Assembly: GCF_032884065.1 (NCBI RefSeq)
Contig: NC_088868.1
Span: 32,944,390-33,008,389 of the forward strand
Origin: Artemia franciscana
Taxonomy: Eukaryota > Arthropoda > Branchiopoda > Anostraca > Artemiidae
DNA: 64,000 nucleotides
Direction of reading: 5' to 3'
Shown: one piece after another, positions 1-64,000 of the stretch
How the letters are laid out: every line of letters begins with the position of its first letter
Position numbering within the stretch: position 1 is the first letter of the stretch
Position numbers and translations under genes: made by a program
The notes under the pieces: generated by a model
The model's input: only the letters and a program-made list of their open reading frames with translations
What the model was told of the DNA's origin: nothing
The model's database searches: none

Positions 1-551
1 AAAACTCCTTGGCGCTCGTCAGTGCATACAAGGGATCAATTCCTCTTCCTCCAGCGTAATACAAAGATCTGATGGACTTATGCCATACTCTTGTACTCCC
101 CGGGACTTTCCACGAGTACTTCGCTGCTCTTCCTTCATCGGAATCAACTAGGGACGCCTTGGATGAGTCAGACGTCGAAGAAGAGGATCTAGAAGATCTT
201 TAAGTGTGTATCCGTTCTAATTTGAGTTCCTCGTATTCTTTTAGCTGAATAACAAAAGAAAAAACTTGAATCCTGTTGCACTTTATATGTTTGTATTAAA
301 ACTCTTATCTGACACCAGGCTAAAATTTCTGTTACAAGTAGATGTCGTATCTGCCTTGTAGGCAAATCGGTTTAACTTAGCAAAAACCTCTGTTAACCAG
401 CGGAAAGCCCATATTTTACATACTCAGAGTTTGACTGAACATTACATTTCCCTGCTGATTCTCCATTTCGAACAGCTTAGCAAACAGTTTTTGTCGAATA
501 TCTCAGAAGTGTAAAAATGTCAGTTACGACCTTTAGGCGTAACAGCGACGA
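1..551 (+). mobile_element. Partial DUF7869-like DNA transposon (left-arm copy)
   Basis: Second copy of the element at 22676-25117, in opposite orientation and cut by the window edge. It holds the 3' end of the transposase-like gene and one terminal inverted repeat at 515-551. That 37-bp repeat is the same sequence as at 25081-25117. Immediately outside it (552 on) lies Rep-A in the same relative position as in the right arm, so the insertion predates the inverted duplication. Confidence 0.85.
3..200 (+). pseudogene. C-terminal tail of transposase-like gene
   Basis: The frame beginning at base 3 reads into an in-frame TAA at 57-59. It then continues for 47 codons of plausible protein with a leucine-rich stretch, a PGTFHEYFAALP segment and an acidic tail (DVEEEDLEDL) before a TAA at 201-203. 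The right-arm copy carries the same internal stop. The acidic C-terminus and continuity suggest the stop interrupts an originally longer protein; read-through cannot be excluded from sequence alone. The rest of the gene lies outside the window. Confidence 0.6.
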
Positions 552-1225
552 ATCTAAGCACTGGTCAAAGTTTGTAACTTGTAGCCCATCCCACAGGGAC
601 TGTGGGGGAGTAGGTCGTCCCCAAAGATATAGTTATAAGGTTTTTTGACTACGGTGAATAAACTGGCTATCTCAGAATTTTGATCTGGTGACTTTGGGAA
701 AATAATTGGCGCGGGAGGGGGCCTAGGTGTCCTCCAATTTTTGTCACTTAAAAAGGACACTAGAACTTTTAATTCCCGTTAGAATGAGCCCTCTCGCAAG
801 ATTCTAGGACCACTGAGTCGATACGATCACCCCTGGGAAAAAAACAACAAGCAAATAAACACGCATCCGTGATCTGCCTTTTGGTAAAAAATGCAAAATT
901 TCACATTTTTGTAGATAAGAGCTTGAAAACCTTACAAAGGGTTCTCTGATACGCTGAATCTGATGGGGTGATTTTTGTTCAGATTTTATGACTTTTAGGG
1001 GTTATTTCCCCCTATTTTCTAAAATTAAGGCAAATTTTCTCAGGCTCGTCACTTTTGATGGATAAGACTAAACTTGATGAAAATTATATATTTAAAATCA
1101 TCATTAAAATGCGATTCTTTTGATGTAGCTATTGGTATAAAAATTCAATTTTTTTAAGTTTTGGTTACTATTAAGCCGGGTCGTTCCTTACTACAGTTCG
1201 TTACCATGAACTGTTTGACAATAAA
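552..1225 (-). repeat. Rep-A dispersed repeat, inverted copy
   Basis: Copy of the most abundant dispersed family here. Diagnostic blocks are a 5' hairpin head (CAGTTCGT..ACGAACTG type), the 'aaggagcgacccggctc' block, a poly-T tract, then 'ggagggcacctaggcccc' and 'caaactttgaccagtg'. Other copies lie near 5087, 22010, 27110, 29917, 44460, 57891 and 60609. It has no convincing coding capacity; short ORFs in it are shared only because the DNA is shared. Confidence 0.8.
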
Positions 1226-1354
1226 TAATACCAATACTCACAAAAAAAAAATTACTTAAAACTTTGTCGATAATGAGTCGTTAAAACCTGAAGCAAAAAT
1301 TATTTCGTGGATAGAAACAGTAGCGTTTAATAATAAATATTCTACTGGTATATA

Positions 1355-1826
1355 CCAACAAATTTAGAAAGCCAGGTACGATTTATATTAGAGAGTCAGG
1401 AAGTTCAGAATTGGCGAGGGCTGGTTTTAGATTCTACAACCCTACAACATTATAATCAGGCAAAACCTAGTTTTGGAGAGGAAGTTTATTTTAAATTTAA
1501 TTTACCGGCTATGATTCTACGTCGTTGGATTCAGCTTAGGGCGAATTGTCTTCCAATCCCGAACAGACAAAAAACTTTCGACAAAAATAAAATGATAGTC
1601 GGTCCTGATTGGCGGTATGTTTGTCCCCTTTGTAATGATGATGATGAAGACTTGGATCATTTTCTCCGGGAACGCCCGGTGCTCTTGGATTTACGGGAAA
1701 TTTATTTTCATGGGATTAATTTGATGCTTCCGGGTATTCTACAAAATAGTAACCCAACCACAATATTTCGAGTGGGAGTATATATAGATAAATCCTTATT
1801 AAGAAGAAAAAGTTTTTCTTGGAAAC
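1355..1826 (+). mobile_element. 5'-truncated LINE fragment, C-terminal zinc finger region
   Basis: Encodes the ORF2 C-terminus of a non-LTR retrotransposon: MILRRWIQLRANCLP followed by a CPLC...H...C knuckle and the motif LREIYFHGINLMLPG. The right-arm counterpart is 21229-21865; further copies lie at 36528-37243 and 54488-55057. In this copy the last Cys of the knuckle reads Arg (RERPVL instead of RECPVL). The 3' UTR and microsatellite tail are missing because of the deletion described for the left arm. Confidence 0.8.
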
Positions 1827-3036
1827 TGTAAAGTTTCGGGTCAATCATTGAATAGGAGATTTTTTGCCCATAAACTTTGGGTCCTGAAAATAACCAAAAT
1901 ATTAGTTAGAATAACAAATATCAAAATGATTAATGTTAAATTACCAAAATGACAAGATATTGACTAAACATGACTAAATGTTATAACATGTAGTTACTCC
2001 TAATAATGTTTTTTTGTTTTTTAATCTGACTATTCAATCTCAAAAATGAGATATGCAAACAATTCTTGTTTCTGCAGTCCCATTTATTGCTTATTGTTCT
2101 AAGCAAAAACTTTTGCAGATGTAATGAAACATAAACGCGTTGTCAAAAAACGTGAAACGTATAAAAACATGAATGTGCTGTCAATAAACATGAAACATAT
2201 CAAACTCAAAACTAGTAAGCTTTAACATGAGTAGGGCTAGCAACCATTATGTCTTCTAAAGACAAAGATAATCTACACTTTACTGGTGACTAAATACATA
2301 TAAATGTTTTCATTTTTTAAAATTTAAGACTTTAATAAATAGATATCTTTATACGAATATTAAACCATCAGTTCACGCTTTTCTGTTGTTTTTTTTTTTT
2401 CAGTAAAGCACAAATTATGTTCTGGTGTTCGGAAGGTATGGGGGTGTCATGATTTTTGATCGTTTTCAGTTTGAATCGGTTATTCATTTTAATTTGTTTG
2501 TTTTTGGGTTTTATTAATTTGCTGGTAGTATTTTGTGGTAGTTTTACGCCTGGGAGATTAATAGAATTTGTTTTTGTAATTTATTTTTTTGGTTTAATGG
2601 AACACTTTACTCTTCTTTGAAAAACTTGTTTCTTGGAAAAGTCTTAACATTAATTTATATTCGTTTTTTATCACCAGGGTCTTTTTCATTGAAGAAGAAT
2701 AATATTTTAAATCTTTTCGTTTTTTTCTATAGGAATCCACAGCTTGACTTGTTATTTGTATGCTGGAGAAAATGTTTCAACCACTTTTTGGCAGTATAGG
2801 CCTACGCCCTTTCCAAAATCTGGACGCAAATGACTTTGTTTAGTTTAGTTTTATAACTCCTCAAGTTCACCTGAAAAATAAGACTTAATACCCTTCTCCC
2901 AAAAAATGGTTTCTATGCTCTTTGACGAACCGCATACACTTACGCTCTTTCGATTTAGTTACAGTGTAAGATCAGAAATAGTAATCATAGTAGTCCTGAG
3001 AATTTCAGTTTAATACCCTAAGTCGTTCTTGGGATA
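1827..3036. repeat. Body of duplicated unit, no coding content
   Basis: Matches 19800-21015 in reverse complement and, for much of its length, 28771-29580. It contains an AT-rich stretch with a poly-T run near 2390-2400 and several short ORFs with no recognisable protein. It appears to be an old dispersed or segmental repeat whose type I cannot name. Confidence 0.6.
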
Positions 3037-3396
3037 TTGCTGAGATGTCTTACTGGCAACCAGATTAAACAATTTTTATTTAGTTTTAATGCAACATTTA
3101 GTTTGGACCGATCCACTGGACCGTTCCGCTATGCTAAGAAAAAATGGAGTAAAATTTTAATTAGAAGTGTTTTGAAAATTAATGGACTTGCGAAGAGGGC
3201 TGACTCACCCCGATCACTTCTGACTCTAAAAAAGGGCAAAAAAACTTTTAATTTCCACTTGCTCCTTAAAAGTTTATCTGATATTGCTGTGTATGATAGC
3301 GCTGCGCTGCCTATGGTATTGCTTACATGCCGTTTTAAGAACCTGCATGCACATAGATCTTCCGCTCAACTAAAACTCCCCCTAAATGATCCCTAA
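3037..3396 (+). other. Unrecognised ORF in duplicated arm (119 codons)
   Basis: Open frame MLRCLTGNQIKQFLFSF... of 119 codons, repeated in the right arm (19584-19799, minus strand) where it is shorter. It lies inside a degenerate repeat whose other copies (3415-4640) are non-coding. No domain is recognised. It is listed because it is open in both arms, but duplication alone would explain that, so coding status is doubtful. Confidence 0.25.
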
Positions 3397-3414
3397 GAGT
3401 TTCACCTTAATACC

Positions 3415-4640
3415 TTTATCGTCATTAGTTACAGCTTTCACAGCAGTAGTATTAATGATGTACAAATAGTGCCTTCTGGCTAGTTCAAATTCCGCCCCAA
3501 CATACCGTGAAAGGCCCAACTTGATAATAATGTAAACCGTTTTTAAGAAGTTACTGTGTCACCTTTTTGATAATCTAAATGCTCACAATTCATTTTGAAT
3601 TAGATCAACATCCACCTAAATATTCCTTCAAAGCTCCACCTTTATGCTCTTAGCTCGCGTAGTAGTAATAGCTGTAGTATCAGTGCCATTAGTAGCAGCA
3701 TGCACATAGCACGTTCGGTTTTCTTCAAGAACTCCTCTCGACACATGTTGAAGTTTCAACTTATTACTACAAACCGTTCCTGAAGCACGGCTGATATGTC
3801 CTTTTGACAACATGTTTCCGCATAGTGTTTTTCGATTTAGTTCAACACTCTCTCAGTGTTCTTCCAATTTTTTGCCTTAATACCCTTAGCTCTAGTAGTA
3901 GCAGCAGTAGTAACAGTAGCAATAGTAATAGCAGTAGAATTAATAGCAGTAGCCTTAGCTTTAGCAGCAGCAGTAGTAATAGCAGTATCAACATTAGTAG
4001 CAGTGGCCGATGTAGTAGTATGAGTAGAGGCAATAGCATAAGGATGCAATTACTGTGTTTTGGTTAGTTCTAATTCCCGCATAACAAGCCCTGTAAGTTT
4101 CAAATTCACACACCAAACCGTTCCTAAGATATTTCTGATACGCACTCATGATAGCCTGCGTACAGATGGCTCATTGCGATTCAGTTCACCCCGCCGAACA
4201 GTATTCCCTGAATACTGTAGTAGTAGTAGCATGGATGGATGGATCCAGGATTTTCCTTGGGGGGGGACACATAATCGGTCAGCAGTTAAAGTAGTAGGAT
4301 TAGTACCAGTACTAGTAGTAGTACTTAGAACCAGTAGTACCTTTGTAGTATCAACAGTAATATCACTAGCACTAGCGGCAGCAGTAGTATTAAACATATT
4401 GCCTTTTTGTTAGTTGGATATCCCCTTCGTGAGTCCTGGAAGTTTCAACTTTATACAATTAGCCGTTGTTATGACATTGTACATATGCCTTTTTAATAAC
4501 TTGTATTTACAAATGCTTTCTGAAATTTTCATCTCAATGCTCTTAGCTTTATAAGCAGTTACAGTAAAGGTAGTAATTGTAGTAATAGTAGTAACTGTAG
4601 TAGTAGTAGAAGTAGTAATGGTGGTAGCAGTAGTAGCAGG
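3415..4640. repeat. Degenerate repeats with imperfect trinucleotide (TAG/AGC) tracts
   Basis: The block repeats phrases such as 'gtttcaccttaatacc', 'ccgttcctgagatatt' and 'tttttcgatttagtt' about every 300 bp with heavy decay. Between them lie imperfect trinucleotide tracts of agt/agc/aat type at about 3885-4060, 4205-4400 and 4545-4640. The tracts create serine- or leucine-rich chance ORFs on both strands. The family continues across the inner boundary of the left arm, so the left side looks like the ancestral context. Confidence 0.65.
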
Positions 4641-4994
4641 GGTGAATCCAGGATTTTCCTAAGGGAGGGGGGCACATAATCGGTTGCTTCAAGAAACTTG
4701 CGAACAAAGAAATACCCATAATTAACCATTATGTGTCGTAGTTAGGTAGTGGAAATGGTTTTAAATATAAACTAAAATCTGGTGAGGGTTTAAGTTCTAA
4801 TAAATCTGTTGAAATTAAAATGGTATAAAAAATAGTAAGTTATAATAACCTTAATAAGCTAGTAAGTTACATTGTAAGTTATAAAAAGTAAGTTATAAGA
4901 AATAGTAAGTTAAAAAACAGTAAAAAAAAAAAAAAAGCTCTTCAGCATATATGAAAACAAGAGCTAAGAGCTCAAACGGCACTTGTGACGAAGT
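4641..4994 (+). repeat. Rep-C terminus plus AT-rich remnant
   Basis: From 4641 the sequence (GTGAATCCAGGATTTTCC, a G run, then 'cggttgcttcaagaaacttgc') matches the left end of the Rep-C element at 59664. A shorter version of the same end begins at 4241. After about 4790 the similarity fades into AT-rich DNA with repeats of 'agtaagttataa'. No gene seen. Confidence 0.5.
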
Positions 4995-5083
4995 CGGAAG
5001 AGCCAAGAGCTCATATGGCATGAGTTCTGGCAAAATTCTAAGAATAAATAGATTGATTTAAAAGGAAAATCAGAGGCTTAATC
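4995..5083 (-). repeat. Rep-B terminal fragment
   Basis: The block from 'gagctcatatggcatgag' to 'aaaatcagaggcttaat' is the reverse complement of 26795-26872, where it adjoins a longer Rep-B copy. It directly abuts the hairpin head of Rep-A at 5087. Confidence 0.6.
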
Positions 5084-5086
5084 AAA

Positions 5087-5945
5087 CAGTTCGTGGTAAC
5101 GAACTGTAGTAAGGAGCGACCCGGCTCAATAGTAAACGAAACTCTAAAAAACGGAATTTTGATGCTAAACGATACATCAAAAGAATCGAATTTTCACACT
5201 GATTCTAAATATATAAGTTTCAATTAATTTAGTCTTTGTCATCAAAAGTTACAAGCCTGAAAAAATTGCCTTATTTTGGAAAATCGGGGGAAACATCACC
5301 TAAAAGTCATAGAATCTTAACGAAAATTACACCATCGCATTCGGCGTATCAGAGAGCCCTAAAACTAAAGCTCCTATCTAAAAAAATGTGGAATTTTCAT
5401 ATTTTTTGCCAGAAGACAAATCACGGGTGCGTGTTTATTTGTTTGTTGTTTTTTTTCCCCAGGGGTCATCGTATCGACCAAGTGGTCCTAGATTGTCGCA
5501 AGAGCGCTCATTTTTACGAAAATGAAAAGTTCTAGTGCCCTTTTTAAGTGATAAAAAATTGGAGGGCACCTAGGCCCCCTCCAACACTCATTTTTTTCCA
5601 AAAGTCAACGGATTAAAATTTTGAGATAGCCATTTTGTTCCGCATAGTCGAAAACCATAATAACTATGTCTTTGGGAATGCCTTACTCCCTCACAATCCC
5701 TGGGGGAGGGGCTGCAAGTTACAAACTTTGACCAGTGTTTACATATAGTAATGGTCATTAGGAGTGTACAGACGTTTTCAGGGGGATTTTTTGGGTTTGA
5801 GGGGTGGGGTTGATGGAAGGGGGCTATGTGGTAGGATCTTTCCTTGGAAGAATATGTCATGGGGGAAGAAAAATTCAATGAAAAGGGCGCAGGATTTTCT
5901 AGCATTACTATAAAAAAACAATGAAAAATAAACATGAAAACTTTT
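5087..5945 (+). repeat. Rep-A dispersed repeat, near full length
   Basis: Starts with the hairpin CAGTTCGT-GGTA-ACGAACTG and contains all the blocks listed for this family, ending near 'aacatgaaaactttttt' before a hairpin MITE. Compared with 22010-22675 and 29917-30775 it is collinear with substitutions and small indels. ORFs within it (5236-5535, 5588-5950) are not supported as proteins. Confidence 0.8.
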
Positions 5946-6250
5946 TTCAATTGGAAGTAAGGAATAGCATTGAAATTTAAAACGAACAGAGATTATTACG
6001 CATATGAGGGGTTCTAAAAATACTTTAGCATAAAGAGCGAGGTATTTAGGAGGAGATAAATAAATACCTTGCTCTTTATGCTAAAGTATTTTTAGTAATT
6101 TCAACTATTTTTTCAACGGCCTTTTTGATTCAGGGGTCATTCTTAAAGAATTGGGACAAAACTTACAATTTATTGTAAAGAGCGAGGTATTATCGAGGGT
6201 ACAAACCCCCTCGTACACATAATAAAAATATAAGAATATAAAAGTTTGTT
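5946..6250. mobile_element. Hairpin (foldback) MITE with internal near-perfect stem
   Basis: Carries the MITE head (aactgaaagtaaggagc-like, then 'aaaacgaacagagattatt') and the block 'cgctctttacgctaaag' in both orientations. At 6014-6048 and 6061-6095 there is a 35-bp inverted repeat with one mismatch and a 12-bp loop. Related elements: 7170-7432, 25313-25552, 30773-31015, 32525-32840, 33023-33338, 43977-44250, 61395-61640, 61940-62192. Confidence 0.7.
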
Positions 6251-6309
6251 ACGTAAGTTAATTCTTAAGTTACGCACATTTTTTACTAATAAAAACGTTC
6301 GTTAAAAAT

Positions 6310-6952
6310 TAAAAGGGTAAAATTCTAGTTAATTGACTTCTTGCTATCTCGGAAAGGGTTAAGGTTAGGAAAATGAAACTTTCAGGGATGGGTCTACAGG
6401 CTAAAGTATGTCCCGGGAAGGTATTTTAAAGCCCCCACCTCCACTCCTTCTCCCTCTAGAGGACCCTGTAATTTGTCTACATGACAGGTCTATTACCTAT
6501 TGAAATTTTGACAAAACAACATTTTACCTTAATTTTCATGTTACTAGTTGCTTTTTCTTTGCCTTTAGTTCTGAAAATACAATTCCTGTTATCTGAGTAG
6601 AATTTTGAGCCATATCAATGTTGTTTTTTTTAATTTAGGAAATGTATTTGCATATCTTTAAAACCTTATAAAATGAAATTGAGCAGAGTTATGAAGCTGA
6701 AAACAATTTTGCTGTACTTCAATTAAGCATAGGATCTATTTTGCAAGGATTCAATTTTATAATACACATATTTTTAAAGGTCATCAAAGGTCAGGGCCCT
6801 CTAGAAGGAGAAGGAGTGGAGATAGTTGCTTCAAAATACTTTCCGTGGACATACTTTAGTCTGTAGATTCATTCCTGAAAGTTTCATTTTCCTAACCTAA
6901 ACCCTTACTGAGATAGCAAGAAGTCAATTAACTAGAATTTTACCATTAAAAG
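6310..6952. mobile_element. Inverted-repeat element with about 160-bp arms
   Basis: The sequence at about 6315-6475 (gtaaaattctagttaattg ... ctctagagg) reappears inverted at about 6795-6950, separated by about 320 bp of AT-rich DNA. The arms share 'gacttcttgctatctc', 'aatgaaactttcagg' and 'ggagtgga' type blocks. It is structurally a MITE or foldback element; no coding region and no clear target duplication were seen. Confidence 0.65.
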
Positions 6953-7169
6953 TTCTAGTAGCCTTTTTAAGTAACCGAAAAATAGGAGGGCAGCTAGGCC
7001 TCCTTCCCCACCCCTTATTTATCAAAATCGTCTGATCACAACTAAGAAAAAGCAATTTAGCCCCAAAAAAAATTAATATACAAATTTTATTTCAATAATT
7101 TACGTGCGGAGAGCCAAAATCAAACATGCATTAATTCAAAAACGTTCAGAAATTAAACAAAAAAAATGT
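6953..7169 (+). repeat. Rep-A-related fragment
   Basis: Contains 'aaaagttctagtagcc', 'ggagggcagctaggcctcc' and 'agccaaaatcaaacatgc'. This is a diverged version of the middle of Rep-A, also seen at 61700-61920. It leads directly into the next hairpin MITE, the same order as at 61700-62192, so the pair may travel together. Confidence 0.55.
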
Positions 7170-7432
7170 TTTTTTAACTGAAAGTAAGGAGCGACATTAA
7201 AACTTAAAACGAATAGAAATTACTCTGTATATGAAATGGGTTGTCCCCTCCGCAATCCCTCGCTCTTTACGCTAAAGTTTGACTCTTTGCCACAATTCTA
7301 CTTTTTAAAACAATTAAAAGCTTTAGCGTAAAGAGCGAGGCGCTGAGGAGGGGACAACCCATTTCATATACGGAGTAATTTCTGTTCGTTTTAAGTTTTA
7401 ATGTCGCTCCTTACTTTCAGTTAAAAAAAACT
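7170..7432. mobile_element. Hairpin MITE, about 260 bp
   Basis: A textbook copy. The left half runs from 'aactgaaagtaaggagcgac' through 'gaatagaaattactc' and 'ggttgtcccctcc' to 'cgctctttacgctaaag'. After about 35 bp the same blocks return in reverse complement, ending in 'gtcgctccttactttcagtt'. The whole element could fold into one long stem. No ORF. Confidence 0.8.
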
Positions 7433-7449
7433 AGTTTTTTTTATGTAAT

Positions 7450-8925
7450 GCCGGTCAAGATTTAAACTAAGAGCTCTGAGACACAAGGTCCTCCTAAATA
7501 TCCGAATTCATTAAGATCCGATAACCCACTCGTAAGTTAACATACCTCATTTTTTGTAATTTTTCCTCTCCTTTCAGCCCCCCACCCAGATGGTCGAATC
7601 GGGGAAAACAACTTTATACAGTCAATTTGTGCAGGTCCCTGACACACCTACCAATTTTTATCGTCCTAGAACATCCGCAAGCACCAAACTCGCCAAAGCA
7701 CTGGACCCCCCCCCCCTGCTAAGTCCCCCAAAGAGAGCGGATCCAGTACGATTCTGTCAATCACGTATCAAGGACACTTGTTTATTCTATCCACCAAGCT
7801 TCATCCCAATTCCTCCACTCCAAGTATTTTTCCAAAATTTCCCCCTCAAACTCCCCCCAATGTCAAAAGATCTGGTCGGGATTTGAAATAAGAGCTCTGG
7901 GACATGAATTCCTTCTAAAAATCAAATTTCATTAAGATCCAATCACCAATTCGCAAGATAAAGAAAACTCAATTTTTATGTTTCCCAAGATTTTCAGTTT
8001 CCCCCTCCAACTCCCCTCAATGTCACAGGATCTGGTCGTGATTTAAAATAAGAGCTCTGAAGCACGAGATCGTTCTAAATATCAATTTTCATTGAGATCT
8101 TGATCTCCAGTTCGTAAGTTACCAATGCCTCATATTTTCTAATTTTTCTCAATACCCCCCCCCTCTCTCCCAAAGAGAGCGGATCTGCTCTGGTTGTGTC
8201 AGTCACCTATATTGGAATTGTGCTTATTCTTCCCACCAACTTTCATCCTGATCTCTCCACTCTAAGCATTTTCTAAGATTCCCCCCAACTCCCCCCATTG
8301 ACAATGGATCCGGTCAGGATTTAAAATATGAGATCTGAGTTACAGGGTCCTTCTAAATACGAAATTTCATCAAGATCCGATCGTTCCTTCTTAATTTAAA
8401 AATACCTCATTTTTTTCTAATTTTTCAGAATTGACCCTCCCCCCAACTCCCTCAAAGAGAGTAGATCCATTCCGGTTATGTCAATCACGTATCTAGGAAT
8501 TTTGTTTAGTTTTTCCACGAATTTCATCCCAATTCCTCTCCTCTAAGCGTTTTCGAAGATTTTAGGCTTCCCCTCCAACTCCCGCCAATGTCACCGGATC
8601 CGAACGGGATTTAAAATAAGAGCTCTGAGACGCGATATCCTTCTAAACATCAAATTTCATTAAGATCCAATCCCCCATTCGTAAGTTAAAAATACCTCAT
8701 TTTTTCTAATTTTCCCGAATTAACCGTCCTCCACTCCCCCCAGATGGTCAAATCGGGGAGAAGACTGTTTCTAATTTAATCTGGTCTAGTCCCTGATACA
8801 CCTTGCAAATTTCATCGTCCTAGCTTATCTGTAAGTGCTTGAACTAGCAAGACCGGGACAGACAGACAGACCGACAGAATTCGCGATCGCTATATGTCAC
8901 TTGGTTAATACCAAGTACCATAAAA
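7450..8925 (+). repeat. Rep-B: internally tandem repeat element
   Basis: The phrase 'ggtcgggatttaaaataag' (with variants) followed by 'agctctgag' occurs near 7450, 7875, 8034, 8307 and 8600. Each is followed by 'tttcattaagatcc' and then C-rich tracts with 'caaagagagcggatc', giving tandem units of roughly 280-290 bp with partial units. The right end has (GACA)n and then a perfect palindrome, ACTTGGT-TAAT-ACCAAGT, near 8898. An inverted copy lies at 26310-26872. The ORF at 7590-7886 is proline-rich by composition and not supported. Confidence 0.7.
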
Positions 8926-10384
8926 ACTATAGGATATTTTTCTTTTTTTATAATTTTTTACCTTTACACTTCTGACCACTATAGCGAGTAAGTTAAGCTT
9001 TTTATTGTAAAAAAAAAAGGTCTTGAACGATCTTTTTGGGTCATGCACTCTTTGTGACCATTCGTATAGGTCAAACCATTTAGTATGTCGCCTAACTTTG
9101 TGGCATTGCTCAGTAATTATGATAGTAATGAAGAGTGGGAAATAAGCATAAAGCCACAACTTGTATATTCGTAAAAAAATTAAATACTAGTTTTTTTAGG
9201 GTGTAGCAAGAAAATCAGAACGAAGAGATAGAAATGCATATAAGACATTGGAAAAGAGGGTTTTAAGTATAAGCGATAAAGGATTAACTAATCACTGTTT
9301 CCTTTTAAAAATAGCGTTTTAATAGACGAAATCAACTTCAACAAAATCTCAAAAATTTACCAATCAAAATTTTACTCTTCATAACAACGTAGCGTATCTT
9401 TCCGCTTTTAAAGTTCAATATATTTTGCTTAAATTACAGAATTCATAATTTGATAAGAAAAAAGTCCATTTCTCTATTTTCACTCCCGCCATATCTATTT
9501 GTTACACGGTTGATGTCTACCTCAATATTTCGGTGAACGTTTATAATGGCCAGTCCTGTCAGTCCAGAGACCTGTCAGTTTAGTCCTCTTTGTTAGTATT
9601 TTCTCTTCTATTCATCTTAAAATATTCGAATAAAGACCAAAACCGTCATAAAATAGGAACTCTGTTAATACAAACAATACAAACAATTATGTATTTTTTA
9701 TTTTTGTATTTGATAGGTATAGATTGGTGATTTAAATTATCAGGGTATCAAGCTGTGGAGATTTTTAATAAGAAAAAAAATTTAATCTTGATATTTGCAG
9801 ATATTCAATTCAATGTTAAAATCTCGATATGTCCCAGCACAAAAATAAAATTTTGAAATTTGACTTAGATTTAGCATTAAATAAGAGAATTGTCCTGTAA
9901 TACTATTGATTTATAAACAACTAATCGCGGAAATATGATTGGATGGCATGTATCAAAATAAGTACTAAAATCCTCAGCGGTGTATATATAGCAGTTTAGA
10001 CAATTTTATGGACAAATATATTCAACCCCTTTACAAAAACATAACTATATTTTGTGAGAGGGGAAAAACTCTCAAGTAATATTGCAGTCGCATTCAGTTT
10101 TGGTGATTAACTCAAGTTGTATGAATTTCCCCTTTTTATCGTTTTTCTTATTTTTAAATGTTTGAAAAAAATCAATGCAATTCCACTGATTTAAACTGAG
10201 AATTCAGAGACTCATCTATACCAGCTAGATAAAAAAAAAATAATAATTATTTGCCTTCTTTTATAAACAATTTTTCGAAAATATATTCTTCTTAAATGAT
10301 TTGTTCACCCTTGGAAGGAGTGTTTTACCTCCTAGACTTAGTTTTAAGTATATATTTATACGAACCTTTATTTAAAGATAAAGA
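8926..10384. other. AT-rich intergenic DNA, no gene seen
   Basis: I see no protein domain, RNA gene or copy of the repeats defined elsewhere. Short ORFs such as 8905-9159 lack recognisable features. Confidence 0.5.
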
Positions 10385-10990
10385 GTATGGCCTTTATTTT
10401 AATGTTTTAGGATGAACAAAGGTGATTTTTATATAATGTGGAGCTTTAATTAGATGAAAATAGGAATAAAGTGGCCACCATTTGCTCACCATAATCCAAA
10501 ATTTGAATTAATAATTTTTGCATTTCTCATACATATTTTCTATTATATAAATCCCTTAAAAAATAACAATGTTGTAAAAACCACCCTGCTTCGCAAAAAA
10601 AAGCAGACCCAAAGAACCACAACAGAAGGCCAAAAAAATAATAATATTAATTTCTTTTGCCTCAGCGCTATAGCAAGACTCAAAAACTAATTTTTGACGG
10701 CAAAAAGAATTAAATACTTTGCTTTTCAGCCCCGTTGTGACAGCACAATCCTGAAAAATCATTTCGACAGACTGAAGAACTTAGTATTTTCGACTTCGCC
10801 TCCTAATTATTAGGAAATGAAGATTGTCACCTCCCAGTTGGCATTTGTGGTAAAACGGACAGATTCTCATGACAAACCTAAATTTCATTAAATACTTTTT
10901 AGCAGTATGCGTCATTAGTAAAATCTAACAGAGACCGCACAAAGTAATTAAAACCTTGTTTCAAACTTGTTTGCAAAAGGAACCGTCTTA
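10385..10990 (+). repeat. Rep-C internal region, first copy
   Basis: Matches 59810-60360 with many substitutions and some indels. Shared blocks include 'ggcctttattttaatgtttta', 'gagctttaattagatgaaaat', 'ccatagcaagac'-like sequence and 'accgcacaaagt'. The terminal GGATCC-type ends seen at 59664 and 60501 are not visible here, so this is an internal or eroded copy. Confidence 0.7.
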
Positions 10991-11389
10991 ACAATTAAAA
11001 TTTGAGGCAGGTGACTCCTAAAATACAGGTAATGACATTTTATCATTTTTTATTTTATAATTGTATGTTGATTTCGAATAAGGAGTGTCAATTTTCTCTT
11101 TTTTCATACAAAAAGTTTTGAGTATGAGTTGTGACTAACTTTTGTATTGACTGAAATGGTGGAATTTATTCCACTACATTGAAAAATTTCTGTTTTGAAA
11201 ACTACATTGAAAAAAAAAGAAAAAACTCTATTTTGGTAGTAAAACCTCTCTAATAAAATGCCATATTGATCAATATTTGCACATTTTGAATAATTCAGAA
11301 GTCGATAGATACTCAAACCTTACTATTAAAACACGGCTGCTTTTAATTCTGAGGCGTATTGTGCACACCACAAATATAAGATATACTAC
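10991..11389. other. No gene seen
   Basis: AT-rich sequence with unsupported ORFs on both strands. Nothing was recognised. Confidence 0.4.
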
Positions 11390-11600
11390 CGCTCCTAACA
11401 GTCACCTCAGCACCAAGCCTTCTGAGGTCCACACACCTACGCATGTGCATTCTCCATCTCAATCTATTCGAAGCTTCACCCTCTAACCCTCCCAATGAGT
11501 TCTTTTTTCCCTTTAATCGTTCCTGGCGACATCCTTCCACCCCACTCAGAGGCAACTTGCTTTTCGTCTGGCCCTAGATGTTTGACCGACAAGGATATAT
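11390..11600 (-). pseudogene. Retrotransposon C-terminal fragment
   Basis: On the minus strand the frame reading ...RRCVDLRRLGAEVTV aligns with the C-terminus encoded at 62994-63272 (TELSRVGLRGLGAAVIC). The DNA is also similar: both contain 'cagcaccaagcc' followed by 'tctgaggtc/c'. This is the last part of an RTE-like LINE ORF2, broken by frameshifts. Confidence 0.5.
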
Positions 11601-14264
<2,664 letters not shown>

Positions 14265-15840
14265 TCAATTCAATCATATATATTTAAACAAAAAACACAT
14301 AATTACTGTACATAATCTGTCACGAAAGCACAAAAAGTCCTTGGCTAGGGCAGAAACTTAACTAAAGAATAATTAAACAATCAACAAACAGAAACAACGA
14401 ATCAACTGGATTTATCAAAAAAGAGAAAAAAAGAGAAAAGAAAAAAAGAGAAAAAAAAGAGGGACGAAGAGAAAGAAAAGAAAAAGACCAAAAAGAGGAG
14501 GACCACACGATATTTAAGCATAAACTTTATTTCTGTAATGACCCTTCACTGCTCGCTTAAAGGTAATCAGCTCCAGATTTCCAAGGAGATTAAATTCCAA
14601 ATAGCTGGTGCAAAAAATCGAATTAAAAAAGAAGCTCTTTTTGTTGATGGTGTCTCAAGGACAATGTCACATGAATTTTGCGTTTCGTAAGTATGCAAAT
14701 CTTGATTTAAAATGAATAGATTTTCAAATAATGATGGAAGGAGGTTGTTGAAATATTTAAAACAAAAAGTTACGATCGGATTTGACACATCGAATATTAT
14801 ACCAAGTTTAAAATGGAGGTTAATGTTATCTGAATGCTGAAGAGGTGGTATAATTTCAATGGCCTTATTTTGGATGATTTGGATTCTCTTATAACATGAG
14901 ATGAAGTTACTTGCCCATATAGAGCATCCATAAGACAAATGGGGATGAAAAATAGAATGATAAATCCTTTTTTAGGATTTTTTTGAAAACGGAATTTAAG
15001 ACGGCGGATAACTCCAAGGGACCACGAAGTATTCTCATCAATAATAAATCCGAGATATCTACTGGTTTTTACTCTATTTACAAAATTATTTTTTACATTT
15101 AATTTGAGGTCTGTTTGGGCTGATCCAATTCTAGAAAATGAAATTTAATTTGTTTTCCCATAATTTCTTGTTCAATACTGTGAATCAGCCCACGATACAA
15201 ATTCAGTCAGAGCAATTTCCATTTTTTTAAATAAAGAAGGTAGATTTTTACCTGCAACAAAAACAAGTGTGTCATCTACAAATATTATGATATTAGCTTC
15301 AGATAAATAATACTTTACATGGTCAATATAAATGAGAAAAAGCAGTGGTCCTATTATTGAACCTTGTGGCACTTTGTACGGTAAAAGATGGCACTCTGAT
15401 GTTGCATTTGCATTTTGTGCAACTTGAGCTCCATTAATAAAATACGAATGAAACCATTTTAAAGCCACATTACGTACACCAATTGATTCAAGAATATGGA
15501 GTAATTTATCATGCTCAACAGTGTCAAATTCCATTTTAATGTCTAAAAGTAAAGCTCCGGGTATTAGGCATATATGACATTAGGTATCCTTTAAAGCATC
15601 TATTGGGAGATGTGACCAATCAAGTACATAACTACAAAATTCAACAAACTTTCTTTTAAATTTAGAAGACAAAAAAGATTTTGCAACCTTCATTAAAAAA
15701 TTCAACTTACATCTAGGCAATATTAATGAAGAAAATTTACAACTCAAGACTTTGGATGAACCCACTAATTGCACTCTCTCAGACATATCTAGTGAAATCA
15801 TTATTCTGTTTGGAATAAACAGTTTTATTTTAGTAGTTTA
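14265..15840 (-). pseudogene. Degenerate non-LTR retrotransposon (reverse transcriptase)
   Basis: Read on the minus strand. An upstream linker piece (15801-15580) is followed by reverse transcriptase with ALLLDIKMEFDTVEHDKL (first catalytic Asp region), VPQGSIIGPLLFLIYI and FVDDT, a variant of the usual Y/F-x-DD box (15534-15172). The C-terminal part is 14938-14567 (SYGCSIWASNF ... IQIIQNKAIE). The region between linker and the LDIK motif is missing, and stops separate the pieces, so it is dead. The 3' UTR holds a purine tract (14417-14487), and the tail near 14265 is a short (TTGAA)n-like repeat. The lack of a visible RNase H points to a CR1/Jockey-like clade, but that is a guess. Confidence 0.85.
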
Positions 15841-17055
<1,215 letters not shown>

Positions 17056-18234
17056 TTTTTTTACCTTTAAATGCCTTCTCTAATTTTCCAAATTAGTCAT
17101 TAAGCAAAAAACCCTATTAGCGATGCATCTATTTGATTTTGAAGATAAGTAATTCGTCCTTGTCTATTCACTTTGTCCATATGCATTTTCTCGGGGTCAC
17201 CAGCCATCAAAACTGGGTTCGAAGATTCAGTCTAAAGAAATTGAAAATCAGTTTATTAAATTTTTTGAGTTAAGTCATCCACTTACCAAACAGAGCAAAC
17301 ACAGAAAAAAAGCACTTGAAAAAAGGGGAGGAGAACGAGAAAAATATTATTTCCATGATTAAAATAACGCTATTAACAAAAAAAACACTAGAAAATTAGG
17401 TTACTACTTTTAATTGATTTATAGATTACGAGATTACACCAAATGGAAAGTGTTCATTCCGTTTTCAGCTACTCGTATCTGTGAGTATAGGTTATGTCTT
17501 AGGATACTTTTGGCCACAAAACTATTATATATATTGTATTTTATTATTATTTATATTTTCCAATTTACAATGCTATTATTAATTATATTTTCCAGTAGTA
17601 AATTTTTTTTTCGAATTTTGGGCGATATTTTCACCACTACAGAAGGTCCTCTGCACATATAAGGATTAAAATGATTGAATCGCTTTATAATAAAATGCAA
17701 AAGGCCAAACATATTTTACAGCGAATAGATAATATACGCTACTTCTGTAGGATTTACACTGCTGAATTATGCTGACTGGCTCACTGTGTTGACTTTTTTT
17801 TACAGGAAAGTGCATATCATAAGATTGGTCTTACGTTTAATTTGCGCATAAAAATTCAATTATTTTCATGAAGATGACGTCTGATGCAGTAGAAAAAAAT
17901 AATAAAATTAAATAGCCGAGAAAAACGAGGGACCTTTTCGACAAGAGATATTTCGACAAGGACCTTTGCTAAACTGTCTTAAGGGCTCAAAAAAGAAGAA
18001 AAACTAACCTTTTAAAGTGAAATCAAAAAGAGCAAATCTTATTATTCTTTTATTTTATTTTCTACTTTATCAGACGTCGTGTATAGCCAATGTGGTTTTA
18101 GAATGTGCTTTCATGAAAATCAATACAAACCAATAAACTTTTTTCATTAGATGTTTTTTCTTTCAAAACGCGTTTTTAATTTTTCACTTTTGCGGTAGCT
18201 TGCTAATACGGGTAAAACAAGGAGCTAGAAATAA
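17056..18234. other. No gene seen
   Basis: AT-rich DNA. The 82-codon frame at 17414-17662 is hydrophobic from AT-rich composition and is not supported. Confidence 0.4.
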
Positions 18235-19422
18235 ATGAGGCAATGCATGCTAACTATGCAAGGAAAAGCTAAAGAACATAACACAATTAGTTCCCTCTCG
18301 GGGATCATACAACTCAGTAGGCTTGGGAAAGAGCTACTGAATGAACCGTACATTAGAAATCAATTGATCAATTCAGGGGGTTTAGCATGTATTATAAAAC
18401 TAAAGCTCAGCTTTCTGTCTCCGTCATGCTATTTCTCTGATGAACATTTATTGGCTATAAGACTTGGTAAAACCGTATTGATAAACACTTACCTGCCTCA
18501 TGATGGGAAGAATATGACATCGCTTGATAAATTTTCCAAAGCATGCTCTAGTTTGAAAACTCTCCTTCAAAGTATAAGCAAAAATGGGTACGAATTTATT
18601 ATTATTGGAGATATGAACACTGATGTAAAACGTAATTCTGCTCGTACTGTGAACCTACTTGATTGTCTCCCTGATTACAGAATAATTGCGAAGGATCTAC
18701 CTTTCTCGTATGTGCATAATTCCGGCAGCTTATCGGATATTGATCACGTGATTTGTTCCCCGTTCATTACATCTTCAACAGTGCATGTCCACGAAGATGA
18801 GCAAGATATTGATCACCTTCCTTTATCGCTATGCTTTTCGATTAGAAAAGATAGTACTGACCAGGCTTGTGCTCCTGCCTCTAAATGGTTTGTGCGGAGT
18901 AATTGGAAAAATGTTAATATGCCATTATATATTTCAACCCTGGCCATTCTCCTTGGTTCTTTACGTGTACCTTTTCATCTTCTCCAGCTGAGTGTTAGTC
19001 CTACTAAAAGTAATTACGATCTGAATCATTATTACAACCAAATCGTGTGGTGTTTAAAACGCGCTGAGGAGGCTGCTGTCCCTCAGGAGCGAGTGAGGAA
19101 AAGTACAAGGAAACCAATCTGGTCGTGTGACCCTGAGCTGAAAAGTGTGAAAAATAAAGCCAAATTGTGGCTGCGTATATGGGTTGCTAACGGTCGACCA
19201 TTAGCTAGGAATGTGTTTGAAATAAAACAAAAAACTAAGCGTGAGTTTAAGAAATGTCTGCGATCGAGCCGTTACAAAGGGTTAGACTGTCATACCAGTA
19301 AGAAAGATTGGGACAAAGTCATTAATTCAGCTAAATTAAATAACTCGACAAATCCTAATTGCCCCATTACGCCTTCTGCATGGTCTGACCATTATTCAGA
19401 TATATTTTCCAAAATGAATTAT
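18235..19422 (+). pseudogene. LINE ORF2 endonuclease region, truncated at duplication boundary
   Basis: Long open frame (about 395 codons up to the junction) with an apurinic-type endonuclease domain: LINTYLPHDGKN, then FIIIGDMNTD (catalytic GDxN-type motif), SDIDHVIC and the terminal IDHLPLS (SDH-like motif). A basic linker (KPIWSCDPELKSVKNKAKLWL) then leads toward where reverse transcriptase should start (ITPSAWSDHYSDIFSKMNY). At 19423 the sequence switches exactly to the right arm of the inverted duplication and the frame ends at 19455 in foreign sequence. The ORF is otherwise uninterrupted, so it is relatively young. The first residues of the endonuclease domain are missing upstream or out of frame. 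Confidence 0.85.
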
Positions 19423-21228
19423 GGTATTAAGGTGAAACTCTTAGGGATCATTTAGGGGGAGTCTTAGTTGAGCGGAAGATCTATGTGCATGCAGGTTCTT
19501 AAAACGGCATGTAAGCAACCATAGGCAGCGCAGCGCTATCATACACACCAATATCAGATAAACTTTTAAGAAGCAAGTGGAAATTAAAAGTTTTTTTTGC
19601 CCTTTTTTAGAGTCAGAAGTGATCGGGGTGAGTCAGCCCTCTCCGCAAGTCCATTAATTTTCAAAACACTTCTAATTAAAATTTTACTCCATTTATTCTT
19701 AGCATAGCGGAACGGTCCAGTGGATCGGTCCAAACTAAATGTTGCATTAAAACTAAATAAAAATTGTGTAATCTGGTTGCCAGTAAGACATCTCAGCAAT
19801 ATCCCAAGAACGACTAAGGCTATTAAACTGAAATTCTCAGGACTACTATGATTACTATTTTTGATCTTACACTGTAACTAAATCGAAAGAGTGTAAGTGT
19901 ATGCGGTTCGTCAAAGAGCATAGAAACCATTTTTTGGGAGAAGGGTATTAAGTCTTATTTTTCAGATGAACTTGAGGAGTTATAAAACTAAACTAAACAA
20001 AGTTATTTGCGTCCAGATTTTGGAAAGGGCGTAGGCCTATACTGCCAAAAAGTGGTTGAAACATTTTCTCCAGCATACAAATAGCAAGTCAAGCTGTGGA
20101 TTCCTATAGAAAAAAACGAAAAGATTTAAAATATTATTCTTCTTCAATGAAAAAGACCATGGTAATAAAAACGAATATAAATTAATGTTAAGACTTTTCC
20201 AAGAAAAAAGTTTTTCAAAGAAGAGTAAAGTGTTCCATTAAACCAAAAAAAAAAAATTACAAAAACAAATTCTATTAATCTCCCAGGCGTAAAACTACCA
20301 CAAAATACTACCAGCAAATTAATAAAACCCAAAAACAAATAAATTAAAATGAATAACCGATTCAAACTGAAAACGATCAAAAATCATGACACCCCCATAC
20401 CTTCCGAACACCAGAACATAATTTGTGCTTTACTGAAAAAAAAAAAAAAAAAACAACAGAAAAGCGTGAACTGATGGTTTAATATTCGTATAAAGATATC
20501 TATTTATTAAAGTCTTAAATTTTAAAAAATGAAAACATTTATATGTATTTAGTCACCAGTAAAGTGTAGACTATCTTTGTCTTTAGAAGACATAGGGGTT
20601 GCTAGCCCTACTCATGTTAAAGCTTACTAGTTTTGAGTTTGATATGTTTCATGTTTATTGACAGCACATTCATGTTTTTATACGTTTCACGTTTTTTGTC
20701 AACGCGTTTATGTTTCATTACATCTGCAAAAGTTTTTGCTTAGAACAATAAGCAATAAATGGGACTGCAGAAACAAGAATTGTTTGCATATCTCATTTTT
20801 GAGATTGAATAGTCAGATTAAAAAACAAAAAAACATTATTAGGAGTAACTACATGTTATAACATTTAGTCATGTTTAGTCAATATCTAGTCATTTTGGTA
20901 ATTTAACATTAATCATTTTGATATTTGTTATTCTAACTAATATTTTGGTTATTTTCAGGACCCAAAGTTTATGGGCAAAAAATCTCCTATTCAATGATTG
21001 ACCCGAAACTTTACAGTTTCCAACGGAAGATAGTTACTATCCATAACAGATTGAGGACTAAAGTACAGCCCCCTGCATCAGATATGCTCGCAATAGTAGG
21101 TTTTCTCTTTATATTATTGTAGCTCTATATATCAAAATACATTAATTCATTTCAAATTACATTTTTCTTCCTTTCTTCTCTAATTAGTAGTTAAAAAAAA
21201 ACATCCATCATCCGATTGTCTGGCTATA

Positions 21229-21865
21229 GATAGAGAGATAGATAGATGTATTTCAAAAACCCATGGGCCATATACACACAAAAATATAAATAAATAACAA
21301 ACAAGCAAGGAAATTAACAACAGTACAAATTACAAACACCCACAAAAAAACAGAATTCAACGCAAAAAGTGCCTAATCTAACAACAAAAGAAAATAGTCA
21401 TATAAAACTTTTTCTTCTTAATAAGGATTTATCTATATATACTCCCACTCGAAATATTGTGGTTGGGTTACTATTTTGTAGAATACCCGGAAGCATCAAA
21501 TTAATCCCATGAAAATAAATTTCCCGTAAATCCAAGAGCACCGGGCATTCCCGGAGAAAATGATCCAAGTCTTCATCATCATCATTACAAAGGGGACAAA
21601 TATACCGCCAATCAGGACCGACTATCATTTTATTTTTGTCGAAAGTTTTTTGTCTGTTCGGGATTGGAAGACAATTCGCCCTAAGCTGGATCCAACGACG
21701 TAGAATCATAGCTGGTAAATTAAATTTAAAATAAACTTCCTCTCCAAAACTAGGTTTTGCCTGATTATAATGTTGTAGGGTTGTAGAATCTAAAACCAGC
21801 CCTCGCCAATGCTGAACTTCCTGACTCTCTAATATAAATCGTACCTGGCTTTCTAAATTTGTTGG
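21229..21865 (-). mobile_element. 5'-truncated LINE with GATA-type tail, insertion in duplicate A
   Basis: Minus-strand ORF2 C-terminus (21709-21398; CPLCNDDDEDLDHFLRECPVL, an intact CCHC-like knuckle), then a 3' UTR (gtgtatatggcccatggg) and a microsatellite tail of imperfect GATA/CTAT units at 21229-21254. Both sides carry TATA (21225-21228 and 21866-21869), a candidate target duplication. The empty site is preserved at 29779-29784 in duplicate B. Confidence 0.9.
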
Positions 21866-22009
21866 TATATACCAGTAGAATATTTATTATTAAATGCTAC
21901 TGTTTCTATCCACGAAATAATTTTTGCTTCAGGTTTTAACGACTCATTATCGACAAAGTTTTAAGTAATTTTTTTTTTGTGAGTATTGGTATTAGGCTAT
22001 TTATTGTCA

Positions 22010-22675
22010 AACAGTTCATGGTAACGAACTGTAGTAAGGAACGACCCGGCTTAATAGTAACCAAAACTTAAAAAAAATTGAATTTTTATACCAATAGCTA
22101 CATCAAAAGAATCGCATTTTAATGATGATTTTAAATATATAATTTTCATCAAGTTTAGTCTTATCCATCAAAAGTGACGAGCCTGAGAAAATTTGCCTTA
22201 ATTTTAGAAAATAGGGGGAAATAACCCCTAAAAGTCATAAAATCTGAACAAAAATCATCCCATCAGATTCAGCGTATCAGAGAACCCTTTGTAAGGTTTT
22301 CAAGCTCTTATCTACAAAAATGTGAAATTTTGCATTTTTTACCAGAAGGCAGATCACGGATGCGTGTTTATTTGCTTGTTGTTTTTTTCCCAGGGGTGAT
22401 CGTATCGACCCAGTGGTCCTAGAATCTTGCGAGAGGGCTCATTCTAACGGGAATTAAAAGTTCTAGTGTCCTTTTTAAGTGACCAAAAATTGGAGGACAC
22501 CTAGGCCCCCTCCCACGCCAATTATTTTCACAAAGTCACCAGATCAAAATTCTGAGATAGCCAGTTTATTCACCGTAGTCAAAAAACCTTATAACTATAT
22601 CCTTGGGGACGACCTACTCCCCCACAGTCACTGTGGGATGGGCTACAAGTTACAAACTTTGACCAGTGCTTAGAT
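22010..22675 (+). repeat. Rep-A, 5' part (split by transposon)
   Basis: Starts with the hairpin head CAGTTCAT-GGTA-ACGAACTG and runs to 'gaccagtgcttagat', where the DNA transposon begins. The remainder of the repeat resumes at 25118. Confidence 0.85.
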
Positions 22676-22712
22676 TCGTCGCTGTTACGCCTAAAGGTCG
22701 TAACTGACATTT
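22676..22712 (+). repeat. Terminal inverted repeat, left end
   Basis: 37-bp repeat, exact reverse complement of 25081-25117. Also present at 515-551 in the left arm. Confidence 0.95.
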
Positions 22713-23023
22713 TTACACTTCTGAGATATTCGACAAAAACTGTTTGCTAAGCTGTTCGAAATGGAGAATCAGCAGGGAAATGTAATGTTTAGTTAAACTC
22801 TGAGTATGTAAAATATGGGCTTTCCGCTGGTTAACAGAGGTTTTTGCTAAGTTAAACCGATTTGCCTACAAGGCAGATACGACATCTACTTGTAACAGAA
22901 ATTTTAGCCTGGTGTCAGATAAGAGTTTTAATACAAACATATAAAGTGCAACAGGATTCAAGTTTTTTCTTTTGTTATTCAGCTAAAAGAATACAAGGAA
23001 CTCAAATTAGAACGGATACACAC

Positions 23024-25038
23024 TTAAAGATCTTCTGGATCCTCTTCTTTGACGTCTGACTCATCCAAGGCATCCCTGGTTGATTCCGATGAAGGAAGAG
23101 CAGCGAAGTACTCGTGGAAAGTCCCGGGGAGTACAAGAGTATGGCATAAGTCCATCAGATCTTTGTATTACGCTGGAGGAAGAGGAATTGATCCCTTGTA
23201 TGCACTGACGAGCGCCAAGGAGTTTTTGTTGGGTGTAATTCTACGTCGCGATTCGTTCACTTTTATGATTGAAAAGTCAGAGTCGTAGTCGTACCTGAAA
23301 TGGATCTCGGTTGGCCGCTCAATCGAGTAGTTGAGCCACTTTATCAAATTCCATTTCACTTGCAGACTTTCCCCACCGGCCCCGTAGGCCCATTTTCTGT
23401 TTTTCAAAATAATGTCAGCAGTTTGCTTGAAGTCCAGCCAAAAACTGTAGTCATCGATCACGTGCACCTTATATGGCTCAGGGTTGGTTCTGGCTATTAG
23501 GCAGACGGTTCTCCAGTTTTCTATAGAAAACACAGGTAAGTGTTTGGCTGCTCTTTCGATGCATGCTGTCCCCTTCCTGCTGAGAATGGCCACTTTCAAG
23601 AAATATATGATTTATTTCTCGGACGTGATGCAGTGTCCGAACAGCATATAAAAATATGGAGGCTACAAACTGGTTTTTTAACTGCCCACAGCAGCCATCA
23701 GTAACAAAATAGAATTTCCTGTAGCTCGTATTCTCTTTCAGAATGTTATACATCAGCGTAGCGACTTCATTGGCGCCTCTTTGCCCTTTCGTCTGGTCCC
23801 AAAGGCTGCAGTGAGCCTCTTTGGTTACCAAGCTAAAAATTGTCATGTTATAAACTGCTAGTTTTCTTTTGTAAAAGATAGGACCGGTCTCTGCTTTGGG
23901 AGTTTCGAAGACTCTTTGTAAGTCCATATTCAGCAACATAGCGCTCTCCAGTCCTTACTCACTGTGCAGAATACCATCTTTTATCGCATTTTTAACTTCG
24001 CGAGCACGCTTTGCTCTTGACTGGTTCTGCTGAAATGACTCAGCCTCATTCTCTTTTTCTCCTTCAGTAATTAAGTAGTATCGGGTGCATGTATGGCATT
24101 GATCCATTCTGGGAGTGTGGAAAGATAAGTTCAAGGATTTTATACATTTTGGACTGGTTAAGTTCAGAGCTTAGATTGAGTCTCGTAAAATATTCCCGAC
24201 AATAGTGCGACTCAACTGCAGGAAAACTGCTAATGTGATCTCTGGCGTAAAGTAACTGATCATCCGTGAGTCTCTTAGAGACTAGAATCTTTGGACTCGA
24301 CTCGTTTCTTCTATCTCTGCCAGCGGTTCCAGTATTGGTTTTGCTCTTGACACATCCAGCAACAAACTTTTCACCAAGCGCCAGAGGTGCCAAGAAAAAC
24401 TTCTTGCACACTTTTTTACAAGTACTATTCAATTCTAATGTGTAACAGAGTGAGTTTTGCCGCCGTGAACTGCTGGCACTTGTCGTTCTCCAACCAACTG
24501 GCTTCTTCGTCACACACTTCGAAACGAACTGTCTCTGTGACTCCATGGAGCCAAACTCCTTGCCTAGCAGCCAGAACCTTTCGAATATAGCTTTTCGAGC
24601 ATCTTGATCAATAGTTTTGTACTCGAGTTTGCATTTGCAACTAAATTCCCTTACTTCTTTTGCTGGAACAACTTTTTGTGTTTTCTGTGCTGTGTATTCT
24701 TGTCCGGCAGCACGTTTCTCTTTCCTGTCAATATAGGTCTCTTTCTTTGTTTTGGGATGTTGTTCTATGTTCCTTCTTTCAACTGATGCCTGATCATCAA
24801 CAACATCCCGTTCTGTGGCAGTCGCTTCTGGAAATGTTGGATCAGGAGCGCTAATGTCTACTTCAATAAAACTTTCCTGATTGGGCGTTTCCCCGTCACT
24901 GTCTGAGCTTGAGCCATCCTTGTCTGGCACCCAATCCTTGTCTTTGGGATCACCATCTGAATCAGATGACAAATCTTCGTCATTGTCATCTTCTATGAGC
25001 CTCCGAAACTCTTCTGTGGTCGCAAACTTGTAGCACAA
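23024..25038 (-). pseudogene. Decayed transposase-like gene (DUF7869-like family)
   Basis: Reconstructed order on the minus strand: acidic N-terminus (SDSDGDPKDKDWVPDKD); CKCKLEY Cys motif; GWRTTSASSSRR; YTLELNSTCKKVCKKFFLAPLALG; a RISSP-like spacer (NESSPKI); HISSFPAVESHYCREYF and KMYKILELIFP; DQCHTCTRYY (in a shifted frame); WDQTKGQRGANEVATLMYNIL; FVTDGCCGQLKNQFVA with a likely catalytic Asp; LESGHSQQEGDSMH; ENWRTVCLIARTNPEPYKVH; acidic C-terminus ending at 23024. Breaks: a frameshift near 24100, a stop near 23957, a frameshift near 23560 and a stop at 23168-23170. No ATG precedes the first block; the frame opens after a TAG. This order matches an invertebrate multi-copy family I associate with DUF7869, which usually lacks an assigned function. 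Its placement between TIRs supports a transposase role. Confidence 0.75.
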
Positions 25039-25080
25039 TATCCTAGGAGTCTAATGTACAGATTAACTCAGTTTCACCAC

Positions 25081-25117
25081 AAATGTCAGTTACGACCTTT
25101 AGGCGTAACAGCGACGA
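25081..25117 (-). repeat. Terminal inverted repeat, right end
   Basis: 37-bp repeat, exact reverse complement of 22676-22712. Confidence 0.95.
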
Positions 25118-25312
25118 TATAGTAATGGTTATTTGGAAGTGTAAGACGTTTTCACGGGGATTTTTAGGTTGAAGGGGGTTTTGAGAAGAGGGGGATGTGT
25201 TGGGGGAGATTTCCTTGGAGGAATTTGTCATGGGGGAAGAAAATTTTCATGAAGGGAGCGCAGGATCTTGTAGCATTATTAAAAAAAAAAGAAAACATAA
25301 ATATGAAAAAGT
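25118..25312 (+). repeat. Rep-A, 3' part (resumes after transposon)
   Basis: Continues from 'tatagtaatggttatttgg' collinearly with 30583-30772, confirming that the transposon was inserted into Rep-A. Confidence 0.85.
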
Positions 25313-25552
25313 TTTTTCAACTGAAAGTAAGGAAAAGCATTAAAACTTAAAACAAACAGAAATTATTACGCATAGGATTGGCTCACCTCCTCATCAATTT
25401 TTTTTTACCGTTTTAAAAAGTAGAGTTAAGAGAAAGAGTCTAACTTTAGCGTAAAGAGCGGGGCGTTGATGAGGAAGCAGCCCCTTTTATATACGAAGTA
25501 ATTTCTGTTCGTTTTAAGTTTTAATGCCGCTCCTTACTTTCTGTTTAGAAAA
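25313..25552. mobile_element. Hairpin MITE
   Basis: Blocks 'caactgaaagtaagg', 'aacagaaattatt' and 'ctttagcgtaaagagcgggg' are repeated in inverted order, ending in 'ctccttactttctg'. It is collinear with 30773-31015. It follows the Rep-A 3' end directly, an arrangement seen at several loci. Confidence 0.75.
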
Positions 25553-26310
25553 CTTGTTTTTTTGTTTAATTATTATTAAGGGTCCATGGACCAGTTTGCT
25601 TACCATGAAAGTTTCACGCCGTGCTGTTTGGAGAAAAATAATATCTGGCCTATTTTAGTGTTTGACGAATCGACACAACCAGCTTTCTTCAAAATGTTTT
25701 TTCCTCTTAGAAAGCATACATACCAAGCAAGTAGCTATTCGATTGGATTAGGGATAAACCGACATTTGCCATATTTCAGGAGTCCCGAATCAAGAGAATA
25801 CTTTTTCAAATAGCTATTGTCTTCGCTTTTAGGCAACCTTTTCAGTGTATTTAAGGTTCCTTGTGTTTATCTACACGCTTTTTAATTTTAAACTACCTTG
25901 ATAAAAATTGTTTACCTAGTTTCAGCTGTCACGTCACAATTTTTTTTTTTGAAATCTCTGGTTTTACTTCAGATCCATCTGGCCTAATCCTGAATGCATG
26001 TCGTGTAAGTTACAGACCTTTCGGAGATGAAAATAAGTTTGAGCTAATTTTTAAGTGTCGCAAACCAATGTAGCTAAACTTAGTTTCAAATTAGATTTAT
26101 GCATAGGTATCTAATTGGCCAAGAAACGAATGAGCTTTTTTTTTAAAGATGATTGGTGCTGATAATTTAAAAATTTTCAAGAAAAAGAGTTGGTTATTTT
26201 TTTGACGAACAAATAAGAGAAAAAATATTATTTTGCACCCTTATCCCTCTCCCCAAGTAATATATATTGAGCTTCCTTACCCCCCCCCCAAAAAAAAATA
26301 CCCTCTGAAA
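25553..26310 (+). repeat. Tail of duplicate A, unrecognised content
   Basis: Closely similar to 31016-31763. It holds a 75-codon open frame (25586-25813, MDQFAYHESFTPCCLEKNN) whose twin is at 31051-31278. The two differ at about 9 codons, many changing the amino acid, so there is no sign of selection for protein. No domain recognised. Confidence 0.5.
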
Positions 26311-26872
26311 ATTAAAAAAGTTGAGGTATGTTAACTTAAGAATGGGTGACCGGATCTTAATGAAATTTGATATTTAGAAGGAACTCATGTCTCAGTGCTC
26401 TTTTTTCAAATCCCGACCAGATTTGTTGACATTGAAAGGAGTTGGAGGGGGAACCGGAAGTCTTAGAAAACGGTCATAAGTGTCATAGATGCATGATTGA
26501 CGTAACCGGACTGAATCCGCTCTCTTTGGGGGAGTTAGGGGTTGGGGTTTGGTGCTTTGGCAATTTTTGTACTTCTGGACGTGCTAGGACGATGAAAATT
26601 GGTAAGTGTGGCAGGGAGCTGCACAATTTGACTTGATAAAGTCGTTTTCCCCAATTAGACCATCTGGGGAACTGAAGGGAGAGGAAAAATTAGAAAATTG
26701 AGGTATTTTTAACTTACGAGTAAGTGATCAGATCTTAATAAATTTTAATTTTTGAAAGAACCTCTTGACTGAGAGCTCTTATTTTAAATCCCGACCGGCA
26801 TTAAGCCTCTGATTTTCCTTTTAAAGCAATCTATTGGTTCTTTGAATTTTGCCAGAGCTCATACCATATGAG
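26311..26872 (-). repeat. Rep-B, inverted copy
   Basis: Reverse complement of the Rep-B family at 7450-8760: 'ggatcttaatgaaatttga', 'caaatcccgaccag', a G-rich tract with 'gactgaatccgctctc', and a second unit with 'gagctcttattttaaatcc'. The end (26795-26872) matches 4995-5083. Confidence 0.7.
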
Positions 26873-27055
26873 CTGAAAACTTCAGTCTGCAACTGCATGG
26901 CAGTTTGGGTTGAGCTGCTAACTCAGATATGGAGCAATCAGAAAGTGCCCAGTGACTGGACGAAAGGAACCATTATTAAGCTCTTCAAAAAAGACGATGC
27001 ACTTGTTTGTGACAACTGGAAAGGTATTAACATAATGTCAATACCTAGTAAACTT
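26873..27055 (+). pseudogene. RTE-like reverse transcriptase fragment
   Basis: Encodes NCMAVWVELLTQIWSNQKVP, then DWTKGTIIKLFKKDDALVCD and NWKGINIMSIPSKLF. This is the start of a reverse transcriptase domain and is clearly related to 49600-49780. It is bounded by Rep-B and Rep-A, so only a short piece survives. Confidence 0.75.
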
Positions 27056-27109
27056 TTTTTGTTTTATATTCACATTATAACACATTTCCCTATTTGTTTT
27101 TGTTTGTTT

Positions 27110-27530
27110 CCATAGGTGATCGAATCAAGTCAGTGGTCCAAGAATATTAGAAGAAAGCTTATTGGAACGGAAATTAAACGTTCTAGTACCCTTTTTAAGT
27201 GACCGAAAAATTGGAGGGCAATTAGGCCACCTCTTCTGCCACTTTTTTCCCAAACTCGTCCGACGAAACTTTCGAGATAGCCATTTTGCATATAATAGTT
27301 GAAGGGCCCAATAATTAGGTGTTTGTGTATAACATGACTCCCTGCCCACAGCCCCAGAGTAAAGGTCTTTAACTTATAAGATTGGCCCACTGTTTACGCA
27401 TAGTAATTAGTATTGGGATGCATGCATACATTTTTGGTTGGGGGGGGGGATTTTATTCTTTGGGTTTTTCCACGGGGAAATTTTCTGTGGGAAGTGAAGT
27501 TACCGGGGAGTGAACTTGTTAGAAGAAACT
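27110..27530 (+). repeat. Rep-A, diverged partial copy
   Basis: Starts mid-repeat at 'taggtgatcgaatcaag' and follows the family through 'ggagggcaattaggcc', 'gagatagccattttgc' and a G-run near 27440. More diverged than the copies in duplicates A and B. Confidence 0.65.
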
Positions 27531-28254
27531 ATTTACTGCAGATATTTGCCAGAATTATTATGCAACACTCTTTTTATATGTCTTGCTTTCTCATTTCCGT
27601 CTCAATTTTACGCACGGAGTGGTTAAGAGTAATTGTCAGGGGTAAATTTTCACTGAGATTTCTAGCCATTGATTCCATGGCTTTTCTACATTTAGTCATG
27701 TCTTGATGCCCGCAACAATTCTATATTAATTCAAAGCCTTTTAATTCATGTCAATTCAATTCAGAGCCCTGAGGAATCTTATGGTGATTGTTAGAGTGAT
27801 ATAATAAAAATGAGGGTCAAATATAAGCAATTACATGAAGAAATGGAATATGGAAAGAAGAAAATAAAGGAGTTACAGGTTAAGCTTTCCATTTTTTGCG
27901 AATAGTTTTTGTGTCTCTCTCCCCTGTGAATTGTCTGTGTACCTATGGGCTTATGTACAAACAGGTAGGGCGGGGGAGGGGGATAAGTTTGAAATGACTA
28001 TGTTCTTGGTTGCCCAGTGTTTGGATAACCTATGGGCATCATGAAAACAGCCATTCATTATGTGTCTGTGATGGAAAAAAATGAAGGACTTTTTAGTTGA
28101 GCACGATGACTTTTTAGCTGAGCACTAAATTAAGGTGAAAAGAGTTTAATTTAAATATAACCGTCGATATAATTAAAAAATTAATTTTTAAATAAATTTC
28201 GAGGTAGTTTAAAGTTTAAATATATTTGAAAATCCAAACCTAAAGTTTTACAAG
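27531..28254. other. No gene seen
   Basis: AT-rich spacer with no recognised domain or family repeat. Confidence 0.4.
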
Positions 28255-28370
28255 TAGTAAAAGGAGTGTCGTGGCTCAATAATAACCAAAACATTTAAAA
28301 AGCAGAAAGTTTGATATCAAGACATATATTAAAAGAATCAGCTTATTATCCTGATTAAATAAATTAAAAG
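28255..28370 (+). repeat. Rep-A head fragment
   Basis: Contains 'aaaggagtgtcgtggctc' followed by 'aataataaccaaaaca' and 'attaaaagaatc', a diverged version of the Rep-A 5' block. Similarity then stops. About 400 bp of unassigned AT-rich DNA follows up to 28770. Confidence 0.45.
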
Positions 28371-29916
28371 GGGTCGATTCTTGTAGGGAAGAGAGGCCCA
28401 TATAACTGGAATCTGATAGTTTAGGCCCAAAAAGTATATCCCAATTCTTCAATTTTTTTCCCTATCCAAATTTTGTCTTCCTTTTTATTTGTTATAATTA
28501 TTGTGTGGAAGACGCACATGTAAATATTTATGTGAAAAATATTTATATGAAGTGTTTTTCTTATCTTGTTCCTCTGTAACAAAGGTGACTAAACTTCGCT
28601 AAAAAGAAAGATGTTTTTTTTTAATTTATCTGAATTATGGTAAATAAACGTAGTAACCTGGGATAGAAGGGTCATCCATCTGTTACAAAAATTTTAAAGT
28701 GAAGTCCATGCAAGTCTGAAATATCTTTAATCTGTTTTTCATTGTGCAACTAAGAAGATGTTTCGTTAGAAGTTTTTGAAAGAAGAGTAAAGTGTTCCAT
28801 TAAACCAAAAAAAAATGACAAAAACAAACTCTATTTATCTTCCAGTCGTACAACTACCACAAAATACTACCAGCAAATAAATAAAACCCAAAACAAACAT
28901 AAATTAAAATGAATAACCGATTCAAAATCAAAAGCATCAAAAATCATGACACCCCCATACCTTCCGAACACCAGAATCTAATTTGTACTTTACTGAAAAA
29001 AAAAAAAAACAGATAAGCGTGAATTGATGGTTTAATATTCGTATAAAGATATCTATTTATTAAAGTCTTAAATTTTTTTAAATGAAAACATTTATATGCA
29101 TTTCGTCGCCAGTAAAGTGTAAACTGTCTTTGTCTTCAGAAGACATAGGGGTTGCCAGCCCTACTCATGTTAAAGTTTACTAGTTTTGAGTTTGATATGT
29201 TTCATGTTTATTGACAGCATATTCATGTTATTATACGTTTCACGTTTTTTGTCAACGTGTTTATGTTTAATTAAATCTGCAAAAGTTTTTGCTTAGAACA
29301 ATAAGCAATAAATGGGACTGCAGAAACATGCATTTTTTGCCAATCTTATTTTTGAGATTGAATAGTCAGATTAAAAAACAAAAAAACATTATTAGGAGTA
29401 ACTACATGTTATAACATTTAGTCATGTTTAGTCAATATCTAGTCATTTTGGTGATTTAATATTAAACATTTTAACATTTGTTATTGTAACTAATATTTTG
29501 GTTATTTTCAGGAGCCAAAGCTTGTGGGCAAAAAATGTCCTATTCAATGATTGACCCCAAACTTTGCAGTGTCCAACGGAAGATAGTTACTATCCATAAC
29601 AGATTGACGACTAAAGTACAGCCCCCTGCATCAGATATGCTCACAATAGTAGGTTTTTTATTTATATTATTGTAGCTTTATATATCAATATACACTAATT
29701 CATTTCAAATTACATTTTTCTTCCTTTCTTCTCTTATTAGTAGTTAAAAAAAAAACATCCATCATCCGATTGTCTGGTTATATACCAGTAGAATATTTCT
29801 TATTAAACGCTATTGTTTCTATCCACGAAATAGTTTTTGCCTCAATTTTTAACGACTCATTATCGACAAAGTTTTAAGTCATTTTTTTGTGAGTATTGGT
29901 ATTATTTATTGTCAAA

Positions 29917-30772
29917 CATTTCGTGGTAACGAACTGTATTAAGGAACTTAATAGTAACCAAAACTTCAAAAAATTGAATTTTTATACCAATAGCTACATC
30001 AAAAGAATCGCATTTTAATGATGATTTTAAATATATAGCTTTCATCAAGTTTAGTCTTATCCATCAAAAGTGTCGAGCCTGAGAAAATTTGCTTTATTTT
30101 AGTTAATAGGAGGAAACAACCCCTAAAAGTCATAAATTCTGAACAAAAATCACACCATCAGATTCAGCGTATCAGAGAACCCTTTTGCAAAGTTTTCAAG
30201 CTCTTATCTACAAAAATGTGGAATTTTTGTATTTTTTGCCAGAAAGCAGATCACGGATGCGTGTTTATTTGTTTGTTGTTTTTTTTTTTTTTTCCCTATG
30301 GGTGATCGTATCGACCCAGTGATCCTAGAATCTTGCAAGAGGGCTCATTCTAACGGAAATTAAAAGTTCTAATGCCCTCTTTAAGTGACCAAAATAATTG
30401 GAGGGCACCTAGGCCCCCTCCCACGCCAATTATTTTCCCAAAGTCACCGGATCAAAATTCTGAGATATCCAGTTTATTCACCGTAGTAAAAAAAACCTTA
30501 TAACTATATCTTTGGGGACGAATTACTCCCCCACAGTCCCCGTGAGATGGGCTACAAGTTACAAACTTTGACCAGTGCTTACATATAGTAATGGTTATTT
30601 GGAAGTGTAAGACGTTTTTACGGGGATTTTTAGGTTGAAGGGGGTTTTGAGAAGAGGGGGATATGTTGGGGGAGATTTTCTTGGAGGAATTTGTCATGGG
30701 GGAAGAAAATTTTCATGAAGGGAGCGCAGGATTTTTTAGCATTATTAAAAAGAAAGAAAACATAAATATGAA
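29917..30772 (+). repeat. Rep-A, uninterrupted copy
   Basis: Complete equivalent of 22010-22675 plus 25118-25312. It has a degenerate hairpin head (ttcgt-ggta-acgaa), a longer poly-T tract near 30282-30294, and the 'caaactttgaccagtg' block followed by 'cttacatatag'. Confidence 0.85.
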
Positions 30773-31015
30773 AAAGTTTTTTCAACTGAAAGTAAGGAAA
30801 AGCATTAAAACTTAAAACAAACAGAAATTATTACGCATAGGATTGGCTCACCTCCTCATCAAAATTTTTTTATCGTTTTAAAAAGTAGAGCTAAGAGAAA
30901 GAGTCTAACTTTAGCGTAAAGAGCGGGGCGTTGATGAGAAAGCAGCCTCTTTTATATACGAAGTAATTTCTGTTCGTTTTAAGTTTTAATGCCACTCCTT
31001 ACTTTCCGTTTAAAA
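30773..31015. mobile_element. Hairpin MITE
   Basis: Collinear with 25313-25552. Inverted halves are centred near 30890. Confidence 0.75.
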
Positions 31016-32254
31016 AACCTTGTTTTTTATTTAATTATTATTAAGGGTCCATGGACCAGTTTGCTTACCCTGAAAGTTTCACGCCGTGCTGTTTGGAGAA
31101 AAATAATAGCTGGCCTATTTTAGCGTTTGACGAATCAACACAACCTGCTTTCTTCAAAATGTTTTTTCCTCTTAGAAAGCATACATACCCAGCAAGCTGC
31201 TATTCGATTAGATTAGGGATAAACCGTCATTCGCCATATTTCAAGAGTCCCGAATCAAGAGAATACTTTTTCAAATAGCTATTGTCTTCGCTTTTAGGCA
31301 ATGTTTTAAGTGTATTTAAGGTTCCTTGTGTTTATCCACATGCTCTTTAAGATTAATCTAACCTGATAAAAATTGCTTACCTAGTTTCAGCTGTCATGTC
31401 ACAATTTTTTTCGAAATTTCTGGTTTTGCTTCAGATCCATCTGGCCTAATCCTGAATGCATGTCGTATAGTTACAGACCTATCGGAGATGAACATAAGTT
31501 TGAGCTAATTTTGAAATGTCGCAAACCAATGTAGCTAAACTTAGTTTCAAATTAGATTTATGCATAGGTGTCTACTTGGCCAAGAAACTAATGAGCCTAA
31601 TTTTATGAATGATTGGTGCTGATAATTTAAAAGTTTTCAAGAAAAAGAGTTGGTTATTTTTTTGACGAACAAACAGGAGAAAAAATGTTATTTTGCACCC
31701 CTATCCCTCTCCCCAAGTAATATATATCGAGCTGCCTTACCCTCCCAAAATACCCTCTGAAAGTTTCAACTTGATCCTCTTATTCGTTGCAGAAATTTTT
31801 AAGGGTCAGCTAATATGATAGCCTGGGTGACTACTACCTTTTGTTTTTTCCTTACTACTTCACTTTGAACAATCGTGCTAATAATTCAAAAACCTCTATG
31901 TGGATTGAAGACATACATTGTTCGGCCTCCATATATTACCACTCAAAATAAAAAAACAATAGACCCCTTTGACCAATTCTCTTATCTTTGCCCCTCCCCC
32001 AAGGTAAAATTTGAGGTCCACTTGACTCTGCGATATCTTTGGTCTCCCAAGCCGTCAGTGTGAAATTGCGTATATCCTATTTTGTTGACATGGACAAATC
32101 TAGCGTCTTCTCATCAATTTAAGTTACTTTACCTTGAATTGATTCTAGTCCTGCTGGGCCTTAAAGTGAGACAACTTCCAGGCAGATTTGAAATTTAGTA
32201 TGTTTGCAAGGTATGAACTTAAGTCATGCTCAGATTTTTCTAGCTAAAACTGCT

Positions 32255-32509
32255 TTAAAAGACGAACTTTGTCAATCTGTCATCCTTCATCCGCAGAACA
32301 TGCCCAAACCATCTAAACCTTTCTCTCATTATAGCCTTAGAAAATGGGATTGAATCAGATTTTTCGTACAGCTTACTGTTAGAGATACGGTCAATCACCC
32401 AGGTATACAAAACACTCCATAAGTAAATTTTCACCGGGATTAAACTGTCTAGAGGATTTTTCCATGCAGAGGGAGCTGGATTTCCAGGCATTATTTTAAA
32501 AACAATCAA
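32255..32509 (-). pseudogene. RTE-like C-terminal fragment, arm 1
   Basis: Minus-strand frame with YTWVIDRISNSKLYEK and MRERFRWFGHVLRMKDDRL. The RWxGHVLRM block is typical of the C-terminal region of RTE-like LINE ORF2 and is related to 62994-63272. Only this piece survives; the frame starts in non-LINE sequence. Confidence 0.65.
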
Positions 32510-32524
32510 AAATTAAATAAAAAA

Positions 32525-32840
32525 CAAACTTTATCAACTGAAAGTAGGGAGCAACTTTAAAATGTAAGCCGAACAGAGATTACCACGTATCAAGGGGTTT
32601 TGCCCCCTCCCTAAACCCTACTCTTTTAGCCAAAGTTTGCCTTTGGGTCCCAATTCCATAAGAAAAAACTCCTGAAACATAAGGGTCGTTTCATTGAAAC
32701 AATAAAAATCTTATCTAATAGTAATACAAACCTTTAGCGTAAGGAGTGAGGTATTAAGGAGGGGGCAGCTCCCCTTAATGTGTTATAATTTCTGCTCGTT
32801 TTAGTTTTAATATTGCTCCTTACTTTTAGTTAATAAGACT
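32525..32840. mobile_element. Hairpin MITE within palindrome arm 1
   Basis: Diverged family member: 'aactgaaagtagggagc', 'ggggttttgccccctcc', 'ctttagcgtaaggagtgagg', 'ctccttacttttagtt'. The mirror copy is at 33023-33338. Confidence 0.7.
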
Positions 32841-32982
32841 TAAATAGGTTTAATTTAATTAATAGGCTGCAAATAAAATCGCAAGCGCAATCGCAAGTGA
32901 AAAATGCAAATAAGTTGCAATATAGACGCGAAGATTTGGTTGGTTCCAACCTATCTCAAAGCATTACAAGGGGATTGTAAAG

Positions 32983-33881
32983 GATTTTATTTGCAGCCTA
33001 TTAATTAAATTAAACCTATTTAAGTCTTATTAACTAAAAGTAAGAAGCAATATTAAAACTAAAACGAGCAGAAATTATAACACATTAAGGGGAGCTGCCC
33101 CCTCCTTAATACCTCACTCCTTACGCTAAAGGTTTGTATTACTATTAGATAAGATTTTTATTGTTTCAATGAAACGACCCTTATGTTTCAAGAGTTTTTT
33201 CTTATGGAATTGGGACCTAAAGGCAAACTTTGGCTAAAAGAGTAGGGTTTAGGGAGGGGGCAAAACCCCTTGATACGTGGTAATCTCTGTTCGGCTTACA
33301 TTTTAAAGTTGCTCCCTACTTTCAGTTGATAAAGTTTGTTTTTTATTTAATTTTTGATTGTTTTTAAAATAATGCCTAGAAATCCAGCTCCCTCTGCATG
33401 GAAAAATCCTCTAGACAGTTTAATCCCGGTGAATATTTGCTTATGGAGTGTTTTGTATACCTGGGTGATTGACCGTATCTCTAACAGTAAGCTGTACAAA
33501 AAATTTGATTCAATCCCATTTTCTAAGGCTATAATGAGAGAAAGGTTTGGATGGTTTGGGCAGGTTCTGTGGATGAAGGATGACAGATTGACAAACCTCG
33601 TCTTTTAAAGCAGTTTTAGCTAGAAAAATTTGATCATGACTTAAGTTCATACCTTGCAAACATACTAAATTTCAAATCTGCCTGGAAGTTGTCTCACTTT
33701 AAGGCCCAGCAGGACTAGAATCAATTCAAGGTAAAGTAACTTAAATTAATGAGAAGACGCTAGATTTGTCCATGTCAACAAAATAGGATATACGCAATTT
33801 CACACTGACGGCTTGGGAGACCAAAGATATCGCAGAGTCAAGTGGACCTCAAATTTTACCTTGGGGGAGGGGCAAAGATAA
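32983..33881. repeat. Palindrome arm 2 (899 bp)
   Basis: Inverted partner of 31982-32880. It ends 19 bases before the assembly gap. The RTE-like fragment is at 33354-33608 on the plus strand (MRERFGWFGQVLWMKDDRL), with several amino-acid changes from arm 1. The MITE copy is at 33023-33338. Confidence 0.9.
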
Positions 33882-33900
33882 ACGAAAAGAAACCATACAT

Positions 33901-34000
33901 NNNNNNNNNNNNNNNNNNNNNNNNNNNNNNNNNNNNNNNNNNNNNNNNNNNNNNNNNNNNNNNNNNNNNNNNNNNNNNNNNNNNNNNNNNNNNNNNNNNN
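33901..34000. other. Assembly gap (100 N)
   Basis: Exactly 100 N characters, the usual placeholder for a gap of unknown size. It lies immediately after a long palindrome, which is a plausible cause of the break. Distances across it should not be trusted. Confidence 0.98.
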
Positions 34001-37245
<3,245 letters not shown>

Positions 37246-37292
<47 letters not shown>

Positions 37293-37318
37293 TTATATAT
37301 ATATATATAATATAATAT
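37246..37318. repeat. (AT)n array, interrupted
   Basis: AT repeats with a few g/t interruptions, on the 5' side of the LINE at 36528-37243. Confidence 0.9.
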
Positions 37319-38621
37319 TATAGAATATATTCTATAATAAGAATATAAAACTATCGACAACATAAAAAAAGCATGATGCAAAATTTTGCACACTAATAGT
37401 AATATGCAATCAACTAAATACAAAAAAAAAGAAAAAGAAGAAGAGTCATGAGAGGAAATAAGCACAAGGAAGGGATAATAGAGGCATATCCCAGCCCCGT
37501 CAAGTATTTGTATTTTCTATTTGATCTCGACTATCTTTTCATTTTTATGTAAAAAAAGCAGGAAATTTATTAAAATTCAAACAAATAAAAATTAGTTAGG
37601 ATTAAGCACAATCAAAACAAAAAAGAAATTTGAGTGAGAACTGAGTTATGATACACAGCTAACACAGAGACTTACCTATCCTCCAATAATTCCTGAGAAA
37701 AAAAAATACAATTATTTTAGCTTAAAAAAATAAACAGAGCCTTGCACACAGTTGCTGAAATAAATCTACATCAATCAGAAAAAGGTGGTCGAGTTAATAT
37801 TGCAGGCCACACCAAGCTAAATTACAATTACCGAAATTCGAAGCATTTCTTTTAAAAACTTTCAATTTTTAAACTTTATACCTATTTAAACGCTAATTAA
37901 ACGCTTTTATACCCTATTTAACCTTTATTTTTAACCCTATTTAAACGCTTTGTACCTATTTTTGCGCTATTTAAAGAAGAAGAGAAAAAGAATATACAAG
38001 AATTAAGATTGAAAACATTGAAACAAAAGCTGCATAAACACCTTCCAAGGGAGAAGGGGGTTCGAATGGTTTCCCCTAAGTCCAGCCTAAATAATCTTAT
38101 GCTTAGGCCGATTCTTTATTTCTATCGCCAGACTAGTCTTAAGGGGAACCTTTATTATAATATGTTCACGTTGACTGATTGATCGATATAAATAGGCGAA
38201 AATTATTACCATATTTCCCCCTTTATATTTCAGGATTTTACATTTTCTTTCAAAACTTTTACCATTGTCTGAATAATTATGTGGGGTAAAATCTGATTTT
38301 TATAGAACTTAAGGAGCCAAAGAAATATATTTTAATTATTTAGAAGTAATTCATCGGAAGTAACATTCATCTTCTTCCCTGAAGGCTCGACTGTTATTTG
38401 TGCTTTACTGAAAACTGCAATCAGAAGCATGAGTGCAGGTTTAAGTAGTGTTACCATTTATCAATACAATAGAGTAAAAAAGCTACAAATGCTCATAGTA
38501 AGTTGTACTAGAGTTGAGCAATCATTTAGCAGCAAAAAAATGTTATAGCACAGTAACACTGATTTTTAACATTTTTTTTTGTTTATGAGTTTTGTCTTTT
38601 CCTTTATAGGGCCCAAAGGAG
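37319..38621. other. No gene seen
   Basis: AT-rich with a run of 'cctatttaaacgcttt'-like phrases near 37870-37975. No domain recognised. Confidence 0.4.
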
Positions 38622-39317
38622 TCTTGATAGATTTGATTGGCTATCTCAGAATCTCTGCTTGACATTATGATTATGTCCTTTTGTGATAAAGTTGTTCATG
38701 ACAAATATGGGTTGAAAACGGAATCCGTCTGTGTTATTATTAGTAACCACTCACTGACCGTATGACCTTGGAAACCAAGGGGTTTTCCGTAAGAATCTTG
38801 ATAGTTTTGATTGGCTACCTCAGAATCTCTGCTTGACATTATGATTATGTCCTTTTGTGATAAAGTTGTTCATGACAGATATGGGTTGAAAACGGAATCC
38901 GTCTGTGTTATTATTAGTAACCACTCACTGACCGTATGACCTTGGAAACCAAGGGGTTTTCCGTAAGAATCTTGATAGTTTTGATTGGCTACCTCAGAAT
39001 CTCTGCTTGACATTATGATTATGTCCTTTTGTGATAAAGTTGTTCATGACAGATATGGGTTGAAAACGGAATCCGTCTGTGTTATTATTAGTAACCACTC
39101 ACTGACCGTATGACCTTGGAAACCAAGGGGTTTTCCGTAAGAATCTTGATAGTTTTGATTGGCTACCTCAGAATCTCTGCTTGACAGTGTGCTTTTGTCT
39201 TTTTGTGATAAAGTTGTTTATGACAGAAAATGGTTGAAAACGGCATCTGGCTGTGTTATTACTAACAATCCAGTGACCGTATGACCTCGAAAAACCGAGG
39301 GGTTTTCCACAAGAGTA
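38622..39317 (+). repeat. 174-bp tandem array, four units
   Basis: Units start at 38622, 38796, 38970 and 39144, each exactly 174 bp apart. Units 2 and 3 look identical, unit 1 differs at a few bases, and unit 4 is more diverged. Each unit contains CCTTGG-AAA-CCAAGG, able to form a small hairpin. No ORF runs through. It is a minisatellite or satellite seed. Confidence 0.95.
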
Positions 39318-39339
39318 ACGTCAATGGAGTACCATCATA

Positions 39340-39465
39340 CCGTCAATGGATGGTTACGAATAATAACACAGGCAGATGCCTTTTTCAACCTTTTTCTGTC
39401 ATAAGCAGCTTCATCGATTTCCCCCTGGTTTCCAAGGTCAAACGGTCACTGGGGTGGACAGCTCC
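39340..39465 (-). repeat. Inverted partial copy of the 174-bp unit
   Basis: The reverse complement shares 'tatgacagaaaaaggttgaa', 'ctgtgttattatt' and 'gaccttggaaacc' with unit 4 of the neighbouring array, so the array ends in an inverted unit. The short plus-strand frame 39281-39481 crosses it and is not a gene. Confidence 0.7.
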
Positions 39466-39639
39466 CCCCACAGTTGTGTAACCCAGTTTTTTGTTCATTA
39501 AAAATTCACTTTTGAACATTAAATTTTTAAACAGTTGTTAAGTTTGGCCTTCTCTGGGAAAAGGTTTGTTCTTCATTTTTCTTAATTATGATAGGAGGCC
39601 TAGATAATTAAAGGTTATGATATGACCTGATGTAGCTTT

Positions 39640-40080
39640 GGACCCATGATTCCCAACGTGAGGCGCAGGCCTCACCAGTGGGACATCACAATATTTCGGT
39701 GTGTCGTGGCCAGGATGTGCACTTTTCGGCCGAATACTTTAGAGCATTTATTTTGGGAAAAAAAAAATTAATGAGAATGACATCACATTCGCGTGCATTT
39801 AAAGAGAAAAAACGCGATTATATTGTAATGATGTTATAAATTGTATAGAAGTTGTTTTATTCACGCAATATTTTTCATTAGTAAAAAGACTACCCAACTT
39901 GAGGACGACCCAAAGAAAGATACCAAGTAAGTAGCCTTTTAAGCTTCCTTCATTTGAACACATAAGATATTAAATAATGAAATTTAGATATCAGAGGGAA
40001 GACATCAAGATTTTAGAAATGCCAAGGTGGGGTAGGGGCCAAAATCGATCTGGAGCCATTGCTTTAGACTAATTGCTTTA
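39640..40080. mobile_element. Possible hAT-type MITE remnant
   Basis: The start 'gattcccaacgtgaggcgc' followed by 'gcctcaccagtggg' resembles ends of non-autonomous hAT elements. The right end near 40050-40075 ('gagccattgctttaga') is a weak inverted match. No target duplication was established. Confidence 0.25.
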
Positions 40081-40424
40081 GTCTGCTTTAGACACCGACA
40101 ATCATTTTTTCATGAAATGTCAATGTCATTTAGGAAGCTAGCTTAAAGTTATTTTACGTGTGGATGCTTGATTTATGCAAACTTATCTTAGTTTTGACAA
40201 GATTTTTCAAGAAAATAAATTTCCGCTGGGAGGGGGGGGGGGGGTAAACCAGTGTCTGGAGGGGCAGTTGGTTTTATGGGACAGCAATAATATCAACCAA
40301 TAAATAAGTCATATTAAGAATTAAATCTAAGAGGAGGTAAGTAGGCTTTGCTTGGCCAAGATCTGAAACCACTCCTACGCCATCTATCTAAAAGAATATC
40401 ATATTCGTAGCGTTAAATTTTTAC

Positions 40425-40577
40425 CTTGCCTAGAGCAACAGCAGTTGTGGCCATATCTAAGAAGAAAGTTTCTCCGTTTTTAGCGGGTGCCGCCACAGTG
40501 AGAGGATTCGTGCCAAGTGCAGCCGCCTTAGCTCTTGTAGGTGTTTGAAGTGGTGATGTATTTGTAAATGATAGTCC
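40425..40577 (-). CDS. Malate/L-lactate dehydrogenase-family oxidoreductase, exon 4
   Basis: 51 codons, phase 0 at both ends. The acceptor is ...tttcatag|gga and the donor ...ggcaag|gtaaaa. Peptide blocks are GLSFTNTSPLQTPTRAKAA, LGTNPLTVAAPAKNGETF and FLDMATTAVALGK. They match the family's cofactor-binding region (usual form: S...P.rA...LGTNP...APa....vlDmAts.va.Gk). It is spliced from exon 3 at 46131 across a 5.5-kb intron. The next exon should begin with the V/EIxRRxG region; none was found downstream on this strand before the gap. Confidence 0.9.
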
Positions 40578-42201
40578 CTATGAAAATTATACAATATTCA
40601 TCATATTAAATAAACATTACATTAAACAAAATACAATAATTCACTGAATTAGAATGATATATACAATAATAAATAGCAAATAAATGAAGTACAGAAGCTT
40701 CGCACTTCAAAGTGCATTTAACCACCGTAGGAGAATCACACTTGAGCTGTACATACATATACACACATGTACACATTTGCACTGAAATAAAGAACTCAAG
40801 TACACTAGTATATGGAATTTCTTGCATCTTAAATAGGCACGTAATAATGACTCTAAATCTCTTTCTATATTTCATTTTTCCTATAATTTTCATATTATTA
40901 TAATATATATAGCCCATCCCCCTCCCAAAAAATAAAACAAAGCTGACCGCTTCAGAATTAAAATACAGCAAACAATTCCAATCTGCTATATGAAATTAAA
41001 TGGCATTGAAATTTATCAATGTGGGTCCCAAATGGAGTTTTATAAAAGGGGGTCAAGAGCAAAGGTAACTAGAGGGAGATGAGTTTCAGGTATTATTGAA
41101 CTCTTTTCCTAAGTGCAGTCTCGACACAGCCAATAAAAATATAAAAAAGAAAAAACATTTATGTAGGTCATTGTCGTTTAGGGAAGATAAACATCGTTGA
41201 ATTGGGGGAGGGGGGGAGAGCAAAGGTTTTTCATACTTTTTTTTAGTTGAAGATATTTTTAAAATCTACTTTAAACTTGTTTATATAGTCAAAAAGGTGT
41301 CGAGTGCACAACAAAGAAGAAGAGAACAAGAGAAAACGGCATAGATAATTAAAAAACAGCAGGCTTTAAAAGAAATAAAAGGGAATTAAAACCAATCTGA
41401 AATTTAAAGAAAGAACAAAACAAAATCAGAATGCATAAAATAAAAACAAACAGATCTTCAGAAATATTCGATAAGCTTCATTTGGGATGATTGTGAAGTT
41501 CTGGGGCATGAACATATTATGAATTTAGGATATGAATCCTTAGAGTAACGGGAAACAAATTCTTAAAATGTCACCCAAACAAAGATGGCCGCCATATACA
41601 TTTATGATAGGCATATCCGCATACAAGAGGTCTTAATATTTTTCATATTTTCCTATTACAGATAAAGGGGGGAGGGCAAGATTTTTCGTAATTATTTCAG
41701 TTGAAGATATTTTTCAAATCTAACCCTTACCACCCAATTATCGCCCCTATATACAACATGGAACTTGTATAAAATGCGTTTGCTCGTATATTTTACACTT
41801 AATTCGCCTAAAGCTCGCAATTCAAAATGATAGTTCTGCAATCCAAAATGAAAATTCCTTCCTTGTAAGAGGAAAAAAAGGTAGACGATTAATCCTCTAG
41901 CTTTTATTTATTTATTTTATTTTTTACTTTCTCTCTGTTTTATTTGTAATTATTTTTACTTATATTATTTATTAACTTTTATTTATTTATTTATTTATAT
42001 TCTTATTTCTATTTGCCGTTTATTTATGACGATTTTTACAATCATAATAAATAAACACCATTTAAACTTAAAAAATAAAACCCATTCCTACGAATGAAGA
42101 AATTAAAGCTAAAATGACTAAAAATCAAATCAAATAATCAACTCACACTTAAAACAAAAGAGAGAACAGATGAAACCAGCAAAACACGTCTAAAATTACA
42201 G

Positions 42202-42700
42202 AATAAAGCAATGAGCTGTCATATACAAAAGGGGAGGGGGGTTCCTTTTCTATTTCAGCTTTAAAAAAAAAGAATAAGATGAAACGTAATTAATACCAAA
42301 ACCAATATCAATTAAAATAAATAATCAAAGTAAAAAATAATTGATATTACCCTAAATGACGAGATGAAACAAAAAATAACCAAAATAAACCCAAATATAG
42401 CCAAACTTAAAATAATAGAGAGGATATGTTAAAAAATATGTTAAAAATGACAGAATAAAGCAAATTAAATAATGAATAAAGCAAAACCAAGAAATAAGAA
42501 TTGAGCTGCCATATACACAAGGGGGAGGGGATATTCCTTAACTAATTGAGCTTGAAAATAGAATATAATGAATACATAATAATGCCAAGAAGAATAGAAA
42601 TTAAGATAAATAATCAAAGTTAAAAATAACAGATATTACCCTCAATGAGCAAATGAAACCTAAGGACATGAACAACCAGAAATAAAAATTGGACTGCCGT
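42202..42700. repeat. About 290-bp tandem duplication in intron
   Basis: 'gagctgtcatatacaaaagg' at about 42212 and 'gagctgccatatacacaagg' at about 42502 begin two similar units. Both contain 'aaataaataatcaaag' and 'gatattaccct'. A third start ('ggactgccgtcc') is at about 42690. No gene content. Confidence 0.6.
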
Positions 42701-43976
42701 CCACTTTCAACACTAGTAAAAACACGAGTATGGCTTGAGTTTTACTGAAAACCCAATAGATTTATTTGAAAATTGCCCAATGACTTTTTGGAAGTTTTAC
42801 ATCAGTATCAATTTCCTATTCTTTCGAATGAAATGGAAGCACGAGGAAAACTTTAAAAAAAAAAAAAAAAAAGTAAACTTGACAAGCATTTTTATCCATT
42901 TGTATGGGTGTTGCTTTTGATATTATAATAAAGAAAAAACACTTAGTCCGAAATATAAATATTTTACTCCGGTGTTCGTTTTGTACTTTCAAATCACACT
43001 TATTTAAAACTATCAAGCAGAGGAAAGTTAGCTATCCTTTTAAAAGGACTAAATAAAAAGTCGCAATACTATTAATACAAATTAATTAGCAATTTAAGAC
43101 TATTGTATTCATCGATTGTCTACCTATATTCTAACTATTCTTCTTTAAATAATCTTCTTTTGCTTTTAGAAAACACAGTTAAATGAACACTATTCTGCTT
43201 GAATCCTTCATACGTTACTGAAATGACGTTTCAACGTCATTTCGTTGAACGTTTGAACGAAGAATGAACGATTCAAATGTTCATCCTTAAAATGATGTCA
43301 AACGTTAGTGAAAAAAGCGAGGATTTTGGGAAAAGTTGTTCCAAAATATGGAATGAACTTCCACCATCTGGAATGGATGCTGAACCCTTTATATTAAGTA
43401 CACTTTTTCACAAAATAATCATTTCTACAATAAAAGGGGGGTTCGCACTCCTCAACACCAATACGGCACGCTAGGTCGAAATATTTTCCTGTATCCATAT
43501 CAACACCCAACCGCATTGAAATGAAGAACATGTTGTGGATAAGGTCGAAAAATTGGGCCTGAAAATACTTCTCTCGAGACTTAACACTTCCTACCCCCCC
43601 CCCCCCCTTTAAAAAACACAATGGTCGTAACTTTACTAACAAGTACGCAAATATGCAATGTTTCATAAGCGTCGGAATACGTGCATAAACGATATATACG
43701 AATCAACTTTTTATTTTTTTTGAACTATACATAAGTTTTAGGATGAACGCATTGCAGTACGCCTGTCAACAACATGGCATCTAGGCCTGGAATATTACCT
43801 AAATAGTTTTCGACACATAAAACGATTAAATATCTCAAGTTTCAGTTGAAAGTATTTGGGCATTACTCAGGTTAGGTTAGGTAATTGTCGTTTTGTGGCC
43901 TAAAATGCTAGATATTAGCACAAAGCTGTGTCACGATCTTTATTATTGAATCAAACAAAAAATAAAAAATTTCCTT
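42701..43976. other. Intronic DNA, nothing recognised
   Basis: AT-rich with homopolymer runs (A near 42853, C near 43596). The minus-strand frame 43666-43394 and others lack recognisable features. Confidence 0.4.
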
Positions 43977-44250
43977 CAACTGAAAGTATGGAACAAATTA
44001 CTCCGTGTATGAAGAGGAATGTCCCTTTCTCAACCCTCACTCTTTACGCTAAATTTTTGAAGTTCTTGAAGAATGCCTCTCATTCAAATTCAACGACCCT
44101 TGTATTTGAGCAGTCTTCCCTAAAGAATCATGTCACGAAGTCAAACTTTGGCCCAAACAGTGAGGGCTGATGAAGGGGTATCCCCCCTCATTTGCGAAAT
44201 AATTTCTGTCCATTTTAAGTTTTAACGTTGCTCATTACTCTGAAAAAACT
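43977..44250. mobile_element. Hairpin MITE, diverged
   Basis: 'caactgaaagtatgg', 'ctctttacgctaaa' and, inverted, 'gaaataatttctgtcc', 'ttttaagttttaacgttgctc'. The central part is longer than in most family members. Confidence 0.6.
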
Positions 44251-44459
44251 TCTTTTTTTACTTAATTTCTAGCCGTTTTCCAAGTAATACCAGGAAATCT
44301 CCTCCTCGCCACAGTATAAAATTTCCCTGGAAATTTCTCCCCGGAAAGTTTCCTCACCTCGGAGATTCCACTCCCCCCGGAGAAAATTCACTCCCAAAAA
44401 TATGCTTTCGATTATTTCCAAATAATAAATACCGTATATGAACTGTCGGCAAATTTAAT

Positions 44460-45090
44460 AATTTACAGCCTTTTTCCCAGGGGCTATGGGGGTCTTTTCA
44501 TCCCCAAAGGTATAGTGATTTGTCATTTCAACAATACTGAGTCAAATATCCCTCTCAGTTTTGATCTCTGCTTTTTTGGAACAAAGTGGCTCGGAAAGAG
44601 GGCTAGTTAACCTCCATTCTCTTGGTCACTTAAAAAGGGCACTAGGACATTTATTTCTGTTCAAACGAGCTCTCTCCTGATCATCTAGGACGACTTTTTC
44701 AATACAGTTACCCATGAAAAAAGAAATAAGAAAAAAGAAAGAAATAAAATCACATCCGTTATCTTTCTTCCAGCAAAACAAATACAAAATTCTCTACTTT
44801 TGTAGATAGGAGCTTGAAATGCCTACATCAGGGTTATCTGATATGCTGAATCTGCTGATGAGACTGTCATTAAGATAGCTTTAACTTTTCGGGGGTATTT
44901 CCTCCGTTTTTCAAAGTAAGGCAAATCCTTCAAGGCTCATAGTTTTAATGGGTAACATTAAATTTAATACATTTCATATATTTAGAATCAGCGTCAAAAT
45001 TCAATTCTTTTGATGTAAAAATTGTTATAAAAATTCTGTTTTTAGGGTTCGTTCCTATGAAACATTTGATGAAATCGATGCGACAGTTAT
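44460..45090 (-). repeat. Rep-A, inverted diverged copy
   Basis: The reverse complement follows the family: 'cttttgatgtaaaaattg', 'tttttcaaagtaaggc', 'tgtagataggagcttgaa', 'cacttaaaaagggcactagg', 'cagggg'. It is adjacent to a hairpin MITE on its 3' side, repeating the Rep-A plus MITE pairing. Confidence 0.7.
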
Positions 45091-45564
45091 ATAAAAATTA
45101 TCAATAAAAATTCATATCAACTATAGACTTGTCTTTATTAAACCTTTCAAATAAAGTTTTAAAGCTGTTTTTCAGCTCATCAAAAGGGCTACAATCCAGG
45201 CTTAGCATGTAGGTCTATATTTCAAATCTAATTTTTTCGTTTTAAGTTTTGATCATGAATAGAGCTTAAAAGTAGTTTATAATTCCCAGTAGCTAATCAA
45301 GCTACCAAATAAAAGAATTAGAAAAAGATAACTAGGGGCAAATCCTGTAGAGGCATTGATACTTTTGTAATAGAAACACCTTGGTAAATATTTCACGCGG
45401 AAGTATTGATGAAAATACCGCTAGGTGCAAGTAAAGAAGCGATTTATAGCTATAGTAATACAGAACACATTTATATATTCTATATATTTATATTTTATAA
45501 TTATAGTCTACATATGTATTTATTTATAGAACAAACGTATATGTTCTATATGGGCTACTTATGG

Positions 45565-45597
45565 CTAGCCCATACGTATGTTCTACGTATGGGCTAG
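45565..45597. other. Perfect 14-bp inverted repeat with 5-nt loop
   Basis: CTAGCCCATACGTA - TGTTC - TACGTATGGGCTAG. It can form a strong hairpin or cruciform. It sits in intron 3 of the oxidoreductase gene and overlaps the start of a G-rich tract. It is not followed by a T run, so a terminator reading is not suggested. Confidence 0.9.
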
Positions 45598-45634
45598 GGA
45601 GGTAAGGGTGGGCAGGGGGTAAGGTGGGGTTGGG
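45591..45634 (+). other. Putative G-quadruplex motif
   Basis: Seven runs of three or more G (GGG, GGG, GGG, GGG, GGGGG, GGGG, GGG) are separated by 1-6 bases. That satisfies the common G3+N1-7 rule several times over in a region otherwise AT-rich. The G-rich strand is the template strand for the host gene. Confidence 0.75.
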
Positions 45635-46130
45635 AGGAATGAAAGGGGCAGGGAGAATATGTGTATTAATGAGTAAGAGAGTTTGGATTTGTTATTATTG
45701 ATTAATAGATATGTGGACTTTCGCGTGAATACAAACCCTCATAGGTTTTCCCCAGCGCGAAAATGTTCTACTTTATTTATTTATTTGTAAATGTTGAAAG
45801 AAAAAATTTGAACTTGAAAAAAAAACTTGAACTATATATTTACATATTATTTATATAAGGCCTCCCACCTTACATAAAAGATATTCACGTTAAGTTGTAA
45901 TGTCTCTCTGTTATGATTTAACAAAATTCTTTTTATTTAGATAATTTACATTGGTTTTAGTTGCCATGTTGATGGTATTAAACCTGGTATAAACCTTATA
46001 AGCTTTCCAGAAAGGATGGTATAAACCTTAAAAATTACCAGGTTGATGGTATTAAACAAGACGGCTTAAAACCCAGAACAGAACTTAATAAATAGTGCAA
46101 CTAATTTTCTAACAGAGTCTATGTACTTAC

Positions 46131-46244
46131 AATCAAACCAGCTTGTGCTGCTTGAAGACTATACCAGCCAGCTATGCCATAATGATTTGAGTTGTTTGCA
46201 GCTACCCAGCCAACTCCAGCTGATTTTGCTTTTTCAATGGCAAG
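46131..46244 (-). CDS. Malate/L-lactate dehydrogenase-family oxidoreductase, exon 3
   Basis: 38 codons, phase 0 at both ends. The acceptor is ...ttttcattag|ctt and the donor ...ttgatt|gtaagt. Blocks are LAIEKAKSAGVGWVAANN and SNHYGIAGWYSLQAAQAGLI. The SNHYG motif holds a His highly conserved in the family. Direct joining to exon 2 breaks the frame (exon 2 ends in phase 1), so about 5 residues expected between GPVVG and LAIEK are not accounted for; a micro-exon or sequence loss in intron 2 would explain this. Confidence 0.9.
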
Positions 46245-47251
<1,007 letters not shown>

Positions 47252-47344
47252 GAATCTTATTTCTACTGAATCTTATTAATCTTATTAATAATATATATAC
47301 TTAATCTTAATCTTAATACTTAATCTTATTATATATATATTTAT

Positions 47345-47534
<190 letters not shown>

Positions 47535-47535
47535 C

Positions 47536-47655
47536 CAACCACAGGACCCAGTCCATTTTTACCATCTACAAGCGCAGTACACACATTTTCTTTGACAATT
47601 GACGGGAGGGCGTTGCCATCGCATATTTTATTCAATATGTCATTAACATACATCT
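47536..47655 (-). CDS. Malate/L-lactate dehydrogenase-family oxidoreductase, exon 2
   Basis: 120 nt: 2 nt completing Glu, 39 codons, 1 nt. The acceptor is ...ttttttag|ag and the donor g|gtaata. Blocks are [19 protein letters not shown] and [21 protein letters not shown], typical of the family (substrate-side region with the DGxxGLG element). It joins exon 1 cleanly across a 4.75-kb intron (RL|EMYVND, phase 1). Confidence 0.92.
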
Positions 47656-48319
47656 CTAAAAAAAATGAATTCTGATTAACACGATTAAAAATGGCGAAAA
47701 TAAGAATTGTGGTAGTTACACAGAGCTAATAATGTAAGCGAAAAAAACCTTATGACTCCTTGGGATTGCATCTCTCAAATCCCAAAGAATAACAAAGAGG
47801 GCAACAATTGCTCTTCTTTTAATTTCTTCTTTAGTTCTTCTTTTAATTTTTAAGTTCTTCTTTTAATTTTAACAAATTTTTTCCAGAAAGTCTTTTCGCT
47901 TTGTTGACTTTTCTTCATTATACAGGAAATATAGCGAAGAATCAGCCATAAGTATGAAGTGATCAGATGAATCATCAGTACTGACAGCACTGTCAGGTGA
48001 AAAAGTATTATCAATTAGTGAATATGAGGTTTCAGTTATCCTGGATGGTATAACAAGATATACAGCATATGCCCCAAAGAGGCCAGCAATTACTCTCCAT
48101 GGTTTTAATAAAACTATGGCAATGCTATACAAAAGGAATAATCTGCTACAAATAGAATTGTCTGAGGCCGTAATATATGCTCTATCCTCTCCTGTTTGTC
48201 TTGTTTTGAGATGTAACCTAAATTACAGCATATTATATGGTTGCAGTAAGTTGATTGCAAATTGCAGCATACAAGACAAAGGAACGGGAAATCGAGTACA
48301 AGACAACAAAAAGAAATCA
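47656..48319. other. Intron 1, nothing recognised
   Basis: Overlapping unsupported frames on both strands (for example 47869-48132 minus, 48116-48337 plus). No domain seen. Confidence 0.35.
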
Positions 48320-48575
48320 AGACAACAAGAGGAATGAAATGAAAGAGTATTTGTTTTCTGAGGAAGAATTTGCGACAGTAGTAAAAGAATAAAAAAATAA
48401 TAAGGCTCCATGTGCTGATAGCGTGGTAAATGAGTTTGTTAAAAATGGTGGCTCTGGGACTAAAAATAAGTTACTGAAGATTATGAATATGATTTGGAGA
48501 AAGCGGAAGTACCTGACAATTTTAGGAGAACCGTAATTAAACCATTGTATAAGAAAGGTGACCATGATTAAACGG
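48320..48575 (+). pseudogene. LINE reverse transcriptase fragment
   Basis: Reads FLSEEEFATVVKE, stop, KNNKAPCADSVVNEFVKNGG, then NKLLKIMNMIWRKR with a frame change toward TVIKPLYKKGD. The KNNKAPxADSVxNE and IKPLYKKGD motifs are the entry to a LINE reverse transcriptase. It joins abruptly to a different LINE at 48583. Confidence 0.75.
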
Positions 48576-48582
48576 CAGAAGT

Positions 48583-50358
48583 CATGGGACAACATGGAAT
48601 GGGTGACATGAACGAAAAGGGAGTGCTACTTGTCGACTTCGCCCTGAACAACGACCTTGTCATAGGAGGTACATTGTTTCAACACAAGACCATCCACAAA
48701 TATACACGGACTTAACCAGATGGCCGCACGCGCAGCAAGATTAATTACCTTCTCTTCTCACGCAAGTGGCGGAAGAGTATCCTTGATGTGAGAAGCTATA
48801 GAGATGCTGATATACAATCAGACCATAGCCTTATGGTTGCCAAGATCGATATAAAGTTAAAAGCAACACAGAAAAGCTATAAACCGACAACCCACAAATC
48901 CTTTAACGTTGAGAAACTGAACGACAAGGAAACAACACAAATGTTCCAACTAGAACTTTCAAACAGATTTAAAGCCCTGCAATCGGAATTAGGACCAAAT
49001 ACTGATGTCGAAAGTATGTGGGAGAAACTGAAAAGAACGTAGAGAGAAGTGGCAGAGGAGAAATTAGGCTATAAGAAGAAAAAGAATGAAGGATGGATCT
49101 CTGAACGAACCTGGAAACTAATTGATACAAGAAAATCACCCCCACTTTCCATTCTGTCGGCCTCAGACACATCTGAATTGATTGTTCTCCAAGACTCATA
49201 TAGAGAAATAGACAAACAAGTAAAGAAGAGTGCCGACAAGATTAAATTTATTGAACGCAAAGCAGCTTTGGCGGAAGAAACAACAACTACGCGAGGTTCA
49301 AAATAGTCTATAGATTATCCAATGAGATGATTGGAGTCAAGCCTAACAGGACTAATCTAGTAAAGGAGAAGAATGGAGTCCTTTTGACAGACCCTATGAA
49401 GATTCACGAGAGGTGGGCAACCCAATTCGAAAACCTACAAAATAGACCGAGAATAAATAACCGAGATATAATTCCTGACACTCCATTTATTATTTTTGAT
49501 GTAAATGAAGAGCCAACGTCTCCAGAAGAAATCATGGCTGGCGTCAGAAAGTTGAAGCGCGGAAGAAGGCCAGGAGTAGATGGCATTACATCTGACAGGC
49601 TGGAAGCTTCAGTCCGCGACTGCATGACAGTTTGGGTTGAGCTCTAACTCAGATACGGAGTGACTGGAAAGTACCCCAGTAACTGGCCAAAAAGAACCAG
49701 TATTAAGCTCTTAAAAAAGGGTGACGCACTTGTTTGTAACAACTAGAGAGGCATTAATATAATGTCGATACCTAGTAAACTTATGTCATTTATTATACTA
49801 CAGCACCTGCAGCAGAAACTGGACCAACATCTTCGCGATGAACCACATGGCTTCCGACCTGGAAGATCATGTGCAGAACTAATTATCAAACTGGTAATGC
49901 TGGTTGAAGACTCAAAGTAATGGAATAAAAAGCTTTATCTTCTTTTCATTGACTTAGAATAGGACTTTGATTCGGTTGACAGTGAAATCTTATGAAAAAT
50001 CCTCAAATGCTATGAAATACCAACCAAGATAGTAGAACTGATTATCGTCCTGTACAAAGAAACAGAATGCTGTGTAAGAACAGAAAACGGAGTTACAAGA
50101 TACTTCAAAACCATGACAGATGTCATACAAGGATGTGTATTATCACCATTTTTATTCATAATAGTAATGGAATACGTACTCAGACAGTCTATGGGCTACG
50201 GAGTAAGCGTCAACAGCAGCCAACTTGCAGATCTTGACTTTGCAGATGATATAGTACTGCTAGAAGACGCCAAAGATCGATTACAGCTGCTATTCGATGA
50301 AATCTCAGAAAAGCCCGAAAGGTCAGATTGTCGATCAACGTCGACAAATCGAATTGTA
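48583..50358 (+). pseudogene. Degenerate RTE-clade LINE in intron 1
   Basis: Frame-shifted but readable in order: endonuclease end (GDMNEKGVLLVDFALNNDLV, IGGTLFQHKTIHKY, SDHSLMVAKIDIKL); linker (KKKKNEGWISERTWKLID); REIDKQVKKSADKIKFIE; PEEIMAGVRKLKRGRRPGVD; SIKLLKKGDALVCNN, RGINIMSIPSKL; FIDLE with a stop; VIQGCVLSPFLFIIVMEYVL; LADLDFADDIVLLEDAKDRL (catalytic ADD); GLSINVDKSNC. Many stops and shifts make it dead. Orientation is opposite to the host gene. Similarity ends near 50358. Confidence 0.88.
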
Positions 50359-51019
50359 AATAGTGTTCCTTTCCTTAAAGCAGTTTTTCAAAGACAAATG
50401 CGAGAGAAATTCGCAAATATAATACTGATGGTGTTTAACCCAAGAGAAAAATTGTCAGTTAGTGAAAATACAGCATAAATGTCATTTCTGATATACAAAG
50501 GGTTTCGATTCCCACTCAGATTCACCATAAACCTAAAAAAAAATATGGCTATAATTAAGTCACAGTAGGAAGGAATGAGAACCCTGAACTTCAAATGAAA
50601 ATAAAGGTTGGGTGAAAATAAATACTAGAATAGCTTGGAACTGTAGCTATTGACATTTCTTATCCTCATATTCTCTATTATATCTAACCCCTGTATTATT
50701 CTGTTAAAGATACTAATATGCACATCAAGTTCAGCCAGTTAACAATTTTGTTGCCTCTCCTTCCCGAAATAAAAGGGTATGAGCCCCCCAGACCCATGAA
50801 CATGTACTAGAGCCCTATTCAGAAAGCAAAAAGGAGAGAAAATCCCGACCTACCCTTACAACTGGTTGAAACAATATCAGATCCTCCATCCCCATTTCTT
50901 ATAAGCATGAGCGAATTGTTCACGGTGTGATCTCTTTTTTATGATTTCAACTCTTTGGTGACCATTAAGTCCCTACGTAGTCTATTGTACAGAAAAAAAA
51001 TACAACTTGAGCCTTCAAT
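50359..51019. other. Intron 1, nothing recognised
   Basis: AT-rich. No domain or family repeat identified. Confidence 0.4.
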
Positions 51020-51299
51020 AATTATCAGTAGCGCTGATCTCCGTTTCATGGTCTTTCAGTCAGCAAGTGCAATGGGATTTTGGGGTCAGTCACCCTCTGC
51101 TTTCACACACCCTTCTTTTTTACCTTTCCCAGATTTCTCCAGGTAACCATTTAGAGCTGGGTTGACTGGCTGAGCTTAGAGAGTCGCACCACAGACCCCC
51201 GTTTCAAACCCAATAGCCAATGACATCATGACTCAAACCCCTGTCCTCACAGAAAAAGAATTTCAAGTCTAGCGTACTAGTCACTCGGCTAGGACGGTG
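51020..51299 (-). mobile_element. tRNA-Ser-like SINE, with head
   Basis: The minus strand begins with a tRNA-like head, GTCCTAGCCGAGTGACTAG, then 'acgctagacttgaaat' (anticodon-stem-like, matching Ser tRNA layout with TGA), followed by GGGTTTGAGTC. The A-box is at 51280-51291 and the B-box at 51230-51240. The body matches 16785-17055. It lies in intron 1 in the same direction as the host gene. Confidence 0.85.
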
Positions 51300-52406
51300 T
51301 GCAAGTATTGTACATACACAGCCAGAATATTAAAAAACAATTTTGTTGTAATTTTGGAAAGTATACTGTATGATTCAAATTAAGGCCAGCTAAATTCCTT
51401 TGATGTTTATACTGATTATTTTATGCATAATACATTTCGTTTTCAATTAATGGTTAGTTTGCTGTTTCTTTTTTTTCTTTTATTTTACTTCAAATAAGAA
51501 GGAAATTTGGCTCTATTGAACTTATAATGGAATTTTTTAGATATATATCAGCTTATTCTGGTAATTGATCCCCTAACTGGCATGACCCCCCACAATCAGC
51601 AGTAACTAGGATATTAATATAAATTTTACATCACCCCGTTTTTGCTGTTTATTTTATAAAGATTGTTTACCTTAATTTGCACATATTTTATGTACACATT
51701 TCGTTTTAATTAGCTTTTAGGGTTTGTTTTGTTAATTCCCTTTTTTCCTTACCCAACATTAGAAGCAAATTTGGCTTGAACCGAGCTGGTGATGAACTTT
51801 TTAAACTAAATCTTATCTTATGATTAATTGAACTAATTAAAGGAATCTAATAAAAGCAAGCAAGAGAAATTTTAATTAAGACACTGATATCAATTAAATT
51901 TAATAAAACAAAAAATTGTAGCTTTCCCGTGATTGCTTGCACAAAGGGATTATGATGAGGGGGGTTATTGATTTTTGGTTACAACAAACAATGTCAGCTG
52001 AAACAGGAAATGGTGAGTTCGAAACGCAACGTAAAAAATTTAAGAAAACTGCAAAAAATACCAACAACATAAGAATCTAAAAAAAGACAAGGGAACAAGA
52101 CAGTTATTAGAATGCACAGCAATAAGAATCCATTTGTTTGGTTTTAAAAGGGGAGCAGAACAAAACTAGCAACCTTTTAATTGAGCTGATTAAAAAAATT
52201 TAAAAGAGAGTATTTAATTCAAACATTGAAATTAGCTGAATATAATAAAACAAATAAAAGTTAATATTCCGTAAATTTGACTAAATTAATATATATTAAG
52301 TAATTCAATTAATCATACATTTGAATTAAAATTAATCATTAAATAATGGACTAGTTGAAAAAAATTAGAGAAGGGGGGGGGGAGATAAAGAGATAAAATA
52401 AAATAC
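51300..52406. other. Intron 1 (5' part), nothing recognised
   Basis: AT-rich sequence. No domains or known repeats. Confidence 0.4.
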
Positions 52407-52632
52407 CTAGTCGATTCATCCCACGACTGAAGTGACCCCTACAATCAGCAGCAACTAGAACGTCAGCAAGGGCTGTGGAATGGTTTTCCTGCACACCTAC
52501 TTTGACCATGGAGTCGATTATGAATCTCCTTGCTTCTTCCACTGGAATGACGTCATTGTTTTGCTTAGATGAAAAGAGTCGTTTGCCATGGACCAATGAT
52601 AAAATTTGCCTTCTAGAAAGTTGTCCCAGCAT
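52407..52632 (-). CDS. Malate/L-lactate dehydrogenase-family oxidoreductase, exon 1 (start)
   Basis: 75 codons plus 1 nt; donor cta g|gtattt. It starts MLGQLSRRQILSLVHGKRLF, an Arg-rich stretch with no acidic residues that ends in RLFSS, which looks like a mitochondrial targeting presequence. Then come VIPVEEARRFIIDSMVKVGV, ENHSTALADVLVAADCRGHF and SRGMNRL. The family signature is GHxSHGxxR; here the His of SHG reads Arg (CGT). Pfam family Ldh_2 enzymes reduce or oxidise 2-keto/2-hydroxy acids with NAD(P); the exact substrate cannot be told. The ATG was chosen because it begins the presequence and upstream frames are closed. Confidence 0.92.
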
Positions 52633-52988
52633 TTTGATTAAAGCTTAAGAGGACTCCTAGTCTCCTGAAAAAGACAGATCTCAGTCTTAATTCTGGAAAA
52701 AAGGGTATGCTGCTTTTTCTTAGGGTACACGGGTGTAAACATGAAAGTGAATCTATTTTCATGTCTAAAAATGTCATGTAAGGTTTGTATCAGCTAGTAT
52801 TGGAGAGTCCTTTTGGGGGAGCATTGATAATACACTATGACTCGAAAAGGAGAAAGCGCGTTTCCACAGCCAGAAGAAAGCAATTTATCAATTTTTTTTT
52901 TTTTATAACATGGCTCAAAATAGTTATGAAGGAATACCTGAAGGGTGCCGGCAGCGAAAAAATATATAAACTACAACTTATTCTAAAG
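52633..52988 (-). promoter_or_regulatory. Presumed 5' UTR and promoter region of the oxidoreductase gene
   Basis: Sequence upstream of the start ATG on the minus strand. I see no TATA box or initiator that I can place with confidence; the assignment rests only on position. Confidence 0.3.
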
Positions 52989-53290
52989 TGAATTTTTCAG
53001 CTCAAACTTAAAGAAGATTGAGAGTAGCCTTTTTTAAGTTTCAGGAAATATTCAATGAAATATTTTCTAACTTCCAGATCTAGTTTCCAGAGTTTCTAGT
53101 AGTTCCTAGAAATCTTCTTGTGTGAATTTTTCAGCTTGATCTTAAAGAAGAATCAGAGAATTCTTGCTTCTAGTAGTATCTTCTCATGTAAATTTGTCAG
53201 ATCAAAATCTTAAAGAAGATTGGCAATCTAAACAATTCTTAAAGAAGATTTGGAAAAAGTCCTTTTTTTAAAGTTTCTAGAAATATTTGA
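52989..53290. repeat. Degenerate short tandem repeats
   Basis: The phrase 'gaatttttcagct' followed by 'cttaaagaaga' recurs near 52990, 53124 and 53190, with 'agtttctag' phrases between. Units are roughly 70-130 bp and decayed. Confidence 0.5.
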
Positions 53291-54049
53291 CAAAGAATAG
53301 ACTCAAACCCTTATACTACTTTGAAACATATATACTTTAATACAAGATTGAGGTATTATAGCCACATGTACATATAGAAAGGTCATACATGCAAAACTTA
53401 CAAAAGTAGGGACTTCTGGGGTCAGGAAAAAGGACCAAATAAGGACTAGACTAGGGGTCACTTTTTATATAAATACCTGAAATATAACTGGGATGCCTTG
53501 CACTGTTCTCTTCCTTTGTGTATTTACTGCAACATAGCAACTTCTAATACAATATAAGTAAAAAGAAAATAAAACATAAAAAGGGATAGTGTATAAGCCA
53601 AATAATTAGGTTACTTTTTTAGGTAACATCTTCAAAACATTTGAGACAAACTCCTGCTTTCTTTTTTTAACAGTCAATTAAACCTTCCAAACATCTACTT
53701 CAAGTCTTTGCTCTTTTCACACTGAATTTTTTGAGCACCTAACAAAGTCTTTCCTGCCTATACCCCAACCAAGTCCTTCAAATGAAGGGTAATATCTATT
53801 GCTTTGATATCTTCTCCCACAAGGTTGTCTCAAACCATGTTCTATACTGACAGTTCTTCTTCATTTCTATCCACACCATTTTCTAATGCAACTATAGATT
53901 TATTTTTTCTCCTGAAGCCTTTGTTTCAATACATGATTCTATTCTTCTTCATAATGCATTCTCTCTTCACCTTACTTTGCAGCTAAGTTAAAAGATGTTT
54001 CTCAAGTACCATTCAGGCAGACCTTGCAGAAAAAAAACAACCTTAGAGG
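53291..54049. other. No gene seen
   Basis: Nothing recognised. The 60-codon frame 53804-53986 is unsupported. Part may be upstream LINE sequence too decayed to identify. Confidence 0.35.
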
Positions 54050-54487
54050 AGGTATCAAATGTTCCTCTGCGTTGGTTATCCCAAGTTATTGACTGAATAT
54101 AAAATCTAGACTTCCTGACAATACTTCCACCCTCACTGCAGAGCTGTCAGCCATAAAAGGGGCACTATAGGTTGTCAATATTAATACGCTAGCTGCTCAA
54201 AAAGTAGTGTTGCTCTCAGCCTCCAAAGGTGCCCTTCAGCTTATTGATAATATCTGCTGGAGTACCATAGATTCAGACTTGGGGAGAGTAAGAGAACAAA
54301 TAATCAGTCTTCAATTAAACCTTATCAACCTTAAGTTCCAGCTATCAAGGGATCAAATATAATGAGGTAGCACATCAGCTTGCTAATAGCTCCTTAAGTA
54401 ATCTGATAAACCAAATTTGAAATCAGACAAAACTACCCCCCACCCTGTCCTTATTTTCTTCAAGGGCAGATTATATTCTCTATTATA
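54050..54487 (+). pseudogene. LINE RNase H region (first half)
   Basis: Reads LTAELSAIKGAL (RNase H Glu region), VLLSASKGALQLIDNI (the usual SDS is altered to SAS), then, after a small frame change, IKSHQGIKYNEVAHQLANSS (usual H.G..GNE.AD.LA, here AH). The catalytic residues are damaged. It is interrupted at 54488 by another LINE and resumes at 55058. Confidence 0.7.
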
Positions 54488-55057
54488 GATAGATAGATAG
54501 ATAGATAGATAAGTGTATTTCAAAAACCCGTGGGCCATATACACACAAAATATAAATAAATAACAGACAAGCAAGGAAATTAACAACAGTACGAACACGC
54601 ACAAAAAAAAAACAGAATTCAACGCAAAAAGTACCTAATCTAACTACAAAAGAAATTAATCATATAAAACTTTTTCTTCTTATTAAAGATTTTTCTATAT
54701 ATACTCCCACTCGAAATATTGTGGTTGGGTTACTATTTTGTAGAATACCCGGAAGCATCAAATTAATCCCATGCAAATAAATTTCCCGTAAATCCAAGAG
54801 CACCGGGCATTTCCGGAGAAAATGATCCAAGTCTTCATCATCATCTTTACAAAGAGGACAAAGATACCGCCTATCAGGACCAACTATTATTTTATTTTTG
54901 TCGAACGTTTTTTGCCTGTTCTGGATTGGAAGACAATTTGCCCTAAGCTGAATCCAACGACGTAGAATCATAGCCGGTAAATTAAGTTTAAAATAAACTT
55001 CCTCCCCAAAACTAGGTTTTGCCTGATTATAATGTTGTAGGGTTGTAGAATCAAGAA
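54488..55057 (-). mobile_element. 5'-truncated LINE with GATA tail nested in another LINE
   Basis: The minus-strand frame 54971-54660 is nearly identical to 36528-37243 (MILRRWIQLRANCLPIQNRQ and the CPLCKDDDEDLDHF knuckle). The tail is (GATA)6 at 54487-54511 next to 'tctattata'. It is inserted in opposite orientation into the RNase H LINE. Confidence 0.88.
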
Positions 55058-55345
55058 TTTTTTCTTATAAATTTTATATGATCAAATGCGACTCTCTGAT
55101 TTGAATACGAAAATAGTTTACTAGGAAGAAACAAGCCAATCCAAACTGCAGATTTTGCAACTCTATTCTAGAATCCCTGAGCTACTTAATTTTTGGATGT
55201 CAATTCATCCAGCATGTAGTTAATATTAGAGAGATCTTCTATAATACAAACCTCCATTCTGATATTGACAAGCTCCTGATCTCAAGCCTACTAGCAAACT
55301 CTGGAAGAATGCTGTATCAAAGTACCTTCAATGTTCTGAGGCGAA
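55058..55345 (+). pseudogene. LINE C-terminal region (second half, after nested insertion)
   Basis: Reads KQANPNCRFCNSILESLSYL, IFGCQFIQHVVNIREIF, LLANSGRMLYQSTFNVLRRN. The NPxCxxC...C spacing is the zinc-knuckle that follows RNase H in I/R1-like LINEs (usual HxxxxC; the His is lost here). Confidence 0.6.
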
Positions 55346-55716
55346 ATAACATTTGTGAGTAGAATGGACTAATATTAGCAAAACTTAGTGATCCCTCATC
55401 ATCTGTAGATGGAATAAAATTGTATCAAATCCAAAAGGAGACTGAAGCAGACTCCATAAGGCTTTTTGTTTTATGAAGAAGAAAAAGACTTGTGAAGAAG
55501 ATCTGGATATATCCAATGAAGAAGAAAAAGTACAAAATATAGATTGCAGAATCCACATTCTTCATGAGCAACTGACAGCACAACAGCAACACTTTAAGAA
55601 ATTTATAAGAAAAAATTTCTTGTGTATATTTATCTCAATATATCAGCAATCAACCCATTCCATTGTGCACCAAATTGTCCTGGAGTCTACCAACATGATA
55701 ACTTCCCTGGAGGTAG
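55346..55716. other. No gene seen
   Basis: The 91-codon frame 55473-55748 is Lys/Glu-rich and unrecognised. It overlaps a LINE fragment on the other strand and is not supported. Confidence 0.35.
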
Positions 55717-56215
55717 TTACCCTTCTGAAAATTTTAGCTTTAAATTAACCTTACACACTACTAGACGGTGATCTTCACTTTTAATATCAATAATAGCACT
55801 CCAATATACCCTAGTATCTTGTATTGGTCCTGTCAGTCGTTGGATTACAATAACATAATCAATATGGTTGAATGTCTTACTATAATGTGAATACCAAGTC
55901 AACTATTGGGCCATTTTATGACCAAACACCATGTTGGTTACAACTAGGTTGTTATACCTACAAAATTGCAAAGGTCTATAGCCATTACTGTTTCCTTGTC
56001 CTATACCAAATTTACCTGGGATAAGATACCATCTATCCCTATTTCTTCCAACCTGGGCATTAAAATCTCCTAGTAAAAGCATCATATTTCTACCTGGTAC
56101 CCTGTCTATTTACTCCTGTAATTTTAAGTAAAATTCACCTGAGTCACTAGTATCTCCATCAGTTGGTTCAACAGGCGTATATACTACAACAACTGATACG
56201 CTGAACTGTTTAAGT
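55717..56215 (-). pseudogene. LINE endonuclease domain fragment
   Basis: The minus strand reads VVVVYTPVEPTDGDTSDSGEFYLKLQE, stop, then MMLLLGDFNAQVGRNRDRW, GNSNGYRPLQFCRYNNLVV, NHIDYVIVIQRL and SEDHRLVVCKVNLKL. GDFNAQVG and the IDYV...DH ending are apurinic-type endonuclease motifs of RTE-like LINEs. It has two in-frame stops and no reverse transcriptase downstream. Confidence 0.85.
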
Positions 56216-58480
<2,265 letters not shown>

Positions 58481-59663
58481 ATTTTATTCATTTCTACACT
58501 GCTAAGCTATTTTAGCACTTTTAAGGAATGGGGTAAATATCATTCATTGGTGCCTTTCTGTGGCAACAGTATGAAAATTGTTCTATATATGCCTGTCCTG
58601 AAAATCTTTATAACAGCTGAATTTCTGTGTCATGGAGTAAAAAAGGGCTCTGTGTCAGGTCCTGCAATATTTATTAGTGCCATCTGCTTTGTAACCCACA
58701 AAATACTGTATTATCTTATCCAGCCATTATTTTGTGTTAACTTTTGTACACAAATGATAATCTTTTCCTGTCTGATAACTTGTAATGAATACAGGCTGCT
58801 GTGAATGACCTCTATATTGGGTTGTTTAACATTGGGCTGTCACTTGCTTCTTCTGAAGTTGAACTTGTGTTTGTTTTGCATCACCCTCTCACATCAAAAA
58901 TTCAGATTGGCCCTGGAACAGGTTCTGTCTTTGTATCTCTTAAGTACTTTAGGCTTGTAGTTGGAACCTTGATTCCACCACCATGGTAACTAAGAATCAA
59001 TGTGTTGAGAGTCCTATGGACTTCATTCTGTCTTCCTCTCCCACCCCAATGTGGTTCTTCTAGTGCCATTACAAAAAGTTTTTTTTTTACCATGTCACAA
59101 CATCAACAAATTTGGTCTGTCTTTTTCAAATTCTATCAGAGTTTTCAATGTGTTCTTATCTGGCCTTGTAACACTTATATCTCCAAAATTAGTATATATT
59201 ATGAGATGGAAGTATTAGAACAGATTGAGACAGAAATCTGAATCAGTTAAAAGCCAACCCTCTTGATCTTTCCTGTGCCTAATTTATTCATACTTGATAC
59301 AGTTTTAAGGGCAAGCAAGAAGCCAATATACTGTAATCTTGACAGATTGAGGCCTGGCTTTAGCCTCTAGATCTAACATAGCTTAGGCCTACCAAATTAT
59401 GCTAGGCTGTAGATAGGGTAAACCCACCGGTACTCAGTCACAGACTAATTCCTGGGCAGAATTTTTGATTAGATTGCAACATGCCCAATACTGGGTCTCT
59501 CGAGCACCCGATCTCAGTCAGAGACTTGCTTTTTCTGAGTCACTTCCGAAAAACCTGTTTAGATATTCTTTGCTGAGATCTATGACTCAGGCTCTTTGTC
59601 TGGTTATTAGACATTTTAATGTCTTGAAATTTGTTATTTTAAATTGGATTTTCAGAGAGAAAA
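58481..59663. other. No gene seen
   Basis: Several 60-85 codon frames overlap on both strands. None has a recognisable domain. Confidence 0.4.
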
Positions 59664-60515
59664 TAGTGGATTCAGGATTTTCTTTGGGGGGGGGGGTTCA
59701 CAATAGGTTGCTTAGATAAACTTGCAAACAAAAAAATGCCCGCAAAATAAAGGGAACCTCAACAATTATGCGCCTTAGGGTAGAGGAAATGGTCTAAAGT
59801 ATTGAAGAGTTTGGCCTTTATTTTAATGTTTTAAGATGAACAGAGGAGGTGATATGTTGTATAATGCGGAGCTTTAATTAGATGAAAATAGGCAGTAAAT
59901 TGGCCATCATTTCTCACAAAAACTTAAATTAATAGATTTTGCGCTTCTCATGCATTTATTTTCTATTATACAAATTCCCTAAAAAACTACTAGGCTGTGT
60001 TGTAAAAGCCATCCCTCTTTGCAAAACAAGTAAACCCCAAAAACCAAAACAGACTACCAAAAAAGTAATGATAGGCCTATCAATTTCTTTGCCTTAGTGC
60101 CATAGCAAGACAGACTCAAAAACAAATTTTTGACAGTAAAAAGAAGTTATGATTTTAATTTCTCCTCCTTGTTACTACAAAATGAAGATCTTCGCCTTGT
60201 AGTTGGCTTTTGCAGTAATACGGACAGATTCCGTTGATAAACCTAAATTTAATTAAATAATTTTTGGCGGTATGCGACATTAGTAAAACTTAACAAAGAC
60301 CGCACAAAGTGACTAAAATCTTCTTTCAAACTGGTTTACAAAAAAAAAAAACAGTCTTAATATTGAAAAATTTATGAAAAACTCAACTATTAAAAATCAA
60401 TTACAAAGAAAAATTACTTTCGTCCAGGCCCAAACCAGAGCAAGCAGTCCCAACCAAAAATACAACATCATGTCATGGGGGGTGCTCCCGTGCCCTCCTT
60501 GGATCCGCCCCTTTT
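59664..60515. mobile_element. Rep-C: GGATCC-ended element
   Basis: The left end is GTGGATTCAGGATTTTC followed by a G run. The right end is the inverted counterpart, with 'ctccttggatccgcccc'. The interior (59810-60360) matches 10385-10990. The ends resemble inverted termini of non-autonomous DNA elements, but the arms are too diverged to define an exact TIR. No transposase. Confidence 0.5.
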
Positions 60516-60608
60516 CTGAATGAAAGATTTAGCTGTCATTTGAAGACTGGGCTGCTTTGAGGTGAAGACGCTCACATGAGTGAATTTCAAATGCTTAAAA
60601 CAAATTTA

Positions 60609-61390
60609 ATCAAACAGTTTATGGTAACAAATTGTAGTAAGGAGCGACCCGGCTCAATAATAACCGAAACTCTTAAAAACGGAATTTTATATACCAATAG
60701 TTACAACGAAATAATCGAATTTTAATGCTGATTTTAAATATATAAGTTTCATCAAATTTAGTTATACCCATCAAAAGTTACGAGACTGAGAAAATTTGCC
60801 TTATTTTAGAAAATAGGGGGAAACACCCCTTAAAAGTCATAGAATCTCAACGAAAATCACACCATCAGATTCAACGTATCAGAGAACCCTATAGTAGAAG
60901 TTTCAAGCTACTATCTACAAAAATGTTGAATTTTGTTTTTGTTTTTTGCCGTATTTTTTCCATGGGTGATCGTATCGACCCAGTGGTCCGAGAATATCGC
61001 CAGAGGACTCATTCTGACGGAAATTAAAAGTTCTAGGGCCTTTTTTAAGTGTCCAAAAAAATGGAGGGCACCTAGGCCTCCTCCCACGCTCATTTTTTTC
61101 CTAAATTCACCGCATCAAAATTCTGAGATAGCCATTTTATCCAACTTAGTCGAAAAACCTAATAACTATGTCTTTGAGGACGACTTACTCCCCCATAGTC
61201 CCCGTGGGAGGGACTGTAAGTTACAAACTTTGACCAGTGTTTACATGTAGTAATGGTTTTTGGGAAGTGTATTGACGCTTTCAGGTGAATTTTTTGGTTG
61301 GGGGAGGTTGAGCGATTGTGGGGAAAAGTTTCCATGGGGGAAGAGAATTTCCATGAAGGGGGCGCCGAATTTTCCAGCATTTAAAAAATA
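60609..61390 (+). repeat. Rep-A, near full-length copy
   Basis: Head 'cagtttatggtaacaaattg', then 'aaggagcgacccggctc', 'gggggaaacacccc', 'ggtgatcgtatcgaccc', 'ggagggcacctaggcc', 'caaactttgaccagtg'. Followed at once by a hairpin MITE. Confidence 0.85.
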
Positions 61391-61394
61391 TGAA

Positions 61395-61640
61395 AAACTT
61401 TTCAACTGAAAGTAATGAGGAGCATTAAAACTTAAAACGAACAGAAATTATTACGCATATGAGGGGTTCACTTCCTTCTAATACCTCGCTCTTTACGCTA
61501 AAGTATTTTTAGTATTTTCAACTATTTATTCTACGGTCTTTGTGATTCAGGGGCCATTCTTAAGGAATTGGGACACAATATAAGCTTTAGTATGAAGAGC
61601 GAGGTATTCACGAGGGGGCGAACCCCCTCATATAAGTAGT
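61395..61640. mobile_element. Hairpin MITE
   Basis: 'caactgaaagtaatgagg', 'gaacagaaattattac', 'ctcgctctttacgctaaag', and inverted 'ctttagtatgaagagcgagg' with 'gggggcgaaccccc'. Confidence 0.7.
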
Positions 61641-61689
61641 AAAAACATACGAATATAGAAGTTCGTTACGTAAGTTAATTCGTAAGTTA

Positions 61690-61939
61690 CAAAAACGTTC
61701 GTAAATAATTAAAAGTTCTAGTTGCCTTTTTAAGTAGCCGCAAATTGGAGGGTAACTAGGCCTCCTCTGCTCCTTTTTCTCTAAAATTATCCGATCAAAA
61801 CTATGAGAAAAACATTTAGCCAAAAAAAAAAAAAAATATAGGCAAATTTCGTTTTAATTATTCCAGTGTGGAGAGCCAAAATCAAAACATGCTTTAATTC
61901 AAAAACGTTCAGAAATTAAATAAATAAAAAGCAAGTTTT
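61690..61939 (+). repeat. Rep-A-related fragment
   Basis: 'aaaagttctagttgcc', 'ggagggtaactaggcctcc', 'gagccaaaatcaaaacatgc'. It parallels 6953-7169, including the hairpin MITE that follows. Confidence 0.6.
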
Positions 61940-62192
61940 TTTTAACTAAAAGTAAGGAGCGACATTAAAACTTAAAACGGACAGAAATTACTCCGTATAT
62001 GAAAGGGGCTGTTCTCTCTTCAACACCCCGCTCTTTACGCTAAAGTTTTTTTAATGTTTTAAAAAATGGAGTGGAGAGAAAGCGTCAAACTTTAGCGTAC
62101 AGAGCGGGATGTTGAAGAGAGAACAGCCCCTTTCATATATGGAGTAATTTCTGTTCGTTTTAAGTTTTAATGTCGCTCCTTACTTTCAGTAA
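61940..62192. mobile_element. Hairpin MITE, well preserved
   Basis: 'ctaaaagtaaggagcgac', 'ggctgttctctcttcaac', 'cgctctttacgctaaag'; after a short loop the same blocks return inverted, ending in 'gtcgctccttactttcag'. Nearly the whole length is self-complementary. Confidence 0.8.
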
Positions 62193-62474
62193 AAAAAAAT
62201 GTTTTTTTATTTAATATATCTTAAAACCATATAACAAATGTATCTTCACAAATTTAGGAAACATCCAATGCGCTAATTCAGCCACATCAAGGAGTTCTCA
62301 CCACCTGCCAATGATCCATCTTGAAGATGCAATTAAAGAGATTTAAACGAGAAATAAAACCTAGTAAGAGCTGGCTTGACAACTTATGGTTGATAGTATA
62401 TCTTCCAACTTAAAAAGAACAGAAAATATTCTGTATATGAAAGGGATTGTCCCTCCCTCATCGCCCTGCTTTTT

Positions 62475-62935
62475 ACGGTAAAACTTCGTATAAGAATTCT
62501 AGCAAATTCCCTTGGTGTTATATTTCTCCTGAAAATTTCACCCCCTAGAAACTTCCCTCTCATTGGAAATTCTCCCCGTGAAAAATTTTACTAGCAGAAA
62601 ATCTCCCCCACTCATAAAATGTATGTATACTTCCCTATAAAAGACTACGTAAGCAACAGACAAAATGTACGACTTAGACATATTCCCAGGAGGATCGTGG
62701 TGTTACGGCAAAACTTCGTGTAAGAATTCTAGCAAATTCCCCTGGTGTAAAATTTGTCATGAGAAATTTACCCCCTAGTAACTTACCTGCCATGGGAAAT
62801 TCTCCTCGTAAAAAATTTCACTTGCAGAAAATACTCCCGAATTCAAAAAATGTATGTATACTTCCCTGTAGTAGGCTACGTAAGCGACGGGCAAATTTAA
62901 TAACTTAGACCTATTCCCAGAAGGATCGTGGTATC
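62475..62935 (+). repeat. 229-bp tandem duplication
   Basis: Two units, 62475-62703 and 62704-62935, each starting 'acggyaaaacttcgt' and containing 'aagaattctagcaaattccc', 'aatgtatgtatacttccct' and 'ggatcgtggt'. They have diverged by several substitutions. A weaker related stretch lies at 44280-44460. Confidence 0.8.
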
Positions 62936-62993
62936 TCGAAAGGTATAATTGTTCGGCCTTTCAACTATTCTGAACAAAAAAATACTTCTACTA

Positions 62994-63272
62994 CTAACAA
63001 ATTACCGCAGCACCAAGCCCTCTGAGGCCAACACGGCTAAGCTCAGTCCTCTTCCAATCCAATATATTCAAAACTTCCCTCTTTACACTCTCCCAAAAAA
63101 TTCCCATTTCATTTAAACCTTTCTTTATGAAATCCTCCCACCCCAACCGTGGATGACCAGCTTTCTGCTTAGCCCTAGACCGCTGGTCAAAAAGGACAAT
63201 CGTCGGTAATCTGTCATCCTTCATCCGCAAAGCGTGCCCTAGCCATCTTAACCTTTCTCTCATTAGAGCCAT
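62994..63272 (-). pseudogene. RTE-like LINE C-terminal fragment
   Basis: Open minus-strand frame MALMRERLRWLGHALRMKDD, RLPTIVLFDQRSRAKQKAG, HPRLGWEDFIKKGLNEMG, ILDWKRTELSRVGLRGLG. This is the C-terminal end of an RTE-like ORF2 (RLRWLGHxLRM, GxPRxxWxDxIKKDL). Intact over 92 codons but without the upstream reverse transcriptase. Related pieces: 11390-11600, 32255-32509, 33354-33608. Confidence 0.75.
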
Positions 63273-64000
63273 AGAAAGCAGGATGCTATCTCAAAATTTT
63301 GATTGGACTATTCAGATAAAAAAAATTCTAGTTGTGGATTCCTTTCAGAATTCTTTTTGCATAGGCTACGAATCCACCTCAAAAATAGCCTACTTATATT
63401 TGAAGAAAGATCTGTTTTCACTCAAGTTAATTACCCTATTTATTTATCTGACGGTTCAATGAGAGCTGGGATGTTTTGACATTAAAATGCACTGTTGTGA
63501 ATCATCTCCCTGTCTAAGTACCAAACAATCAGATAACTAATCGCCTCACGGGTGATATCCTATTGAATATTTTAAACCCAACAAGGAACCAAATAATGAC
63601 ACATGAAACGACAACAGTAGCTTGTTGTCATTTGCTAGGTTAATTGAAATTCATTTGTTTAGCCTGAAACTTTGTGAAATTTTTAATTTCCCAATGGTTT
63701 CTTGGGATTTCTGGCAAAAATAGGACGTTTATTAAGAATTAGATACATTTGTGAAGCCTTTTTTGGGGGATTTTACAGCATGCAATTATCCGGTCAAGTC
63801 ACTGCCCAATTATTAATGCGTTTTCTGTCCAACTTTTTACCCTCGTTGAAGTAATTAGCAATTGTACTGTTGTTGTTTTTTTGTAAAGAGAGTTTGCTTT
63901 CCACGGCAAAATAGAATTATCCTTGATACTAGGGCGTTTATCCCCCCTTTTCAGGATAAAGTACAGCTTTTATGGATCAATTTTGGAAACTATTATTTTT
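63273..64000. other. No gene seen
   Basis: AT-rich end of the window with nothing recognised. Confidence 0.4.

Follow-up and report, generated by a model that had tools for sequence, protein, structure and literature searches.

A decayed inverted-repeat transposon in Artemia franciscana and the probable transposase role of its DUF7869 gene

We analysed a 64-kb stretch of the 1.27-Gb Artemia franciscana genome (64,000 nt, "the window"). With a probability of about 0.88, the window contains a decayed DNA transposon of the DDD/E type, copy A, and its only large gene, a member of the DUF7869 family, encodes the transposase. The supporting evidence consists of elements bounded by terminal inverted repeats (TIRs), target site duplications, multi-copy spread, empty sites, open reading frames in copies other than that of the window, a predicted fold and conserved acidic residues. 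The DUF7869 gene is thus very probably the enzyme that moves its own elements. If this is true, a Pfam domain of unknown function gains a function, i.e. that of a transposase catalytic domain, and DUF7869 genes can be annotated as transposon-derived instead of as host genes of unknown role.

Structure of copy A and its gene remains

Copy A (subfamily 1, minus strand) is a 2,442-bp element at positions 22676-25117, delimited by its TIR pair and by comparison with two-ended homologous copies elsewhere. The perfect 37-bp TIRs that an earlier note had described for a 2.44-kb element are present at both ends: the left TIR (22676-22712, plus strand), on the 3′ side of the gene, is complementary at 37 of 37 positions to the right TIR (25081-25117, minus strand) on the 5′ side. 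With up to three mismatches allowed, the 37-mer has three matches in the window, compared with none in 100 shuffles. The third match (515-551, minus strand) marks one end of another copy, copy B, most of which lies upstream of the window.

The gene is encoded on the minus strand and is disrupted, leaving at least four open stretches spread over three frames. A 328-aa stretch (24067-25050) contains the acidic N-terminal part and the start of the conserved region, and a second stretch (23958-24170) lies between the N-terminal part and the putative catalytic domain. The DUF7869/RNase H-like core follows at 23481-23954, with the motifs MDLQ, TDGCCGQ and GDSMH carrying the first, second and third D, respectively; its frame breaks ahead of the E, and the C-terminal part past the break is found at 23168-23608. 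The core piece matches the Pfam family PF25273 (DUF7869) with an E value of 8e-5 and 22.7 bits, which is under the gathering cut-off of 26 bits, in keeping with the decayed, DUF7869-like gene of the earlier note. An alignment revealed a deletion of about 680 bp in copy A, close to the 5′ end of the gene, where copy B has kept the sequence. Judged by the protein of a related locus (L009), the start of the gene was probably lost with this deletion, and the broken frame suggests that copy A is inactive.

The insertion site and copy B

Copy A is inserted in a copy of a repeat, Rep-A, and an uninterrupted version had been claimed to exist 5.5 kb away. This empty site was recovered at 29779-31765; it has 91.7% identity to the joined flanks of copy A, and no break interrupts it at the insertion point, which is near 30584. 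When aligned with the flanks, two further Rep-A copies, which are diverged (5082-6007 and 60610-61476), are likewise continuous at this point. The very short duplication that had been proposed is also found: as it stands, it is 1 bp (T) at copy A. Because the rule for the family is 2 bp (see below), copy A has probably lost one base at this site.

Of copy B (C6:32941822-32944940, 3,119 bp), only one end lies in the window (1-551, minus strand, including the TIR at 515-551). The surroundings of copy A (19413-29930) recur in inverted orientation around copy B as three aligned pieces with 97.6-98.5% identity, the far end of this repeat being set by the extent of the compared sequence. Two separate transposition events were rejected as an explanation for the two copies, as the inverted surroundings match over about 10 kb at this high identity. 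The inverted match therefore points to one insertion that was later duplicated, and the window would hold a single old insertion, afterwards duplicated and eroded, and not two jumps.

The common flanks of copies A and B, which arose by inverted duplication, could be taken to mean that the inverted repeats are a product of chance or a duplication artefact, and that no transposon is present. However, many unlinked copies have different flanks and target duplications, and empty sites exist, so that we regard this reading as already refuted.

The family across the genome

The earlier note had taken the insertion in Rep-A as direct evidence that the whole family moves as a transposon. A single local insertion is no proof for a family, but the genome-wide copies do support the conclusion. 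DUF7869 is a multi-copy family in this genome. Subfamilies were grouped by eye from protein matches, and 150 of 370 candidates were scored. The protein identities are about 75-100% for subfamily 1, that of the window, about 60% for subfamily 2, about 35% for subfamily 3 and 29% for subfamily 4, with others in between.

Gene copies without the TIRs would have indicated a chance association. Among the matches listed, all 32 of the 32 subfamily 1 gene loci (at least 75% protein identity) have at least one TIR end within 4.6 kb, and 23 of the 32 have both ends. No gene match of at least 75% was present near 13 of the 70 subfamily 1 end matches used (again among the matches listed). These 70 were taken from 80 end matches; in the ten omitted ones, the match is confined to the shared TIR, and most of them represent the other end of a copy that had been counted. 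As no more than 40 candidates were scored per end search, the locus and end counts for subfamily 1 are lower bounds, i.e. the true values are at least this high.

Subfamilies 1, 2 and 4 are discrete TIR elements. In subfamily 1, L009 has a 752-aa frame within a 2,693-bp TIR element. In subfamily 2, the elements L023-L026 have lengths of 3.26-3.33 kb, and their TIRs begin with TCGACGTTGTGCC. The subfamily 4 elements L029 and L030 (about 3.86 kb) begin with CGGCCCTCC, are 99.35% identical across 3,867 columns and have a gene with an open 849-aa frame. The two end searches for subfamily 4 gave 34 and 35 matches, and among the matches listed all but one per search are 96-100% identical. Judged by its sequences, subfamily 4 is young and spread in a recent burst. 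Several of its copies have both near-identical ends and the uninterrupted 849-aa frame, making the proposed transposase role directly testable. For subfamily 3 (L027, L028, L071-L076), one side ends with ..AGTGTAGCG; neither a matching TIR nor a left boundary was found, and the upstream sequence is common to three extra copies.

The gene had been described as the sole cargo of the element. It is indeed the only large gene, but it is probably the transposase itself and not cargo. A passenger gene in elements that are moved by another transposase would be conceivable insofar as the transposase role of DUF7869 rests on a predicted activity. However, no second frame of at least 200 aa is listed in L009, L023 or L029, gene and TIR occur together at every one of the listed loci described above, and the predicted fold and conserved acidic residues (see below) fit a transposase. 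We therefore consider a passenger role very improbable.

Target site duplications

Duplications were scored with both tips located or assumed. In subfamily 1, a 2-bp duplication is present at 16 of 23 sites; for comparison, 20,000 shuffled pairings gave a mean of 4.2 and a maximum of 12. In subfamily 2, the value is 12 of 14 sites (20,000 shuffled pairings: mean 4.1, maximum 11). A longer duplication of 3 or 4 bp hidden behind the 2 bp was rejected, as such matches are found at 0 of 23 and 0 of 14 sites, respectively. The duplicated dinucleotide in subfamily 1 is TA in 5 of the 16 cases, and the others are AA, TG, TT, CA and CT.

Several loci were left out of the subfamily 1 count, i.e. L004 (identical to the insertion of the window copy), L017 (its flanks repeat those of L001), L013, L014 and L021 (both ends not located) and L022 (no element). 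L018, where the pair spans a tandem arrangement, was counted as a miss. Five of the seven misses have altered tips, while the tips are intact in L016 and in the window copy. The subfamily 2 misses comprise L102/L103, with no tip at the expected place, and L024, with a damaged end.

Subfamily 4 differs in the length of its duplication. Twenty-two sites were tried, and an exact 4-bp duplication was found at all 21 scorable sites (shuffled pairings: mean 1.3, maximum 9), none of which has a 5-bp match. L043/L044 was unscored, as its right end was not found.

Target choice and a shared point in Rep-A

The 28 sites with 2-bp duplications have the palindromic consensus A-Y-A-T|A-T-R-T, which is strongest at the A/T immediately outside the duplication (0.89). 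In raw frequencies, the 21 subfamily 4 sites have the Y/R at position 2.5 in common with the 2-bp sites (0.71 and 0.75, respectively) and tend towards A/T at position 3.5 from the centre (0.43 and 0.52, respectively). The A at 1.5 from the centre is absent from the subfamily 4 sites.

Comparison of the insertion sites with Rep-A revealed that three of 58 compared sites use the same point, which is ATAT at 30583-30586 in the empty copy. The three insertions belong to subfamily 1 (the window copy), subfamily 2 (L110/L111) and subfamily 4 (L041/L042), and the central TA of the ATAT is the subfamily 2 duplication. The stagger thus differs about one dyad at this shared point, a coincidence to which the abundance of Rep-A may contribute. 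The right flank of L061/L062 matches Rep-A from 30162, and a few other flanks have short matches elsewhere in Rep-A. Related transposases with a 2-bp and a 4-bp stagger on the same target point offer a handle on the control of cut spacing.

Predicted fold and acidic residues of the DUF7869 proteins

Two proteins score above the PF25273 cut-off, i.e. the intact L009 protein with 30.5 bits and the subfamily 4 protein with 45 bits, while the values for subfamily 2 (25.4 bits) and subfamily 3 (18.9 bits) are under it. In an alignment of 23 members (A1), 17 match PF25273 at E≤5, the best value being 1.2e-11. The earlier note had raised the question whether the D/E residues fit a DDE/RNase H fold. 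Two predicted models of DUF7869 proteins (predictions, not solved structures) indeed have an RNase H-like core, with integrase and mariner cores as the best structural matches. The acidic residues fit this fold: in the predicted models, strand 1 and the last core helix carry one each, and a further one lies at strand 4. The conserved positions are D261 (16/18), D336 (18/18), D379 (17/18) and E386 (16/19); an H located between the last two acidic positions of the D-D-D/E is also conserved. The third acidic residue of the triad would be either D379 or E386. PF25273 has no function in Pfam; according to the models, a large part of the RNase H-like core of this likely transposase falls within it.

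The DUF7869 proteins gave no match at E≤1 in a sequence search of the PDB and none at E≤0.001 in a viral fold library, and six proteins gave a single weak match in PHROGs. One scan of viral contigs with a single subfamily 3 protein, a query reaching close relatives only, found no relative.

Proposed mechanism

The N-terminal parts of the DUF7869 protein would bind the TIRs and related subterminal repeats. Including the TIRs, L009, L023 and L029 have 3, 5 and 11 copies of the TIR core, respectively, none of them more than about 425 bp away from an element end, and 50 shuffles per element gave a mean of 0. These copies are plausible candidates for binding sites. In CACTA elements, the TIR motif is repeated in subterminal regions.

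The RNase H-like domain (D-D-D/E) would then cut the ends and join them to a short, partly palindromic target, with a stagger of 2 bp in subfamilies 1 and 2 and of 4 bp in subfamily 4. At the shared target point, both staggers would centre on the same dyad.

The earlier note had assigned the family to the cut-and-paste type. The TIRs and the short duplication agree with this; excision we infer from the DDD/E-type fold, since the data show insertions only. For the same reason, a copy-out transposase, which would insert a new copy and leave the original element in place, has to be considered. The predicted fold, however, is common to Mos1 and the mariner-derived SETMAR, which are cut-and-paste enzymes, and most eukaryotic TIR transposons excise. 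A copy-out mechanism is thus unlikely, and cut-and-paste is preferred.

Comparison with known superfamilies

Tc1/mariner transposons duplicate only TA at their targets, whereas the duplications of the DUF7869 elements are not limited to TA, which sets them apart from Mos1 and SETMAR. From the retroviral integrase cores they differ in the lack of a PDB sequence match (see above) and in being TIR DNA elements, not retroelements. The CMCT clade (EnSpm/CACTA, Mirage, Chapaev, Transib and others) is described in PMC12730594 as having 2-5 bp duplications, C(2)C and H(3-4)H motifs between the second D and the last E, and in most cases 5′-CA..TG-3′ termini. The DUF7869 elements fall within this range of duplication lengths, and their subterminal TIR-motif repeats resemble those of CACTA. 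However, the C(2)C and H(3-4)H motifs were not seen in alignment A1, read by eye, and the ends are TCGTCG.., TCGACG.. and CGGCCC.. instead of CA..TG.

An alternative is that the DUF7869 elements are members of a named superfamily, with Sola as the most plausible one, so that DUF7869 would merely be the Pfam name for a catalogued transposase; we rate this as a serious possibility, somewhat short of even. Members of the Sola superfamily have 4-bp target duplications and a DDD transposase. The 4-bp duplications of subfamily 4 and an acidic triad that is possibly DDD (with D379 as the third residue) resemble this description, and PMC3627910 reports 4-bp AT-rich duplications for Sola2 elements. In contrast, subfamilies 1 (that of the window) and 2 duplicate 2 bp, and Sola was placed in a clade with the RNases H of retroelements in PMC3985635, whereas the DUF7869 models are closest to integrase and mariner cores. 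Sola is the best lead, but the DUF7869 elements are not filed there, because the subfamily of the window deviates from the 4-bp rule, because of the grouping in PMC3985635, and because the comparison with Sola is by description only.

Among the papers searched, none names DUF7869, and no title or abstract listed describes such a family; repeat catalogues such as Repbase may contain it under another name. The identification of DUF7869 as a transposase catalytic core and the split between 2 and 4 bp look new. We tentatively propose, as a view held at clearly less than even odds, that the DUF7869 elements form an undescribed eukaryotic DDD/E superfamily, in which the stagger has varied (2 or 4 bp) and the kind of target dyad has stayed the same, with three subfamilies at one point of a host repeat.

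Apparent tandem arrangements

Repeated subfamily 1 ends with the same outer flank were seen at L001 (2667 and 6160) and L018 (5056 and 7900), and these sequences suggest local duplication within or around the elements. Three subfamily 4 left ends are spaced by 10,595 bp at G000:C18:4934962-4960013 (L043, L044), where a single right end was matched (4959932-4960013), apparently representing a gene-carrying tandem array. At G000:C17:33248475-33268693, four equal-scoring DUF7869 matches follow one another at intervals of about 6.6 kb; every match contains one TGA and one TAA, and the four are apparently tandem repeats of a broken DUF7869 copy.
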